From: an uncultured Hungatella sp.
GTDB lineage: Bacteria > Bacillota > Clostridia > Lachnospirales > Lachnospiraceae
Direction of reading: 5' to 3'
Assembly (NCBI GenBank): GCA_949879795.1
Contig: CATLBR010000015.1
Location: forward strand, 1 to 64,000
DNA: 64,000 bases
Part shown: positions 1 to 64,000 of the stretch, in pieces
How positions within the stretch are numbered: position 1 is the stretch's first letter
How the letters are laid out: each line of letters begins with the position of its first letter
The notes under the pieces: model-generated
Database searches by the model: none
What the model was told of the DNA's origin: nothing
What the model saw: the letters and a program-made list of their open reading frames with translations, nothing else
Translations under genes and position numbers: made by a program

Positions 1-36
1 GCTGAGCTTAATAATATAAGTTTTAGGTCTTGCCAT
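1..36 (-). CDS. N-terminus of a probable IS630-family transposase (partial)
   Basis: An ATG at 34-36 on the minus strand, preceded by a GGTGG-type ribosome binding site, opens a frame reading MARPKTYIIKLS up to the window edge. From memory, IS630-family transposases begin with a closely similar Met-(Ala/Gly)-Arg-Pro-Lys segment followed by Ile-Lys-Leu. Only 12 residues are visible, so the family call is tentative. Its position just past a PTS-like gene that stops after 23 codons fits an insertion sequence that landed in that gene. Confidence 0.4.
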   Translation of the reverse strand, partial: MARPKTYIIKLS

Positions 37-99
37 AGTCGCCACCACCGTTTCTTTTTATGATAACATGGGATGGCATTTTATGGAAGAATAATTTAA

Positions 100-171
100 C
101 TAATTATAATGCAGACAAGACACTAGTTTCATCTGAAATGTTTCTGTAAATGTATGTTTATTATCCGACAT
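100..171 (-). pseudogene. Truncated first codons of the gene after PTS IIB (perhaps IIC)
   Basis: Directly after the IIB stop, an AAAGGAG ribosome binding site that overlaps the stop region precedes an ATG at 169-171. The frame runs 23 codons and ends at a TAG (100-102). The spacing is that of a normal next operon gene, and a membrane IIC subunit would be expected here. The sequence after the stop is AT-rich and leads into the IS630-like transposase start. The gene therefore appears to have been cut by insertion. The IIC identity is an inference from position only. Confidence 0.4.
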
Positions 172-183
172 TTTCTTTCTCCT

Positions 184-486
184 TTAATCTCCAAGAACCT
201 CTTTTACATACTTCAAAACTTTCTTTCCATCCATCCTGCCGTAATCAGCCATGTTGATCGGCACAAACAGCTTGTGAGGGTATTCCTCCCGAAGCCTTGG
301 CAGTTCGTACTCGATCTGGGGCCCTATCAGCAGAATGTCCGCTGTTTCAATAACCTTGTTTAATTTCTGCAGCGCACAGGCCTTGATCTCACACTCATAC
401 CCCTCTTCCCTGGCTGCTGCCTTCATTCGGTTTACCATCAGACTGGTGGACATTCCCATATTGCAGAGCAATACAATGTTTCTCAT
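184..486 (-). CDS. PTS sugar transporter subunit IIB, lactose/cellobiose type
   Basis: This 100-residue cytoplasmic protein has the size and fold signature of lactose/cellobiose/chitobiose-family IIB subunits. The N-terminal strand IVLLCNMGMSTS carries the phosphorylatable cysteine (Cys8) followed by the Gly-Met-Ser-Thr-Ser phosphate-binding loop. IIB normally passes phosphate from IIA to sugar bound by the membrane IIC. It lies 79 bp downstream of the PRD regulator on the same strand, and the gene after it is broken. The transporter is therefore probably non-functional here unless a IIC is supplied elsewhere. The sugar cannot be told from sequence. Confidence 0.88.
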   Translation of the reverse strand: MRNIVLLCNMGMSTSLMVNRMKAAAREEGYECEIKACALQKLNKVIETADILLIGPQIEYELPRLREEYPHKLFVPINMADYGRMDGKKVLKYVKEVLGD

Positions 487-565
487 AGCCTCCCTCCGTT
501 CCCTTAAGTTTCAGTCCTTATGCTGTGATTATAAAGAAAATGCCGGATAACTTCCACAACCCTTC

Positions 566-2482
566 TTACCGTTTTAATGCGGTAATTTTTTTCTCAAAAT
601 TCTCAAACGCCGGCTCCTGTATGAGAGCCTCCACCGCCTCCTTGTCAGACAAAAACGCTGCCGTGATCTCATAAAATTCCTGAGTCTCCTCATCATCTTC
701 GTCCTCGTTTAATGATGTGAGAACCACAAGCTGTACCATGTTGGCCGACCAGAGAACAGGCTTTTTCAGGACAGCCACTGCCACTACGGTCTCCCTGGTC
801 ATCATATATCTGGGATGGGGAATGGCAGTGAGATTGCCGAAATCCGTGGCTCCGTACTGTTCCCTCTCCATCACCGACTCCTCGAACCCTTCGGGAAGCC
901 ACACCACTTTTCCGATTCTCTCACAGATCTCATGGATCACCTGTTCCCGGTTCTCCCCTGGGATATGGGAGAAAAACAGCTCCCTCCGGTAATATTTATT
1001 CAAAAACTGCATGCCCCCTGCCTGAAGAAAATGCCGGATAGACATGATCTCCCCGCTCTCCAGAAAATCATGGATCTCCATAATGGGCACGGACACCTTT
1101 CTGTAAATAGGCACTGTGGTAAAGACAAAATCCACCTGTTTAAAGTCCACCTGTTCCAGCTCATGGACGCCGCAGATCTCCAGAGAATCGATGTACTCCC
1201 CAAACTCCCTCTGAAACCGGTACTTCAAAAGCCTGGAGCTGGCCTTTCCGCTGACGCAGACCAGAAGAATCCTGTTTTTCTTCTTCCTCATGGTCTTTTT
1301 CTCCTCCAGCGCCATGGCAAAATAGAGGGCTATGCACAAAACCTCATCCTCCTGCATCTCCCTCCCATAATGTTCCGTCATCTGTGCCGCTGCCAGCTGA
1401 GCCATAGAGTATGCCAGCATATATTTCTCTTTAATCTGCCTGTCAGGCACATTTTCCACTGGGATGTTGTACCGGATGCGGATCTCCATGGGAATCAGGT
1501 GCTGGATCAGCATGATCCTTAAGTTTAAGTCCTCCCGCAGCTCCACACCGTAACCGACATAGATCTCCTCCAGAATACGGGACACCAGACTGTCGATCTC
1601 CTTCGTTGCCACCAGGTTGTTCTCGCCGCCCTCCTCATCCAGACTGAGGATCCTGCGTCCTGCTATGTACACTCCTGCAAAGTAGATCTCCGCCCAGGGC
1701 ATCCGGATGTCATAAACTGCCTCCACGTCCAGCCGCTCATACAGTCTGGCGGCCAGCTCCACCTCCCGCCGGATGCGCTTATCCGGTATGGGGGACATGG
1801 CCGTGCCGATGAAGAATCCCTTTTTCATCCTGGAGATACTGAGGCTGATATAGAGCACCGTGTTCTGAAAGGCGATCTCCGTAAACCGCATGTCATATTC
1901 CCCCGTTAATTCCAGGAGAGCTGCCGCGATCACACTCTGCTCCTGTTCCTGTCTTTCCCCACTTATCCAGAAAGACTTTTTCGGCAGATAGAAATTTTGC
2001 AGAATACAGCACCTCTTATCAAACTCCCTGCCCACTGCCCGGATCCCGTAGTAAGGCTTCCTCTCCAGCCCCAGAGAAAAACACCCCAGAATCTGCTCCA
2101 CCCGTTTTAACTCATTGGTCAGAGTCTTGGAGGAGACAAACAGAAAGTCGCTGAGATCTTCCAGTTTCCTGTAATCCCCCCGGTTCAAAAAGAGCGCCAG
2201 CATATAGTCCACTCTCTCCGCCGAATCCAGCGGAACGCGGCTCTCATCCTTATAACGCCCTGTTTTGAACGCTTCCCAGGCATTCGCCTCCTCCACCTTG
2301 ATACAGTATCCGTACCTGGGCTTTGAGAAAACCTGCGCCCCACTGCCTCCTATGGCCTCCTCCAGTTCCCTGATCCTTGTCCTTACGGTCTTCTCGCTGA
2401 TCCCCAGCTCTTCTCCCAGCTGTTTTGAAGTCTTATAATCCTCTGACAGTGCGTCAAGAAGGAGCCATAATCTGTTTTCCAT
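566..2482 (-). CDS. BglG/LicR-type PRD transcriptional regulator with PTS domains
   Basis: A 638-residue regulator of the transcription-activator type. Visible in order are N-terminal helix-turn-helix domains (one recognition helix at LGISEKTVRTRI), two PTS regulation domains (one with the LIQHLIP histidine), a IIB-like domain whose first strand ends in LLVCVSGKASS, and a C-terminal IIA-like domain ending its active-site segment in TAIPHP. PTS phosphorylation of PRD and IIA histidines normally switches activity by sugar availability. The ATG at 2482 is preferred because it opens directly on the HTH; a TTG at 2548 would add 22 unrelated residues. It probably controls the adjacent IIB gene and its damaged partner. 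Confidence 0.88.
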   Translation of the reverse strand: MENRLWLLLDALSEDYKTSKQLGEELGISEKTVRTRIRELEEAIGGSGAQVFSKPRYGYCIKVEEANAWEAFKTGRYKDESRVPLDSAERVDYMLALFLNRGDYRKLEDLSDFLFVSSKTLTNELKRVEQILGCFSLGLERKPYYGIRAVGREFDKRCCILQNFYLPKKSFWISGERQEQEQSVIAAALLELTGEYDMRFTEIAFQNTVLYISLSISRMKKGFFIGTAMSPIPDKRIRREVELAARLYERLDVEAVYDIRMPWAEIYFAGVYIAGRRILSLDEEGGENNLVATKEIDSLVSRILEEIYVGYGVELREDLNLRIMLIQHLIPMEIRIRYNIPVENVPDRQIKEKYMLAYSMAQLAAAQMTEHYGREMQEDEVLCIALYFAMALEEKKTMRKKKNRILLVCVSGKASSRLLKYRFQREFGEYIDSLEICGVHELEQVDFKQVDFVFTTVPIYRKVSVPIMEIHDFLESGEIMSIRHFLQAGGMQFLNKYYRRELFFSHIPGENREQVIHEICERIGKVVWLPEGFEESVMEREQYGATDFGNLTAIPHPRYMMTRETVVAVAVLKKPVLWSANMVQLVVLTSLNEDEDDEETQEFYEITAAFLSDKEAVEALIQEPAFENFEKKITALKR

Positions 2483-2615
2483 AATATTTACACCACCACA
2501 TCCACTCTTCTGCAACAAACAGTTCCTGCATTTACTGCCTTTAGTCAAGAGATTATTTTCTCACAGATCTTTCCTATGGTCTTATCGATCATGTGCTGCT
2601 TCGCGTGATCATGTG

Positions 2616-3830
2616 TCACCCGTCCATACGGGAATACAGCCTCAAGAACACCGTCAGCAGCAGCAAATTGATCATACCGGATGCCAACAGAACCATTAAC
2701 GGCAGCCTATAGCTTCCAGACGCTGTCCGAAGTGATCCCACAATCGTCGGATAAAACGCGGTGATTATGGAATCGGTTGCCAGAAGCGAATAGTTCAGTG
2801 AAAACGTCCGATGTCCGAAAAGCTCCCTGATCATGGACGGCATCATGGTGGCGTTGCAGCCGAAACCAACCAGAAGCAGGCAGATGGAAGCGATATAAAT
2901 CACGGTATTTTGGGAAGTCACACCCAGAAAGATTCCCAGGACCGCGACTGCCGTAATGATGCTGACAGAAATCGCGGAAGTTTTTACCCCCAGCCGGTCA
3001 AATACAAATCCGAAACAGAACCGGGCCAGACCGTTGCACACCGCCACCAGGCTGACGATCGCTGCCGCGAAGGACGCCGAAGTACCGAGCACCTCGGTCA
3101 GAATCGGTGAGTTGTGGTTGATCATGGCTATCCCAATACCGGGCATCATAACCGTCATCAGATAATATACCCAGAACAGCGGCAGCTTTACCATATCCGC
3201 CGTAATCACATTTCGAGTTTTCTTACCCTTGCTTCTGTCATGCTGAGGAAGCTCGTTCATTTCCTCAAACGTGGGAATGCGGATAAAGGTTCCGAAAATC
3301 AGGACACCCGCCCCACACACCGCTGCCAGGGTTAAGAACGCTGTCAGAATACCCACACCGCCGATCAAACTGTTTAAAATCGGACCAAAAACAGCGGTGG
3401 AGAGCGCGTATCCCATGAGCAGCGCGCCGGTGGCAGTCGCACTCATCTCCGGGAACCACATCGGAATGGCGGACAGAATACAGTTATATCCCATGCCGAC
3501 TCCCCCGCCCACCAGAACGCCGTATCCAAGATAGAGCTGCCATACCGCGTTCATTCTGCTTGCCAGAAAGAATCCGGCAAATACCATAACAGCGGCAGCT
3601 TTCAACATCACGCCGAAGGAAAATCGCTTGCTCAGGCTTCCGGCGGCTACGCTCCCCAGGGAAAAGAAAATAATATTGATTGTGAAAGCCAGCGAAGTCT
3701 GGCTTCTGCTCCAGCCGAAGTAATCTTCAATCGGAACGACGAAAACACTCCATGCCAGCGATACTCCCATAAACAGAAGCACCAGAAAGCCAATTCCCAG
3801 TTTCAGTGAACGTTTTTGCATGATCCCCAT
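2616..3830 (-). CDS. MFS transporter, oxalate/formate antiporter (OFA) type
   Basis: A 404-residue polytopic membrane protein with about 12 hydrophobic segments. The first segment and the following FGWSRSQTSLAFTI stretch match the OFA subgroup of the major facilitator superfamily, and the loop between helices 2 and 3 (SLSKRF) and GYGVLVGGGVGMGYN are typical. OFA proteins exchange or symport small carboxylates, but the substrate cannot be read from sequence. The start is an ATG 8 bp after GAGGAGG. It is upstream of the PRD regulator on the same strand with a 133-bp gap, so it may be an independent unit. Confidence 0.85.
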   Translation of the reverse strand: MGIMQKRSLKLGIGFLVLLFMGVSLAWSVFVVPIEDYFGWSRSQTSLAFTINIIFFSLGSVAAGSLSKRFSFGVMLKAAAVMVFAGFFLASRMNAVWQLYLGYGVLVGGGVGMGYNCILSAIPMWFPEMSATATGALLMGYALSTAVFGPILNSLIGGVGILTAFLTLAAVCGAGVLIFGTFIRIPTFEEMNELPQHDRSKGKKTRNVITADMVKLPLFWVYYLMTVMMPGIGIAMINHNSPILTEVLGTSASFAAAIVSLVAVCNGLARFCFGFVFDRLGVKTSAISVSIITAVAVLGIFLGVTSQNTVIYIASICLLLVGFGCNATMMPSMIRELFGHRTFSLNYSLLATDSIITAFYPTIVGSLRTASGSYRLPLMVLLASGMINLLLLTVFLRLYSRMDG

Positions 3831-3962
3831 ATGATATCCTCCTCTTTTGTCTCTTTACTCTACATAATACCACATATCATTTTTCCGCAGTCCCCCTGCG
3901 CAAAGGCCGCTCTTACGCAACAGCAGCAGTGCCTCGCCAGGATTCCCCAGGGACAGCACTCC

Positions 3963-4031
3963 TCACCCCAGCTGTGGATTAGGCCGCGCATCATAACCGG
4001 GCAGATGCCGAGGATTCCTCGGTAACTGCTT
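3963..4031 (-). pseudogene. Remnant of the C-terminus of a second subtilase
   Basis: On the minus strand this stretch reads RHLPGYDARPNPQLG then a stop, matching RQLPGYEVWPNPQLG at the end of the intact subtilase at 5003-6721. The DNA matches in 32 of 42 positions (3966-4007 against 5042-5083). The intact protein continues with a Trp codon where this copy has TGA. It is a scrap of a former tandem peptidase gene. The DUF262 remnant lies between this scrap and the intact copy. Confidence 0.6.
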
Positions 4032-4037
4032 CTGCAT

Positions 4038-4852
4038 TCAGCTTTCCAATTCATCTAATCCGCGTCTTAAATTCTCAGGCATAGTATTATCCCAATATCC
4101 ATGATAATAAATATCCCAATGACGTCTAAAAGAATAATATTTCCCGTTATGTTTCGCAATTAAATGTTTTGGATCAGATTCCGCGACAATCGCTTTATTC
4201 AAAACTTCCTGGGCGATTTCATCTGGCAAATCCATCTCTGTTCCCCAACCACTATTGATTTTATGTTTAGGATTAAACTCATATTTACGAATCGGAAGTT
4301 GAAATCTATGTATATTAATATGCTCCTTTACTGCTAAATTTCTAATTGTTATATGTTCACATAGTTCTGGTTTATTTTTACCTCCAACATAGTAATAACA
4401 AGCCAAAAAGTCTTCCGCGAAATCATCTTTTATCAGCCATGAATTTGTATCTCTCCCATCAAAATACATAGGAGGTATCGGAAATTGAATCATCAGAGAT
4501 TCTATCAACTGACTTTTTACTTTCTGACTCCATAGACTTTTTTTCTCTGAAATTCCGTATCAAGGTTAATCTCATCATTTTTCAGGCGTTTTACAATTGC
4601 CTCAACACTTAAAGTTTTGGGCAATATCGCAATCTTACTGGAGTCCAAAACAGTCTTTTTTTCCCCTTCGTTGTCCACAACAAGTGTAATTTTTTTTGAA
4701 TCTTCAATATAGTCGATTGCTTCAGCAAAATTTTTGTCTGTGTTCAATCCCAGATCGTTCAACAGCTGTTCTACCGTATACGTTCTTAAACTTCCGCTCT
4801 CTTCCCCAATCTTAATCAATATATCCAATTCATTCTTTAATCTGCTATCCAT
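4038..4852 (-). pseudogene. DUF262-family protein, frameshifted and internally shortened
   Basis: The first part (4517-4852, 111 codons) has the DUF262 approach sequence DTEFQRK. The reading frame then breaks inside an A7 run near 4541-4547. In the next frame the family sequence resumes as LWSQKVKSQLIESLMIQFPI and continues to a stop at 4038. The normal DUF262 segment with IDGxQR motif after the PIPPMYF strand is missing; the frame runs from SWLI straight into a C-terminal-looking region, so an internal deletion is also likely. DUF262 proteins are DndB/ParB-like NTPases often linked to defence. This copy should not make a functional product. Base composition is clearly more AT-rich than its neighbours, consistent with acquired DNA. 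Confidence 0.75.
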
Positions 4853-4904
4853 AAGAATCTCCTATTTACAGTCCAACAATCATGGCAATACATTCCTACT
4901 GTAT

Positions 4905-4933
4905 AGTATATCTTTTTCTATCACTTTAATCAA
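4905..4933 (-). promoter_or_regulatory. Sigma-A promoter of the DUF262 remnant
   Basis: On the minus strand TTGATT (4928-4933) and TATACT (4905-4910) are separated by 17 bp, about 50 bp ahead of the DUF262 start. A long inverted repeat sits immediately upstream of the -35 element. Confidence 0.6.
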
Positions 4934-4936
4934 TAG

Positions 4937-4981
4937 AATAGTCACTTTATTCATTAATTTGTGTTGAATAAAGCGACTATT
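4937..4981. repeat. 17-bp inverted repeat next to the DUF262 promoter
   Basis: Arms at 4937-4953 and 4965-4981 are complementary with one mismatch around an 11-bp centre. The repeat abuts the -35 box of the DUF262 promoter and lies just past the 3' end of the subtilase gene. It could be an operator, a terminator-like structure or one end of the inserted DNA. No T-tract follows, so an ordinary terminator is less likely. Confidence 0.55.
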
Positions 4982-5002
4982 AAGTCATGGTTCTTATTAA
5001 AT

Positions 5003-6721
5003 TCACACCGGCAGGCTATCCCTCAAACACAACCCCCCCCACCCCAACTGGGGATTGGGCCACACCTCATACCCAGGGAGCTGTCTGGCTCCCCTGATGA
5101 GATAGGCTTTCAACTTCTCCCCATACAAAAACTCGTCTCTCCCCTCCACTATCCCCCACTGCATCATAAGAGCTCCGCTGCCTGTGACAAAGGGTGCTGC
5201 AAAGGACGTTCCGGTCACCGCCTCATATCCGCCTCCGCTTTTTGGTGCCATGATCCCCACTCCGGGGGCCGAAAGATCCGGCTTCACCTGATTGGTCACC
5301 CTGGTAAAGCCCCGCCCTGAAAAATCCGCATAGGTCTGGTAATTGCTGTTGTAGGCTCCCACGGTGATGGCCATGGACGCAGTGGAGGGAATGGTCAGAG
5401 TCGTATCCGGTGTTGACTCCAGAAAATAAGTGGACTGATTGAGGACGGCAGAAGAAGGCAGCCAAAAATCATAACTGCCCTTGACGATCCTTTTGGGAAT
5501 CAGATGGAACACCCAGATACCGCTTTGCAGATAATCCTGATGAAGGGGAATAAAGTCAAAATAGATCTCCTGGGCCATGCTGTAGGGGCTGGGCTCCCCG
5601 TAGTACAAAAGAATCCGAGTGCTCTCATAGTCATAGGTCTGAGGACCGATGACCGAAGGAAGAGGGCCGAGAATACTTCCCGAAGGCGTCACCAAGGTGA
5701 TGGTAAACTCATCCACAAAATATTTCCACAGCTGGATGGTGATTCCCGTCTCATAGGGGGAAACAGACAGCTGAATGTTCACACTTTCTCCCTCATTCAG
5801 AACTCCCGAGATATGTCCTCCTGCTCTCGCCTCATTGCCGGAACCGATGACTATCACATTTCTTCCATAATTGGATACCCCATCGATGTAAGTCTCCAAA
5901 AGGCTGGTTCCGTCGTGGGAACCGTAGGTGTTGCCGATGCTGATATTCAAGGCCACAGGCCTGCCAAGTTCAGCTGCCCTGCGCACCACATAGTCAATGG
6001 CAGTCATCAGTTCCGTGGTTCTGGGGAATCCAAGAGAATCCGCCACTCCCAGTTTCACTATAAGAAGTTCGCTCTCATAAGCTACCCCACGGTTCAATCC
6101 ACTGCTCTCCCGTCCGTTTCCCGCCGCGATTCCCGCCACTGCCGTCCCGTGCCCACTCCCGTCCACGCTGGGGACTATGGCTCTGGCGGCGTGGCGGCTG
6201 CCCGACTTCAGGGCCTCGTTGATCTCCGCCTCTGTGAACACCTGACCCAGAGTCTGGTCCCACAGTTCCACGATCCTGGTGGTTCCGTCCTCGTTGCGGA
6301 AATCCTCGTGAAAATAGTCGATCCCCGAATCGATAACCGCCACGATGCACCCCCGTCCTGTCAGGTAAGGTGCATACCTGCTGCCTTCCACCTGGACATA
6401 AGTAATACAAGAGGCTGCCTTTGCCGATCCTACGGAAAAGTACAGCCTCTTTGGTTTCTCTATATATTCTACCTGGGGAAGCTCGCTCACCTCCTGAAGC
6501 CTCGACTCGGGCACCTTGAGGATGGAGTACTGATTCAGCAGCTCCTGCTGCCTCACCCCCATCTCCTCCAATCCCTCCAGGGGGCGGGAGTGCTTGACTA
6601 TAACCTCCCAGGTCTTCTCTTCCCGGTCGTACCCTACGGCCAGGGTCTCTGAACGCTCCAGCTCTTCCGGCGTGGCCTCAAGCGCCAGGTTTAGAACATT
6701 TTCCATTTTCTGATTTTCCAT
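5003..6721 (-). CDS. S8 family serine peptidase (subtilase, clostridial Csp-like)
   Basis: A 572-residue subtilisin-fold peptidase. The triad is clear: Asp131 in AVIDSGIDYFHEDF, His191 in GSGHGTAVAGIAAGNG and Ser506 in GTSFAAPF, with the oxyanion Asn in GSGNEA. The region between the His and Ser motifs holds the long inserted jelly-roll-like domain seen in clostridial Csp/Isp-like peptidases. No signal peptide is visible; an N-terminal prodomain-like region (residues 1-95) precedes the catalytic core. The first ATG has a weak ribosome binding site; a second Met at residue 6 is an alternative. It lies downstream of the sortase on the same strand, so processing of surface proteins is possible but unproven. 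Confidence 0.88.
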   Translation of the reverse strand: MENQKMENVLNLALEATPEELERSETLAVGYDREEKTWEVIVKHSRPLEGLEEMGVRQQELLNQYSILKVPESRLQEVSELPQVEYIEKPKRLYFSVGSAKAASCITYVQVEGSRYAPYLTGRGCIVAVIDSGIDYFHEDFRNEDGTTRIVELWDQTLGQVFTEAEINEALKSGSRHAARAIVPSVDGSGHGTAVAGIAAGNGRESSGLNRGVAYESELLIVKLGVADSLGFPRTTELMTAIDYVVRRAAELGRPVALNISIGNTYGSHDGTSLLETYIDGVSNYGRNVIVIGSGNEARAGGHISGVLNEGESVNIQLSVSPYETGITIQLWKYFVDEFTITLVTPSGSILGPLPSVIGPQTYDYESTRILLYYGEPSPYSMAQEIYFDFIPLHQDYLQSGIWVFHLIPKRIVKGSYDFWLPSSAVLNQSTYFLESTPDTTLTIPSTASMAITVGAYNSNYQTYADFSGRGFTRVTNQVKPDLSAPGVGIMAPKSGGGYEAVTGTSFAAPFVTGSGALMMQWGIVEGRDEFLYGEKLKAYLIRGARQLPGYEVWPNPQLGWGGLCLRDSLPV

Positions 6722-6836
6722 ACATGAATTTTCCCCGGAATCTCTTATCTGTATGATATGATCCCGAAAAAAGCGGTGTGCCTGGCGCCGGTTGTCCTAT
6801 ATCCTTAGACCCCCCCTATCCACCTCACCCTCTCTC

Positions 6837-7685
6837 CTACTGGTTCCTGTCATACCGGAATCTCAAAACGCCGTGTACCACCCACCGGCTGCGGTAACCC
6901 CGTCCGGTGCAGGTGGAAAGGGTCAGCACACGGTCCTCCGCCGACGGGACGATCCCGGTATCGATCACCGAGGCCTGCATACAGTATTTCAAAAAATCCT
7001 CCTCAAGACGGTTCTCTGTGATATCCGTCCGGTAGACCAGCGAGGTTACCCCCGCCTCCTCGGCAGAAAAGATATCATATCGGGAGACACCCTGGTCGTC
7101 GGCCACATAGATGCTGGGGTGCTCCTTCCAGAAATTCTGATCCTGGTAATCCTTCAGCATGGCGAACATGGCGCCGTTGCGCATCCTGTGCCCGTAAATG
7201 ATGGTATGGAAATCCGTGAGATCCGGGCTGTTTGTCTCCTCCACGAAGATCGCACCGCCGCTGCTGGGCTCTCTCCTCCAGTCCCGTTTCAGGTAATACT
7301 GGTTGTCTGCTCCCTTTACCAGGGGACAGGACAGTTTCGTGCCGGGAATCTCGATCCAGCCTATTATATCCTGATTTACGGCCTGCAATGCCTCCAGATC
7401 CACATTCATCAGGGCGGCAGCATCCCCGAAGAGTCCTTCCTCCCCGGCCGCCTCACCCCCCAAGGACATGTCCTTTCCGGAAAATATCTCCGTGCCCGAG
7501 GGGGCGGACGAGACAGACCCGGACGAGGATCCCATATCTGACAGACCCGCGATCTGAGCCGCCTCGCTGTTTCCTGTATCGATGTTCCGGTACTGGAATT
7601 GCTGCCGAATCGCCATAGCCGTGCTGAAAAGAAATACTGCCGCCAGAAGGACTGTGAGAATCTTTGTTCCATATTTTTTGAACAT
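6837..7685 (-). CDS. Class B sortase
   Basis: A 282-residue membrane-anchored transpeptidase. A single N-terminal membrane segment (about residues 9-26) is followed by a Ser/Gly-rich linker and the sortase barrel. The catalytic residues are His166 (IIYGHRM), Cys259 (LSTCTG) and an Arg in GYRSRW. The insertion between the His strand and the next strand (about residues 172-190, FAMLKDYQDQNFWKEH) is the class B helix. Sortases cleave Pro-x-Thr-Gly-type signals and join the protein to the wall. It follows the large adhesin gene, whose C-terminus has IPKTG, and clostridial class B sortases are known to accept PxTG signals. The ATG follows AGGAGG; an intrinsic terminator separates it from the adhesin gene. 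Confidence 0.92.
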   Translation of the reverse strand: MFKKYGTKILTVLLAAVFLFSTAMAIRQQFQYRNIDTGNSEAAQIAGLSDMGSSSGSVSSAPSGTEIFSGKDMSLGGEAAGEEGLFGDAAALMNVDLEALQAVNQDIIGWIEIPGTKLSCPLVKGADNQYYLKRDWRREPSSGGAIFVEETNSPDLTDFHTIIYGHRMRNGAMFAMLKDYQDQNFWKEHPSIYVADDQGVSRYDIFSAEEAGVTSLVYRTDITENRLEEDFLKYCMQASVIDTGIVPSAEDRVLTLSTCTGRGYRSRWVVHGVLRFRYDRNQ

Positions 7686-7700
7686 AATCTTCCTCCTGTT

Positions 7701-7734
7701 AAAAAAGGCGCAGCCCGGTTTCCCGGGCCGCGTC
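7701..7734 (-). terminator. Intrinsic terminator between adhesin and sortase genes
   Basis: On the minus strand a GC-rich stem (GCGGCCCGG / CCGGGCTGC arms, GAAA loop) is followed by TTTTTT. It ends the adhesin transcript just before the sortase ribosome binding site, so the sortase depends on readthrough or on a promoter of its own. Confidence 0.75.
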
Positions 7735-7754
7735 CAGTCTAACTTAAAAGTTTT

Positions 7755-10700
7755 CTACTCTGCGTTGCTCTCTTTCTTTTTCTTCAGCAGCGCCAGCAAT
7801 GCCAGCCCTGCGCCGGAGAGCAGGATCAGCAGATTCCAGACATTGGAATCGTCTCCCGTCTTCGGTATATTGGCAAGAGGCACATCAGGATCGAAAATGT
7901 TTGTCACCGGAACCTCCTCCACATTCGGAAGCCCTGCCAGAGGAACTTCAGAGCCGGGGATTTCTGTCAGCGGTACGTTCTCGTCCGGAATATTCGTCCG
8001 GGTCGGATTGCCCCCGCCTCCGCCTCCCCTTCTCGGCGGGTTCTCAGGAGTCTCTGGCGATGTCTCTGTGGGAGTCGTCTCCTCTGGGGTCGTCTCTGTA
8101 GGAGTCGTCTCTTCCGGTGTTGTCTCCGTCGGACTTGTCTCCTCTGGGGTCGTCTCCGTGGGAGTGGTCTCCTCTGGGGTTGTCGACTCCTCCGGTCTGT
8201 AAGTATTAGTAACAGTCACTACATTCCCGGTTCTGCGGACAGCCGAGTCATAGTTCTCGGGTACATTGATCTCCTCAACAGTCCAAGTATAGCTGCTGTC
8301 CAGGTTCTCCCAAGTATGGCTCCACCCATTACCTGCATTCAAAACAACAGCCGACTCATATGCCTCACCATCGCGGTACAACTGCACGCTGACGCTGGTG
8401 GGACGTACTCTCTCGCTGTCGCCTTCCCATACTTTGTTGACCGTCAGGCTTGTAGCGGGTACATAGTGGTTTGTTGCAGTAACTTGATAGGTTTCGCCCT
8501 CATTGTCTACAGTAACCTTAATGGAGTTATCCGCAGACGGGGCCTCGCCTTCCTTGAAGCTCACACCGTACCAGATCATACCGGAAACGTCTCCCTTGGT
8601 CTCTGCAACGGTATATTCGCCGTAAGGCAGTTCTTTGGTTGTGACAGTCTGGCCGTCATTTTTAACAGTCAATTCATCTACAACATCTCCTGCTGCGTTC
8701 TTCACCTGGAAAGTAAATTCTGCATTCGTCGGGATGGTGCTTCCGTCAGAGACCGTGACCGCCTTGGCAATCTGGATCTTTCCGGTTTTACGAGTATTGG
8801 TTACTTCAACAGAATTCTCTTCTGCCGAAATTTCCACTGGTGCCTCAACTTCACCGCTGGCAATGTACATCTCGGTTGAATCCTCAACCACTGTGTACGC
8901 AGTTCCTACAAGGATGTCCTCAATCGTGAAAGTCTCATCGGCCTTCAACTTGAAGTAGTAATTACCATTTTCCACATAGGATGCGGTAGTTGAACCCTCT
9001 GCTACTTCAACATCGCTGCTGCCGTCTCCCAGCTTCACAGTAAATCCAAACTCAGTCTGGGCGGGTGTACCGACCTCAGCCTCATGGACCCTCTTTGTCA
9101 CCGTCAGGTTTGTAACAGGTACATAGTAGTTTTGTGCAGTAACCTCATAGGTTTTGCCTTCCTCGTCCACTTCCACCGTAATGCTGTTGTCCGCAGACGG
9201 AGTCTGACCCTCCTCGAAACTTACACCATTCCAGAACGCGCCGGAAACATCTTTCCGAACCTCTGTAATCGTATATTGGCCGTAAGGCAGTTCGATTCTC
9301 TTCGACTCACCGTCTTTGATGCTCAGCGTGGCTACGGGATCCGCAGTCAAGTCATCCGCTTTATTCCTTACCTCGAAAGTAAACTCAACATCTTTCTGTA
9401 TACTGCCTTCATGAGAGACGCTGACAGCCTTGGTAATCTGTATTTCTCCGGTTTTGCGGGTGTTGGTTACTTCTACAGAATTCTCCCCATCTTCCTCAAT
9501 GGCCGCAGGGGTTGTGATTTCGCCGCTCGCTGTGTACTCGTCCGACTCATCCTCTTCCACCGTGTACTCAATCCCTACAGGAATATTCTCGATGGTGAAG
9601 GTTGTGTCTTTTGTCAGCATAAAATGGTAACTGCCATTTTCCTCATAAGAGGCAGCAGTGGCTCCATCCGCTATCTCAACCGGGACAGTACCATCCCCCA
9701 TCTTTACGGTAAATCCGAATTCTTCCTGGGCAGTTGTGTTATCGACTTCAACGACCCTCTTTGTCACCTTCAGATCTCTGACTGGCACATAATTGTTGTC
9801 CGCGGTAACCTCATAGGTTTTGTCTTTCTCGTCTACAGTCACCGTAATACTGTTAGACGCTGCCGGATCCTGGCCTTCCGCAAAACTCACGCCATTCCAG
9901 ATCAGATTTTCAACGGCTCCGCTGACCTCTGTAATAGTGTAATCGCCATAAGGAAGGTTTTCGACCATATCAGACGCATCTTCTCCCACTCCCACAGACA
10001 ACTCGGCTACAAGATTCTCGCCCTTCTTCACCTGGAAAGTGAATGTTGTCTCTGCTGGGATCAGGTTCTCTTCAATACCACTGACAGCTTTAACAACTCG
10101 GATTCTTCCGGTTTTGCGGGTATTGGTTACTTCTACAGAATTCTCCCCATCTTCCTCAATTGCAGTCGGGGCTGTAATTTCACCGCTCGCTGTGTACTCC
10201 TCGGATTCATCTTCTTCTACCGTATACCTAACCCCTACAGGGATGTCCTCGATGGTGAAAGTCGCGTCCTTGGTCAGCATAAAATGATAGACACCGTTTT
10301 CCTCATAGGAGGCAGCAAGGGCTCCATCCGCTATTTCCACTGGGACAGTACCATCCCCCATCTTTACGGTAAATCCGAATTCTTCCTGGGCAGTTGTGTC
10401 GTCGACTTCAACGACTCTCTTTGTCACCTTCAGATCTCTGACTGGTACATAACTGTTGTCCGCGGTAACTTCATAGATTTTGTTCTCTTGATTTACAGTC
10501 ACCGTAATGCTGTTGCCCGCAGGTGTGTTCTGGCCTTCCGCAAAGCTCACATCTTCCCAAACCAGGTTCTTAACAGTTCCGCTGACCTCTGTAATGGTAT
10601 AGTCGCCATAAGGCAGCTCTTTGGTTGTGCCAATCCCACCATTTTCCACATGAAGTTCATCCACAACCTCGTCGCCTCTCTTCACCTGGAAAGTGAATTG

Positions 10701-13700
10701 AGTCCCCTCTGGAATGAGGCTTCCGTCAACACCGCTGACAGATTTGGCGACTTGGATCTTTCCGGTTTTGCGGGTATTGGTTACTATTACGGAATTCTCC
10801 CCATTTTCCTCAATGGGAATCGGGTCTTTAACTTCGTCACTGGGTGTGTACTCGTCTGAGAGATCCTCTACCACCGTATATGTAACCCCTACAGGGATGT
10901 CCTTGATGGTGAAGGTTTCATCATTTGCCAGTTTGAAATAATAGGAACCGTTTTCCTTATAGGAGGCAACAGTGGCTCCATCCGCTATTTCCACTGGGAC
11001 AGTACCATCCCCCATCTTTACGGTAAATCCGAATTCTTCCTGGGCAGTTGTGTCGTCGACTTCAACGACCTTCTTTGTCACCTTCAGATCTCTAACTGGT
11101 ACATAATTGTTGTCAGCAGTAACTTCATAGGTTTTGTCTTTCTCGCCTACAGTCACCGTAATACTGTTAGACGCTGCCGGATTCTGGCCTTCTGCAAAAC
11201 TCACGCCATTCCAGATGAGATTTTCAACAGTTCCGCTGACCTCTGTAATGGTATAATCGCCATAAGGCAGCTTCCCGGTTACGGCAGCCCCGTCTTCTCC
11301 TACCCTGACATGCAGCCTGGCTACAAGAGCACCTTCTCTCTTCACCTCGAAGACAAATTTTTTGTTCGATGAGATCAAGTTCTCTTCAACGCCGCTGACA
11401 CTCTTGATAACCCGGATGCTTCCGGTTTTGCGGGTATTTGTTATTACTACGGAATTCTCCCCCTCAGCCGTAATGGCAGTTGGGTCTTCAACTTCGCCGC
11501 TGGGTGTGTACTGGCCTGATTCATCTTCTTTTACCGTGTATGTAATCCCTACAGGGATGTTCTTGATGGTGAAGGTTTCATCTTTTGCCAGTTTGAAATA
11601 ATAGGAGCCGTTTTCCTTATAGGAGGCAACAAGAACTCCATCCACTATTTCTACTGGGGCAGTACCATCCCCCATCTTTACGGTAAATCCGAATTTCTCC
11701 TGGGCAGTTGTGCCGTCGACTTCAACGACCTCCTTTGTCACCTTCAGATCTCTGACCGGCACATAATTGTTGTCCGCGGTAACTTTATAGGTTTTTACTT
11801 CCTCACCTATAGTCACCGTAATACTGTTAGACGCAGATGGCTTCTGGCCTTTCTCAAAACTCACACCATTCCAGACCAGATTCTCAACAGCTCCACTGAT
11901 CTCCGTAACGGTATATGTGCCATAAGGCAAATGATCGATTTCGCCAGTTTCTCCTACCCCGACATCCACTGTCTTTACAGCATTGGCACCCTCCACCTTG
12001 AAAGTAAATTTGGTGCCTGTCGGAATGAGATTCTCTCCAATACCGCTGATACTCTTGGCAACTTGGATCTTGCCAGTTTTGCGGGTGTTGGTTACTTCTA
12101 CTTCTACGGAATTCTCGCCCTTCGTAATCGTCCCGTCAGTTTCAGCTCCGTCACTCGCGATGTACTGATCATACGGATCCTCTTTCACCTTGTAAGTAGT
12201 TCCCACAGGAATATCCTTGATGGTGAAGGTCGCCCCATTCCCTAACTTAAATCGATAAATAGCATTTTTCTTATAGGAAATCTCAGCTGCCGCATCAGCT
12301 ACTGGAACATTCCCTGCACTACCGTCACCCATAGTCACAGTAAACCAGAATTCACTCTGATCGGGTGTGTTGCCAAATTCTTCGACTACCTTTTTTACTG
12401 TCAGTTTCGTGACAGGTTCATAATGGTTTGTCGCGGTAACGCTATATGTTTTGTTGTTCTCGCCTACATTTACCGTGATGCTCTTGTTGTCTTTGGATGG
12501 CTCCCCATTCCCGAAGCTCACACCATTCCAGACCAGATTCTCAACCTCTCCACTGACCTCTGTAATGGTATATGTGCCATAAGGCAGATTTCCAATTGTG
12601 GCAGTCTCGTTAATTCCGACCGGCAGATCAGCTATAACAGTTCCTTGGCTGTTTTTCACCTGGAAAGTAAACTTTTGTCCTGAGATGTTAGCAGCTGTAA
12701 CACCGCTGACAGCCTTTGTTATTTCGATCTTTCCGGTTTTGCGGGTATTGGTTACTTCTACGGAGTTAGTATCCCCCTGCTTAATCGTACCATTTTCAAC
12801 CTCACCACTCGCAGTGTACTCACCAGAGTCAGTCTCTTTCACAGTGTACTTAGTCCCAGCAGGGATATCTGTGATCTTAAAACTTTGACCTTGACTCAAG
12901 TTGAAGCTATAGATACCATCTTTCTGATACACAATAGAAGCAGCAGTAAATGTACCAACCTTCTCGTTGCTATTCCCCAGTTTTACACTAAATCCAAATT
13001 CTGTCTTCTGGGCAGTACCATATTCTGATTCTATGACAGCTTTCTTTGTTACTGTTAGACTGCCGACTTTTTTGTTGGTGAAATTGGCATCACCAGTGAG
13101 AGTAATAGTTTTGCCAGGATTCTTGACAGAAAAAACATTCCTATCACCTACCCATACTTCTACACTCGTGATCGTGTCTTTAAATTCATGTGTTGTCACA
13201 TTCACGCCACCAGTACCGGTAGTAATCTCCTTCGGGGTGTCTTTTCTCGTTGCCTTAATTATGATCTTCCGTTCCGCTTCATCATAAATGATGCCAGATT
13301 GCTTTGAACTTGGAACAACTTCCCTTAAATAAAGAGTGGTTTCTTTAGATCCCTCTTTAAGTTCATTCCCGAACAGGTCTGTGGTAGAAAGATTCGGGAA
13401 CTGAATCACACCGTTCTGATTACTGGTCACAGTGGCAATCTGCCTCTTTGAAGAATCAAGTAATAAAAACTGATATCCATTTGCAGAATCTGATCCATTA
13501 GCTGTCTTCACAAATTTGGTCGCTTTCAACGTAATATTGCTATTGAAATAATTGAAGCCCTCCTCGCCGAAGCTCAATGTACCGTTACAGCCGATACCAC
13601 CGCCATGCATCTTAGAAGTATTTCCACTAATGGTAACCACCTTATTATTGAGTTTAAAAGAATTAGCTTTGGCCCCTACATTATTACCACTACCTGCGGT

Positions 13701-16058
13701 CAGTCCGAGCACGCCTTTTACCACAATCGGGTCGCCACTTACTGTTGAAACACCGGAAGAAGAACTAGTAGCTTTCCATCCTGTCCATTTAGCATCGCCA
13801 TCATTCATGGAACGCTTACCAACTACACTGTAGCCAGCACAAAAATAATCGTTTGCGTTTGAAACTTTATCCTTTTTCCACCACCAATCATTATGGTCGA
13901 CTACGTTGCTCAATCTGGTTACACGTTTGGAATTCTCTGCTGTATTACCATAGATTGCCGCCGTCTGAGGAGAAATATTTGACATCTTGCCGTGAAGGCA
14001 GCCGGCTACTCCACCGCCCTGTCCGCTTGCGGTATTACCTGTAATCACGGCATTGAAGATTTGCATGGAACCCTTGTTCTCAATAAAGATACCACCGCCG
14101 CCAAGGTCATTGATTGTTCCAGTCGAATTACCAGTGATGCTGATATTTCCTTTAGTAGGCTTGATTAAACCTATGCCAGCACAGAAAATACCACCACCGC
14201 CGCCGTATTTCCCGGTAGCCGCACCAGAAAGATTATCATTATCAGAACTGGTTGCAGTATTATTGCTGATCGTACCACCGTAAATATTCAGAAAACCGCC
14301 TCGTGCCACTGCAATGCCGCCGCCCCAGGTTGCATTGTTGTCAGTAATCGTACCACCATACATATTGAAGGTGGCTCCAGAATCTACGAGAACAGCACCG
14401 CCTGCGGGTTCACCATTGGTTTTATCACGATCTACAATCTCAGACCACTTTACTTTGGTTCCTTTACCACCGCTGATATTTCCATTGCCCTTCAGTGTAA
14501 AAGTACCGCCTGTAACATGGAAAACACTGCCAGTCGTTCCGATATACTTAATGGTACATCCCATTAAATCAAGTTCTTCAGTTCCAGTAACAATAATCGT
14601 ACTACCAATTTCAATAGGCTTCGTTTTATCTGACCAACCCTCAATCGTCTTCTGGAGTTTCTTAACAGTATCATTAGCCGCTGCCAGATTCACTTCAGAA
14701 GTAAACAGCACCTTCCAGGTCATAGTTCCGGTTTTGGTCTTTTCTGTGGTTTCGGTTGTATCACTGTCATCAGCCTTTGACTGTCCATTAGAAGAAGACG
14801 CAACCACAGTTTCACTTCTTTCATCCTTTTCAGATGCTTTCTCTGCAGTTTCCTCAGATTCCGCATCCTTATAGGACACTTTCACTGGAGTCCCCTCAAA
14901 TTTCACGAAATGCGCATCAGCAGACACTATATCTGATGCTTTTGCATTATCCGCTTTATCTTCCTCAGAGGTTCCTCCTGCGGCTTCCGCGGTCTTCTCT
15001 TCCTTTTCGGTCTCATCCTTCACAGGCTCTGCAGCTTCTGTCTCGTCCTCAATATTCTCTTCCACAGACTCCGTAGCTTCCGTCTCATCCTCAGAACTCT
15101 CCTCTACTGACTCTGTAGCTTCTGTTTCCTTCTCAGAACTCTCCTCTACTGACTCCGTAGCTTCCATTTCCTCCTCAGAGGTCTCTTCCACAGACTCCGT
15201 AGCTTCTGTCTCGTCCTCAGAGGTCTCTTCCACAGACTCCGTAGTTTCTGCAGATTCTGTCTCGTCCTTAGAGGTCTCCTCTACTGACTCCGTAGCTTCC
15301 GTTTCCTCCTCAGAACTCTCCTCCACAGACTCCGTAGTTTCCGCAGATTCCGTCTCGTCCTTAGAAGTCTCCTCTACTGACTCTGTAGCTTCCGTTTCCT
15401 CCTCAGAACTCTCTTCCACAGACTCCATAGTTTCCGCAGATTCCGTCTCATCCTCAGAAGTCTCCTCTACTGACTCCGTTTCCTCTTCGCTAGTCTCGTC
15501 TGCAGACTCCACGGTCTCCACATCTTTTGTAGTTTCCGTTTCCTCTTCAGTCGTTTGCTCTACAGGCGCAGCAGGTTTTTCCACCTTTATATTCTCCGTG
15601 AGAACCTCATCGGACGTACCGACCTTCGTATTCTCGGGGAGAGTCTGGCCTTTCACTCCGTCCTCCTCATAGGAGTACACAACGGTGACCATCGCTTCCT
15701 TGCCGGCGGGTTCAAAAACTACCGCCTCACCGCTCTGTGGGTCAATCTCCATGACCAGAGAACCATCTTCCCATGTACCTTCGACAGACCATGTGCCGCC
15801 CGGAACAAATTCTCCCTTGGAATAATCTGTCGTCAGCATATCCACAAACCCGTCGAGAGGCAGCGGATATGCAACTCCATTCTCCGGATCAGCCTGGGGC
15901 AATGGAATGTTCAGGTCATAAGTTTCCCCGGGGCCTTCCCCGGAATCATTCGCAGGCATCTCTTCCGCAAACGCAGTCAGATTCAGCGTATTCAGGCACA
16001 ATGCCAGCGTCAGAAACACGGATAATCCGCGTCTGCTTGCTTTTTTCCATCTAGTCAT
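7755..16058 (-). CDS. Giant cell-wall-anchored adhesin with pilin-type isopeptide repeats
   Basis: The 2767-residue product has a cleavable signal peptide (MTRWKK, hydrophobic core, cut near AFAEE). Next come a Glu/Ser/Thr-rich repeat region (about residues 166-356), a right-handed beta-helix-like region rich in GGTITDNNA-type turns (500-830), seven alternating pairs of beta-sandwich modules (990-2540), one CnaB-like domain (2540-2622), a Thr/Pro/Glu stretch, and a sorting signal IPKTGDD plus membrane segment plus Lys-rich tail. Modules carry TVTK-like, VKED-like and VTNTRKTG motifs in the places where pilin domains form Lys-Asn isopeptide bonds with a catalytic acid. The start at 16058 has AAAGGAAG upstream and a c-di-GMP riboswitch ahead of it. 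In this orientation the invertible promoter points toward it. Confidence 0.9.
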   Translation of the reverse strand: MTRWKKASRRGLSVFLTLALCLNTLNLTAFAEEMPANDSGEGPGETYDLNIPLPQADPENGVAYPLPLDGFVDMLTTDYSKGEFVPGGTWSVEGTWEDGSLVMEIDPQSGEAVVFEPAGKEAMVTVVYSYEEDGVKGQTLPENTKVGTSDEVLTENIKVEKPAAPVEQTTEEETETTKDVETVESADETSEEETESVEETSEDETESAETMESVEESSEEETEATESVEETSKDETESAETTESVEESSEEETEATESVEETSKDETESAETTESVEETSEDETEATESVEETSEEEMEATESVEESSEKETEATESVEESSEDETEATESVEENIEDETEAAEPVKDETEKEEKTAEAAGGTSEEDKADNAKASDIVSADAHFVKFEGTPVKVSYKDAESEETAEKASEKDERSETVVASSSNGQSKADDSDTTETTEKTKTGTMTWKVLFTSEVNLAAANDTVKKLQKTIEGWSDKTKPIEIGSTIIVTGTEELDLMGCTIKYIGTTGSVFHVTGGTFTLKGNGNISGGKGTKVKWSEIVDRDKTNGEPAGGAVLVDSGATFNMYGGTITDNNATWGGGIAVARGGFLNIYGGTISNNTATSSDNDNLSGAATGKYGGGGGIFCAGIGLIKPTKGNISITGNSTGTINDLGGGGIFIENKGSMQIFNAVITGNTASGQGGGVAGCLHGKMSNISPQTAAIYGNTAENSKRVTRLSNVVDHNDWWWKKDKVSNANDYFCAGYSVVGKRSMNDGDAKWTGWKATSSSSGVSTVSGDPIVVKGVLGLTAGSGNNVGAKANSFKLNNKVVTISGNTSKMHGGGIGCNGTLSFGEEGFNYFNSNITLKATKFVKTANGSDSANGYQFLLLDSSKRQIATVTSNQNGVIQFPNLSTTDLFGNELKEGSKETTLYLREVVPSSKQSGIIYDEAERKIIIKATRKDTPKEITTGTGGVNVTTHEFKDTITSVEVWVGDRNVFSVKNPGKTITLTGDANFTNKKVGSLTVTKKAVIESEYGTAQKTEFGFSVKLGNSNEKVGTFTAASIVYQKDGIYSFNLSQGQSFKITDIPAGTKYTVKETDSGEYTASGEVENGTIKQGDTNSVEVTNTRKTGKIEITKAVSGVTAANISGQKFTFQVKNSQGTVIADLPVGINETATIGNLPYGTYTITEVSGEVENLVWNGVSFGNGEPSKDNKSITVNVGENNKTYSVTATNHYEPVTKLTVKKVVEEFGNTPDQSEFWFTVTMGDGSAGNVPVADAAAEISYKKNAIYRFKLGNGATFTIKDIPVGTTYKVKEDPYDQYIASDGAETDGTITKGENSVEVEVTNTRKTGKIQVAKSISGIGENLIPTGTKFTFKVEGANAVKTVDVGVGETGEIDHLPYGTYTVTEISGAVENLVWNGVSFEKGQKPSASNSITVTIGEEVKTYKVTADNNYVPVRDLKVTKEVVEVDGTTAQEKFGFTVKMGDGTAPVEIVDGVLVASYKENGSYYFKLAKDETFTIKNIPVGITYTVKEDESGQYTPSGEVEDPTAITAEGENSVVITNTRKTGSIRVIKSVSGVEENLISSNKKFVFEVKREGALVARLHVRVGEDGAAVTGKLPYGDYTITEVSGTVENLIWNGVSFAEGQNPAASNSITVTVGEKDKTYEVTADNNYVPVRDLKVTKKVVEVDDTTAQEEFGFTVKMGDGTVPVEIADGATVASYKENGSYYFKLANDETFTIKDIPVGVTYTVVEDLSDEYTPSDEVKDPIPIEENGENSVIVTNTRKTGKIQVAKSVSGVDGSLIPEGTQFTFQVKRGDEVVDELHVENGGIGTTKELPYGDYTITEVSGTVKNLVWEDVSFAEGQNTPAGNSITVTVNQENKIYEVTADNSYVPVRDLKVTKRVVEVDDTTAQEEFGFTVKMGDGTVPVEIADGALAASYEENGVYHFMLTKDATFTIEDIPVGVRYTVEEDESEEYTASGEITAPTAIEEDGENSVEVTNTRKTGRIRVVKAVSGIEENLIPAETTFTFQVKKGENLVAELSVGVGEDASDMVENLPYGDYTITEVSGAVENLIWNGVSFAEGQDPAASNSITVTVDEKDKTYEVTADNNYVPVRDLKVTKRVVEVDNTTAQEEFGFTVKMGDGTVPVEIADGATAASYEENGSYHFMLTKDTTFTIENIPVGIEYTVEEDESDEYTASGEITTPAAIEEDGENSVEVTNTRKTGEIQITKAVSVSHEGSIQKDVEFTFEVRNKADDLTADPVATLSIKDGESKRIELPYGQYTITEVRKDVSGAFWNGVSFEEGQTPSADNSITVEVDEEGKTYEVTAQNYYVPVTNLTVTKRVHEAEVGTPAQTEFGFTVKLGDGSSDVEVAEGSTTASYVENGNYYFKLKADETFTIEDILVGTAYTVVEDSTEMYIASGEVEAPVEISAEENSVEVTNTRKTGKIQIAKAVTVSDGSTIPTNAEFTFQVKNAAGDVVDELTVKNDGQTVTTKELPYGEYTVAETKGDVSGMIWYGVSFKEGEAPSADNSIKVTVDNEGETYQVTATNHYVPATSLTVNKVWEGDSERVRPTSVSVQLYRDGEAYESAVVLNAGNGWSHTWENLDSSYTWTVEEINVPENYDSAVRRTGNVVTVTNTYRPEESTTPEETTPTETTPEETSPTETTPEETTPTETTPEETTPTETSPETPENPPRRGGGGGGNPTRTNIPDENVPLTEIPGSEVPLAGLPNVEEVPVTNIFDPDVPLANIPKTGDDSNVWNLLILLSGAGLALLALLKKKKESNAE
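8440..13080 (-). repeat. Seven tandem ~660-bp repeats in the adhesin gene
   Basis: The conserved codons for VTNTRKTG recur near 8790, 9455, 10115, 10765, 11425, 12085 and 12740, giving a period of about 650-660 bp. Each unit encodes an A module (GFTVKMGDGT type) and a B module (LPYGDYTITEVSG type). The central units are the most alike at DNA level, so copy-number change by recombination is likely. Confidence 0.85.
14990..15560 (-). repeat. Glu/Ser/Thr-rich short repeats near the adhesin N-terminus
   Basis: Degenerate 14-16-residue units of the ESVEETSEDETE type repeat about a dozen times. The DNA is built from near-identical 40-60-bp blocks. The encoded stretch is acidic and probably disordered. 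Confidence 0.8.
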
Positions 16059-16094
16059 ATTATCTTCCTTTCTTTGCAAATTCACGGATGCAAA

Positions 16095-16195
16095 GTATCC
16101 GGCGGACATAGCATCCCGCTGACATACGGTCAAGCTGATACCACAGTTCCGTAGCTTTGCGTCCCTGGGTTTCCCCAGGTTTGCCAATTGCGCCT
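16095..16195 (-). promoter_or_regulatory. Cyclic di-GMP-I (GEMM) riboswitch upstream of the pilin-repeat adhesin
   Basis: On the minus strand the leader has the GEMM-I core: GGCAAACC (16178-16185), a stem capped by GAAA, and GGGACGCAAAGC, followed by a second variable stem. The aptamer ends about 35 nt ahead of the adhesin start. The element binds c-di-GMP in known cases. After the aptamer, CTTTGC and GCAAAG can pair just ahead of the ribosome binding site, so control of translation is plausible. No terminator T-run is seen. Confidence 0.85.
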
Positions 16196-16402
16196 CTTTT
16201 TCTCCGCTCCCGCCGCGCCGACACAGACGACAGCGGGGTAGTACTACGGCGGATCCCTTTCCGTCATAGCCTCCCCCCTCCCTGTTATCAGACACCTACT
16301 TGAATCAGCCGGCATCCCCGCCATCGGGTTTCCCGGCAAATCCACGCAACAAGTTTCAAACAGCTCCTCCACAGCCGCACCGGCACAGCCAAGCTGTCCG
16401 GC

Positions 16403-16427
16403 TGCAAAAAAGTGTACTTTTTCGCAA
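16403..16427 (+). repeat. Left inverted repeat of the invertible promoter (IR-L)
   Basis: 25 bp, exactly the reverse complement of 16517-16541. It is itself a dyad: 11-bp half-sites TGCAAAAAAGT and ACTTTTTCGCA flank a 2-bp core GT at 16414-16415. This is the layout of crossover sites used by small serine invertases. Confidence 0.85.
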
Positions 16428-16454
16428 AACGACTATTTATGGATCTGTATTTAA

Positions 16455-16483
16455 ATCTTATCAGAAAATGTCTCACTTGACAA
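16455..16483 (-). promoter_or_regulatory. Sigma-A promoter inside the invertible segment
   Basis: Minus strand: -35 TTGTCA (16478-16483), 17-bp spacer, -10 TAAGAT (16455-16460) with an extended TGA just before it. Transcription would start near 16448, cross IR-L and run through the riboswitch into the pilin-repeat adhesin gene. Confidence 0.75.
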
Positions 16484-16516
16484 TACCTGGTCTCCACATT
16501 TTTTCCAAAAACTAAC

Positions 16517-16541
16517 TTGCGAAAAAGTACACTTTTTTGCA
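16517..16541 (-). repeat. Right inverted repeat of the invertible promoter (IR-R)
   Basis: Exact reverse complement of 16403-16427. Its 2-bp core reads AC on the plus strand. A weak plus-strand promoter (TTTGCA at 16536-16541, 17 bp, TATAGA at 16559-16564) could overlap its outer end and give basal expression of the plus-strand adhesin. Confidence 0.85.
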
Positions 16542-16673
16542 AAATGACAGATTTGAACTATAGATAATGCCCAAAATTGGGGGAATGGAGGCCCTGCACG
16601 AAACATTTTAAGTGGATTTGCCAAGAGTACCAGACAGCCAATCTACACAACTAATCGCAAAGGAGGCGGCTTT

Positions 16674-16979
16674 ATGGTCCGGGTGATTCCGCCCTGGAGA
16701 TGCCCCACTGCCCTATGCGCCGATGGCGGTGGAAGGCGGATAAAAAGGCGTATCGGCAAACCATTGGAAACGGTGGGACGCAAAGCCAGAGGCTGGGACG
16801 CAGGATATAACATAAACAAGAATATCCGCGTGACGCTCGTTCGGTTGCATTTAGGCAAACCAGGGGAAACACTGGGACCGCAAAGCCAGAGGCTAAGGGG
16901 CGACGGGCCCTACGCTCGTTCGGCTACCGGATTCTTTGCGTCCGACAGCAAACAGATGCTTGCAAAGAAAGGAAGATGA
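16674..16979 (+). CDS. Possible 101-codon leader ORF spanning the tandem riboswitches
   Basis: An ATG 7 bp after AAAGGAGG starts a frame that runs without stop through both riboswitch aptamers. It ends in a TGA that overlaps the ATG at 16976, the first in-frame ATG of the adhesin gene. The product is Arg/Gly-rich with no recognisable domain, and its codons are simply the riboswitch sequence. It may be a chance frame. If translated, ribosomes would unfold the aptamers and couple to the adhesin start. Low confidence as a protein; listed because its ribosome binding site is unusually good. Confidence 0.25.
   Translation: MVRVIPPWRCPTALCADGGGRRIKRRIGKPLETVGRKARGWDAGYNINKNIRVTLVRLHLGKPGETLGPQSQRLRGDGPYARSATGFFASDSKQMLAKKGR
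16745..16850 (+). promoter_or_regulatory. Cyclic di-GMP-I riboswitch, first of a tandem pair
   Basis: GGCAAACC (16755-16762), a short stem with GGAAAC cap, then GGGACGCAAAGCC match the GEMM-I core. The variable second stem spans about 16787-16840. The following sequence TTCGGTTGCAT closes the element and leads straight into the second aptamer. Confidence 0.82.
16848..16945 (+). promoter_or_regulatory. Cyclic di-GMP-I riboswitch, second of a tandem pair
   Basis: GGCAAACC (16854-16861), a stem with GGAAAC cap and GGGACCGCAAAGCC form a GEMM-I core with one extra C compared with its neighbour. It closes at GGCTACCGG. Then TTCTTTGC (16932-16939) is complementary to GCAAAGAA (16962-16969), which borders the adhesin ribosome binding site; a matching arrangement occurs in the divergent leader. 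Confidence 0.82.
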
Positions 16980-16984
16980 AGTTT

Positions 16985-19900
16985 ATGAAACGAAAACGAA
17001 AAAGATTTTTGAAGCGTGGATTCGCAATGTTCCTCGTGCTTGTGACGTGCGTGGGCATGACCCCAAGCATGGCATTCGCGGCGGGGAATGATATGGCTGT
17101 TGTAGCTGGGGAAGCTGAGGATTTTGACAGTAATGAGGCTGACACGGATGTCACAGCTGACGGCCGGGATGTGGATGCGGGCGACGATGACTCTGAAGCT
17201 ATTGGTGATAATACCAGTGTCAATGGACTTTCTGAGGCAGAGATAACCGTAGACCTCAGCAATGGCGAAGAAAAATCTAATGCCGAAGAAAATGACAGCG
17301 AATCTGAAGACGCTGGTAATAACTCCAGTGTCAATGATTTTTCTGAGTCAGGGATAACCGTAACCCTCAACGATGATGAGGCAAAACCAGACAGCAACGA
17401 GAATCTTGACGGTGGCGTAAAATTAGACACCAATGAGAATCCTGATGGTGACACCAAGACAGAAAGCAATGAGAATCCTGATGGTGACACTAAGGCAGAA
17501 GGCAACGAGAATTCTGATGGTGACGTAAATTCAGAGGGTAATGAACCCCCTGATGGCGACATGGAGTCAGAAGGTAGCGAGAATCCTGATGACGACACCA
17601 AGTCAGAAGGCAGCGAGAATCCTGATGACGACACCAAGTCAGAAGGCAGCGAGAATCCTGATGACGACACCAAGTCAGAAGGCAGCGAGAATTCTGATGG
17701 TGATACAAAGTCAGAAGGCAACGAGAATTCTGATGGTGATACAAAGTCAGAAGGCAATGAAAATCCTGATGGTGAGTCAAAACCTGAAGATAAAGAAAAC
17801 CCTGATGACAACATAAAAGAGGATGAAGATGGCAATACTAGTGAGTCCGAGCATGATTCTTCTTACAGTGATACCACAAGCGAAACCAATGCAGAGACAG
17901 GAGAGACTACCACCACCACTATCTCTGGCTGGACTGATATTGATGACAAGCTCCCTAATAAGAAGACTGAAACTTCCGAGGAGACCGTCAAGGTCACAGT
18001 CACTGATAAAGATGGAGAGATCTTGGAAGAATCCGGTTCTGTGAAAGGTGAATCGACTACTACCACTACGACTACTACGACTGCCACCGAGCCTGGTACT
18101 CCAGAAGACGAGAAGGGACCAACGGTTGATGTGAAGCCTGGTGAAACCATCTCAACTACTAATCCGGGCGAGTTTGTCACTACTGATACAAACGAGGAGA
18201 CAAAAACCGAGACAAAGGTTGAGAGTCAAATTCCTTCTAAGGATATCACTGTTGAACTGAAACCTGGCGAGAATAAGACAGGTACGGCTTCACTGACTGA
18301 TCAGGAACTAGCAGATCTTTTGTTATGGAATGATAAAAATTATCCTTTGAATGAGATACTTTCAGAACCGAAAGTTGAGACCAATGAGAACGGTGAAACA
18401 GTTACAACATCTACCTCTCAGGAAGATGATAAATTTATCAAGACAGTTGTTACTGAGAAAAAGGATGGTTCTAAGGTCGAGGAGAAAACCACTGTTGAAC
18501 TCAAGGGTACTCCCAATGATAAGGGTGGAACAAACGTAACCGAATATACAATCACTACGGTTACTACCATAATCGGAGCCCCCGAGACCAGTGAAAAGGT
18601 TGAGACAGGCGATGTGACTACAGAATCCAAGACGGAAACAAGCAATCTCCCAGATGAGGAGGAGACCTATATTACCTTGCCGGATAAGCCGGAATCAAGC
18701 GAAAGCACTGCTGAGGACGGCACAAAAACCGTGGTGACAGTGGAGGAAATTAAAGATGACGATGGTCAAACCGTTGGCTATCAGACGACGACAACTGTTA
18801 CCAGCGCTGACGGCAAGCAGGTTTCCACTTCCAGTGAGTCTGTGTGGGGTAGGAAGACCACCGTTGTCACCTCTTATCAAAAGGACATTACTACAACTAC
18901 CAGTACGGGCATAAACAAGGTTGTTACCACCACTACCACACTCATTACTCAGGGTACCACTGTGAGTAACCACAAGATTACTGCCACTGACCGAGAGATT
19001 ACAGCATCTATGAGTAAGGTGACTGCTGGTGATGATAACGGCAAGGTCGTTATGACTCCATCTGTGACACCTGATGTGAAAGAACCTGCGTCCGGTAAAG
19101 TCGATACAACAACAGACCTGTATCACCGGCCTGATGGTACATTTACCGCAACTCCAACTGATAGGAAAGACTCAAATGGAAACACAATCTATGCAGCTAC
19201 AGTTACACTTAAGGATAATAAAAAGATTGAAGTAGAAGTCGCCAAAGATCAACAGGGTAACTGGATCCCTGTTAATAATGATTTTGAGTGGTTTGGAGAG
19301 TATGGTCTTGAAAGTGCTATTCGCGTCAAAGCGCCAGGCAGTAGTGGTAACCCAGCTTACACTTGGCAGCCTCATCAGTTTGTTCTGAAGAATAAAAATG
19401 GTGAGAAGTTCTATGTATACTGCGCCGATTTTGAAGTTAGCCCGTCTAACGGTGCAGCATATACTATGACCAATATTGAGGATGCAGAATATTATGGAAA
19501 GGATGCTGCAGAACATATTCGTTATATCGCTGAAAACGGTTATTGGGGCACTACTTCAGGTACTGGAAGTTTAGCGGAATTAAAAAGCTGGCTGAGTAAA
19601 CAATCAAATACCGGCCTTACCTCAGATCAAATTAATCGTTTGACTGCAGGCCAGGCACTGACTGCAACTCAAGCAGCTATTTGGCACTTTGGAAACAGCG
19701 GTGACCAAAAAGTGAATGGCGATATCGTTGGTCAGTACTACAATGGTGGCAATAGTTTCAGTCAAATTGGTGACACTGCTGATGATAGAATTTTGACTCA
19801 AAAACTTTATGAGTTTCTGATTAAAGGACAGACAGAAGCTCCAGATGAGACAGTTTTTATCACAGAGGACGTTTTTGCTACCAGCTCTACCATCACTATA

Positions 19901-21184
19901 GGCGAGAAAATCACTGAAACGGACGAAAATGGTGAGACCGTATTCAAAATGACCGAAGATAATAAAGCCATTTATAAAGCAGATGTTTCTTTCGGTATGT
20001 CTGTAGTACCTAGCAAGAATGGTGATTTGATCGTACAGGTATTTCTTGATGGAAATGTAATTGAGACCAAGCGTTTGGCTGGCGAGAATAAAGAAGGTCA
20101 GAATTATGGTAAAATCAGTCCAGACGAAAATGGTAACTATACTATTTCCGGTCTGGAATTGCCAAACGGTTCCAGGATTACCCTTAATTTGTCTGGTACT
20201 CAGGAGTTGGCAAAAGGTATATATTTGTATACCTGCAAGACAGGAATGACAGGTTCCCAAACATTCGTTGGTATGGGTGAAGGTGAACGCGATGTTGACC
20301 TGTCTGTAGATATTGATTTTAATGTCAAAGAATCTGAGGCAACAATTAGCAAGACCGAGTCCGGTAATACCCAGGAAAAAACTGATACTGAGATCCAGAC
20401 TCGGAAGGATGAGATCACCCAAACACAGGTGTCAGCAGAAATTACTGTCACTACTACTACCACTGAGAAAGATCATACCGAGTGGGAAAATAACTGGAAC
20501 AACAATAAGCGCCCAGAATCAACAGAAGGTGATGATGATGCCGACGCGGATGCCGACGCGGATGCTGACGCGGATGCGGATGCCGACGCGGATGCTGACG
20601 CGGACGCGGATGCGGATGCCGACGCGGATGCGGATGCTGACGCGGACGCGGATGCGGATGCCGACGCGGATGCGGATGCCGACGCGGACGCGGATGCGGA
20701 TGCCGACGCGGATGCGGATGCCGACGCGGATGCTGACGCGGACGCGGATGCGGATGCCGACGCGGATGCTGACGCGGACGCGGATGCTGACGCGGATGCG
20801 GATGCCGACGCGGACGCGGATGCGGATGCCGACGCGGACGCGGATGCGGATGCCGACGCGGACGCGGACGCGGATGCGGATACCGATGACGACACTAACA
20901 TCCCTGGCGGAAATGTCCCCAGTGGCGGTACTGTAACAAGAAGAAGGACGAATATCCCAAGTGAGAATGTACCTTTGACAAGTATCCCTAATGAAGAAGT
21001 GCCTCTGGCAAATATTCCTGATGAGGACGTTCCCTTGGCGAACATTCCTGATGAGGACGTTCCATTAGCCAGTCTGCCCAAGACCGGGCAGGCATCTGCC
21101 ATGTGGCATGCGATAGCTGCTTTGTCCACCATGAGTTTGGCATGGCTGCTCATACTTGAAAAAAAGAAACGCCAGGATTCCTAA
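16985..21184 (+). CDS. Cell-wall-anchored thioester-domain adhesin with Asp-Ala stalk
   Basis: A 1399-residue surface protein. It has a signal peptide (cut near MAFAAG), an acidic region with about eleven 12-residue DGDTKSEGNENP-type repeats, long Thr/Glu-rich stretches, and a thioester (TQXA-type) domain. The likely thioester pair is Cys813 in VYCADFE and Gln896 in TATQAAIWHF. A beta-rich domain follows, then 57 Asp-Ala dipeptides, VPLANIP-type pre-anchor repeats, LPKTG, a membrane helix and a KKKR tail. Thioester domains bond covalently to host amines in Gram-positive adhesins. ATG 16985 has the better spacing from AAAGGA; ATG 16976 is an alternative that overlaps the leader ORF stop. Tandem riboswitches precede it, and in the sequenced orientation the invertible promoter points away. 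Confidence 0.9.
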   Translation: MKRKRKRFLKRGFAMFLVLVTCVGMTPSMAFAAGNDMAVVAGEAEDFDSNEADTDVTADGRDVDAGDDDSEAIGDNTSVNGLSEAEITVDLSNGEEKSNAEENDSESEDAGNNSSVNDFSESGITVTLNDDEAKPDSNENLDGGVKLDTNENPDGDTKTESNENPDGDTKAEGNENSDGDVNSEGNEPPDGDMESEGSENPDDDTKSEGSENPDDDTKSEGSENPDDDTKSEGSENSDGDTKSEGNENSDGDTKSEGNENPDGESKPEDKENPDDNIKEDEDGNTSESEHDSSYSDTTSETNAETGETTTTTISGWTDIDDKLPNKKTETSEETVKVTVTDKDGEILEESGSVKGESTTTTTTTTTATEPGTPEDEKGPTVDVKPGETISTTNPGEFVTTDTNEETKTETKVESQIPSKDITVELKPGENKTGTASLTDQELADLLLWNDKNYPLNEILSEPKVETNENGETVTTSTSQEDDKFIKTVVTEKKDGSKVEEKTTVELKGTPNDKGGTNVTEYTITTVTTIIGAPETSEKVETGDVTTESKTETSNLPDEEETYITLPDKPESSESTAEDGTKTVVTVEEIKDDDGQTVGYQTTTTVTSADGKQVSTSSESVWGRKTTVVTSYQKDITTTTSTGINKVVTTTTTLITQGTTVSNHKITATDREITASMSKVTAGDDNGKVVMTPSVTPDVKEPASGKVDTTTDLYHRPDGTFTATPTDRKDSNGNTIYAATVTLKDNKKIEVEVAKDQQGNWIPVNNDFEWFGEYGLESAIRVKAPGSSGNPAYTWQPHQFVLKNKNGEKFYVYCADFEVSPSNGAAYTMTNIEDAEYYGKDAAEHIRYIAENGYWGTTSGTGSLAELKSWLSKQSNTGLTSDQINRLTAGQALTATQAAIWHFGNSGDQKVNGDIVGQYYNGGNSFSQIGDTADDRILTQKLYEFLIKGQTEAPDETVFITEDVFATSSTITIGEKITETDENGETVFKMTEDNKAIYKADVSFGMSVVPSKNGDLIVQVFLDGNVIETKRLAGENKEGQNYGKISPDENGNYTISGLELPNGSRITLNLSGTQELAKGIYLYTCKTGMTGSQTFVGMGEGERDVDLSVDIDFNVKESEATISKTESGNTQEKTDTEIQTRKDEITQTQVSAEITVTTTTTEKDHTEWENNWNNNKRPESTEGDDDADADADADADADADADADADADADADADADADADADADADADADADADADADADADADADADADADADADADADADADADADADADADADADADADADADADADADADADADADTDDDTNIPGGNVPSGGTVTRRRTNIPSENVPLTSIPNEEVPLANIPDEDVPLANIPDEDVPLASLPKTGQASAMWHAIAALSTMSLAWLLILEKKKRQDS
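17390..17815 (+). repeat. 36-bp tandem repeats (12-residue acidic units)
   Basis: About eleven in-frame copies encode NPDGDTKSEGNE-like units; copies at 17575-17690 are nearly identical. The encoded region is highly acidic and lacks hydrophobic residues, as in a disordered wall-spanning spacer. Confidence 0.85.
20537..20878 (+). repeat. 57 consecutive Asp-Ala codon pairs
   Basis: 342 bp built only from GAT/GAC and GCG/GCC/GCT codons encode (Asp-Ala)57. Higher-order blocks such as GATGCCGACGCG recur, so slippage or recombination can change length in 6-bp steps without frameshift. It resembles the Ser-Asp stalks of staphylococcal Clf/Sdr adhesins in position and role but uses Asp-Ala. Confidence 0.92.
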
Positions 21185-21216
21185 TGGTGCGGAAGTGAAA
21201 TAATCTGACTTGAATT

Positions 21217-21256
21217 GAGAGAGCCGGGGTTCCCAGTGAGCTCCGGTTCTCTTATT
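21217..21256 (+). terminator. Probable terminator after the thioester adhesin gene
   Basis: GAGAGCCGG and CCGGTTCTC form a stem (one G-U pair) and TTATT follows. It separates the adhesin gene from the next gene, whose ribosome binding site GGAGGAG starts 14 bp on. Confidence 0.6.
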
Positions 21257-21283
21257 ATAAAGAAACTACGGAGGAGTGAGACA

Positions 21284-23062
21284 ATGAAGAGGAAACATTT
21301 CTTCCGTCGGGCGGCAATTTTGCTGCTGGCGGTTGTCGCGATGGCAGTTGTGGCTGCTGCTATGATCCTTTTCGGTCAAAGTGACAAAGACACGACTCTT
21401 TTTCGTCAGAAAGCCGACCTGCTCCGGCAGTCCGTCCTTACGGACTGGGTTGAACTGGAGGTAGGCGTCAATCCCGCTGGAAGTGCGGGACAAGTGGTTT
21501 TCCTCTCTGTCTGTGACGGAAACCAACGCGCCAGCGTCTACAGCGGCACAGGTGAAAACCTGGCCATAGCATGGGACACAGCCGTGGCTCACGCAGATAA
21601 AGCCTTGAAAAAAAGCGGACTCCAGCCAAAATGGGTTAAAGCTGATGTAGTTTACCTTTCTGAAGTTGTCCCGATGTCTGAACTGAAGAGGGGGGTTGTC
21701 GCCTCCCGCCAGCAGTTCTTCCGCTACGGGGTGGCATTTGACCAGAATTTTCAGACTGCCTTGCTGGAGGCAGAGCTCAACGGCGCCCAGATCTACGACT
21801 ATGATAACGGCGGTGTCAGCCTGGACGCGCTGAGATCCTATCTGAAAAAGGCGAAACGCAGGCCCCTCTCCGCACTGCCGGACCAGTGCACCCTGTTCCA
21901 GTGCATCGGCTGGCTGTGTGACGAGAACAGCGACGTCTATGAGCTCAATGCGGGAGGACTGGATTACGGGCGGAGACAGGTGGAGGTTCTGGACGCAGAC
22001 TATGTAAGAGAATTGATCCTGAACGGTTCTGCTTTTCTGAAAGATCAAGTCAGGGAGGACGGCTCTTTTATCTATGGGATCTACCCCTGCTCTGACCAGG
22101 AGATCGAGGGCTACAACATCGTACGCCACGCCAGCACCATCTGGTCTCTCATCTGCCGCTACCGCCTTGTGCCCGATGAGGAGCTGGCGGAAAAGATTGA
22201 CCAGACCATCGGCTACATGCTGAGCCAGATAGTCTATGACGGCGGGGGGAGGGCTTATCTCTATGAGGAGACGGCCGACGAGATCAAGCTGGGAGGCTGC
22301 GGAATCGCGGTGGTCGCCCTGACGGAGTACATGGACGCGTTCCAAAACCGCAGGTACGAGGATGTCTGCACGGCGCTGGGAAATGGGATACTCACCATGA
22401 TGGATCAGGAGAAAGGTACCTATTACCATGTGCTCAAAGGCGATTTCACCCGGAAGAAAGAGTTCCGCACGGTCTACTATGACGGGGAGGCCACGTTTGC
22501 CCTCTGCAGGCTGTACGGCCTCACAGGCGATCAGGTGTGGCTGGATGCCGCCGAGAGCGCGGTGGCACATTTCATAGAAGCAGATTACACACAGTACAAG
22601 GACCACTGGGTGGCCTACAGCATGAACGAGATCACCAAGTACGTCACCGACCGGCCGGACTACTATGTGTTTGCCCTGCAGAACGCTCAGAAGAATTTGA
22701 AAACCATCTCTGAGCGGGACACTACCTACCACACTTACCTGGAACTGCTCATGTCCACCTTTGAGATCTACGACCGGATGGTCCAGAGCGGCGCTTCAAT
22801 CAGCGGTTTTGATCTGTGGCCCTTCCTGGGAGCCATCTATACCAGGGCGAACCGGCAGCTGAACGGGTATTTCTATCCCGAGTACGCCATGTACATGGAA
22901 AATCCCGGCCGTATCCTGGACACCTTCATGGTGCGGCATGACAGCTACCGTGTCCGCATCGACGATGTACAGCACAATATCGGGGGATACTATCTGTACT
23001 GTGTCAACTACGACAAGCTGGTACAGTACGGAATGCTGCTCTGCACCGACATCTTTAATTAA
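21284..23062 (+). CDS. Membrane-anchored alpha-helical toroid-like protein, function unknown
   Basis: A 593-residue protein with an N-terminal membrane anchor (about residues 10-32, positively charged before it), so the bulk is outside the cell. After about 200 residues of mixed fold, repeated helical hairpins with aromatic and acidic residues (for example DGSFIYGIYP, YYDGEATFALCRLYGLTGD) resemble alpha/alpha-toroid proteins such as six-hairpin glycosidases. No catalytic pair can be assigned. The start at 21284 follows GGAGGAG; the frame extends upstream through the terminator but has no better signal. It follows the adhesin gene closely, so a role in surface glycan or adhesin maturation is possible but is only inferred. 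Confidence 0.65.
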   Translation: MKRKHFFRRAAILLLAVVAMAVVAAAMILFGQSDKDTTLFRQKADLLRQSVLTDWVELEVGVNPAGSAGQVVFLSVCDGNQRASVYSGTGENLAIAWDTAVAHADKALKKSGLQPKWVKADVVYLSEVVPMSELKRGVVASRQQFFRYGVAFDQNFQTALLEAELNGAQIYDYDNGGVSLDALRSYLKKAKRRPLSALPDQCTLFQCIGWLCDENSDVYELNAGGLDYGRRQVEVLDADYVRELILNGSAFLKDQVREDGSFIYGIYPCSDQEIEGYNIVRHASTIWSLICRYRLVPDEELAEKIDQTIGYMLSQIVYDGGGRAYLYEETADEIKLGGCGIAVVALTEYMDAFQNRRYEDVCTALGNGILTMMDQEKGTYYHVLKGDFTRKKEFRTVYYDGEATFALCRLYGLTGDQVWLDAAESAVAHFIEADYTQYKDHWVAYSMNEITKYVTDRPDYYVFALQNAQKNLKTISERDTTYHTYLELLMSTFEIYDRMVQSGASISGFDLWPFLGAIYTRANRQLNGYFYPEYAMYMENPGRILDTFMVRHDSYRVRIDDVQHNIGGYYLYCVNYDKLVQYGMLLCTDIFN

Positions 23063-23087
23063 CCAAAACAGAATATACAGAAAATCA

Positions 23088-23136
23088 ACAAGGCTGCGCT
23101 TTTCCGCGAAAACGGCAAAGGCAGCCTTTTATTATA
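23088..23136 (+). terminator. Terminator after the toroid-like gene
   Basis: AAGGCTGC and GCAGCCTT form an 8-bp stem with an inner hairpin, followed by TTATTATA. Confidence 0.65.
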
Positions 23137-23167
23137 CCCTTATGATAAGATATAAATCAAACACTGA

Positions 23168-23794
<627 letters not shown>

Positions 23795-23913
23795 GCGAGC
23801 CCTTTCTGCCTTTTGAATCCGATTTGCGGAGTGCGCCCTCGTCATCCGCGAAAATACATAAAAATGTGATCACGGAACACATAATCTCCAATAAAAATGT
23901 GAGGGAGTGTATT

Positions 23914-24150
23914 TATGGAACGATTGATTATGAATAAGCTGCTGAATTGGAAGAATTCGCCCTACCCCAAGCCGCTGATCTTAAAGGGCGTGCGTCAGGT
24001 GGGCAAGACCTGAGTCCTCAAAGAATTCGGCGGACGCTATTACGAAAATACAGCCTGCCCCAGTTTCAAGTGATTCCCCGGTGCTGGAGCCAGAGCAATC
24101 CTCCCTATGAGGTAGATTTCCTCATCCAGCGGGAGAATGATATTTCCACA
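23914..24150 (+). pseudogene. Decayed AAA ATPase with DUF4143 C-terminus
   Basis: After an ATG at 23914 the frame reads a P-loop ATPase start (LKGVRQVGKT), then TGA where a Trp codon is expected, then VLKEFGGRYYENT. In another frame a DUF4143-like C-terminal piece follows (PYEVDFLIQRENDI). Intact members exceed 380 residues, so most of the middle is deleted. It cannot be functional. Confidence 0.75.
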
Positions 24151-24240
24151 GCCGCCCCGTTGGTCGGGGCGGCGTCTGTGTTGTTGGCGGTAATCCGATG
24201 CCGCTGTTCCTGGCGCCATCCGTGATGGCAGAGCCACGCT
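24151..24240 (-). pseudogene. Diverged fragment of sufB/sufD
   Basis: The minus strand reads ITANNTDAAPTNGAAVEI, like PKITANNTDAALIHEAAIGK in the intact gene 0.7 kb away. Over 24151-24194 against 24881-24924, 37 of 44 bases match. It is fused directly to the end of the DUF4143 scrap. Confidence 0.6.
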
Positions 24241-24252
24241 CGAACCTTCTTG

Positions 24253-24616
24253 TTATGCCGATCTTTCAAATACCACTTTACAGCTTTTAACATAGCATGC
24301 AAGCCCGCACTTTATAACGCTTCTCATCCCGTCCAAGTACAGCTGCTTTTCATAGTGTTCTGTCTCAATCTGTCTCATGGCCTCTTTACATCCGGCCTCC
24401 AGCTTTCCGTTCTCCGCATACTTTACTTCTATTACAATGCCGATTTTTTCGGCAAAATCCTCTATAATAATGTCCGCATACCCTTTTCCGCTTTCGGCGG
24501 GGGCGGGTAAAAAGGTTTACTTTTCCCCGCCTGATCAGCAGTTCCCTGATCATTGCCGTCTTATCTACATAGTAATATCCTTCTGTGCGTATCTCCTCAA
24601 AATTCTCAATTCCCAC
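24253..24616 (-). pseudogene. Decayed AAA-ATPase-like / PD-(D/E)XK nuclease protein
   Basis: The 5' part (VGIENFEEIRTEGYYYVDKT to NLFTRPRR) is the start of the AAA-ATPase-like family also found at 45035-46183. Just before the GKS motif the frame breaks. The sequence resumes in another frame as a PD-(D/E)XK nuclease tail (KGYADIIIED, then IGIVIEVKYAENGKLEAG) and ends at a stop at 24253. Several hundred residues of the middle are missing. The N-terminus has no convincing start codon. Confidence 0.75.
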
Positions 24617-24780
24617 AGGCAGTATTTTTGTTTCATATCATGCATCCACCGCCTTCTCTTTCCCAAACATAGTTATTTTGTAAGTCCGCCGCCGAATAGG
24701 CGGCATAAATTCAGGTATGCCAAGTGCGCCCGCAGACTTTCATGGGTGGTGGCGCGTCCGCCCGCCGGGCGCATGCAGGT

Positions 24781-25716
24781 TTATTTCAAAAACCCGTTGA
24801 CGATCTGGGCCTCGGCTTCGGCCTCGGTGAGTCCCAGGGTCATCAGCTTGATGATCTGCTCTCCCGCGATCTTTCCGATAGCCGCCTCGTGGATCAGAGC
24901 GGCGTCCGTGTTGTTGGCGGTGATCTTGGGGATGGCGCTGATCTTCGCGTTGTCCATGATGATGGCGTCGCACTCGGAGTGGCCGGCGCACCTGGCGTTG
25001 CCGTTGATCTCCGCGTTGAAGATCTGGGTGGAGTCCTCTTTCGCGACGGAGCGTGAGATGACGTTGGCGCTGGAGTCCTCCCCGTTCAGGTTCACCACAA
25101 AGCTGCTCTCCGCGAACTGGCTGCCGTGGGTGAGAAGACGCTCCCTGATCACCAGCTTGGCTCCCGCCGCCAGGTCTGCCTTGGTAGTTCTCCTGGTAGA
25201 ATCCACGCCTTTGATCTGCACCATCTCCATCTCCATGTAGCTGTTCTCCTCCATGGTGACCTCCGTTCCCGGGTTCATGATCCTCTGGCCTCTGCCGTCC
25301 CCGGAGCCGTAGTGCTTCTCTACATATCTGACCTTGGCATCCTTCCCCAGGAAAAATCGGTGGAGTCCGTCATGTTTTGAATCCTGATCACCTCCGTTGT
25401 GGATGCCGCATCCTGCCACGATCACCACGTCAGCGCCGTCCCCGATATAAAAATCATTGTATACCATCTCTGTCAGACCGCTCTGGCTCAGCACCACCGG
25501 GATGTGGACGCTCTCATGCTTTGTGCCCGGCTTGATGTGTATGTCGATGCCCTCCCCTTCTTCCTTGGACACGATCTCGATGTTGGCAGAGTTCACTCTG
25601 CCCGCCATCTGTCCGTTGGCCCGGATGTTGTACGCCCCTGCGGGAACTTCATGGAGGTCGGCCACCTCCTCCAGAAGCCGGAGCTGTATGGAATCCACGT
25701 TCTGTATGCCCGCCAT
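24781..25716 (-). CDS. sufB: SufB/SufD-family Fe-S cluster assembly protein
   Basis: A 311-residue protein of the SufBD beta-helix family, much shorter than the usual 420-470 residues of SufB or SufD. Core strands such as DFYIGDGADVVIVAGCGIHN, NAEINGNARCAGHSECDAII and KITANNTDAALIHEAAIG are present. Together with the SufC-like ATPase directly upstream (stop and start 1 bp apart) it forms a two-gene SufCB unit with no sufS, sufU or sufD. Such minimal SufBC systems are known in archaea and anaerobic clostridia and are thought to scaffold Fe-S clusters in the cytoplasm. The symbol is by family; it could equally be labelled sufD. Confidence 0.85.
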   Translation of the reverse strand: MAGIQNVDSIQLRLLEEVADLHEVPAGAYNIRANGQMAGRVNSANIEIVSKEEGEGIDIHIKPGTKHESVHIPVVLSQSGLTEMVYNDFYIGDGADVVIVAGCGIHNGGDQDSKHDGLHRFFLGKDAKVRYVEKHYGSGDGRGQRIMNPGTEVTMEENSYMEMEMVQIKGVDSTRRTTKADLAAGAKLVIRERLLTHGSQFAESSFVVNLNGEDSSANVISRSVAKEDSTQIFNAEINGNARCAGHSECDAIIMDNAKISAIPKITANNTDAALIHEAAIGKIAGEQIIKLMTLGLTEAEAEAQIVNGFLK

Positions 25717-25717
25717 C

Positions 25718-26455
25718 TTATCTCCCTCCTTTATAGAACATGCTGCAGGAATCCACCGCGGAGGCGGTGCCCAAAAGCCCGGGCAGTATGTCCTCCTTAG
25801 GTCCCTGAGCCGTGATTCTTCCGTCTGCTATGACCACAATCTCATCAGCGATATTCAGGATCCTCTCCTGATGGGAAATGATGAGAATAGAACCGTTGGT
25901 GTTGTCCCTCATGCGCTCAAACACGGAGATCAGGTTCTGGAAGCTCCACAGATCTATGCCTGCCTCCGGCTCATCAAACACCGAGAGCCTGGTCCCTCTG
26001 GCCAGCACCGTGGCGATCTCGATCCTCTTCAGCTCTCCGCCCGACAGGCTGGCGTTCACCTCCCGGTTGATATAATCCTTGGCACACAGCCCTACCTCCG
26101 ACAAGTACACACAGGCATCTGCCGCCGTCAGCTTCTTTTTAGCCGCCAGGCGGATGAGATCCAGCACCTGGACTCCCTTAAATCGGACAGGCTGCTGGAA
26201 GGCGTAGCTGATGCCTAAGTTCGCCCGCTCCGTGATATTCTTCTCCGTGATATCCTGGCCGTCAAACAGGATCTTCCCCTCGGACGGTGTCTCGATGCCC
26301 GCGATCAGCCTGGCCAGAGTAGACTTTCCGCCTCCGTTTGGCCCGGTGATCACTACAAATTTATGGTCGCCGACAGTCAGGTTTAAGTTGTGGATGATCT
26401 CTTTCTCCTTCCTCTCCTCCTGTACGCCGAATGACAGATTCTCTAATGTAAGCAT
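25718..26455 (-). CDS. sufC: SufC-type ABC ATPase for Fe-S cluster assembly
   Basis: A 245-residue soluble ABC ATPase. Walker A is GPNGGGKST (about residues 39-47), the signature is NASLSGGELKR, Walker B is LSVFDEPEAGID, and the switch His is in ILIISHQE. Like SufC proteins it has no membrane partner; the adjacent gene is the SufB/D scaffold, which it probably binds and rearranges on ATP hydrolysis. It is the first gene of the two-gene unit. A TATAAT-like -10 lies about 50 bp upstream without a clear -35. Confidence 0.9.
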   Translation of the reverse strand: MLTLENLSFGVQEERKEKEIIHNLNLTVGDHKFVVITGPNGGGKSTLARLIAGIETPSEGKILFDGQDITEKNITERANLGISYAFQQPVRFKGVQVLDLIRLAAKKKLTAADACVYLSEVGLCAKDYINREVNASLSGGELKRIEIATVLARGTRLSVFDEPEAGIDLWSFQNLISVFERMRDNTNGSILIISHQERILNIADEIVVIADGRITAQGPKEDILPGLLGTASAVDSCSMFYKGGR

Positions 26456-26658
26456 ATATGTCTCCCTCTTATGATTTCAGGTCTTTCGGCCTGTACCAGT
26501 TATTATATAACAGATTCCTTTTCTTTACCAGTGTGTGTCTTAATTTTCTGCGCCAATTTATGAATCTTTCCTTACTTCCCTTGTGCGCTTATACCTTTTA
26601 TGATACTCTGGTTTCAAGATGCTGATTATTTTCAATCAATGCATGGGAGGAACTATTT

Positions 26659-27747
26659 ATGAAGAAAAACTACATATCAAAAGCTGCGGCGCTCCTGGCC
26701 TTCTCTCTTGTCCTGGGCGGATGCGGGAGCGGCAGCGGCGGCTCATCCAAATCGGCGATGCAGAGCTATGCGGTCGCGGAAACCACAGCAGCAGCCTACC
26801 CCATGGCAGCGGCCCCCGCTGGAGCCATGGAAGGCTATTTCGACGGAGGCATGAATTACGAGGAGTTCGGGATATACGAGGAGGATACTGCCCTCGCCTC
26901 TGTCACCGACACCTCGTCCATAAGCCAGCCTCCTCTCGCCAACCGCAAGCTGATCCGCAACGTGTCCATGGATGTGGAGACCGATGCCTTTGACCGGCTT
27001 CTGGAAGATATTCAGAAGAAAGTGACAGAACTTTCCGGATACACGGAACAGTCCGACATCTCCGGGAACAGAAGCCAGTACCAAAGCCGCTACGCCTGGC
27101 TCACTGTCCGGATCCCCTGCGACAAGCTGGACCAGTTTATCGACATTGTGGAAAACACCGGAAATGTAACCCGCAAGTCTGAATCCGTCCAGGATATCAC
27201 CTTGCAGTACAGCGACCTGGAAAGCCGCAAGAAGACCCTGACCATGGAGCAGGAACGGATCTGGGCTTTGCTTGAGAAAGCCGACACCCTGGAGGCGGTG
27301 ATCGCCCTGGAGGAACGTCTCTCCGAGATCCGCTATGAGCTGGAGTCCATGGAATCCCAGCTAAAGCTCTTTGACAATCAGGTGGATTACAGCAGAGTGG
27401 ACATCAGTGTCAATGAAGTTCTGCCTGCAAACTTTACCCCTACCGCCCCGGAGACCGTAGGTGAGAGGATCAAAAAGGGCCTCTCCCGAAACATGGACAA
27501 CATGGGGGAATTCGTGACGGATCTGTTTGTAGGCCTCATCATTTTCATCCCTGTGTGGATCCCCTTTGGGGTCATTGCGGCTCTCTTTATCCTTTTGTTA
27601 AACAGATTTCGGAAAAAACACAGGAAAGCAGATAAAACCGGCGGTCAGCGGCCGTGGTCTATTCGTCTTCCCGAAAAAGCAGGCTCGGGAAAAACAGCGT
27701 CTGACGAAGACCAGACCACCTCTACAACTCCACCGCAAGATTCCTGA
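26659..27747 (+). CDS. DUF4349 lipoprotein
   Basis: A 362-residue protein with a lipoprotein signal (lipobox LVLGGC, Cys at about residue 22). A low-complexity Ala/Gly linker, the DUF4349 domain (from about residue 95, starting NRKLIRNVSMDVETDAF, with a long coiled coil near 180-250) and a C-terminal membrane helix (about 290-315) with a basic tail follow. The protein would be tethered at both ends on the outer face of the membrane. Its molecular role is unknown. The gene starts 8 bp after GGGAGGA. Its 3' end overlaps the convergent MATE gene by 26 bp. Confidence 0.85.
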   Translation: MKKNYISKAAALLAFSLVLGGCGSGSGGSSKSAMQSYAVAETTAAAYPMAAAPAGAMEGYFDGGMNYEEFGIYEEDTALASVTDTSSISQPPLANRKLIRNVSMDVETDAFDRLLEDIQKKVTELSGYTEQSDISGNRSQYQSRYAWLTVRIPCDKLDQFIDIVENTGNVTRKSESVQDITLQYSDLESRKKTLTMEQERIWALLEKADTLEAVIALEERLSEIRYELESMESQLKLFDNQVDYSRVDISVNEVLPANFTPTAPETVGERIKKGLSRNMDNMGEFVTDLFVGLIIFIPVWIPFGVIAALFILLLNRFRKKHRKADKTGGQRPWSIRLPEKAGSGKTASDEDQTTSTTPPQDS

Positions 27748-29107
27748 GCCACTTTTTCTGTCGGTATCTCACATATCCGATGGCCGCCTTGTACACTTCT
27801 TCAAGCATGACCATCCCGTATACGATATGTATAGGCTGCCGCAAAACCAGACCGCCGACAAACGCCAGAGGAATCCCGATAAACCACACTCCGCTGGTAT
27901 CTATGAACAGGCACATGGCCGTGTCGCCGCCGCTGCGCAGAACCCCCACCACGTTCACATAGTTGAACATTTTAAAGGGCATGAACAGGGCGAACACGGT
28001 GATGCAGCGGCTCACGGAGGCGGCCACTTCATCGCTGATTCCCGGCTGGTACAGGGAGATGAAGTTCCACCTCATCCCCACGCAGAACAGGGCTGTGGCC
28101 AGGGTCACCAGAAACTGGAGAATAAAGAAATTTTTCGCGTAGGTCTCCGCCCTCTTTAATTTCCCTGCGCCCATCTCGTTGCCCAGAATCACCGCCGTGG
28201 CGGCGCTCAGCCCCTGGAACAGCACCACCACCACGTCCTGGATGGTGGTGGCGATGGTGATGGCGGCCACCGCGTCGTCCCCCATCCTTCCGTATGCCAT
28301 GGAATACACGGTGGTGCCCAGCCCCCAGATGAACTCGTTGATGATCACGGGAAGGGCCGTGGAGAAGAATTTCATGAGAAATTCCCTGGACCAGCCGAAC
28401 ATCTCTCTCACCGCGCAGGCCACAGGCGTCTTTCCGAAATACACCACGCACAGGATGGAGGCCGACTCCACCACCCTGGCTATGAGAGTCGCCAGGGCCG
28501 CGCCTGCCACACCCATGGCGGGCGCACCGAATTTCCCGAATATCAGAATATAATTAAAGCAGATATTCACCGCTATGGCCACGCAGCTGATGATCACCGG
28601 CTCTTTCACCCGGTTCACGGCGCGGAGCATGGCCACATAGGTGTTGGTCAGCGCCGTGCACGGGTAAGAGAGGGCCGCTATGGCCAGATAAGCGGCCCCC
28701 ATGCGGATGCTGGCGTCGCTGGCAGTGAATATCCTCATCATCAGCTCCGGCTTCAGGCAGGCGGGAACCAGGAAGATCACCGATGCCGTCAGAGCCAGGG
28801 TCAGGGCCACCCCCAGCACCCTTCTGATATTCTTCACGTCTTTATTGCCCCAGTACTGGGCCGCCAGGACTCCGGAGCCGCTGTTTATACCGAACACCAG
28901 CAGGGTAAACACGAAAAAAACCTTGTTGGCCAGACCCACGGAGGCGATGGCCGTGGAACCCAGACTGCCGATCATCAGGTTATCCACCAGGTTTACCACC
29001 GTGTTCAGCATTCCCTGCATGGCCACGGGCAGGGCAATCATAATCGTCTTTTTCAGAAAACCGGTATCCCGGAACATCTCTTTTGTGTCTCTCAATAATC
29101 CTGTCAT
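27722..29107 (-). CDS. MATE family efflux transporter
   Basis: A 461-residue membrane protein with about 12 transmembrane helices in two related halves. The first helix region (IALPVAMQGMLNTVVNLVDNLMIGSLG) is diagnostic of the MATE/NorM family, which exports cationic drugs or metabolites using Na+ or H+. Substrate cannot be assigned. It lies 80 bp downstream of the CorC/HlyC gene on the same strand, possibly co-transcribed, and its last codons overlap the convergent DUF4349 gene. Confidence 0.92.
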   Translation of the reverse strand: MTGLLRDTKEMFRDTGFLKKTIMIALPVAMQGMLNTVVNLVDNLMIGSLGSTAIASVGLANKVFFVFTLLVFGINSGSGVLAAQYWGNKDVKNIRRVLGVALTLALTASVIFLVPACLKPELMMRIFTASDASIRMGAAYLAIAALSYPCTALTNTYVAMLRAVNRVKEPVIISCVAIAVNICFNYILIFGKFGAPAMGVAGAALATLIARVVESASILCVVYFGKTPVACAVREMFGWSREFLMKFFSTALPVIINEFIWGLGTTVYSMAYGRMGDDAVAAITIATTIQDVVVVLFQGLSAATAVILGNEMGAGKLKRAETYAKNFFILQFLVTLATALFCVGMRWNFISLYQPGISDEVAASVSRCITVFALFMPFKMFNYVNVVGVLRSGGDTAMCLFIDTSGVWFIGIPLAFVGGLVLRQPIHIVYGMVMLEEVYKAAIGYVRYRQKKWLRNLAVEL

Positions 29108-29187
29108 TTTATGTCCTCTCTTTGATGTCCTCCCCCTGCCGACTCATCAGCAGCAGAAACCCTACAGCGAACGCACAAAGAAACGCG

Positions 29188-30567
29188 TCACTGGCGCGTT
29201 TCCTTATCCTCGTCCCCTTCTTCCGTCTCCTGCTCCTGCGGGGGAGCAGCGGTGACCTTCACTGTCTGTATCATCTTGTTCTCTACACTGAGAATCTTAA
29301 AAATATATCCTTTATATTCCACCTCGGAGTCTTCGTCTTCCTTCGGGATCCGATCCAGCTTGGAGATGAGGAATCCGTTGACCGTATCGTAGGAACCGGC
29401 CTCTTCCTGGGAGAACTCGATCCCCAGGGCCTGAGCGGCCTCCTCCAGGGGCGTCATGCCGTTCAAGATAAATCCGTCCTCCTGGACGAGGATAAACTCT
29501 TCCTCGGCGTCGTACTCATCCAGAATATTGCCCACGATCTCCTCCAGAATATCCTCCATAGTTATGATCCCGTCGGTCTGACCGTACTCGTCCACCACGA
29601 TCACCATATGGATCTTCCGCGACTGCATCTCCCGAAACAGGGTGTCGATATTCCTGGTCTCCGGGATAAAATGGGCCTCCCGCAGAAGACCCGGTATCTG
29701 TCCCACCGGTTTATCTTTCCACTCCGGGTTCTCCCCGTAGATCACCGCGTCTTTCATATGTAAGATGCCGATAATATGATCCGTATCTTTCTCGTACACC
29801 GGGTAACGGGAATTTTTTCCTTCCCGGAGGATAAACCCGATGGCATCCGCCAGAGTCTCCGCGGCGCTGATGGACACCACATTGGTCCTGTGAGTCATGA
29901 TATCCTTGGCGGCTTTGTCGTCAAGTTCAAAGATATTGGTGATCATCTCCGCCTCCTCGGCTTCCAGAACACCCTGTTCATGTCCCTCATTGACCATGGA
30001 CATGATATCTTCCTCCGTCACATTGTCGTCCGCCGCGTCCATATCTATTCCCAGCAGCTTCAGCACCACCCATGACAGGCCTGTCACCGCGCGGATAAAA
30101 GGAAACAGCGGGATCAGCATGGCGCTGACAAAAGGCAGCAGCCTGTATCCCCACTTCTCCGGCTCCCTGGCCCCGCACTGTTTGGGGATGATAGTGCCAA
30201 AGGAAACGGTGCATATCAGGAGAAGCACGCCGATGAGAAGCAGGCTGACTGTTCTCAGAGCGGAACCCTCCAGCAGATTTCTCTGCCACATGGCAGCCTC
30301 CAGCCTCCTGCTCCACTGTTTTAAAATAAACGCGCCTATGACCATGCCTATGGTGTTGCTGACAATCTGTATAGAATCTATAAACCGGGAAGGCCGGCCG
30401 GCAATCTTCAAAAGTTTCCCCGCTTTTTTGCTGCCGAGCTCCGCCTCCTTCTCCAGATTACCCACATTGATATTTCGTATAGCAGAACCAAACCCGTAAA
30501 AAGCGGCCTCCAGCATCACAAACAGGACAAACAGCAGCAAACTGAAAGGCCAATACCCATCGTCCAT
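29188..30567 (-). CDS. CNNM/CorC/HlyC-type membrane protein with CBS domains
   Basis: A 459-residue protein. Residues 1-180 hold a DUF21 membrane domain with four hydrophobic segments, 200-330 a CBS pair (motifs MTHRTNVVSI and GIITMEDILEEIVG), and 350-435 a CorC_HlyC domain, followed by an acidic tail. Family members are linked to Mg2+/Co2+ export or resistance; the hemolysin label is historical. It starts after an AGGAGAG ribosome binding site and has a clear promoter between it and mazF. It may be co-transcribed with the MATE gene. Confidence 0.9.
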   Translation of the reverse strand: MDDGYWPFSLLLFVLFVMLEAAFYGFGSAIRNINVGNLEKEAELGSKKAGKLLKIAGRPSRFIDSIQIVSNTIGMVIGAFILKQWSRRLEAAMWQRNLLEGSALRTVSLLLIGVLLLICTVSFGTIIPKQCGAREPEKWGYRLLPFVSAMLIPLFPFIRAVTGLSWVVLKLLGIDMDAADDNVTEEDIMSMVNEGHEQGVLEAEEAEMITNIFELDDKAAKDIMTHRTNVVSISAAETLADAIGFILREGKNSRYPVYEKDTDHIIGILHMKDAVIYGENPEWKDKPVGQIPGLLREAHFIPETRNIDTLFREMQSRKIHMVIVVDEYGQTDGIITMEDILEEIVGNILDEYDAEEEFILVQEDGFILNGMTPLEEAAQALGIEFSQEEAGSYDTVNGFLISKLDRIPKEDEDSEVEYKGYIFKILSVENKMIQTVKVTAAPPQEQETEEGDEDKETRQ

Positions 30568-30605
30568 GAATTTCTTATCTCTCTCCTTCTTTCGTATAAT
30601 CTGTT

Positions 30606-30634
30606 AATATATCACATTCCGCAGGTTTCGTCAA
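30606..30634 (-). promoter_or_regulatory. Sigma-A promoter for the CorC/HlyC gene
   Basis: Minus strand TTGACG (30629-30634), 17-bp spacer, TATATT (30606-30611), about 40 bp ahead of the start codon. Confidence 0.7.
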
Positions 30635-30641
30635 TGACAGA

Positions 30642-30989
30642 CTATGTAGGCAGTTCCAGGCTGACCATCAGGGCATAGTCCACTTTCCGCTGCAGTTCCT
30701 CGTCAATGTGGCAGATCCTCTCCTTCAGTCTCTGCTTGTCGATGGTCCTCAGCTGCTCCAGCAAGATCACCGAATCCTTGACTATATCGCATTTTCTCGC
30801 GTCCAGTTCCACATGGGTGGGGAGCTTGGCTTTGTTCATCTTTGAGGTGATGGCGGCGCAGATCACCGTAGGACTGTGTCTGTTGCCCACATCGTTCTGG
30901 ATGATGAGAACCGGGCGCACCCCTCCCTGCTCCGACCCCACAACCGGCCTTAAATCAGCGTAATATATATCTCCTCGTCTAATAATCAC
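30642..30989 (-). CDS. mazF: MazF/PemK-family endoribonuclease (NdoA-like)
   Basis: A 115-residue toxin-type RNase. The N-terminus [23 protein letters not shown] and the segments RPVLIIQND and AAITSK are the MazF core; the conserved Arg and Thr/Ser of the active site are present. A GTG start at 30989 is preferred because GGAG lies 9 bp upstream and it gives the family's usual start; a TTG at 31007 is possible. As in Bacillus, it follows alr, but the 215-bp gap contains no MazE-like antitoxin frame. It may be an orphan housekeeping-type MazF or controlled from elsewhere. Confidence 0.88.
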
Positions 30990-31204
30990 GTCTTCACACT
31001 CCGTCAATCAAGTTTTCACCTGTAGTATTGACCTGTTTGCCGCAGTATATTCATGCTTCTTGTGATTATTCTATTCCTGTTGCCCGTTTTTTTGTGCCTG
31101 GCCTGCCGGAGAAATCTGCCTGCTGTTTTACCGGAAGTCATTTTCCCGAAATTGCTTTGCCTGCTGAAAATCCCTCTGCCTGCAGGAAACGGTTTCTCCG
31201 GAAG

Positions 31205-32395
31205 TCATTTTGCCTGCATAAAATCGTCGTAGAGGTCGTCGAAGTAATCCTTCTTTCCTACGATCTCTCCTCCTTTTATGTATACCCTGGGAACCCTCTT
31301 GCCAATACCGCAGATGATCTCATAGTGGAACCCGCCGCCCAGGGCCGCCAGTTCTTCCACCGTGATCTGATCCTGGCCGTCCCTGCCGATGAGCGTAACC
31401 TCGTCGTCCTCCCGTGCCTCCATGATCCCGGTGATATCCACCATCATCTGGTCCATGCACACTCTTCCCAGAATAGGGGCGCTCTTCCCCCGGATCAGCA
31501 CTCTGCCCTTTCCCGACAGGCTTCTGGGATATCCGTCGCCGTAACCTACAGGCACCGTAGCCACCACCATAGGTTTATCGGCCGTAAATGTGCCGCCATA
31601 GCTCACAGCCGTTCCCGGACCGATAGTCTTTATATAGGTAATGCAGCTTTTAAGTTCCATAACCGGACGAAGGGGAACCTGCTCTTTTGCCACCTCATCG
31701 GAAGGGTAGAGACCATAGATGGAAATGCCCGCCCTCACCATGTCACAGTTGGCGTCTTTCATGTCCACGATCCCCGCACTGTTGGAAATGTGTTTTACGG
31801 GAATGTGGATTCCCCGCCTCTCCAGCATCTCTATGAAATTCAGATACTCCTTTAGCTGTCTCCTTGCGCTGGTCTTGTCCGTCTCGTCGGCCCTGGCGAA
31901 ATGTGTAAATATCCCCTCCACGGTGATTCCCTCCATGAAACAGATCTCCGCGGCCAGATCCGCGGACTCTTCCGTGGGAACCATTCCGATACGACTCATC
32001 CCCGTGTCCAGCGCCAGGTGGACATACGCCGTCCTGCCCAAAGCCCCGGCTGTCCGCGCCAGAGACAGAGCCTGATTTTTTTCAAATACCGTGGAGCGGA
32101 GCTCATAGTTTATCAGGTCTTCATTGTGCCTCTCGTGGACCGGACCCAGAATCAGGACGGGCTTTGTGATCCCGTGCTTTCTCAGATTCACGGCCTCCTG
32201 CACGGTGGCCACCGCGTATGCCTCCACATAGGGGGCTATGGCTTTGGCCACCGGAACCGCTCCGTGTCCATAGCCGTCCGTCTTTACCACTCCCATCATG
32301 GCCGTGCCTTCTGTCAGGTTCGCCGCCATGGCTTTCATATTGTCTTCCACCGCGTCCAGATCTATGGACGCGTACACTCTTGTGTAGGATCTCAT
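31205..32395 (-). CDS. alr: Alanine racemase
   Basis: A 396-residue PLP enzyme converting L- to D-alanine for peptidoglycan. The PLP lysine is Lys38 in GVVKTDGYGHG and the second catalytic base is the Tyr in AVSYGGTF. MSRIGMVP and the C-terminal GRVCMDQMMVDIT are also typical. The ATG at 32395 begins at the conserved MRSYTRVYASIDLDA; an upstream TTG at 32422 would overlap nnr and add 9 residues. It is part of the rex-acpS-nnr-alr-mazF string on the minus strand. Confidence 0.95.
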   Translation of the reverse strand: MRSYTRVYASIDLDAVEDNMKAMAANLTEGTAMMGVVKTDGYGHGAVPVAKAIAPYVEAYAVATVQEAVNLRKHGITKPVLILGPVHERHNEDLINYELRSTVFEKNQALSLARTAGALGRTAYVHLALDTGMSRIGMVPTEESADLAAEICFMEGITVEGIFTHFARADETDKTSARRQLKEYLNFIEMLERRGIHIPVKHISNSAGIVDMKDANCDMVRAGISIYGLYPSDEVAKEQVPLRPVMELKSCITYIKTIGPGTAVSYGGTFTADKPMVVATVPVGYGDGYPRSLSGKGRVLIRGKSAPILGRVCMDQMMVDITGIMEAREDDEVTLIGRDGQDQITVEELAALGGGFHYEIICGIGKRVPRVYIKGGEIVGKKDYFDDLYDDFMQAK

Positions 32396-32418
32396 GTTTC
32401 TCACACCTTCCTGTATAG

Positions 32419-34116
32419 TCAAATTCCTCTTGTGATCGTTCCCACTTCACAGGCCAGCTCCCTGGCCAGCATCTCCGCCGGGCCGTGGGTCTCCCTGTAA
32501 CGGTCTCCCGCCAGTCCGTGAACATACACGGCCATGGCCGCCCCGTCAAAGGGTTCCATCTTCTGGGCCAGCAGCCCTGCCACGGTTCCTGCCAGCACAT
32601 CGCCGGATCCTGCCTTGGCCATACAGCTGTTGCCGCTGGTATTCACATAACACTGCCCGTCCCTGCCCGCCGCCACAGTGGCCGCATCCTTAAGCACGCA
32701 GACAACCCCGTGGGCAGCGCTGTACTCTCTGGCAGTTCCCGGAATATCCTTTTGTATCTCCGCTATAGTCTTTCCCGTGAGCCGGGCCATCTCCCCCAGA
32801 TGGGGAGTAATCACTATATTCTCCGTATAGTACTGAGCCAGATAAGGATATCTGGCGATGGCGTTGAGCCCGTCCGCGTCCAGGACTATGGGCACATAGG
32901 CGCATGTGAGGACAGACTGGATCAGAAGCCTGACATAGGGCTCCTGGCCCAGGCCCGGACCCGCCACGATCACGTCCGCCCAAGCGCATTCCCTCTCCAT
33001 CCGCTCCTCCCACCGGGGGCCGGGGAACCGGCTGGTGCTGTCCTCAAACTGCCCTCTGGGGCTGTCCTCCGGCAGTCGGCTGCGTCTGTCCTTCTTCGGC
33101 CCGCTGCGGCTGTCTTTCCGGGGCAGACTGCCGCCGTCCTCCCCCGTGTCCTCCTCTCCGCTCAGCTCTTCCGGCCTGTAGGCGGCGACTATGGCCTCGG
33201 GAAGCTGCTGCTGCAGAACCGCCCGATTCTCCTCCACCGTCATAATTTTCACCAGCCCCGCTCCTGTCCGGTACGCCGCCAGAGCCGCAAGAAAAGCGGC
33301 CCCGCTCATGCCCCTGGAACCGGCGATGAGTAGGACTTTCCCGAAAGTTCCTTTGTTGCTGTACGCCGGCCGCGAGGGCAGCCTTGCCAGGTCCTCCCTC
33401 CCGTAAGTCCAGGCAAAGGGCCCTGCCTGGTCAAAACTGATCTTGGGAAAACCGATGTCCTCCACCACCACTCTCCCCGAGTAATCTCTTCCCGGGTACA
33501 GCACGCTCCCCAGCTTCTCACATCCGAATGTCACGGTCACCTCCGCCCTCAGGGCGATCCCCATGACCTGCCCCGTGGCGCTGTGAATCCCGGAGGGAAT
33601 GTCCACAGCCGCCACCTTGGCGCCGGAGGCGCTTATGGCTTCTATAATCTCCCTGTATTCTCCTTCCACGTCTCTGCCCAGGCCCACGCCGAATATCCCG
33701 TCTATGACCACGTCGCGGCGGGAGAAAGCGGGGGGCGCAGAAACGTGGTCCGCTCCTCTGTTCCCGGAGACTCCTGCGGCAAAATCCCTCCACTCTCTTA
33801 TGGGAATTCCCAGTTTCCGGGCGATCTCCGTCTGAGTGTGGAACTCTCTGGTTCCCCGATCTTCTCTGCCTGCTATGATCACAGATACGGCAAAACCTTC
33901 CAGGGCCAGCATCCTGGCCGCGGCCACGCCGTCGGCCCCGTTGTTGCCCGTGCCGCACACGGCCCAGACCATATCTTCTTTCTCTGCCAGTTTCCCTGCC
34001 TCCCTGGCCACCGCCATAGCCGCCCGCTCCATCAGCACCAGAGACGGTATCCCCACGGTCTCTATGGTGTACCGGTCCACCGCCTTCATCTGCTCTCCTG
34101 TCGCCAGATATCTCAT
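32419..34116 (-). CDS. nnr: Bifunctional NAD(P)H-hydrate epimerase / ADP-dependent dehydratase
   Basis: A 565-residue fusion that repairs hydrated NAD(P)H. The N-terminal YjeF_N epimerase domain (about 1-215) has CGTGNNGADGVAAARML. The C-terminal ribokinase-like dehydratase (about 230-560) has AGPGLGQEP and GSGDVLAGTVAGLL. Between about residues 310 and 360 is an unusual Arg/Ser/Asp/Pro-rich insertion (for example KDSRSGPKKDRRSRLPED) not expected in this family. The start overlaps the acpS stop by ATGA, indicating translational coupling. Confidence 0.93.
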   Translation of the reverse strand: MRYLATGEQMKAVDRYTIETVGIPSLVLMERAAMAVAREAGKLAEKEDMVWAVCGTGNNGADGVAAARMLALEGFAVSVIIAGREDRGTREFHTQTEIARKLGIPIREWRDFAAGVSGNRGADHVSAPPAFSRRDVVIDGIFGVGLGRDVEGEYREIIEAISASGAKVAAVDIPSGIHSATGQVMGIALRAEVTVTFGCEKLGSVLYPGRDYSGRVVVEDIGFPKISFDQAGPFAWTYGREDLARLPSRPAYSNKGTFGKVLLIAGSRGMSGAAFLAALAAYRTGAGLVKIMTVEENRAVLQQQLPEAIVAAYRPEELSGEEDTGEDGGSLPRKDSRSGPKKDRRSRLPEDSPRGQFEDSTSRFPGPRWEERMERECAWADVIVAGPGLGQEPYVRLLIQSVLTCAYVPIVLDADGLNAIARYPYLAQYYTENIVITPHLGEMARLTGKTIAEIQKDIPGTAREYSAAHGVVCVLKDAATVAAGRDGQCYVNTSGNSCMAKAGSGDVLAGTVAGLLAQKMEPFDGAAMAVYVHGLAGDRYRETHGPAEMLARELACEVGTITRGI

Positions 34117-34493
34117 ACACAGCTCCCTTCTTCCCGCTTCTCCGCCACCGCGAACGCCGCCACATACTCTCTTGTGTCGGTGATGGACACATGGAAATCC
34201 GTGACGCCCATCTCCCGGGCCCTCTCTTTGGCTCCGCCGAAAACCCTGACAAAAGGCTTTCCTCTCTCATCCCTGAGCACTTCGATATCCCTGGGTCCAA
34301 ATCCGGAAAACCCTGTCCCCAGAGACTTGGCCACCGCCTCCTTGACAGCAAAATTGCCCGCAAGGCGCGGAATGCTCTTCCCCGCCTGCAGGCACTCATC
34401 TTCCGTGTAGATCCGTGACAGAAAAGCCTGCTTTTCACAGGCTTTCCCCACACGGGCAATCTCAATCATATCTGTTCCGACTCCTGCTATCAT
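34113..34493 (-). CDS. acpS: Holo-[acyl-carrier-protein] synthase
   Basis: A 126-residue phosphopantetheinyl transferase of the AcpS type, moving 4'-phosphopantetheine from CoA to ACP. Metal ligands Asp8 (GVGTDMIEI) and Glu52 (NFAVKEAVAKSLGTG) are present. The ATG at 34493 overlaps the rex stop codon as ATGA; the frame extends 30 codons upstream inside rex but has no better start. It overlaps nnr by ATGA at its other end. Confidence 0.95.
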   Translation of the reverse strand: MIAGVGTDMIEIARVGKACEKQAFLSRIYTEDECLQAGKSIPRLAGNFAVKEAVAKSLGTGFSGFGPRDIEVLRDERGKPFVRVFGGAKERAREMGVTDFHVSITDTREYVAAFAVAEKREEGSCV

Positions 34494-35197
34494 GACTGTA
34501 CGTTTCTTTCCGGCTTTCCTTTCTGGGAAGCCTTCTCTTTTTCTATTTTCTCCTTTTGGGCTTTCTGATCCTGCATGCTGCACACCCGGTAGGAAAGGCG
34601 CATAAGGCTTTCCGACAGGTGCACGTTCTCCACCACCACGTCGTCCGGCACCACCAGATCCGTGTGGGCAAAATTCCAGATGGCCTTGATTCCCGCCGCC
34701 ACCAGGCGGTCCGCGATCTCCGGCGCCTTGGTCTTCGGTATGGTCAGGGCGGCAATCTGAACCTGGTTGTCCACGATAAACTTCTCCAGCTCCTCCACCC
34801 CAAGGATCTCCACCCCTCTCACCACCCGCCCGATCAGGCGGGGATTCACATCAAACATTCCCTTGATGATAAATCCGCGGCGCTCGAAATTGGCATAATT
34901 AGCGATGGCCTGCCCCAGATTCCCCGCGCCGATAATAATCAGGTTGTGCTGGCGGTCAACGCCCATAATCTTGGCAATCTCCGTGTACAGGTACTTTACG
35001 TTGTATCCATATCCCTGCTGGCCGAACCCGCCGAAATTGTTCAAATCCTGGCGGATCTGGGACGCGGTCACATGCATCCTCTGGCTCAGGTCATTGGACG
35101 AGATGCGTTCTACGCCTTCCTCCATCAACTCTCCCAGATGTCTGTAATATCTTGGCAGTCTGGCGATCACTGCTCTCGAGATTGGCTTATACTCCAC
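34490..35197 (-). CDS. rex: Redox-sensing transcriptional repressor Rex
   Basis: A 235-residue repressor that senses the NADH/NAD+ ratio. The N-terminal winged helix (residues 1-80; SSNDLSQRMHVTASQIRQDL) precedes a Rossmann fold with GAGNLGQAI. The protein ends with a Lys/Glu-rich tail of about 20 residues. It starts at GTG after AAGAGGA. It heads a tightly coupled operon with acpS and nnr. A consensus promoter with a partial Rex-like site lies upstream, so autoregulation is plausible. Confidence 0.95.
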   Translation of the reverse strand: MEYKPISRAVIARLPRYYRHLGELMEEGVERISSNDLSQRMHVTASQIRQDLNNFGGFGQQGYGYNVKYLYTEIAKIMGVDRQHNLIIIGAGNLGQAIANYANFERRGFIIKGMFDVNPRLIGRVVRGVEILGVEELEKFIVDNQVQIAALTIPKTKAPEIADRLVAAGIKAIWNFAHTDLVVPDDVVVENVHLSESLMRLSYRVCSMQDQKAQKEKIEKEKASQKGKPERNVQS

Positions 35198-35232
35198 ACC
35201 TATATTCCTCTTTTCTTTCTATACTACTGAAT

Positions 35233-35261
35233 ATTATACTCAGTTGTTATTTTAATGTCAA
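35233..35261 (-). promoter_or_regulatory. Consensus promoter of rex with a partial Rex-like operator
   Basis: Minus strand TTGACA (35256-35261), 17-bp spacer, TATAAT (35233-35238). The 18 bp from the -35 into the spacer (TTGACATTAAAATAACAA) match the known Rex operator TTGTTAA-N4-TTAACAA in most positions, with a strong downstream half-site. Confidence 0.75.
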
Positions 35262-35673
35262 ATATTTCCCGAGAAAGAACATTTAAAAAACAATCTGCCC
35301 ACAAATTTAAAATAAGCCATTGAAAACAGATGCTTTCCGTCTGCTTTCAATGGCTCTCTTCCGGCCCCAGGGCCCTGATCATCCTCCTCAGATAGGAGTC
35401 GCTGATAATAATGTGCTCATAAAAATCCAGAATTTTTGACTCGTCCGGCTGCTTATCCTGTCATTCTCCTCTCCTTGTCCGTTCCCTAGACTGTTTCCCT
35501 ATACGGTTCTCACACCATTCTTCCCTGTCGTCTAAAGCATTGCGCTTTTATTATAGTAAATCCGCAGGTGACAGACAATTATAAAACTCCGCTAAAATGA
35601 CAAACGGCAATTTTAAATAACAGAGCATTCGCAGACATTTTCCATTTTGTGGGCTTTTCGAAAACCCAAAATC
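35262..35673 (-). other. Intergenic region with hairpin and a short coding scrap
   Basis: No complete gene is seen. A 36-codon open stretch on the minus strand (about 35355-35470, containing ILDFYEHIIISDSYL) is bounded by stops on both sides and looks like the tail of a lost protein; I do not recognise it. It runs into the hairpin at 35315-35355. The rest is AT-rich with no clear signal. Confidence 0.4.
35315..35355. repeat. Hairpin containing a 33-bp repeat also found at 39464
   Basis: AGCCATTGAAA and TTTCAATGGCT arms form a long stem with an inner CAGA/TCTG pair. The 33 bp at 35323-35355 recur exactly at 39464-39496, on the other side of the BspA-like gene. Confidence 0.8.
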
Positions 35674-38600
35674 CTACTCTACCCAAACTCCGTCCTCGTT
35701 TATACGGTATTCCCCGACCTGGGTATTTACCAGCATCGCACCCTGGGTTCCGTCTGACTGTTCATTGAGGTAATACCACTTGCCGCCGATGAACTGCCAT
35801 CCTGTGCACATTTTCCCCTGGGTTCCGTCTGATACAGGATTCAGATAATACCATCTTCCCTGATCTTCTATCCATCCCACGACCATATATCCCTGTCCGT
35901 TAAAATAGTACCAGCTGGCTGTTCCGTTGTAAGCGATCAGTGCCCAGCCGTTTGCAAACCAGGTATTGTCGGGTTTCCGGCATTTCCATCCTGTCTCATC
36001 CTTCACCCATGTATTGCCGTCGGATACACCTCCCTGAGACGACGCGCCGGAATTAGAACCCCCAGGACCGCCGCTTCCTCCCGAACCGGAGCCGCCGCCG
36101 GAACCGCCGCTTCCTCCCGAACCGGAGCCGCTGCCGGAACCGCTGCTTCCTCCCGAACCGGAGCCGCCGCCGGAACCGCCGCTTCCTCCCGAACCGGAGC
36201 CGCCGCCGGAACCGCCGCTTCCTCCCGAACCGGAGCCGCTACCGGAACCGCTGCTTCCTCCCGAACCGGAGCCGCCGCCGGAACCGCTGCTTCCTCCCGA
36301 ACCGGAGCCGCCGCCGGAACCGCCGCTTCCTCCCGAACCGGAGCCGCCGCCGGAACCGCCGCTTCCTCCCGTGCCGGAGCCGCCTCCGGAACCGCCGCTT
36401 CCTCCCGAACCGGAGCCGCTGCCGGAACCGCCGCTTCCTCCCGTGCCGGAGTCGCCTCCGGAACCGCCGCTTCCTCCTGTACCGGAGCCGCTGCCGGAGC
36501 CGCCGTTTCCTCCCGTGCCGGAGTCGCCTCCGGAACCGCCATTTCCTCCTGTACCGGAGCCGGAACCGTCTCCCGTATCAGAGCCGCCTCCGGAACTGCC
36601 ATCTCCTCCCGTGCCGGAGCCGCCGGTACCTCCGCCGGAACCGCCGTTTCCGCCTGTACCGGAGCCGGAACCGTCTCCCGTATCATCTCCTTCGTCTTCC
36701 CCGGACGATTGGATATTCAGAAGAAAATTCTGGGCTGTCACTTTCAGTTCGCCGTACCTTGTCTTAAACTCTGCTGCCATGGTGTTGGTACCTGTTTTCG
36801 CTTTCTTAAACGCCTGGCCGTTGACTGTGATCTCTATGTACCGCCCGGAATAATCCCCCAATGCCGTGTAGTCTTCACCCCTGACCAGCTTTTCCCCGTT
36901 CAGCCACAACGCGGTAAACTCGTCAGAGTTTCCCTCAGATATCATCCTCTGGTCTTCATATTCTGTAACCTCATAACCATGATCCGTCTCACTGCCTACA
37001 CCCCGGGACAGCTCATACCCTTCATCCGAGCACCTGCTCACATTATCGTCTGTGTTTTCTTTTACGGTAATCGTCTGTGTTCCCTTCACGGAAGATCCTT
37101 CCTTGCCGCCGAAAACTGCCTCTACAACCATTTCAAATGTTCCTGGCTGTTGGGGAATTCCCGAGATCCAGCCTGTGGCCGGATCCAGTGTGAGACCTTG
37201 GGGCAGACTGCCTTCCTGTATGCTATATACCGGCGAGACTGCCGCTCCTGTATTTACCGCTATAATATCATCTGTATAAGGCACATACAAAACCCCGTCT
37301 CTCAGACTGGAAATCACCGAAGGAGCCGGATTGATCTCACCAAAGTGGACCGTGACACCCTCCATGTTGATTTTGATATAATTGTTCCAGTCCTCTTGGT
37401 TTCCTTCGTAATAAATATGAGAGAGATTCTTACAATCTACAAATGGATTCTCATATACCTTTGTCACACTGACAGGGATCGCCGCGATTTTCAAATTAAG
37501 GCAATGTCCAAATGCGGATCCCCCGATAACCTCCACGCCGTCAGGGATCGTTACGCTGGTCAAACTGTCGCACTGGTTAAACGCGTAATATCCAATACTT
37601 GTCACACTGTCAGGAATTAATACACCGGTCAGATTCCCGCATTCGCTGAACGCATACGTCCCAATCATGGTCACACCGGCAGGAATCCTTATATCTGTCA
37701 GACTGCTGCAGCGGGAAAATGCACGATCCCCGATAGTCGTCACACCGTCCGGGATCCTTATATCCGTCAGACTCTTACATCCGTCGAACATACCATCTTT
37801 GACACTGGTTAGATTGTCGGGAATTACCGCCCTGGTCAGGCCCTCGCAGCCGCTGAATAAAGAATTCCCTATCTCGGTCACACTGTCCGGGATCTCCATA
37901 CTTGTCAGACTGATGCAGCCGACAAACGCGTCATCCCCGATAGCTGTCACACTGTCTGGGATTGTCACATTGGTCAGGCTCCTGCAATTACTAAACGCAC
38001 TAGCCCCAATCTTAGTCACGCTGTCAGGGATCGCCACGCTGGTCAGGCTTTTGCAGCCCCCAAACGCCTGAGCCCCAATCTCGGTTACTCCTTCCGGAAT
38101 GATTATATTCTTCAGGCTTGTGCAGTCCATAAACACTCCCTGGGCGAATTTGGTTACACTGACAGGGATTGACATGTCGGCAAGACTTTCGCATCCGGAA
38201 AACGCTTCTTCGCCAATCTCAGCCACGCTGTCAGGGATCGCCACGTTGGTCAGGCTCCTGCAGTCATTAAACGCTTTTACCCCGATCCTGGTCACGCTGT
38301 CAGGGATCGTCACGCTGGTCAGGCTCCAGCATCCGTCAAACAGATAATTCTCGATGCTGGCGACGCCTTTGGGAATCGCCGCCTCCTTCAGGCTGCAGCA
38401 CCCTGAAAATGCCTTTACCCCCACCTCAGTCACGCTGTCAGGGATCACGATGCTGGTCAGATTTTCTGACTTTTCAAACGCTCCAGTGCCGATCTCCTTC
38501 ACACTGTCAGGGATCACCACGCTGGTCAATCTGCTGCATTCCGAAAATACAGAGTCCCCGATTTTGGTCATGCCGTTCTCGATGACGATACTCACAATCT

Positions 38601-38931
38601 CATCCTTGTGGGCAATCCAATAGTCATACCAGGACATGCCCATACTTATCTCACCTGTCCCGCTGATGGTCAAAACCCCTGCATCCAGCTGCCATGTAAG
38701 ATTGCTGTCAGACACTCCTGCCGCCCGGTTCTGAGAAAACAGCTTGGGCATCTCAAACGCCGTATTCTCCCCGGCGGCATTTGACCCCGTTGCCTCGGGC
38801 GCGTCCGCTGCTGTCTCCCGATTATCCGGATCTTTTCCGGTAATGGCAGCCGCCGCCCCTGACGGCGTCAGTGATGAAACTACAAGCGCCGCTGTCAAAA
38901 ACCATAACCATCTTTTTTTCAGATTTCTCAT
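35674..38931 (-). CDS. BspA-like leucine-rich-repeat surface protein with choline-binding-like repeats
   Basis: A 1085-residue secreted protein. After a signal peptide (cut near SGAAAA) come about 17 BspA-type (LRR_5) 23-residue repeats of the form SLTSVTIPDSVTRIG..AF (about residues 110-540), then a putative Ig-like domain (SLPQGLTLDPATGWISGIP), an X2-like domain near 640-735, a Gly/Ser-rich region of about 200 residues, and C-terminal cell-wall-binding repeats (GWIEDQGRWYYLNPVSDGTQG). Such repeats bind choline or wall polymers, so attachment is non-covalent. The LRR part is the likely ligand-binding face. A 56-codon ORF driven by a consensus promoter lies just upstream on the same strand. 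Confidence 0.9.
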   Translation of the reverse strand: MRNLKKRWLWFLTAALVVSSLTPSGAAAAITGKDPDNRETAADAPEATGSNAAGENTAFEMPKLFSQNRAAGVSDSNLTWQLDAGVLTISGTGEISMGMSWYDYWIAHKDEIVSIVIENGMTKIGDSVFSECSRLTSVVIPDSVKEIGTGAFEKSENLTSIVIPDSVTEVGVKAFSGCCSLKEAAIPKGVASIENYLFDGCWSLTSVTIPDSVTRIGVKAFNDCRSLTNVAIPDSVAEIGEEAFSGCESLADMSIPVSVTKFAQGVFMDCTSLKNIIIPEGVTEIGAQAFGGCKSLTSVAIPDSVTKIGASAFSNCRSLTNVTIPDSVTAIGDDAFVGCISLTSMEIPDSVTEIGNSLFSGCEGLTRAVIPDNLTSVKDGMFDGCKSLTDIRIPDGVTTIGDRAFSRCSSLTDIRIPAGVTMIGTYAFSECGNLTGVLIPDSVTSIGYYAFNQCDSLTSVTIPDGVEVIGGSAFGHCLNLKIAAIPVSVTKVYENPFVDCKNLSHIYYEGNQEDWNNYIKINMEGVTVHFGEINPAPSVISSLRDGVLYVPYTDDIIAVNTGAAVSPVYSIQEGSLPQGLTLDPATGWISGIPQQPGTFEMVVEAVFGGKEGSSVKGTQTITVKENTDDNVSRCSDEGYELSRGVGSETDHGYEVTEYEDQRMISEGNSDEFTALWLNGEKLVRGEDYTALGDYSGRYIEITVNGQAFKKAKTGTNTMAAEFKTRYGELKVTAQNFLLNIQSSGEDEGDDTGDGSGSGTGGNGGSGGGTGGSGTGGDGSSGGGSDTGDGSGSGTGGNGGSGGDSGTGGNGGSGSGSGTGGSGGSGGDSGTGGSGGSGSGSGSGGSGGSGGGSGTGGSGGSGGGSGSGGSGGSGGGSGSGGSSGSGGGSGSGGSSGSGSGSGSGGSGGSGGGSGSGGSGGSGGGSGSGGSSGSGSGSGSGGSGGSGGGSGSGGSGGPGGSNSGASSQGGVSDGNTWVKDETGWKCRKPDNTWFANGWALIAYNGTASWYYFNGQGYMVVGWIEDQGRWYYLNPVSDGTQGKMCTGWQFIGGKWYYLNEQSDGTQGAMLVNTQVGEYRINEDGVWVE
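36050..36690 (-). repeat. GC-rich minisatellite encoding a Gly/Ser linker
   Basis: Units of about 18-36 bp, such as GGTTCCGGCGGCGGCTCCGG variants on the minus strand, repeat with small changes and encode GSGGSGGGSGSGG. All three forward frames and some reverse frames stay open because of the codon pattern. Length variation is likely. Confidence 0.85.
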
Positions 38932-39027
38932 CTCTCTTCTCCATTTTTTATGTAATCTTTATCCTCGCATTCACTTCCATTCCGGTCAGGCTGTCATAAT
39001 CTCACCTTTCATAATCTCTCCCAGCCT

Positions 39028-39198
39028 TCACACCCTCTGATCCGGCGGCTCCCGCGGCCACCTGTCAGTTCTCTTCTCTTTCTGCAGCAGACAATGTATC
39101 CGCCCCTTAAAATAAAAATAGTCCTCCAGACTGTACACCCAGATTTCTTCCGGTTTTAGCGCTGTATCCATCACATCTTCCATTTTCTGCTCATTCAT
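39028..39198 (-). CDS. Small hypothetical protein upstream of the BspA-like gene
   Basis: A 56-codon frame starts MNEQKMEDVMDTALKPEEIW, with GGGGGAGGAAG directly ahead of the ATG, and ends at TGA 39028-39030. It lies 36 bp downstream of a perfect consensus promoter and 96 bp ahead of the BspA-like gene, so both are probably on one transcript. The product is charged, with no membrane segment or known motif. It could be a remnant of a larger protein. Confidence 0.5.
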   Translation of the reverse strand: MNEQKMEDVMDTALKPEEIWVYSLEDYFYFKGRIHCLLQKEKRTDRWPREPPDQRV

Positions 39199-39234
39199 CT
39201 TCCTCCCCCATCCCTTAATATTTTCACCAAAAGT

Positions 39235-39263
39235 ATTATAATATTCTTAAAAAAAATTGTCAA
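39235..39263 (-). promoter_or_regulatory. Perfect consensus promoter for the BspA-like unit
   Basis: Minus strand TTGACA (39258-39263), 17-bp A/T-only spacer apart from one G, TATAAT (39235-39240). Confidence 0.8.
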
Positions 39264-39320
39264 TAATTTATAATCGATATTTAATTTTATCTGAGGAATT
39301 TTAAGGAAGACCCCTCCAAG

Positions 39321-39475
39321 ATGGAACTATGCGCACTCCATATAAAAGAGATCATGATGGAACTGGGCTGTCAGATCCTGCCAGAGATTGTGGATGAATG
39401 CAATACGATGCTGGAGGACAGTTCCAAACGCCGGGCCCACTGGCAGATCAAAGACCGCTGTGAAAAACAGATGCT
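39321..39475 (+). pseudogene. Remnant of an ISLre2/UPF0236-type transposase N-terminus
   Basis: The frame reads MELCALHIKEIMMELGCQIL then EIVDECNTMLEDSSKRRAHW and EKQML, which resembles the first 50 residues of UPF0236 transposases (helical start, then an ELDE.L..S..R...W pattern). The frame is then lost at the 33-bp repeat. No catalytic part is present. Confidence 0.5.
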
Positions 39476-39496
39476 TTCCGTCTGCTTTCAATGGCT
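39464..39496. repeat. Second exact copy of the 33-bp repeat
   Basis: Identical to 35323-35355, and located at the break point of the transposase remnant. It contains the same CAGA/TCTG inner stem. Confidence 0.8.
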
Positions 39497-39572
39497 TTGC
39501 TTCCTCTAGATGATTCTCCGTCCCATCGTTTCGCCGCCTGCCGCCCTCCCATTCCCCCCGCCAATTATGCTC

Positions 39573-39601
39573 TTGTCTATTTACCAAATGTCTGGTATAG
39601 T
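39573..39601 (+). promoter_or_regulatory. Sigma-A promoter for the ABC-F gene
   Basis: TTGTCT (39573-39578), 17-bp spacer, TATAGT (39596-39601), 50 bp ahead of the start codon. Confidence 0.65.
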
Positions 39602-39650
39602 TAAAATCATTACAAAATCAACAAGTCAAGCGCACCACAAGGAGGACATT

Positions 39651-41654
39651 ATGATTCTATCCTGCAGCCACATCTCCAAGGCCTTTGGGACGGATGTGAT
39701 ACTGGATGATGTTTCTTTTCATATAGAAGATTACGAGAAGGCGGCCATCGTGGGGATCAACGGAGCGGGAAAGTCCACGCTGCTGAAGGTCATCGTAGGC
39801 GAACTGGCCGCGGACCAGGGGGAGGCGGTCCTGTCCCGGGGAAAGACCCTGGGATATCTGGCCCAGCACCAGGACCTGACCAGCCACCGCACTGTCCATG
39901 AGGAGCTTCTGGAGGTGAAGCGCCCCCTCATCGACATGGAGGAGCGGATCCGGACGCTGGAACTGGATATGAAGCACGCCCAGGGCCAGGAGCTGGAACA
40001 GATGTTGGAGACCTACACCCGCCTGAACCATCAGTTTGAACTGGAAAACGGCTACAGCTATCAAAGTGAGATCGTAGGCGTCTTAAAGGGTCTTGGGTTC
40101 TCGGAGGAGGATTTCGGACGGGAGATATCCACGCTGTCCGGGGGGCAGAAGACCAGAGTGTCTCTCGGCAAGCTCCTTCTGTCCAGGCCCGACATCATCC
40201 TTTTAGACGAGCCAACCAACCACCTGGACATGGAGTCCATCACCTGGCTGGAGACCTACCTGATGAACTACAAGGGGGCCGTGATCATCGTGGCCCATGA
40301 TCGGTATTTCCTTGACAGGGTGGTGACGAAAGTCATCGAGCTGGACCGGGGAAAGGCCATGGTGTTCCAGGGCAACTACTCCGCCTACAGCCAGAAGAAG
40401 GCCCAGGTTCGGGAGGCGCAGATGAAGGCCTACTTAAACCAGCAGCAGGAGATCCGCCACCAGGAGGAGGTCATCGCCAAGTTAAAGTCCTTCAACAGGG
40501 AGAAATCCATCAAGAGGGCCGAGAGCAGGGAAAAGATGCTGGCTAAGATCGATGTGCTGGAAAAGCCGTCAGAGGTAAACGACGAGATGAACCTGAAACT
40601 GGAGCCTGACATCACCAGCGGCGGCGACGTGCTCACCGTCCGGGGCCTTGCCAAGTCTTTCGGCGACAACCACCTCTTCTCCCATGTGGATATCGATATC
40701 AAGAGAGGGGAGCGGGTGGCCGTCATCGGCAGCAACGGGACGGGAAAGACCACCCTCTTAAAGATCATCAACGAGATGCTGCCTGCAGATGCCGGGGAGA
40801 TCACTCTGGGCACCAGAGTTCACATCGGCTATTATGACCAGGACCATCAGGTCCTCCACATGGAAAAGACTCTGTTTGACGAACTCCAGGACACCTACCC
40901 TACCCTGAACAACACCAGGATCCGCAACGTGCTGGCAGCGTTTTTATTTACCGGGGACGATGTGTTCAAGCGGGTAGGGGACTTAAGCGGCGGCGAGCGG
41001 GGGCGCGTATCCCTGGCCAAACTGATGCTGTCCAACGCCAACTTTCTCATCCTGGACGAGCCCACCAACCATCTGGACATCACCTCCAAGGAGATCCTGG
41101 AGCACGCGCTGAACCAGTACACGGGTACGGTGCTCTATGTGTCCCACGACCGGTATTTTATCAACCAGACAGCCACCAGGATCCTGGAACTGTCCGGGCA
41201 GACCTTCCTCAACTATATCGGCAACTATGATTATTACCTGGAGAAGCGCGAGCTGATAAACAGCCTTTTTGTCTCCGGCGGACAGGAGGCTTCCGCCGAC
41301 AGGAGGGGAACAGGCCGGGGAGGTCCTGTCTCCGGGCAGAACGGGACAAAGTCTTTTGACGGCCGATCTGTCTCTGCATCGGCCTCTGCCGGGCAGACAG
41401 ACGGAAAACAGGACTGGAGAACCAGGAAGGAAGAACAGGCAAAGCTCAGGAAAAAACAGAATGACTTAAAGAAGGCGGAGGATGAGATCGCTGCCCTGGA
41501 AGACCGGCTCGCCTGTCTGGACCAGGAGCTGATGAAGCAGGAGGTGGCCTCCGATGTGGGGAAACTTATGGAGATCCACAAGGAGCAGGAATCCGTCAAA
41601 GAACGGCTGGAACAATTGTATGAAGTGTGGGAGACTCTGGCCGAGGAAGTGTAA
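39651..41654 (+). CDS. ABC-F family ATPase (YdiF/Uup-like)
   Basis: A 667-residue soluble protein with two ABC ATPase domains and no membrane part. Walker A motifs are GINGAGKST and GSNGTGKTT, signatures LSGGQKTRVSLGK and LSGGERGRVSLAK, and Walker B LLDEPTNHLDM and LDEPTNHLDI. The linker between the domains (about residues 240-310) has the Arg/Lys-rich P-site tRNA interaction motif region, and the C-terminus is a coiled coil. ABC-F proteins act on ribosomes; this one is more like housekeeping YdiF than a known antibiotic-resistance type, though resistance cannot be excluded. The ATG at 39651 follows AAGGAGG. Confidence 0.92.
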   Translation: MILSCSHISKAFGTDVILDDVSFHIEDYEKAAIVGINGAGKSTLLKVIVGELAADQGEAVLSRGKTLGYLAQHQDLTSHRTVHEELLEVKRPLIDMEERIRTLELDMKHAQGQELEQMLETYTRLNHQFELENGYSYQSEIVGVLKGLGFSEEDFGREISTLSGGQKTRVSLGKLLLSRPDIILLDEPTNHLDMESITWLETYLMNYKGAVIIVAHDRYFLDRVVTKVIELDRGKAMVFQGNYSAYSQKKAQVREAQMKAYLNQQQEIRHQEEVIAKLKSFNREKSIKRAESREKMLAKIDVLEKPSEVNDEMNLKLEPDITSGGDVLTVRGLAKSFGDNHLFSHVDIDIKRGERVAVIGSNGTGKTTLLKIINEMLPADAGEITLGTRVHIGYYDQDHQVLHMEKTLFDELQDTYPTLNNTRIRNVLAAFLFTGDDVFKRVGDLSGGERGRVSLAKLMLSNANFLILDEPTNHLDITSKEILEHALNQYTGTVLYVSHDRYFINQTATRILELSGQTFLNYIGNYDYYLEKRELINSLFVSGGQEASADRRGTGRGGPVSGQNGTKSFDGRSVSASASAGQTDGKQDWRTRKEEQAKLRKKQNDLKKAEDEIAALEDRLACLDQELMKQEVASDVGKLMEIHKEQESVKERLEQLYEVWETLAEEV

Positions 41655-41729
41655 CCCCGGCTGACGGCCGCGTGGGAGAGTGATGCAGGGCTCCCGCCTC
41701 CCGCCGTTTCCCCATGGAAAGGAACTGTT

Positions 41730-41963
41730 ATGACTAAAAAACGAATCGCCGCCATCGCCGCCCTGATCCTCATAGGGCTTTTGTACCTGGCGGCCCTGAC
41801 CCTCGCGTTCGTGGACAGCCCGTTTGCCAGAAGCTGCCTTATGGCCGCTCTGTTCTGTACCATCGTGGTCCCTGCGGCAGTCTATGGGTATATTGTGCTT
41901 TTAGAACGTATGAAAAGGGATAAATCCGACGAAGAAGATCAGAAAGAAGAGGAAACATTTTGA
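41730..41963 (+). CDS. Small two-helix membrane protein
   Basis: A 77-residue protein with two hydrophobic segments (about residues 6-27 and 36-58) and a charged Lys/Asp/Glu C-terminal tail. It starts 76 bp after the ABC-F gene with a GGAAAGGA ribosome binding site, so is likely co-transcribed. No function is recognisable. Confidence 0.65.
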   Translation: MTKKRIAAIAALILIGLLYLAALTLAFVDSPFARSCLMAALFCTIVVPAAVYGYIVLLERMKRDKSDEEDQKEEETF

Positions 41964-42070
41964 ACGAAATCTATTTCCCAAGCTGCAATTTTACCAAAGC
42001 CAGTCTCGAAGCCTCCAAAAGGATACGGGCAGCCTTGCCGAGACGGCGGCCAGCTATGGTCCATGACTAA
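41960..42070 (+). pseudogene. Truncated 36-codon start of an unidentified gene
   Basis: A TTG overlapping the previous stop opens NEIYFPSCNFTKASLEASKR and runs to TAA at 42068-42070 inside an inverted repeat. The PSCNFT segment looks like the start of a cysteine-containing (possibly Fe-S) protein. The spacing suggests it was the next operon gene before its 3' part was lost. Confidence 0.4.
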
Positions 42071-42092
42071 TCAGCAAGGTGATTAGTCATGG
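42061..42092. repeat. Perfect 13-bp inverted repeat
   Basis: CCATGACTAATCA and its reverse complement flank a 6-nt loop. It lies where the truncated plus-strand gene meets the convergent STM4011-like gene. No T-run follows on either strand, so it is not a classic terminator; it may mark a deletion or insertion junction. Confidence 0.75.
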
Positions 42093-43676
42093 TGTGAACC
42101 CCCACAGCCTCATCATCTCCTCATCCTCCCCGGAATCTCCTGCGGCCACCGCATCCTCGGGCGGGATTCCCAGCCAGCCGCACAGCGTCCTCACCCCCCG
42201 GGCTTTGGAGGCCTGAGAGGATACCGCCTGCAGACAATTGCCCTCCATGAAAAGCCGGATTCGGCCCTCTTCATCTTCATCACATTTACGGGCCAGAGCC
42301 CTCATCTCTTCCTCCTTCCACGGCAGATGCCCGGGCCTTAAAAGCGTAATCTTGTAGACCTGGCCTTTCTCCTCATAGACCAGAACCCGTGCGCGGCAGC
42401 CAGAAGCCTCCCGCCTGAGAATTTCCACCCACTTTCTGTCCAGCGGGTAAAAGATCTCCCTTTTTTCCTGCCCCCGCTCCTGCTCCAAAACCACATGTCC
42501 CCCTCCTGCAAAAACTCCTCCCGAAAACAGATGCCACACGTCCCGGCACCGCCTTCTGGCCTCCTTCACAGGCATGGTTGTGGCAAAAAACAATTTTCCC
42601 CTCCCCCGGAAAGACGGACCATCGGCATCTTCCCTGCGGCTGGAGATCATCTCCAAAGCCCGTCTCGTCACAACCGGGATCTCACTCTCCCCCTCCGGAA
42701 TCAACGTCCCCTGGATGTCCAGAAACACCGCCCCCGCTCTCCTGGGAATCCGAAACAGTGGGTAGACCCCGAACAGCACATAGTTCATCACGTCGTCCCT
42801 GCCTCCATAGGCCAGATAGCAGGAGCACCGTCTCCGGCCGCACACAGGCGGGCGTTCAAAAATCTGCCGTTCCTGCCCGTCATACCAGTTTCCTTCCAAC
42901 AGCGGACCGATATTGCACCTGCGAAGGCTGCCGTCCGCCTCCACAAACAGCCTGTCCCTGCACCGGCTGACGTCTGCCCTCACCGCTGCCAGTTCCCTGA
43001 AAAAAACAGGATCTATGTCCGAAAACGCCTGTATCTCCTGATCCGTGTACGGCCTTCGGGCCCCGTCCATCTTGTTGACCCACAGGTAGATATCCTCCGG
43101 CAGCTCCTTCCTGAGGCGGCGGATCACCTCCAGATTTTCCGGTGCTCCCACCACCCCCGCGCTTAGCGCAGCGCCTTCTTCCCTGACACGTCTGCACTGT
43201 GCGGTAAATCTTTCTACAGAAGTCATCTCCGGGTGAAATGTGGCCCACAGCCGCAGTTTCTCCGTCATGCCTCCTGCCTTTCTGTAGGTTTCCACCGATT
43301 CTTTTACAGGAAAACTCAAGTTTGTCTGAGCGCCCACACAGTCCATTCCCCCTGCGGCAGACAGACGTCCCAGACCCTGCCAGTACCAGTCATGAATCAG
43401 AGCCTCCCCGTAGGGCGTCACCATGACCGCCCCCGCCGGATAGGGCAGTCTATGCCTTTTGCCGTCCGCGGCGCGGTCTCCAAACAAAGGGGGATCCTGC
43501 TCTCCACTCTCATTCCCACAGTTCACAAGGCTGTCCACAAAGCGCATCCACTGCTCCCTGTCTCTGTCCCATTCTGAGAGAGAGCCCCGCCTTTTGGAAA
43601 ATGGGCAGTAGCTGCACCGGTAATTACAGCTTTTCAGGCTGCCCCTGTAAAGAATCATGGTCTTTTTTGTGAACAT
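42087..43676 (-). CDS. STM4011-family radical SAM protein with HAD-like C-terminus
   Basis: A 529-residue protein. The N-terminal radical SAM domain has the cluster motif CNYRCSYC near residue 17. A second group of cysteines (CGRRRCSC, about residue 280) may bind another cluster. The C-terminal half (from about residue 318) looks like a HAD hydrolase: motif I FLDIQGTL and motif IV GDSGEDEE, but the usual second Asp of motif I is Gln. The ATG follows GGAGGAG and overlaps the STM4012-like gene by 53 bp. It is the last gene of the STM4015-4011 operon, whose product is unknown. Confidence 0.85.
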   Translation of the reverse strand: MFTKKTMILYRGSLKSCNYRCSYCPFSKRRGSLSEWDRDREQWMRFVDSLVNCGNESGEQDPPLFGDRAADGKRHRLPYPAGAVMVTPYGEALIHDWYWQGLGRLSAAGGMDCVGAQTNLSFPVKESVETYRKAGGMTEKLRLWATFHPEMTSVERFTAQCRRVREEGAALSAGVVGAPENLEVIRRLRKELPEDIYLWVNKMDGARRPYTDQEIQAFSDIDPVFFRELAAVRADVSRCRDRLFVEADGSLRRCNIGPLLEGNWYDGQERQIFERPPVCGRRRCSCYLAYGGRDDVMNYVLFGVYPLFRIPRRAGAVFLDIQGTLIPEGESEIPVVTRRALEMISSRREDADGPSFRGRGKLFFATTMPVKEARRRCRDVWHLFSGGVFAGGGHVVLEQERGQEKREIFYPLDRKWVEILRREASGCRARVLVYEEKGQVYKITLLRPGHLPWKEEEMRALARKCDEDEEGRIRLFMEGNCLQAVSSQASKARGVRTLCGWLGIPPEDAVAAGDSGEDEEMMRLWGFTP

Positions 43677-45045
43677 CGTCCCACTCCTCCATCTTCCTGC
43701 GGATCTCCGGGGAGATCAGCTCCGGCCCCAGGCAGTCCGACAGCCCCAGCCCCTCCTCGGTCAGCGTCAGCCAGCCCGGCCCGGTCTCGGGTCTCCCGGT
43801 CTCTGTTCTCTCCGCCCTTTGTCTCTCTGACGCCTGCTTTCCCGTCCCTTTCTTCTCTTCCAGAAATCCCTGTTCCATCCACTGTAAAAGCAGGGGAAAA
43901 TCTTCCAGCGCCTCGGTCCCGAACTTCTGCCTATACGCCTCCCTGTCCAGCCCCGGACGGATCAGAAGATGGCGGATGGCATATCTCCTCTTCTCCTCCT
44001 CCCCGGACAGTAAGATCCCGTGAGTGATACTGGTGTAGTCCCTGCACTCTGTAAAAGCCCTCAGCTCCGCCATGCAGCTCTCCCTGGTTATGGCGTATGG
44101 CGTGCAGAAATGCAGGTCTCCTGCATAGCTTCTGCCTCCGCACCCCAGAGCCAGGGATGTGGCGAAGCCGCAGTCGGAGAATTCCCGAACTCCGCCGACG
44201 TCTGTGCCCTTGGGCCTCACAAACCGCCTCATGGAATCCTGGCGGAAACCTTCCGATTTTAGATATGCCGCCGCCTCCCTGTACTCCTGGTACGCCGTCT
44301 CCGGTTCCGGAACCACCCCTTCTCTCTCCAGAGAAACCCCGTGCTTTACATAGAGGGGATACAGGAATATCTCGTCAGGCCCGAAGCTCACCGCCTCCTT
44401 CAAAGACCCCAGAAGAGATTCCGGTGTCTGACCCGGAATTCCATAGATGAAATCCACATTGACACATGGAAAATCATAAGATTTTAAAAGCTCCAGCGCC
44501 CTCCTGGCCCTCTCTCCCCCATGTCCCCTGCGCAGAATGGCCAGTTCTCTGTCGCTGAAGCTCTGGATCCCCATGCTGACCCTGGTGATCCCCTGTCTTT
44601 TCAGAAGGTTCAGTTTCTCCTTCGTGGTCTGGTTGGGGGCGGTCTCGATGACGATCTGACGGTGCTCCTCAAACTCCATATACTTGTCCGCCAGGTCAAA
44701 TACCCGCTGAAGCTGCCGCTCCTCCAAGAGCAGAGGCGTCCCTCCCCCTATGGTAAAATCAGAAAATACAGTCCCCGCAGATTCCAGGATCTCTCTGTAC
44801 TGGCTCGCCTGACGCTCCACAGCGTCCAGATATCCCTCCATGGCCTCTCTGCCCAGGCCCGTGACGGAAAACAGATTGCAGTATCCGCACTTGGACTGGC
44901 AGAATGGCACATGAAGGTAGAGTCCGTGCCCCGCCCCGGCAAACCTCTGCCCATAGTCCCTCAGATTCACCCCCGCCAAAGGTCTGTAGGCCGTCTTGTG
45001 CGGGTAACTGTACATATATTGGATATAGGGATTTTTATGATACAT
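43624..45045 (-). CDS. STM4012-family radical SAM protein (HemN-like)
   Basis: A 473-residue radical SAM protein related to coproporphyrinogen dehydrogenase-like enzymes. The cluster motif CQSKCGYC is near residue 50, followed by the SAM-binding TIGGGTPLLLEE. In the operon it belongs to the STM4012 group rather than to haem synthesis. The ATG at 45045 starts at MYHKNPYIQYMYSYPHKTAY, and its first 11 bases overlap the end of the AAA gene. The substrate is unknown; pairing with a second radical SAM protein and an ATP-grasp suggests modification of a peptide or small metabolite. Confidence 0.88.
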   Translation of the reverse strand: MYHKNPYIQYMYSYPHKTAYRPLAGVNLRDYGQRFAGAGHGLYLHVPFCQSKCGYCNLFSVTGLGREAMEGYLDAVERQASQYREILESAGTVFSDFTIGGGTPLLLEERQLQRVFDLADKYMEFEEHRQIVIETAPNQTTKEKLNLLKRQGITRVSMGIQSFSDRELAILRRGHGGERARRALELLKSYDFPCVNVDFIYGIPGQTPESLLGSLKEAVSFGPDEIFLYPLYVKHGVSLEREGVVPEPETAYQEYREAAAYLKSEGFRQDSMRRFVRPKGTDVGGVREFSDCGFATSLALGCGGRSYAGDLHFCTPYAITRESCMAELRAFTECRDYTSITHGILLSGEEEKRRYAIRHLLIRPGLDREAYRQKFGTEALEDFPLLLQWMEQGFLEEKKGTGKQASERQRAERTETGRPETGPGWLTLTEEGLGLSDCLGPELISPEIRRKMEEWDDVHKKDHDSLQGQPEKL

Positions 45046-46183
45046 GGTCTGTCCTTTCTCCATCTGCACCCTGCATCTTTTTTTTGTACTTTGACGGCTC
45101 CTTTTCAACTTCCTCCTGAAACCACTCCATCACCTGTTCAGCAAAGATTTGCCTGATTTCCAGATTGGGTATGGCCAGCTGATACAGATTGCCGTCAGCC
45201 TCTCCTCTCTGGGTCAGATATCCGGCAGTAAAAAGGACACTCCACAGATTGTTGATATTTGCATACAGTTCCCGGTATGTCAGGTCCTGATTTATATTTT
45301 TCGTCACCACGCCGCCGTTCACCAGCTCTTCAAGTTCTTTTCTGGTTCTGTTCTTTGCCATCTTAAGAAATGTCCTGATAATATCGTTTCCGCTTGTATT
45401 GATCCAGAAAGCTCTGGGAAGTTCCTGAGAATTTTCACGCAAAGCAGCGCAGTAATTAATCACGTCCCACGGGCAGTACACATCTGCGCCGCCAAACCGG
45501 TAGCCGTCATACCATGCTTTCACCGTTTCATACTGACCCTCAATTTCATAGTATTTCAGCATATCCCGAACTTCTCCGTCCGTGAATCCAAAATGTTCAT
45601 CGAACGGAACATCTGTAATCCCCATCACCTTCAGATTATTTAGCCCTGTAAATATACTCTCCTTCGCGATCTTCAGACATCCGGTCATCACCGCGAAATA
45701 GAGGCTGTCATTGCCCTTCATGGCCTGATTGAACAGATTCCTTATCAGCTCCATCATCTCGTCATAATATCCAAACTGCCGCGCCTTATCCAATGGCACA
45801 TCGTATTCGTCGATCAGAAGTATCGCTTTCTGACCATAATGTTTACAGAGCGCCTCCGACAAAAACAGAAGGCTGCTCCCCACATTTTTCAGGGTGATAG
45901 AGATAACCGGAAATTTACCCATATATTCCCTGCACAGCTCCTGATCTTTGGCTATCTCCAGTCCGTCAAAGAGACTGCCGTCACACCCGTACCCAAAGAA
46001 ATATTTCAACATGCTCATATTCAAAGACTTTCCGAACCGCCTGGGCCGTGTGAACAGATTCACTTCTCCCCAGTTGTCCAGCAATTCTTTTATCAGTTCC
46101 GTCTTATCCACATAATAAAATCTCTCGGTGCGGAGTTTTTCAAAATTCTCAATCCCAACAGGCAGCTTTCTCGTCGTCCTCAA
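45035..46183 (-). CDS. AAA-ATPase-like protein, internally deleted and lacking its nuclease tail
   Basis: A 382-residue relative of AAA-ATPase-like (PF09820) proteins, which normally have over 500 residues ending in a PD-(D/E)XK domain. VGIENFEKLRTERFYYVDKT, the P-loop RPRRFGKS and Walker B AILLIDEYDVPL are present. The stretch between ISITLKN and LLFLSEALCKHYG is far shorter than usual (about 70 residues missing), and the nuclease tail is replaced by a basic end. The only start is TTG; the well-placed ATG at 46190 is out of frame. It interrupts the conserved STM4013-4012 order. Probably decaying; a functional remnant cannot be ruled out. Confidence 0.7.
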   Translation of the reverse strand: MRTTRKLPVGIENFEKLRTERFYYVDKTELIKELLDNWGEVNLFTRPRRFGKSLNMSMLKYFFGYGCDGSLFDGLEIAKDQELCREYMGKFPVISITLKNVGSSLLFLSEALCKHYGQKAILLIDEYDVPLDKARQFGYYDEMMELIRNLFNQAMKGNDSLYFAVMTGCLKIAKESIFTGLNNLKVMGITDVPFDEHFGFTDGEVRDMLKYYEIEGQYETVKAWYDGYRFGGADVYCPWDVINYCAALRENSQELPRAFWINTSGNDIIRTFLKMAKNRTRKELEELVNGGVVTKNINQDLTYRELYANINNLWSVLFTAGYLTQRGEADGNLYQLAIPNLEIRQIFAEQVMEWFQEEVEKEPSKYKKKMQGADGERTDHVS

Positions 46184-46207
46184 TCTTCATGTCTCCTTCC
46201 TGTGACG

Positions 46208-47125
46208 CTACAGGAAAAAATGCTTGTAAGGCACCGTGTTCACCGCAGGATGGTTGATCCCGTGAAACTGGCACCCGTCCTCCCCGTAGCAGGTCCCGTG
46301 GTCCGAACAGCAGATGACAAAGGCCCCTCCCCGCTTCTCCTTCCACCCTGAAAACAGCCTTCCCAGCTCCCCGTCCACATGGCGGAGCGCCGCTCTGTGG
46401 CTTGAGATACTGTCCTGCCGGGCTCCCTCCAGATAAAAATAATTGGGGTAGTGGATGGCGTCGATGTTCAGGTAGAGGAATATCCTCTGCTCCTCCTCCT
46501 TGTCAAGCCTCTTTAGAATAAAATCCACCTGGTTGACGGCGCTGTTCTTCACCCCGCACCCGAAGGAGGGATGCCACCAGCTTTTCTTAAAGTATCCCGG
46601 AAACACCTTCCCCAGATCGGACCGCTTGTCGAAAAATGACACGCCTCCCACACACCAGGTATCATACCCTTCCTTCTCCAGTCCCTCCATGATGGTGGCA
46701 CCCGAGAAGGGAAAAGCCCCTTCCGGAGCCTTGTTCCCCATTCCGATCTGCCTGGGGAAAAACAGCAGCTCCCGATCCGACAGATTCCTGGCGTCATAGT
46801 CGCAGGGCAGAAAACCGGAGAACATGGCGTGGTGGGACGGCCAGGTGAAATTTCCGGGAGCCTGACGTTTCTCCCACGGGCCGTATCCGTTCAGCACCGG
46901 CGTGGTTCCCTGGGCCTCCTCCTGTACCGCCGCATCGTACCGCAGGGTGTCCAGGCACACAAAGAGAATATCGTCTCTCCCCACCACCTGGTTCATGTCC
47001 ACAGACGGCTTTCTCCTCTGTCTTCCCGATGAGAAGAGGCGGAAGGGAACCTCCGCCTTCTCTTCCTGCTTCTTTTCTGTTTCTCCTTCCTCCAGTGTCA
47101 TCTCCGCTCTCTCAGTGATTTCCAT
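46208..47125 (-). CDS. STM4013-family alkaline-phosphatase-superfamily hydrolase
   Basis: A 305-residue sulfatase/phosphatase-fold protein. Metal-site elements include the first Asp in ILFVCLDTLRYD, the nucleophile region FTWPSHHAM, and CCSDHGTCYGEDG near the C-terminus. A charged N-terminal stretch of about 40 residues precedes the conserved part. The ATG at 47125 follows AAGGAG and overlaps the STM4014-like gene by 14 bp. It could hydrolyse a phosphate or sulfate ester in the unknown pathway. Confidence 0.85.
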   Translation of the reverse strand: MEITERAEMTLEEGETEKKQEEKAEVPFRLFSSGRQRRKPSVDMNQVVGRDDILFVCLDTLRYDAAVQEEAQGTTPVLNGYGPWEKRQAPGNFTWPSHHAMFSGFLPCDYDARNLSDRELLFFPRQIGMGNKAPEGAFPFSGATIMEGLEKEGYDTWCVGGVSFFDKRSDLGKVFPGYFKKSWWHPSFGCGVKNSAVNQVDFILKRLDKEEEQRIFLYLNIDAIHYPNYFYLEGARQDSISSHRAALRHVDGELGRLFSGWKEKRGGAFVICCSDHGTCYGEDGCQFHGINHPAVNTVPYKHFFL

Positions 47126-48161
47126 ACAGCCACTCCTTCATCATCTCCGCCTGATGGCGGTAGATCCTGTTTTCATTGTATATGTCCTGATAGATCAGAT
47201 CCCCCTGGCCGTTCATCTCGATGACTCTCGGCCTCAGGCTCCCTCTCTCAAGCAAAATATCTATCCCCGCGCTGCGCAGTCCCGGGAAACATCCGGCCGC
47301 CTTCCTGCACAGTTCCTCCGTCTCCTCTCTGACAGACAGGGGAAGCCCCAGCTCTGACATACCCAGAGCGCGATTGTTCAGATGCAGGTTGGTGACAGGG
47401 CCTTTTGAGAGCCTGGCCAGCATAAAATCCACCTTCCCGTCCTGAACCACCGCCCGCAGGTCATAGGAGAACCCCTGACAGACCGCCTTGGCATACCACC
47501 GCTCCGCCATACAGTCAAGGCTCAGAATCCGCCGGAGCAGAGACTCTGCCTCCTTCCTGTCCGTAAATCGCCGAAGCCGCTTGGTGTTCACCAGGCGGCC
47601 TGTGAGGGGATCCTCCAGCCCGCAGGTGTAGAGGACCATCTGTCCGGTTTTTTTCTGATATCGGAAGGCCGCCACTCCCGCCGCCCCGGAGCCCCGGACC
47701 GGCTTTAAAAAGATCTGGGACATATGCCTTCTCTCCATGGCCTCCAAAAGCTGCTCCAGGCTCTCCGCCTTCTCCGCCAGGATCTCGGTCACGGGCATCC
47801 CTGCCCCTGCCAGCTGCCGCTTGCATTCCCCCTTGTCCAGAAGCGTTCTCACCTGGCTGGGATGGTTCAAAAATGATATGTTCTGCTCTCTCCCCAGCCG
47901 GGCCAGCTCTTCCAGATCTTTCTCATATCCCAGGGTCAGGCGGTTCAGCTCCTCCAGACAGGAACTGTCCCAGGCCGGCGGATCTATTTTTACAAACAGC
48001 TCCGCCTCCCGGTCCTTTTTCTCCCTGACGGTTCGGTCCCAGTCCCCTGAACACTCCCGCCAGTCCCAAAGGCTTATGGGTATTCCCGCCAGGGCCGCGC
48101 CTTTCTCCAGCCACACGGCCCGCTTAACGCCGGGAACGCCCAGGAGAACCGCCTGCCTCAC
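47112..48161 (-). CDS. STM4014-family ATP-grasp-like protein
   Basis: About 349 residues. The C-terminal two thirds fit an ATP-grasp ligase: IFLKPVRGSGAAGV is the nucleotide-binding strand and loop, YDLRAVVQDGK the central strand, and GIDILLERGSLRPRVIEMNG the metal-binding end. A GTG at 48161 overlapping the STM4015-like stop (GTGA) gives the family's usual start; an ATG at 48185 would add 8 residues. ATP-grasp enzymes form amide or ester bonds, so it may join an amino acid or peptide to the product made by its neighbours. Confidence 0.82.
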   Translation of the reverse strand: MRQAVLLGVPGVKRAVWLEKGAALAGIPISLWDWRECSGDWDRTVREKKDREAELFVKIDPPAWDSSCLEELNRLTLGYEKDLEELARLGREQNISFLNHPSQVRTLLDKGECKRQLAGAGMPVTEILAEKAESLEQLLEAMERRHMSQIFLKPVRGSGAAGVAAFRYQKKTGQMVLYTCGLEDPLTGRLVNTKRLRRFTDRKEAESLLRRILSLDCMAERWYAKAVCQGFSYDLRAVVQDGKVDFMLARLSKGPVTNLHLNNRALGMSELGLPLSVREETEELCRKAAGCFPGLRSAGIDILLERGSLRPRVIEMNGQGDLIYQDIYNENRIYRHQAEMMKEWLYGNH

Positions 48162-49015
48162 TCTGTCAGCATGGCGTTCATCCATATCTCGCCGTCGTAC
48201 TCTTCCTGCTCGTTGGCCTCGGACACATCTACCTCCACGGGAAGGGCTTTCAGTTTTTCTGCCGTGTGGTCTGACATATAGTGATAGTGGAGGTCAAGGG
48301 TCTTTATGTTGGGATACAGAGGAAGTTTCTTCAGAATCAACTCCCCGCCTTTGTCTGTGAGCGTGCCGTTGGCAAGGTCCAGGGTGTGGATCTGCTTCAT
48401 GTATTTGCTCTCCAGGACCACCTCTGCCAGCTCGTCCTGTATCTCGCTGTCCTCGATTCCCAGATATTCCAGCTTGGGAAAATCAGACTCTTCCAGAAGC
48501 GTCCCAATCGTCTCTGCGTTCCCGTCAAAGCCGTAATAATCGCTTCCGATGTAGAGAAGCAGCTTTTTTAATGCAGGCAGCTTTGCCTTCTGGACAGACT
48601 CGATCACCGACACCGGAAGTCCGCCGCAGATGATGGTCAGGGATTCCAGCTTCTCATGGCTTATCTCCCCCAGCCGCAGGTCCGTGGAGCCCTTGATCGT
48701 CAGGGACTTCAGCTGGGGCATAGCCGCCCACAGGCTGCCGTAGTTCCCCTGGAGGATCCAGGACACCTCGCACTCCTCATAGTCCATGTCCCCCACAAAC
48801 AGGCTTTCCACATGGGAGAATCTCTCCTTGTTGTCCACGATCCCGTCAATGATGGGCTGACAGTCTGCCCCGCAGGAGTCTCCCCAGCTGCCGATGACAA
48901 GCTCTGTCACCTGAGGAAATTCCGGGTCGGCCAGGATCTCCTCAACCATGGTAGCTGGAGTCTTGCCTTCCTCATAATCACTGTAATCATACTCGTATCT
49001 TTTTGCGTTTCCCAT
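48158..49015 (-). CDS. STM4015-family leucine-rich-repeat protein
   Basis: A 285-residue cytoplasmic protein. An N-terminal segment rich in Tyr/Asp/Glu is followed by about six irregular leucine-rich repeats (for example MPQLKSLTIKGSTDLRLG, FPKLEYLGIEDSEIQDEL, YPNIKTLDLHYHYM). There is no signal peptide. It is the first gene of the operon and has its own promoter and an AGGAGGAA-like ribosome binding site. A binding or recognition role toward the partner enzymes or their substrate is likely but unproven. Confidence 0.85.
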   Translation of the reverse strand: MGNAKRYEYDYSDYEEGKTPATMVEEILADPEFPQVTELVIGSWGDSCGADCQPIIDGIVDNKERFSHVESLFVGDMDYEECEVSWILQGNYGSLWAAMPQLKSLTIKGSTDLRLGEISHEKLESLTIICGGLPVSVIESVQKAKLPALKKLLLYIGSDYYGFDGNAETIGTLLEESDFPKLEYLGIEDSEIQDELAEVVLESKYMKQIHTLDLANGTLTDKGGELILKKLPLYPNIKTLDLHYHYMSDHTAEKLKALPVEVDVSEANEQEEYDGEIWMNAMLTE

Positions 49016-49047
49016 AGCACGTTTCCTCCAATCAGTCTGATGACTTT

Positions 49048-49076
49048 ATTATACTTCCCCCTGCCATCGAAAACAA
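49048..49076 (-). promoter_or_regulatory. Promoter of the STM4015-4011 operon
   Basis: Minus strand TTGTTT (49071-49076), 17-bp spacer, TATAAT (49048-49053), about 33 bp ahead of the first gene. Confidence 0.7.
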
Positions 49077-49086
49077 CATAATTTTA

Positions 49087-49127
49087 ACTTATGTTAAATA
49101 TAATTAATATTGATTTTACTTATGTTA
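49087..49127. repeat. Two direct copies of ACTTATGTTA, 31 bp apart
   Basis: Copies at 49087-49096 and 49118-49127 are three helical turns apart in the divergent region between purA and the STM4015-like gene. The region is otherwise very AT-rich. They may be regulator sites. Confidence 0.45.
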
Positions 49128-49185
49128 TGTTTCCGTGTATGATTAATGTGACAAGAAACACTAATCCAAAGGAGGATTTCAACAA

Positions 49186-50463
49186 ATGGTAAGAGCAATC
49201 GTAGGCGCCAACTGGGGCGATGAGGGCAAAGGCAAGATCACGGACATGCTGGCCAGGGAGTCCGACATCATCATCCGATTCCAGGGCGGCAGCAACGCAG
49301 GCCACACGATCATCAACAATTACGGCAAATTTGCCCTCCACCTGCTTCCCTCAGGCGTATTTTATGGACATACCACCAGCATCATCGGCAACGGTGTGGC
49401 ACTTAATATTCCCTATCTTTTTAACGAGATCAAGGCTCTGACGGACAAGGGTGTTCCCGCCCCCAGAATCCTGGTCTCCGACCGGGCCCAGATTATGATG
49501 CCTTACCATGTGCTGTTCGACACCTACGAGGAGGAGCGCTTAGGAGGAAAGTCCTTCGGCTCCACCAAGTCCGGTATCGCTCCTTTCTACTCTGATAAAT
49601 ACGCGAAGATCGGTTTTCAGGTCAGCGAGCTGTTCGACGAGGCCGCCCTCAAGGAAAAGGTGGAGCGCGTCTGTGAGCTGAAGAACGTCCTGCTGGAGCA
49701 CCTGTACCACAAGCCGGCCATCGACCCGGAGGAGCTGTTCAAGACCCTGCTGGAGTACAGGGATATGGTAAAACCCTATGTGTGCGACGTGTCCAGATAC
49801 CTCCACGACGCCATCAAGGAGGGAAAAAATATTCTCCTGGAGGGACAGCTGGGTTCCCTGAAAGATCCGGACCACGGCATCTACCCCATGGTCACCTCCT
49901 CCTCCACACTGGCTGCCTACGGAGCCATCGGCGCGGGCATCCCGCCCTATGAGATCAAGAACATCACCACCGTCGTGAAGGCGTACTCCAGCGCCGTGGG
50001 TGCAGGGGCATTTGTCAGCGAGATCTTCGGACAGGAGGCCGACGAGCTGAGGAGGCGGGGAGGAGACGCGGGAGAGTTCGGCGCCACCACCGGGCGGCCC
50101 AGACGTATGGGATGGTTTGACGCGGTGGCTTCCCGCTACGGCTGCCGCATTCAGGGCGCCACCGAGGTGGCCCTGACGGTCCTGGACGTGCTGGGCTATC
50201 TGGACGAGCTTCCCGTCTGCGTGGGATACGAGATCGACGGCAAGGTCACAAAGGATTTCCCCACCACCGTGGAGCTGGAGAAAGCAAAGCCGGTGTACAC
50301 CAGACTGCCCGGCTGGAAGTGCGATATACGGGGAATCAAGACCTACGAGGAACTTCCGAAAGAGTGCAGGGACTATGTAGAATTCATCGAGAAAGAGCTG
50401 GGCGTGAAGATCACCATGGTCTCCAACGGACCCGGCAGAGACGAGATTATCTACCGCAGATAA
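49186..50463 (+). CDS. purA: Adenylosuccinate synthetase
   Basis: A 425-residue GTP-dependent enzyme joining IMP and aspartate, the first step to AMP. The start MVRAIVGANWGDEGKGKITD holds the P-loop and catalytic Asp, and GSNAGHT carries the catalytic His. TTGRPRRMGWFD and the C-terminal VSNGPGRDEII are standard. The segment ALNIPYLFNEI differs from the usual VVVDPKVLLEEI-like sequence, so this is a divergent branch. The start follows AAAGGAGG. A strong bidirectional terminator separates it from the convergent LysR gene. Confidence 0.97.
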   Translation: MVRAIVGANWGDEGKGKITDMLARESDIIIRFQGGSNAGHTIINNYGKFALHLLPSGVFYGHTTSIIGNGVALNIPYLFNEIKALTDKGVPAPRILVSDRAQIMMPYHVLFDTYEEERLGGKSFGSTKSGIAPFYSDKYAKIGFQVSELFDEAALKEKVERVCELKNVLLEHLYHKPAIDPEELFKTLLEYRDMVKPYVCDVSRYLHDAIKEGKNILLEGQLGSLKDPDHGIYPMVTSSSTLAAYGAIGAGIPPYEIKNITTVVKAYSSAVGAGAFVSEIFGQEADELRRRGGDAGEFGATTGRPRRMGWFDAVASRYGCRIQGATEVALTVLDVLGYLDELPVCVGYEIDGKVTKDFPTTVELEKAKPVYTRLPGWKCDIRGIKTYEELPKECRDYVEFIEKELGVKITMVSNGPGRDEIIYRR

Positions 50464-50485
50464 GACTGACTGCGGCAAGGCACGT

Positions 50486-50559
50486 CAAAAACACTCCTGT
50501 CCCGTGGGGGCACCCGCCGGCCGGGCGGTTGTCCCTCAGCGGGAACAGGAGTGTTTTTG
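50486..50559. terminator. Bidirectional terminator between purA and the LysR gene
   Basis: CAAAAACACTCCTGT (50486-50500) and ACAGGAGTGTTTTTG (50545-50559) are fully complementary, with A- and T-runs at the ends and an inner GC-rich hairpin. It would stop transcripts from both sides. Confidence 0.85.
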
Positions 50560-50596
50560 CGCGAATTTGACTCTGAACCTCCGTAAAGATTTCTTT

Positions 50597-51484
50597 TCAG
50601 TTCCCCACCAGCATCTCCAGAAGTTTCCGCCCTGCCGGGGACATGGTGCTCTCCCTGTCCGTCACCACACATATCTGTCTCGCCGGCATCTGGCTGTCAA
50701 ACTCCAGACAGAACAGCTGTCCGCTGTCCAGTTTCTCCCTTGCGAAGTCCTCCACCACACACCCGATTCCCATGTTCCTCACGGCAAACTGCACCACCAT
50801 GTCGCTGGTGGCCAGTTCAAATTCCGGAGCCAGGTTGATGCCCCTCTCCTGCAGCCATGAGTCGGTAAATGCCCTGGTGCTGGTGTTTCCTTCCAGAAGA
50901 ATACATGGAAGTTCTCCCAGCCTGCCGTAGGACAGACGCGTTCCCTTCAGGTATTGAAATTTCTCTCCTGCCACAAACACGTCCCGTATCTCTCTCACCG
51001 GAATGAGCCTGGCATCCCCCAGGGCAGCCACGGGGGTGCTGACCACGCCGAAATCGATCTTTCCCGCGTGGAGGGATTTCATGGTCTCCGGCGTAGGCGC
51101 GTTGGACACCATGACCTTCACATTGGGATATGTCTCATGAAACTGTTCCAGATAGGAGAGGAGATAAAACTGCAGGGTCATGTCGCTGGCGCCGATGCGC
51201 ACTTCTCCCGTGTCCAGGTCCTGCATGCGCCTCAGCGCCTGTTCTCCGTCCAGGATCATCTTCAGCCCTCTCTCCACATGCCCGAAGAGGAGCTCTCCCT
51301 CCTGGGTGAGGCGGACTCCTTTTGACGTGCGGACGAACAGGCGGCATCCCAGCCCTGTCTCCAGCTGCTTCACCGCCTGGCTCACCGCCGGCTGAGAGAT
51401 GCACAGGTATTCGGCTGCCAGAGTGATGCTGCCCAGCCGGGCCGCCTGATAAAACACACGATAGTATTCCAGGCTGATATCCAT
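50597..51484 (-). CDS. LysR-family transcriptional regulator
   Basis: A 295-residue LTTR. The N-terminal winged helix (residues 1-60: YYRVFYQAARLGSITLAAEY, then ISQPAVSQAVKQLE) is followed by a linker helix and a periplasmic-binding-like effector domain. The ATG at 51484 is preferred; the frame extends 9 codons upstream without a better signal. It starts 19 bp after the M3 peptidase gene on the same strand, so the two are probably co-transcribed. The inducer is unknown. Confidence 0.92.
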   Translation of the reverse strand: MDISLEYYRVFYQAARLGSITLAAEYLCISQPAVSQAVKQLETGLGCRLFVRTSKGVRLTQEGELLFGHVERGLKMILDGEQALRRMQDLDTGEVRIGASDMTLQFYLLSYLEQFHETYPNVKVMVSNAPTPETMKSLHAGKIDFGVVSTPVAALGDARLIPVREIRDVFVAGEKFQYLKGTRLSYGRLGELPCILLEGNTSTRAFTDSWLQERGINLAPEFELATSDMVVQFAVRNMGIGCVVEDFAREKLDSGQLFCLEFDSQMPARQICVVTDRESTMSPAGRKLLEMLVGN

Positions 51485-51503
51485 GTCCTGCCTTTTCTCC
51501 CAA

Positions 51504-53186
51504 CTAGACAAACAGGTCTTCTCTCAAACCTTCCACAGCTTTTTTCACCGTGCCGTCCCGGAAGGGATTGCCAAGGCCCGCCAGCTCAAGCAGCTCAAAA
51601 TACCCTTTGCTGCCGCCGGCCCGGCAGAGCCGGTAATAGTCTTCCCACGCCTGCTTCCTGTCCTTCTTCATCCGCCCGTAGAACTCGAAGGCCCCCATCT
51701 GAGCCAGGGCATAGTCGATGTAGTAGAAGGGGAAGAGGAAAATATGCTGCTTCTGCATCCAGAAACCGCCCTCCTCCAGGAACTCATGTCCGTCATAGTC
51801 TCTCCAGGGCAGATACACCTGCTCCAGTTCCTTCCAGACTTTGCGCCTCTCCCGGGCGGTCATGGACGGATTTTCAAATACCTTGTGCTGGAATTCATCT
51901 ACGCACACCATGTAGGGCACCGCCTCCAGCGCCTCCATCACATGGGAGTACAGATATCTGTGGGCCTTGTCGCCGAAGAACAGTTCCATCCACGGGTGGG
52001 TGAAGTACTCCATGGTCATGGAGTGGATCTCCGCCACCTCATAGCTTGAAAATACCATGTCCATCAGCTTTACGTTCCTTGAGGCGGTGTAGGCCTCGAA
52101 AGCGTGGCCCGCCTCGTGGGTCAGCACGTTCACGTCGGCGTTGGTGCCGTTAAAGTTGGCAAAGATAAAGGGGGATTTATAAGCCGGGAGGAAGGTGCAG
52201 TATCCGCCGCCTCTCTTCCCCTGTCTGGTATCCAGGTCGAACATATCGTGCTCTGCCATGAAATCAAAGAATTCTCCTGTCTCCGGGGACAGCTCCCTGT
52301 ACATCTTCTGAGCCTTCTCCACCAGCTCCTTCCTGTCTCCCCGGGGCACGGCGTTGCCCTCCGGGAAGATCAGCGCCTCGTCATAGTACCGCAGCTTCTC
52401 CACGCCCAGACGCTCTGCCTGCTGATCTCTCAGCTTCTGGCATAGAGGGACGACGATCTCCCTCACCTGGCGGCGGAAGCCGGCCACATCCTCGGCGCCG
52501 TAGTCGTACCGGCCTCTGCACAGATAGATGAAATCAATATAAGAATCAAAGCCCAGCTTCTTGGCCATGCCTGCCCTGAGAGCCACCATCTTGTCATAGA
52601 TCCTGTCCAGCTCCGGGGCAATCTTCTCATACAGATCCCCCCATGCCGTCATAGCCTCTTTCCTCTCCTGCCGGTCCGTGCTCTGCATATGCTTTAAAAG
52701 GCCGTAAAAATTGCATGTCTCCCCCCGGAACTCCACGGAGGCCGCCGCCGACACCTTGGAATACTCCTGGGTCAGATTGCTCTCCTCCACCAGATCCTCC
52801 ACCACAGCAGGATCGGACAGCTTCTGGTTTACCTCCATCCGCTTGATAAAATAAGAGCCGAACTCCTCCTCCCACTGATCCCTGAAGGGGGAATCCAGAA
52901 TCACCTTCTCCGCCTTCTGGCACAGAATTCCCAGCTGCGGCCCTTCCTGGTTCAGATATCTCATCTCCCCGTCATAGAACTCGTCGTTGGTGTCTATGGT
53001 GTTGCGGATGCTGGCGATGGTCTCCATAGTCCCCTGCCTGTACTCCTTCTCCTTCTGTTCCAGGAACAGCTTCCTCATCTCCTCGTAGGAAGCCGCCTTC
53101 TTCAGCGCCTGGATATAGTCTTCCATCTCCCTTTTGGCCGTCTCCATATCCGGTCTCTCATACACAAGCTGTGAAAATTTTTCCAT
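51504..53186 (-). CDS. M3-family oligoendopeptidase
   Basis: A 560-residue zinc metallopeptidase of the PepF/thimet oligopeptidase group. The zinc site is THEAGHAFEAY (HExxH) with the third ligand Glu in the EIHSMTMEYF segment. There is no signal peptide, so it degrades peptides in the cytoplasm. The ATG at 53186 follows AAAGGAG; the open frame runs a further 53 codons upstream without a good start. It lies between purB and the LysR gene on the same strand. Confidence 0.93.
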   Translation of the reverse strand: MEKFSQLVYERPDMETAKREMEDYIQALKKAASYEEMRKLFLEQKEKEYRQGTMETIASIRNTIDTNDEFYDGEMRYLNQEGPQLGILCQKAEKVILDSPFRDQWEEEFGSYFIKRMEVNQKLSDPAVVEDLVEESNLTQEYSKVSAAASVEFRGETCNFYGLLKHMQSTDRQERKEAMTAWGDLYEKIAPELDRIYDKMVALRAGMAKKLGFDSYIDFIYLCRGRYDYGAEDVAGFRRQVREIVVPLCQKLRDQQAERLGVEKLRYYDEALIFPEGNAVPRGDRKELVEKAQKMYRELSPETGEFFDFMAEHDMFDLDTRQGKRGGGYCTFLPAYKSPFIFANFNGTNADVNVLTHEAGHAFEAYTASRNVKLMDMVFSSYEVAEIHSMTMEYFTHPWMELFFGDKAHRYLYSHVMEALEAVPYMVCVDEFQHKVFENPSMTARERRKVWKELEQVYLPWRDYDGHEFLEEGGFWMQKQHIFLFPFYYIDYALAQMGAFEFYGRMKKDRKQAWEDYYRLCRAGGSKGYFELLELAGLGNPFRDGTVKKAVEGLREDLFV

Positions 53187-53358
53187 GATTATTTTCCCAT
53201 CTCCTTTCTGGCTGTATTCTAACACATTTATAACTATATTTCCATACCGCTTCACACAAAAAAAGCCGACACCATTTCCTGTACAAAACCGTGACAGAAC
53301 TGATATCAGCTTTTCCTGCTGCTTTTCATTTTCGCAATTAACCACAGGCCTTAACAGG

Positions 53359-54789
53359 CTACACCGTGATCTCCGCCTTCAGCCCCAGAAGCTCCTGATT
53401 CTCCCTGAGGACAGGCTCGATGACCTGGTCCAGGAACTCCTCTACCTGTCTGGGAGCGCGGCCCACATACCGCATAGGCTCCATGGTCTTCTCAAGCTCC
53501 TCCATGGACAGCCCAAAAGCGGGATCCGCGGCGATGAGCTCCAGAAGATTGTTGTCCAGGCCTTTTTCCTTCACGTTCTTTCCGGCCTCCATGGACAGCT
53601 GGCGGATCCGCTCGTGGAGCTCCTGTCTGTCCCCGCCTGCCTTCACCGCGTCCATCATGATGTTCTCCGTGGCCATAAAGGGAAGCTCCGCCATAAAATG
53701 TTTCTCGATAACCTTGGGGTACACTACCAGCCCGTCCACCACATTCAGGTACAGGTCAAGGATTCCGTCTATGGCCAGAAATCCTTCCGGCACGCTCAGT
53801 CTCTTGTTGGCCGAGTCGTCCAGGGTTCTCTCAAACCACTGGGTGCTGGACACCAGCATGGGATTCATCACGTCGGCCATGACATAGTTAGACAGAGAGG
53901 CGATCCGCTCGCTTCTCATAGGGTTTCTCTTGTAAGCCATGGCGGAAGAACCGATCTGATTCTTTTCAAATGGCTCCTCGATCTCCTTCAGGTGCTGTAA
54001 AAGGCGCACGTCGTTGGAGAACTTGTGGGCGCTCTGGGCGATGCCTGCCAGGACATTCAGCACCCTTGTGTCGATCTTTCTGGAATAGGTCTGCCCCGAC
54101 ACAGGATAGCAGGACTCGAACCCCATCTTGGCCGCGATCATCTCGTCGGCCCTGCGGCATTTGTCGTGGTCCCCGTCGAACAGCTCAAGAAAGCTGGCCT
54201 GTGTGCCCGTAGTTCCCTTGGATCCCAGCAGTTTCATGGAGGACAGCACATAGTCCAGATCCTCCAGATCCAGGTAAAGATCATGAAGCCACAGGGTGGC
54301 CCTCTTTCCCACCGTGGTGGGCTGGGCAGGCTGGAAATGAGTAAATGCCAGTGTGGGCTGATCCTTGTACTTCCGGGCGAACCCGGCCAGCTCGGCCATG
54401 ACGTTGAGCAGCTTCTTCCTCACCAGCCTCAGGGCGTCGGCCATGATGATGATGTCCGTATTGTCCCCCACATAGCAGGAAGTGGCACCCAGGTGAATGA
54501 TGCCTTTAGCCTTGGGACACTGCTGCCCGTAGGCGTACACATGGGACATAACGTCATGGCGCACCAGCTTCTCCCTCTCCCGGGCAACCTCATAGTTGAT
54601 ATCCGTCTCGTGGGCTTTCAGCTCGTCGATCTGCTCCTGGGTGATGGCCAGCCCCAGTTCCTTCTCCGTCTCCGCCAGGGCGATCCACAGTTTTCTCCAG
54701 GTACAGAACTTCTTGTCAGAGGAAAAAATGTACTGCATCTCCTTGCTCGCGTAGCGCTGAGAAAGGGGGCTTTGATATCTGTCGTTCAT
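53359..54789 (-). CDS. purB: Adenylosuccinate lyase
   Basis: A 476-residue fumarase/aspartase-superfamily lyase acting at two steps of purine synthesis (SAICAR and adenylosuccinate cleavage). The signature GSSAMAYKRNPMRSER holds the flexible catalytic loop. IHLGATSCYVGDN and TLAFTHFQPAQPTTVGKR are the other conserved regions. It starts 14 bp after purC and is co-transcribed with it. The length fits the longer, eukaryote-like PurB class found in clostridia. Confidence 0.97.
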   Translation of the reverse strand: MNDRYQSPLSQRYASKEMQYIFSSDKKFCTWRKLWIALAETEKELGLAITQEQIDELKAHETDINYEVAREREKLVRHDVMSHVYAYGQQCPKAKGIIHLGATSCYVGDNTDIIIMADALRLVRKKLLNVMAELAGFARKYKDQPTLAFTHFQPAQPTTVGKRATLWLHDLYLDLEDLDYVLSSMKLLGSKGTTGTQASFLELFDGDHDKCRRADEMIAAKMGFESCYPVSGQTYSRKIDTRVLNVLAGIAQSAHKFSNDVRLLQHLKEIEEPFEKNQIGSSAMAYKRNPMRSERIASLSNYVMADVMNPMLVSSTQWFERTLDDSANKRLSVPEGFLAIDGILDLYLNVVDGLVVYPKVIEKHFMAELPFMATENIMMDAVKAGGDRQELHERIRQLSMEAGKNVKEKGLDNNLLELIAADPAFGLSMEELEKTMEPMRYVGRAPRQVEEFLDQVIEPVLRENQELLGLKAEITV

Positions 54790-54803
54790 ATGGTCTCCTT
54801 ATC

Positions 54804-55511
54804 TTACTGGATTCCCAGACGCCTGAACACTTCCTGGTAAGCGTCCTCCACATTGCCCAGATCCCTGCGGAATCTGTCTTTGTCCAGCTTCTCGTGAGTC
54901 TCCTTGTCCCACAGCCTGCAGGTATCGGGGGACACCTCGTCTGCCAAGATGATCTCCCCGTGATACCGGCCGAACTCGATCTTGAAGTCGATGAGCTCGA
55001 TGCCAAGACCTGCAAAATATTTCTTCATCACCTCGTTGACCTTGAAGGCGTATCTGCTGATGGCGTCGATCTCCTCCTGGGTAGCCAGTCCCAGGGCCAG
55101 GGCATAGTAACTGTTGATAAACGGGTCGTGAAGGTCGTCGTTCTTGTAACTGAACTCCAATGTGGGGCACTTTAACTGAATGCCTTCCTCCATGCCCATC
55201 TTTTTGGCAAAACTTCCCGCGCTGAAATTGCGGATGATCACCTCCAGGGGGACGATCTCTACCTTCTTCACCACGGTCTCCCTGTCGTTCAGCTCCTCGA
55301 TCAGGTGGGTGGGAACACCCTCCGCTGCCAGCAGTTTAAAGATGTGGTTGGTCATCCTGTTGTTGATGGCCCCCTTGCCCACGATCGTTCCCTTCTTCTG
55401 GCCGTCAAAAGCAGTCGCATCGTCTTTGTAAGATACGATCAGAGCGTCCGGATCTTCTGTCGTGAAAACTTTCTTTGCCTTGCCCTCATACAATAATTCT
55501 TTTTTCTCCAT
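54804..55511 (-). CDS. purC: SAICAR synthetase (PurC)
   Basis: A 235-residue ATP-dependent ligase of purine synthesis, joining CAIR and aspartate. The N-terminus [17 protein letters not shown] binds ATP, and IPLEV-like VPLEVIIRN and [19 protein letters not shown]-like segments ([17 protein letters not shown]) are typical. It is the first gene of the purC-purB unit, with a clear promoter upstream. Confidence 0.97.
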
Positions 55512-55559
55512 GAGTAATCCACCTGTCCTTTTTTAATTGGTCTGCAAGAATAGACTTAA

Positions 55560-55588
55560 ATTATAATATACCCTGATGGGAAATACAA
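55560..55588 (-). promoter_or_regulatory. Promoter of purC-purB
   Basis: Minus strand TTGTAT (55583-55588), 17-bp spacer, TATAAT (55560-55565), about 49 bp ahead of purC. No purine riboswitch aptamer was recognised in the leader. Confidence 0.7.
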
Positions 55589-55619
55589 TATCTTAACGGC
55601 AAAATTTAAACCTAAAATT

Positions 55620-55727
55620 TTAAAAAGTGCGGGTCTCGACACGCACCCGCACCGAAGCATGGCTGCCACGCCAACCATCTTCCTTATGCCCGCAGCGCGC
55701 ATCCTCGCGGAGAGTCTCTCGCATCAT
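55620..55727 (-). other. Structured intergenic element with a 35-codon frame
   Basis: Between the livF-like gene and the terminator, a frame (MMRETLREDARCGHKEDGW...) begins after AGGAAAG and ends inside the terminator stem. Flanking CCTATG and CATAAGG can pair. It may be a small protein, a structured RNA or a dispersed repeat; it is not possible to tell from one copy. Confidence 0.3.
55622..55652 (-). terminator. Terminator of the PEP-mutase/Liv operon
   Basis: Minus strand GTGCGGGT and ACCCGCAC form an 8-bp stem with a 10-nt loop, followed by TTTTTAAAA. Confidence 0.8.
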
Positions 55728-55831
55728 AGGACGCACTTTCTTTCCTATAATATAAGAAAGCGCATATCACGACTGTTGAAATCGCAATATACGCTTCCTT
55801 TTCTCCGGTCTTTCGGTTCTCGCTCAACCCC

Positions 55832-56545
55832 CTACAGTCCCAGATACTTCTTCCTGGTTTCCGCTGTCAGCTGGCTGGTGGCCTGGTGGTGCACGGTCTT
55901 TCCCCGCTCCAGAATATAGCAGTCACTGCTGACCTTCATGGCAAATTTGACATTCTGCTCGGCAATCAGGATTGTCACTCCTTCCTCCAGCAGGTTCTGC
56001 ACCATCACAGCCAGCTGGTCCACGATGATGGGCGCCAGTCCCTCCGTGATCTCGTCTAACAGCATCATCTTCGGATTCTGCATCAGCCCCCTGGCCACGG
56101 CCAGCATCTGCTTCTCCCCGCCTGAAAGTTTATCACCCTTGGAATCTCTTCGCTCTTTCAGCCGCGGAAAAAATTCATACACGGATTCCAGATTCCACTT
56201 ACTGCTCCCGTCTACCCCCACCCTGGCAGCCACACGCAGATTTTCTTCCGTGGTTAAAGTCGGGAAGATATGGCGCCCCTGGGGCACGTAGGCAATCCCC
56301 AGCCGGACAATGGCATGGCTGGCCATTCCCGTCAGCTCTTTGCCTTCAAACCGGATGCTGCCCTCTGTCTTGCAGTGCTCCTTGGGATTGAGCATCCCCA
56401 TAATGGTTTTCATGGTGGTGGATTTCCCCACGCCGTTCCGTCCCAGGAGGCATACAGAAGTTCCCTGCTCCACAGCGAGATCTACGCCGTTCAGGATATG
56501 GCTTTTGTCATAATATCCATGAACGTCTTTTAACTCAAGAATCAT
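55832..56545 (-). CDS. livF: Branched-chain-type ABC importer ATPase (LivF-like)
   Basis: A 237-residue ABC ATPase. Walker A GRNGVGKSTTM, signature LSGGEKQMLAVAR and Walker B LLDEITEGLAP are present, and the sequence GYVPQGR-like AYVPQGRHIFP is typical of LivF. It is the last gene of the operon and overlaps livG by four bases (ATGA). With LivG it powers uptake through LivHM. The solute may be a branched-chain amino acid, an amide or another small carboxylate. Confidence 0.92.
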   Translation of the reverse strand: MILELKDVHGYYDKSHILNGVDLAVEQGTSVCLLGRNGVGKSTTMKTIMGMLNPKEHCKTEGSIRFEGKELTGMASHAIVRLGIAYVPQGRHIFPTLTTEENLRVAARVGVDGSSKWNLESVYEFFPRLKERRDSKGDKLSGGEKQMLAVARGLMQNPKMMLLDEITEGLAPIIVDQLAVMVQNLLEEGVTILIAEQNVKFAMKVSSDCYILERGKTVHHQATSQLTAETRKKYLGL

Positions 56546-57294
56546 ACGTCGCCACCTCCCAAATACGCCTCCTGCACGTAAGCATTATTCTTAATTTCCT
56601 CCGGCGTGCCGCTGGCAATCAGCTCCCCGTCCCTGAGCACGGAGATCACGTCCGCGTAATTGAACACGATCTCCATATCATGCTCAATGAAGATGATGGT
56701 CATGTTCCGTTTTGCCGCCAGATCCCGTATAAGCTGCATCAGCTTGTACGCTTCCTCCCTGGCAACGCCGGCCGCCGGCTCATCCAAAATCAGCAGCTTT
56801 GGATCCATCGCCAAAGCGATAGCGATATCAAGACGTCTCTGATCTCCATAGGAAAGATATGCCGCCACCTCATTGATCTTATCTTCCAGCCCCACAAAAG
56901 ACAGGTACTGAACCACCTCTTCCTTCAGATAAGTGTCCTTCACCGGAAAGAGGCTGAAGGTCTTTTTATTCATCTCGATCCTGGCAATCTGCACATTCTC
57001 GTACACAGTGAGATTGCCGAACAGTTTGGAGATCTGGAAGCATTTTGTCATCCCTTTATGAACAATTTTGTTCGGTTCCATCCCGGTGATATCCGTTCCC
57101 CGGAAGATCACTTTCCCGCTGGAGGGCCTGGTACGGTTGGTGATCAGATCCATCAGCGTGCTCTTCCCAGCCCCGTTGGGTCCGATAATCGCCCGCACCT
57201 CCCCTTCATTTACCTCAAAGGAAACGTCTCGGGTGGCATGGAGGGCGCCAAAAAAACGGTTCAGTTTTTCTACCTTTAAGATTGGCTCACTCAT
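56542..57294 (-). CDS. livG: Branched-chain-type ABC importer ATPase (LivG-like)
   Basis: A 250-residue ABC ATPase with Walker A GPNGAGKSTLM, a LivG-type segment VHKGMTKCFQISKLFGNLTVYENV, and Walker B LLILDEPAAGV. The signature is altered: where LSGGxxR is usual it has LSYGDQRRLDIAIAL, a form common in LivG. It overlaps livM by 8 bp. Confidence 0.92.
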   Translation of the reverse strand: MSEPILKVEKLNRFFGALHATRDVSFEVNEGEVRAIIGPNGAGKSTLMDLITNRTRPSSGKVIFRGTDITGMEPNKIVHKGMTKCFQISKLFGNLTVYENVQIARIEMNKKTFSLFPVKDTYLKEEVVQYLSFVGLEDKINEVAAYLSYGDQRRLDIAIALAMDPKLLILDEPAAGVAREEAYKLMQLIRDLAAKRNMTIIFIEHDMEIVFNYADVISVLRDGELIASGTPEEIKNNAYVQEAYLGGGDV

Positions 57295-58279
57295 TTCTTT
57301 GACCCCCCTTCTCCGATTTTTCTGAACTTTTCACTACCGCCTCTCCCAGATCCTTGGAGGCCTTGTCTCTGAGAAGGCCGCCCTGGAGAAACAGCACACA
57401 GAGCACGATGATCAACCCCAATACAAACTGGTAATAGTTAGTCAGAATTGACAGCTGCGTGGATATAAATGTAACGATCACCGCCCCCAAAATCGGGCCG
57501 AAAAAGCTGTACATACCTCCGATCAGGCACATAATCAGCCCTTCTGTGGATGTGTTTGTAGAAAACATCACCGGGAAGGCGCCCATGTTCCGCATAGCGT
57601 ACAAGATACCTGCAATGGTGACAAAAAAACTGGAAACCATACAGGCGCACAGCCTCACCCTCATGGTATTCATCCCTACAAACGTAAGCCTCTCAATATT
57701 GTCCCTGCTGCCCTTTAACACGGTGGCAAAAGGGCTGTGGAAAAACAGGTATATCAAGATAATACAGATTACGCTGACAAAAAAACTCAGGTAAAAGTTC
57801 CCGCTGGCGCTGCTGGCAAAAGGCAGCCGCACATTGCCGGTCAGTCCTGTATCGGAACCTACATACTGGATCTTAAACACCATAGTATAAAGCAGGGTAT
57901 TGATTCCCATGCTGACAAACGCAAAGGTTAAATCATCGTTGGCTCTCAGACAAAGCACATTGATAAATAAGGAAATCGCCATGGAAATCACGATGGCGCC
58001 GATGAGGGCAATGGTTTTATCCAGACCGCCGCGGACGCACAAGAGCACATATACATACGAACCCATGCCAAAGTAAGTAGCCATACCCAAAGGCCTTAAA
58101 CCGCCAAAGCCCAGAATAATATTTAACGACGAGGCAAACAGCATCATAATCACTGTTCGGCTCATAAAATCCAGCACGGAATCTGTCGCGAACTGCGCGT
58201 AAAGCAACACGCCGATAACCAGTACGCCGCCGATGATCCCATCCTGCTTCATCTTAGAGAGCGTTTTAAATGCTTTCAT
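57287..58279 (-). CDS. livM: Branched-chain-type ABC importer permease (LivM-like)
   Basis: A 330-residue permease with about 9-10 membrane helices. The stretch LNIILGFGGLRPLGMATYFGMGSYVY is the LivM hallmark, and the EAA-like loop follows GSRDNIERLTFVGMNTMRVRL. It lies one base from livH. The basic C-terminal tail is cytoplasmic. Confidence 0.9.
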   Translation of the reverse strand: MKAFKTLSKMKQDGIIGGVLVIGVLLYAQFATDSVLDFMSRTVIMMLFASSLNIILGFGGLRPLGMATYFGMGSYVYVLLCVRGGLDKTIALIGAIVISMAISLFINVLCLRANDDLTFAFVSMGINTLLYTMVFKIQYVGSDTGLTGNVRLPFASSASGNFYLSFFVSVICIILIYLFFHSPFATVLKGSRDNIERLTFVGMNTMRVRLCACMVSSFFVTIAGILYAMRNMGAFPVMFSTNTSTEGLIMCLIGGMYSFFGPILGAVIVTFISTQLSILTNYYQFVLGLIIVLCVLFLQGGLLRDKASKDLGEAVVKSSEKSEKGGQRNE

Positions 58280-58280
58280 C

Positions 58281-59147
58281 TCAACGTCCCTCCTTCTTTG
58301 TAAAAATCCCCCTGGGATTAATAAACATACAGATTACCATTAACGCGGCAGGCAGAATATTATAATACTGCGGCAGATAAACTGCGCCAAACGCATTCAC
58401 CAGTCCTACCAGAAGTGCGGCCGGAAGGCAGCCGTCCATGTTGCGCAGGCCGCCGATACAAAGGATCGGCATAACATTTCCAAATACAGAAAGCCCTTCT
58501 TTCGGACTCATACCGGTCATGGGGGCATTTAACACTCCTCCCAGGCCGGCGATGCCGATGCCGATCATAAACAGGATGCTGAACAGACCATTTACATTTA
58601 CTCCCAGGTTGGCAACCATAGGGCGGTCGCTGATAATAGCCCTGGTCAGCATTCCCAGCTTGGTCTTATTGATCATATACCAGAAAGCAGCGGCAATTAA
58701 TCCGGAAATCACTATTTCGAAAATATAGTATACCGGAAAATTAATGCCAAAAATCTTAACTCCTCCGTTCAAAAAAGAAGGCAGTGAAAGCAGGCGAATA
58801 CTGTATCCCCAGAACATAACAATTATGTCACAGAGCATATATGCCACGCCGTAAGTCAAGAGCATAATATAAAGCATATCTTTGCCAAATAGCGGGCGGG
58901 TCGCCTTCTCGATAAAATAGCCGAGCAGGGCGACAAGAACCGGAACCAGAATCAACGACGGGAAAAAGCCGATTTTTGCCGCTATCGTATAGGTAAGATA
59001 CGTTCCCAATACATAAAACGCTCCCTGCCCGAAGTTAACCATATTCATTCCGCTGATAATCAGGGATACTCCGGCAATCATCAGGTAAGAAACCATGCCG
59101 TTGCTGACTCCTGATATTAATGTTTGAAAAAAGAACGATACAGTCAT
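58281..59147 (-). CDS. livH: Branched-chain-type ABC importer permease (LivH-like)
   Basis: A 288-residue permease with about 8 membrane helices. The N-terminal LISGVSNGMVSYLMIAGVSL and MVNFGQGAFYVLGTYLTY are typical of LivH. The ATG at 59147 follows GAGGAC with good spacing; the frame extends 10 codons upstream. A strong hairpin lies between livJ and this gene. Confidence 0.9.
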   Translation of the reverse strand: MTVSFFFQTLISGVSNGMVSYLMIAGVSLIISGMNMVNFGQGAFYVLGTYLTYTIAAKIGFFPSLILVPVLVALLGYFIEKATRPLFGKDMLYIMLLTYGVAYMLCDIIVMFWGYSIRLLSLPSFLNGGVKIFGINFPVYYIFEIVISGLIAAAFWYMINKTKLGMLTRAIISDRPMVANLGVNVNGLFSILFMIGIGIAGLGGVLNAPMTGMSPKEGLSVFGNVMPILCIGGLRNMDGCLPAALLVGLVNAFGAVYLPQYYNILPAALMVICMFINPRGIFTKKEGR

Positions 59148-59195
59148 ATATTTGTCCTCAATTTTCCATTCCCGCAAATCGCAGGTTTATTTGCC

Positions 59196-59238
59196 GTAAC
59201 TGCCTGTCAATCCTTTTCAGGGACTGCCAGGCAGTTAC
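59196..59238. repeat. Perfect 11-bp hairpin between livJ and livH
   Basis: GTAACTGCCTG (59196-59206) and CAGGCAGTTAC (59228-59238) are complementary. No T-run follows on the minus strand. It may protect the upstream livJ mRNA and keep binding protein levels above permease levels. Confidence 0.7.
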
Positions 59239-59256
59239 TTTCAACACAAAGCATCA

Positions 59257-60633
59257 CTACTGCGCGCTTAAATCCTTAAATACGTATCCCTTCTCCTCCG
59301 CGTATTTCTGCACTTCTTCTTTAGAGGGAAGCATCTCGTCGCCTTCATATACGGCATATGTTTCACCTATGGGGATAGACCATTTTCCGGTAGTATCCTC
59401 AACCGCAGTCACATAATAATACGCATGAGCCATCAAATGGTCAAAGTCGCGGAAATACAAGTCATCACCGTACATGGTGCTGAAATGAACTTCACTTAAA
59501 GCCTTGGTCATAGCCTCCGGAGACAAATCTCCCGCAGTAGTTCTGGCCGCCTCAACAATAGCCTTAATACCTACATACCAGGTGTATCCCATATCAGAAG
59601 GATAGATTTCCTGGTCGTAATATTTCTTTCCGATATCGGAATAAGCCTGCACAAACTCGGCATTGCCCTCAATCTCATCCATCCAGAACGGCCATAAGTC
59701 AACTCCGTGAACCTTGCCGTAAGGATAGTTGCCTGCTTCTGCCAGAGCGGTGGTATTTGTAGAGTCGCAGGTGTACCAGCCCAGGTAGTCACACATGTCC
59801 CACAGCCCGAACTGTCCGCCCTGATTCACCAGAGACACGAAATTCGGTCCTGCTACCGCGCCGATGATCACATCAGGGTCCTTTCCTACCACTGATGAAA
59901 TAATGGCAGAAAACTCCGTAGAGTTGCTGGACACCTGGTTGGAGCCAAGGTTCTGGAAACTGTCCCCAAGCTCGCGGTAGAAAAAGTCACGGCTGTCTCC
60001 GGAAGCGCCGCCGTCATTTCCGATAAAGAACGCGCTGGCAAAGCCTTTGTCCTGAGCGTATTTTGCATTCATTTTGGCGATAGGCCATGCCACAAAACCG
60101 CAGGAGAACATATATTTTGAAGCATTCTCAATGGTAACGCGGGTATTCATCGTACAGGGAGTAACCATGGGGAATTTGTTTTCCTCCGCCCAGGTTGCCC
60201 CGGTAGGAGCCTCGCCGTCAGACTTTGGACCAAGAATAGCGATGCACCCTTCATTTACCAGCTCTGTAGCCTTCTGTGCCACGTTTGCCGAATCGCTCGC
60301 CGTATCCCGGTATACTAATTCAAAGGGAACTCCGTTGAGACCGCCCTCTTCATTGGCTTCTTCTAATGCCAGAATCGCTCCTGCTTCCGCCCAGGTAACG
60401 GTTGCCGCCGCAACGGAAGAACGGTCTGTCAGGACGCCGATTTTAATAGTGCTTCCCGCCGCGGTTTCGCTGTTTCCCCCCTGCGGAGCGCCATCGGCTT
60501 TTTCTTTTGCGGTCTCCGCTGCCGACGCTCCCTGGGCGGCAGTCGTGCTTGGTGAATCGTTAACCGTCCCTGCACAGGCCGTCAGGGACAACGCCATAAT
60601 CGCCGCCATACTCATAGATACTGCTTTTTTCAT
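59257..60633 (-). CDS. livJ: Liv-type substrate-binding lipoprotein
   Basis: A 458-residue type I periplasmic-binding protein with a lipoprotein signal (lipobox LTAC, Cys about residue 20). The mature part starts with a Thr/Ala/Gly-rich linker, then IKIGVLTDRSSVAAATVTWA and a LivJ-like fold. It is attached to the outer face and delivers solute to LivHM. The ATG at 60633 follows AGGAGGAG. Its place right after two PEP-mutase-family enzymes suggests the solute is their substrate or a precursor. Confidence 0.92.
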   Translation of the reverse strand: MKKAVSMSMAAIMALSLTACAGTVNDSPSTTAAQGASAAETAKEKADGAPQGGNSETAAGSTIKIGVLTDRSSVAAATVTWAEAGAILALEEANEEGGLNGVPFELVYRDTASDSANVAQKATELVNEGCIAILGPKSDGEAPTGATWAEENKFPMVTPCTMNTRVTIENASKYMFSCGFVAWPIAKMNAKYAQDKGFASAFFIGNDGGASGDSRDFFYRELGDSFQNLGSNQVSSNSTEFSAIISSVVGKDPDVIIGAVAGPNFVSLVNQGGQFGLWDMCDYLGWYTCDSTNTTALAEAGNYPYGKVHGVDLWPFWMDEIEGNAEFVQAYSDIGKKYYDQEIYPSDMGYTWYVGIKAIVEAARTTAGDLSPEAMTKALSEVHFSTMYGDDLYFRDFDHLMAHAYYYVTAVEDTTGKWSIPIGETYAVYEGDEMLPSKEEVQKYAEEKGYVFKDLSAQ

Positions 60634-60752
60634 GTTCTTCTCCTCCTGTCTTATCTTTTCTATTTTTCCCGCATCTGCTTCACGACACGACATGTCCCGC
60701 TTTGTCAAGCAGGCACGGGTATTGGAACTGTAGTTTTCCAGCCCGGCTTGCT

Positions 60753-61793
60753 TCACGCCTTGTCCGGGTCGTGGACATCGTCAGGCCGCACAAAATAATC
60801 TGCGTTTCTCCAGGCTACCGAATCCTGCTTCTCCCGCACAAACGCGTTTTCCGCTTCAACCCAGCTTCCGTCCGTAAGGCCAAACATGCTCATGGTGGTA
60901 AAAGTTTTATATCCTGTGTCGTCAAAGTGGTAATCCACGTAATCATTGTTCTGTTCCTGCATCACGTGGCGGCCTACATCCAGCATGGCCAGCATAGCCG
61001 CATGGGCGCTGTAATGGATCCCCACTAATTTATATACACCTAACTCCTTCAATTCGTCCATGGAAACTTCTTCCGGGTCATGGGCTTTCCCGCATAAATC
61101 CGGATACCACATAGGGAATCCTGCGTACTTTTCCCCTTTAGCATTTAAAGCGTCCCTCAATCTCCTGCACATATCCAGTTTCAGTCTCCTGTCCGGAATC
61201 TTGTGCATCCACAGGATGCAAAGCATATCCGCGCCGGCATCTATGTACGCCTTGCACCGCTCCACGGTCTCCTCAAATTCGTGAACCAGATCACTGTCAC
61301 AGCGGGCGATTAAAAATCCGTGATTCCCGTTTGCATCCAGCCCTGCTCTGGCCGCCTTAAAGCGCAGGCAGGCATCCGGTATGGAAAGCTGTCCCTTCCT
61401 GGCCAGTTCGGAAGTATCTGTAACCAGCACTCCCGCAGCCCCCGCCTGCATAATACGCATGCAGCCATACTGGGCATTTAAGGCCCGTCCCAGCCCAAAC
61501 CCGTCATCTGCATCAATAATTAAAGGCATGGGCGTCATCCTGGTAATCTGTTCTGTCACCCGAACAAAGTCATCGATAGATAGCAGCTGCAGATCCGGAA
61601 TCCCGGTTAAAGCGCAGGCCAGATCTCCGCTGGAGACCATGATCACCTCAAACCCGTTCATCTCTGCCGCTTTCGCCGACATACAGTCGTGAAGTTCCGG
61701 CACGATCCGAATATTATCTTCTGCAACCATCTTCCTCAGCCGATCTGATGCATGCTCTTTTTTCTCCGGTGTAAGAATATAAGGCAGTCCCAT
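60753..61793 (-). CDS. Isocitrate lyase/PEP mutase family protein (second copy)
   Basis: A 346-residue TIM-barrel enzyme of the ICL/PEP-mutase superfamily. Metal-binding IIDADDGFGLG and VPELHDCMSAKAAEMNGF are recognisable. The catalytic KKCGH loop of isocitrate and methylisocitrate lyases is absent. It probably acts on a different 2-oxo or phosphono acid. It shares only distant similarity with the preceding gene product. It lies 23 bp after the first copy and 120 bp before livJ. Confidence 0.85.
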   Translation of the reverse strand: MGLPYILTPEKKEHASDRLRKMVAEDNIRIVPELHDCMSAKAAEMNGFEVIMVSSGDLACALTGIPDLQLLSIDDFVRVTEQITRMTPMPLIIDADDGFGLGRALNAQYGCMRIMQAGAAGVLVTDTSELARKGQLSIPDACLRFKAARAGLDANGNHGFLIARCDSDLVHEFEETVERCKAYIDAGADMLCILWMHKIPDRRLKLDMCRRLRDALNAKGEKYAGFPMWYPDLCGKAHDPEEVSMDELKELGVYKLVGIHYSAHAAMLAMLDVGRHVMQEQNNDYVDYHFDDTGYKTFTTMSMFGLTDGSWVEAENAFVREKQDSVAWRNADYFVRPDDVHDPDKA

Positions 61794-61815
61794 AATTTTT
61801 CCCTCCTGATTTTTA

Positions 61816-62799
61816 TTACAGCCGTTCTTTTATATCCGGCCGGACAAAACCTTCCGGATAATCTTCCACCTGATGACCCACGATGGTGTACTCTTTATTT
61901 CCTTTTGTAAAGGTATTTTCCAGTGCCAGATATGCCTGTGGGTCAAACATCCCGGAGCTGGAGAAACTTTCAATCCCGGAAGCAGGCGCCGTCTCAAATG
62001 AATAGGCAACACTCTGATTTTTGTAGTTTACCAGACCGTGCTCCAGCATTCCTTCCATGGCCGCTTTCATGGTATAATGGCTGCTGCACATCTTAAAGCC
62101 AAGAGGAGTCAGCTCTTCCATGGTTACAGTAGGATGATAATGTCCGTCTTCCCCTTTATAAGCCCTCACATCCGCGTAAATCTTCGGCCCGGTCACAATC
62201 TCCGCCATCTCTCTGGCCTGCTCAAGGCTGCCCACCAGCACCATCATCGCCAGTACATACTGTCCTTTTTCTTTCCCCATTTCAATGGCTTCCTGAAGAC
62301 GCTCACAGCCCTCTCTCATCTGTTCAGGATCAGCAGGATCCGCGTTGCTGCGGGCAATCAGCAGACAGTTCGTCCCTTCAAGTCCCTCCAGGGCAGCCCG
62401 AACCTTTGCCAGGTACTTGTCCCGGGGAAGGATTTTCGTGCTTTCTTCCATATCTGCTGAGTCTTCCAGCTGAATCGCCGCCGCACCTGCTGCCGAGAGG
62501 ATCTTCGCCGCGCGGTACACGGCCAGAGGCCCGCCGAACCCGTCCTCAATATCCGCGATCAGCGGAATGGAACTGGTCTGCGCCACACGGCTTACCACCC
62601 GCTCCAAATCTGTCAGGTTGGTGAACCCGTAATCGATCACCCCGTTCAGCGAGATCGAAACCTCCCCGCCGGACAACAGGCTTACCGGAAACCCGCACAT
62701 CTCTACTGCATGGTTGGACGCGCAGTCATATACACATGGAACCAGAAAACATTCCCTGCTCTCATCCAGAATCTGACGCAATGTCTTTTTACTTGCCAC
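61816..62799 (-). CDS. Isocitrate lyase/PEP mutase family protein (first copy)
   Basis: A 327-residue TIM-barrel enzyme. VYDCASNHAVEMCGF, PLIADIEDGFGG and AAIQLEDSAD match the superfamily's substrate loop and Mg site. Where lyases have KKCGH it has TKILPRD, so the catalytic Cys is missing; a PEP-mutase-like, hydrolase or oxaloacetate-decarboxylase-like role is possible. A GTG at 62799 is chosen because AAGGAGG lies 8 bp upstream; an ATG at 62829 is less well placed. It is the first gene of the seven-gene operon. Confidence 0.85.
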   Translation of the reverse strand: MASKKTLRQILDESRECFLVPCVYDCASNHAVEMCGFPVSLLSGGEVSISLNGVIDYGFTNLTDLERVVSRVAQTSSIPLIADIEDGFGGPLAVYRAAKILSAAGAAAIQLEDSADMEESTKILPRDKYLAKVRAALEGLEGTNCLLIARSNADPADPEQMREGCERLQEAIEMGKEKGQYVLAMMVLVGSLEQAREMAEIVTGPKIYADVRAYKGEDGHYHPTVTMEELTPLGFKMCSSHYTMKAAMEGMLEHGLVNYKNQSVAYSFETAPASGIESFSSSGMFDPQAYLALENTFTKGNKEYTIVGHQVEDYPEGFVRPDIKERL

Positions 62800-62888
62800 A
62801 ACAATTTCCTCCTTGCTATTTTGTTTCATATTACTTTCGCTTATCAGCCGCAACCTCCCGATTAAAACTGAAATATTAAGTTTCAGTT

Positions 62889-62910
62889 TGTTGCACTTAT
62901 GTTGCACTTA
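62889..62910. promoter_or_regulatory. Two tandem 11-bp direct repeats at the operon start
   Basis: TGTTGCACTTA occurs twice without a gap, overlapping the expected transcription start. This is a likely repressor or regulator site. The nearby LacI-type gene is a candidate, though LacI sites are usually dyads. Confidence 0.55.
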
Positions 62911-62911
62911 A

Positions 62912-62940
62912 AGCATAGCATCTTTTATACTTTTTTGCAA
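62912..62940 (-). promoter_or_regulatory. Promoter of the PEP-mutase/Liv operon
   Basis: Minus strand TTGCAA (62935-62940), 17-bp spacer, TATGCT (62912-62917). The tandem repeats lie directly downstream. The 310-bp gap to the divergent cupin gene is otherwise AT-rich, with no further feature seen. Confidence 0.6.
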
Positions 62941-63109
62941 TATCAATTGTTCTACTTTTTATTCTTTTGTCAATTATGCATAAATATTGCTGTGAATTTT
63001 ATGCGTTATTACTGATGATTTTCCAAATCATCTATGATAAACTGATATTACATTTATGTGAAATCGATTCCAATTTTAATATGCAAATTATAAGAAAGGA
63101 GATACTTAT

Positions 63110-63460
63110 ATGATACGAAAAAGCAATGAAAAAGAAACAATTCGAAAACCCTCCCCCTTCAACGGCATCGGTGAGATCACTGTCCGCAGCCTGTTAAACG
63201 GCCCGGAAGAGATGAGCCAGAAAGGACGGGTGTTCGCCCATACCACCGTCTATCCCGGTTCCGAGATCGGATACCATGTCCACGCCTGCGACAGTGAAAC
63301 CTACTACATTTTAAGCGGCTGCGGCCGCTACAATGATAACGGCCAGATCACCACAGTCGCAGCGGGGGACGTGGCTTACTGTGCGCCCGGAGAAGGACAC
63401 GGCATCGCCTGCACCGGCGATGAGCCTCTGGAAATGATCGCCCTGATTTTATACGAATAA
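63110..63460 (+). CDS. Single-domain cupin protein
   Basis: A 116-residue beta-barrel with both cupin motifs: GYHVHACDSETYYILSG (two His and a Glu as metal ligands) and AYCAPGEGHGIACTG (third His). It could be a small isomerase, dioxygenase or sensor; no substrate can be assigned. It is divergent from the PEP-mutase/Liv operon and ends at a strong terminator. An AAAGGAGA ribosome binding site precedes the ATG. Confidence 0.88.
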   Translation: MIRKSNEKETIRKPSPFNGIGEITVRSLLNGPEEMSQKGRVFAHTTVYPGSEIGYHVHACDSETYYILSGCGRYNDNGQITTVAAGDVAYCAPGEGHGIACTGDEPLEMIALILYE

Positions 63461-63462
63461 CA

Positions 63463-63509
63463 AAAAAACCACGGATTCCGCATATGGTTTACGGCATCCG
63501 TGGTTTTTT
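63463..63509. terminator. Bidirectional terminator after the cupin gene
   Basis: AAAAAACCACGGAT and ATCCGTGGTTTTTT are perfect 14-bp arms with an inner CCG/CGG pair. A- and T-runs on both sides make it work for the cupin gene and for the convergent regulator gene. Confidence 0.88.
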
Positions 63510-63546
63510 CATTCTCTTAAATCTATTTACAATCTTTTAAATCCAT

Positions 63547-64000
63547 TTACAATGTCCCTCTCTCCACAAGTTCCATGTCGAGAGTTACTTTATGCGTCTG
63601 GGACCTGCCTTCCAGCACATCCACCAGCATCCTGACAGACATCATAGTCGCCACATTGACCATGGTATCCAGTGAGGTCATCTGGGGACGGCACACCTCG
63701 CACAGCGGCGAGTTATCCTCGCTGATCACAGAAATATCCTGAGGGATCTTCTTTCCACGCTCCATCAGCGCATACATCACCTCAATAGCCAGCCTGTCCT
63801 GCACGCATAAGATCCCGTCCGTCTCCGGCCTCTCCCGCAGTATCCGATCCACCACGTCCTTGGCATCTGCCATACAAGGCCCTATATTGGTATATGTACA
63901 GCAGCCCACGCCGGGATAATCCTCCACTGCGCTCTCAAAAAATTCCTGTATCTTTGTCTTGCTGGCACGGTTCTGCTCTACAATCAGCACAAGGTTCTTT
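63547..64000 (-). CDS. LacI/PurR-type regulator, C-terminal part (partial)
   Basis: About 150 residues of the effector-binding domain are visible; the N-terminal part, with any HTH, lies past the window edge. The segments RPETDGILCVQDRLAIEVMYAL, PQDISVISEDNSPLCEV and PQMTSLD-T match the LacI family C-terminal subdomain, in which a small ligand is bound at the dimer hinge. It may control the neighbouring operon or cupin gene. The first amino acids shown are not the real start. Confidence 0.8.
   Translation of the reverse strand, partial: KNLVLIVEQNRASKTKIQEFFESAVEDYPGVGCCTYTNIGPCMADAKDVVDRILRERPETDGILCVQDRLAIEVMYALMERGKKIPQDISVISEDNSPLCEVCRPQMTSLDTMVNVATMMSVRMLVDVLEGRSQTHKVTLDMELVERGTL

Follow-up and report, generated by a model that had tools for sequence, protein, structure and literature searches.

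The window analysed here, a stretch of 64,000 nucleotides, opens a contig of 80.9 kb that belongs to a draft genome of 2.63 Mb (44 contigs, 65% complete). Two divergent genes, A and B, flank a short element bounded by inverted repeats (Table 1). A sequence-only reading of this DNA had described both as adhesin genes, and their products do look sortase-anchored: they end in the same NCBIfam doubled-motif LPXTG anchor, NF033073 (60.1 and 68.5 bits against a cut-off of 48). The anchor, together with the TED and Cna_B domains, marks them as putative sortase-anchored adhesins. Gene B also contains a very long Asp-Ala dipeptide run at about positions 20500-20910, which might vary in length by slippage. 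The protein encoded between gene B and the recombinase gene may or may not be part of the system.

Table 1. Positions of genes, candidate recombination sites and predicted regulatory features around the element
Feature	Position	Strand	Description
Class B sortase gene, downstream of gene A	6837..7685	-	Sortase of class B
Gene A	7755..16058	-	2767 aa; DUF7601/DUF5979/SpaA/Cna_B repeats; LPXTG-type anchor IPKTG
c-di-GMP-I aptamer of gene A	16107..16195	-	RF01051, 49.4 bits, gathering threshold 35
Left recombination site	16402..16427	+	26-bp dyad, core GT at 16414-16415; second-best profile score, 33.3 bits
Invertible spacer	16428..16516	.	89 bp; sites 115 bp apart centre to centre
Extended -10 promoter, faces gene A	16455..16483	-	Consensus match
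Right recombination site	16517..16542	-	26-bp dyad, core at 16529-16530 (AC on +); best profile score, 35.9 bits
Tandem aptamer 1 of gene B, c-di-GMP-I	16745..16852	+	47.4 bits, source-genome search
Tandem aptamer 2 of gene B, c-di-GMP-I	16844..16931	+	56 bits
Gene B	16976..21184	+	1402 aa; thioester (TED) domain; long acidic and DA repeats; LPXTG anchor LPKTG
Protein between gene B and recombinase	21284..23062	+	No Pfam or NCBIfam match at E 0.001
Small serine recombinase, candidate invertase	23183..23794	+	About 203 aa; PF00239; likely ATT start (comparison with relatives)

The repeats are as first described, perfect over 25 bp and surrounding 89 bp, the left arm (16403-16427) being the exact reverse complement of 16517-16541. 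Under a simple composition model, about 3e-8 perfect repeats of this kind with a spacer below 500 bp are expected in the window by chance. Taken as 26-mers, the arms agree at 25 of 26 positions, and 10 of 12 (left) and 11 of 12 (right) dyad positions pair. The earlier description of 11-bp half-sites around a 2-bp GT/AC core stands for the dyad and the core; the half-site is nearer 12 bp. Since the core reads GT on the left and AC on the plus strand on the right, the two cores are inverted relative to each other. The repeats thus share the properties of Hin/Gin-type sites, i.e. dyads of about 26 bp, an asymmetric 2-bp core and inverted orientation. The anatomy of an inverton, inverted repeats flanking a promoter beside a gene, is present as well, with the promoter recognized by consensus only.

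This promoter, TTGTCA-17-TAAGAT with a TG before the -10 hexamer, faces the minus-strand adhesin gene as had been proposed. By arithmetic, inversion would place it at about 16461-16489 on the plus strand, facing gene B; the strongest plus-strand match now in the spacer is weaker (7 vs 10.5 on an ad hoc promoter score). The further proposal that it is the sole strong promoter of the divergent region agrees with a consensus scan of 16050-16985 (936 bp), where it is the only promoter-like match, though with 0.7 expected by chance the match alone is not above chance. Promoters of other types, missed by such a scan, could also be present in the region. No terminator-like site was found within the same coordinates.

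A consensus search of the source genome allowing up to three mismatches returns only the two window arms (a reversed-pattern control returns 0), with no further copies of the exact repeat at the same tolerance. Among 299 family genomes the exact repeat (up to three mismatches) is present in one, the source genome; elsewhere the arms are thus not preserved base for base. A strict dyad search, with thresholds of 23/26 arm matches and 9/12 dyad pairs in each arm, finds only the window (with its sub-loci), L097 and L103 among 146 loci plus the window, and nothing in 1.6 million simulated bases. No second copy of the intergenic region that covers the spacer occurs in the 26 genus genomes, own included; four of the 25 others gave matches, all short (33-122 bases) and mostly to aptamer or leader stretches. 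A lone dyad, GTACCAAAACGTATACATTTTGGCAC, is present at G000:C15:78413-78438 (L128:16414); it has no partner among the best profile matches of that stretch and resembles the repeats of L165.

Three features are absent from the sequence-only reading: three riboswitch aptamers, a similarity of the two leaders and a serine recombinase gene. Control does not rest with the promoter by itself, since c-di-GMP-I aptamers separate it from each of the two genes. All three pass the Rfam gathering threshold (47.4-56 bits vs 35) and are predicted to bind the ligand; they are the only c-di-GMP-I aptamers found in the draft source genome. The one at 16745-16852 is absent from the whole-window scan, and another scan gave a partial sub-threshold match to a related family. 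From the element to the first aptamer the distance is about 207 bp on side A and about 203 bp on side B. The A and B leaders are alike (best local score 48 vs a maximum of 27 in 200 shuffles), the alignment being largely aptamer; the pre-aptamer parts show a more modest likeness (29 vs a maximum of 25 in 500 shuffles). An 18-base stretch, TTGCAAAGAAAGGAAGAT, which includes the Shine-Dalgarno sequence, is identical in both. The layout of A and B would be accounted for if one leader had been duplicated in inverted orientation. In leader folding, a conserved CTTTGC can pair with the aptamer or with a GCAAAG just before the Shine-Dalgarno sequence, and the predicted accessibility of that GCAAAG changed little; c-di-GMP may either raise or lower output.

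These leaders bear on how cleanly an inversion would separate the two genes. Other promoters or read-through might keep one adhesin on, in which case the element would invert but would tune expression rather than select, with no clean either/or. Consensus scans do overlook promoters of other types, and the present one carries little weight as evidence; in addition, the available portion of one study describes the Clostridium difficile cmrRST promoter upstream of the riboswitch as working in either switch orientation (PMC8844915). Tuning is a possibility to be kept in mind, but we consider it the less probable course, as a single promoter-like site is present in the region and the similar leaders stand about equally far from the element. 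We infer strict mutual exclusivity of adhesins A and B at lower confidence than the inversion mechanism.

The candidate enzyme is encoded 6.6 kb from the repeats. It is identified as a small serine recombinase by PF00239 matches (2.5e-24 and 2.8e-29) and an in-frame YIRVS motif, the serine of which is the catalytic residue. The sequence-only reading had likened the repeats to the sites of the small serine invertases Hin, Gin and Cin, and it is fair to say that the enzyme would work like Hin. Its identity as a Hin-type enzyme is not supported, because Sin and gamma-delta resolvase are nearer to it than the solved full-length invertases. Sin (2r0q, the record title of which is Tn552 DNA-invertase bin3) scores 110 bits, gamma-delta resolvase 65, and two DNA-invertase chains, which we take to be Gin, 59-60; no full-length Hin was among the solved structures matched. 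Closest sequence, in a comparison made with proteins of solved structure only, does not place the enzyme in the Hin/Gin subfamily. The Mpi-family invertase model NF009949 gives 45.4 bits against a cut-off of 272.

The recombinase frame offers no ATG, GTG or TTG as a start. An in-frame ATT soon after a Shine-Dalgarno sequence (window 23165-23200) is common to close relatives. Among 49 relatives listed, L047, L053, L057 and L061 likewise lack a standard start codon within the 48 nucleotides shown and share the ATT; L048 has the ATT, with an ATG only before its Shine-Dalgarno sequence, and the L135 recombinase has ATC instead. A rare start codon may keep the recombinase scarce. One can also imagine a once-active switch that is now locked, its recombinase poorly made, displaced or inactive, and the lack of an ATG, GTG or TTG start and the distance from the sites could be taken in this sense. 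The reading frame, however, is intact, the ATT is not peculiar to this copy, and the arms agree at 25/26 positions, compared with 14-24 in relatives' pairs scoring at least 24; a locked switch is therefore unlikely.

Of 200 family genomes, counted with the source genome, 67 carry a relative of the recombinase at E <= 1e-20. Stretches that encode relatives number 327 in named genomes; among the best 80 of these 327, which were retained, the top relatives (up to 87% identity) come mostly from records titled Clostridia, Oscillibacter or Oscillospiraceae. Loci L047-L146, 100 in all with near-duplicates and two own-genome stretches included, were examined for sites. Inverted dyad pairs with a TGTA core are found at 33 of the 100, vs 0 of 500 simulated loci. 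Where more than 300 bp follow the recombinase (86 loci), a site pair stands directly behind its stop codon in 53 cases (pair score of at least 24, an ad hoc threshold, within 600 bp); none of 351 control stretches taken from these loci has one. The remaining 33, which lack such a pair by this test, include some of the closest relatives (L047, L049, L050, L060, L061). Where relatives have a pair, the recombinase is adjacent to its sites, unlike the arrangement in the window.

A site profile was built from 53 relative elements, excluding the window; of the 127,950 positions scored with it, the two window arms take the top two ranks. The next match, other-strand matches at the same places aside, scores 13.2 bits. 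It should be noted that the weight of the core in the profile is partly by construction, because the TGTA core was a selection criterion of the relaxed search. Centre-to-centre spacing is helically phased in 54 elements, recurring about every 10.5 bp (R 0.78, against a highest null value of 0.49 among 20,000 jitters), a statistic that is descriptive since the relatives are not independent. The window spacing falls within about 1 bp of the relatives' helical phase. Of 55 relative elements, 42 have their stronger promoter match pointing towards the recombinase and five towards the next gene; eight are ambiguous.

The source genome encodes a second recombinase on another contig, C18. It is 68% identical to the window copy and, with no dyad pair of the window kind nearby, may likewise act at a distance from its gene, which raises the question of whether this or yet another enzyme does the inverting. 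We regard this as improbable. The window copy and the sites are on the same contig, and its near relatives in L051, L063, L068 and L080 (84-85% identical) adjoin matching sites. A 17-bp inverted repeat with a 56-bp spacer close to the C18 copy (L127:8618-8707) could be that enzyme's own target.

Direct signs of inversion are found in two relatives from different draft genomes. The flanks of L072 and L075 are collinear and closely matching, and the spacer is reverse-complemented between them (score 0.97 inverted vs -0.07 direct). Inner half-sites are exchanged and outer half-sites stay, except for one base in the left outer half, which places the crossover within the shared GTGTACA. As the two loci hold the element in opposite orientations, inversion occurs in this recombinase family. 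L072/L075 is the only inverted pair at that score level among the relatives; L070 vs L072 is also inverted, at a weaker score of 0.43, and similar pairs in the same orientation are L067/L078, L071/L077, L131/L132 and some weaker ones. The central claim of the sequence-only reading, an invertible promoter, is thus backed by the enzyme gene in the window, the sites beside relatives, the site profile and this inverted pair. The alternative that the repeats are operators of a dimeric regulator common to both genes, with no inversion at all, has in its favour the dyad form of each repeat, which operators share. We give it very little credence: in relatives, dyads of the same kind adjoin serine recombinases and form inverted pairs in helical phase, and between two relatives the element is visibly inverted.

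The gene beside the L072 element encodes an Eco57I-type methylase, and the L072/L075 switch would therefore turn a restriction-modification gene on and off. Ten of 50 first ORFs after relatives' elements were scanned; these also include a cytosine methylase, MmeI-type domains, a sugar transferase, an MBOAT protein and an LRR/SLH surface protein. The recombinase family precedes restriction-modification methylase genes in L056, L067, L070, L072, L075, L078, L082 and L138, the Eco57I domain being confirmed for L067 and L072 only and the rest assigned by a similar protein start. This association suggests a possible inversion-controlled defence.

In the genus, c-di-GMP-I riboswitches are found in six of 26 genomes (own included), with 20 matches at nine loci; up to 111 candidates were scored per genome. 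Seven of the nine loci have at least two aptamers and precede a large surface-type gene. One of them, L167, was excluded from the inverted-repeat test as its contig starts 410 bp upstream, and an inverted repeat lies upstream at all six testable multi-aptamer loci; the recombinases identified there are of the serine or tyrosine type. Five were found by a common test, a perfect repeat of at least 13 bp within 1.5 kb (the window, G301:C116, G303:C13, G301:C41 and G303:C1), and the sixth, G303:C8, by a dyad scan. The two single-aptamer loci have no inverted repeat by either method. With the common test, 30 other riboswitch loci of the family gave 0/30 upstream and 1/30 downstream; these controls were the best-scoring loci, unselected for surface genes or multiple aptamers, and contig ends or N runs cut some of them short.

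The locus at G303:C8 (L168) shows, in order, a serine recombinase 70% identical to that of the window, the element, a small ORF, two aptamers and an anchored protein. L088, from a Butyricicoccus record, shares this order, though the support is weaker: its right-hand site, a weak one, did not pass the pair-score test, one aptamer is above the Rfam threshold and the other is found by pattern only, and the contig ends inside the surface-type gene. In L166 and L189 a tyrosine recombinase precedes the repeat; the L189 protein ends in LPKMG, not LPXTG. A crude riboswitch pattern picked out only L088 and L109 among the 100 recombinase loci, and Rfam bore out L088 only; being this rare, riboswitch coupling is not general to the recombinase family. 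The divergent layout is found in the window only and in none of the other coupled genus loci or L088. By eye, no head-to-head riboswitch pair within 1.5 kb was seen among the matches listed (134 of 396 genomes matched, own included).

Several further observations concern these loci. At L169:8637-9299 (G303:C13) one element is assembled in both orientations around an N, with a TT core instead of GT, as if the sample had contained reads of both forms. A related ORF of about 160 aa lies between element and riboswitches at L088:10787-11278, L168:8943-9413, L166:9133-9594 and L189:9339-9773; the L088 copy has no Pfam match, and the window has no match to the ORF. At L222:5300-6700 (G133:C28) a recombinase of the same family is followed by a GTGTAC-type sequence, a masked stretch and a c-di-GMP-I riboswitch.

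The anatomy of the element, the enzyme gene, the family-wide linkage of enzyme and site, one inverted pair in relatives, the aptamers and the similar leaders are established. With considerable confidence, we regard 16402-16542 as an invertible promoter and the serine recombinase encoded at about 23183-23794 as the most likely agent. The recombinase would bind both dyads, cut at the 2-bp cores and flip the 89-bp spacer. The copy in the source genome would presumably flip in this way too, as judged from assembled sequence rather than reads. In the assembled orientation the promoter would drive gene A and in the inverted orientation gene B, and the two genes would be expressed alternately. Transcripts from the invertible promoter would all cross aptamers, one for A and two for B, since the aptamers lie downstream of it. 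The best reading overall is an either/or inverton in series with c-di-GMP riboswitches: the orientation of the DNA would select the adhesin and the c-di-GMP level would set whether, and how much of it, is made, i.e. a selector and a sensor in series.

We lean, with some reserve, towards a broader interpretation as a two-layer selector. One invertible promoter would serve two divergent adhesins with similar leaders, random inversion picking the adhesin and c-di-GMP aptamers in series gating its making; that both serine and tyrosine recombinase systems lie upstream of such riboswitch-controlled surface genes in the genus would then imply that selection has repeatedly favoured linking a random switch to c-di-GMP. 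If this is correct, two modes of surface variation, random DNA inversion and second-messenger sensing, are joined in one short region, and one inversion exchanges two adhesins with no off state. The exact layout, divergent with an invertible promoter and riboswitches, is known from one genome. Of wider use is the tie between a widespread clostridial serine recombinase family and a recognizable site, which makes its invertible promoters searchable by profile, with no reads needed. In relatives, such promoters also precede genes of restriction-modification and surface-polysaccharide type.

A serine-recombinase inverton is a known kind of system; the arrangement described here is new. No description of an invertible promoter between two riboswitch-controlled divergent adhesins was found in the literature covered (titles and abstract openings, with subscription papers thinly covered). 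Hin, Gin and Cin are small serine recombinases that act on inverted dyad sites, each about 26 bp long around a 2-bp core, and give alternate expression. The window has a small serine recombinase and inverted dyads of like length, also with a 2-bp core; it differs in that its enzyme scores nearest to Sin and the segment is only 115 bp from centre to centre. The invertons that Jiang and colleagues reportedly found in 2019 with PhaseFinder are inverted repeats around promoters in gut bacteria, beside surface genes. The window likewise has a promoter enclosed by inverted repeats, again in a gut bacterium and with surface genes adjoining, but here the enzyme family is tied to its site and there is a gene on each side of the promoter. 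The divergent fimbrial genes of Haemophilus influenzae are said to vary through a combined promoter region by change of repeat number and not by inversion; the likeness is in phase variation of two divergent surface genes from a common region.

The nearest parallel in regulation is provided by the cmr and flagellar switches of C. difficile, for which the available portion of one study describes site-specific inversion and a c-di-GMP riboswitch at one locus (PMC8844915). In cmrRST and flgB, as described there, the riboswitch is upstream of the switch (PMC8844915). This arrangement is not the one present at the window, where, unlike in C. difficile, the aptamers (16107-16195 and 16745-16931) lie outside the element and downstream of the promoter, on both sides. 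The C. difficile switches use the RecV recombinase and control one operon, as opposed to the serine recombinase and two genes of the window.
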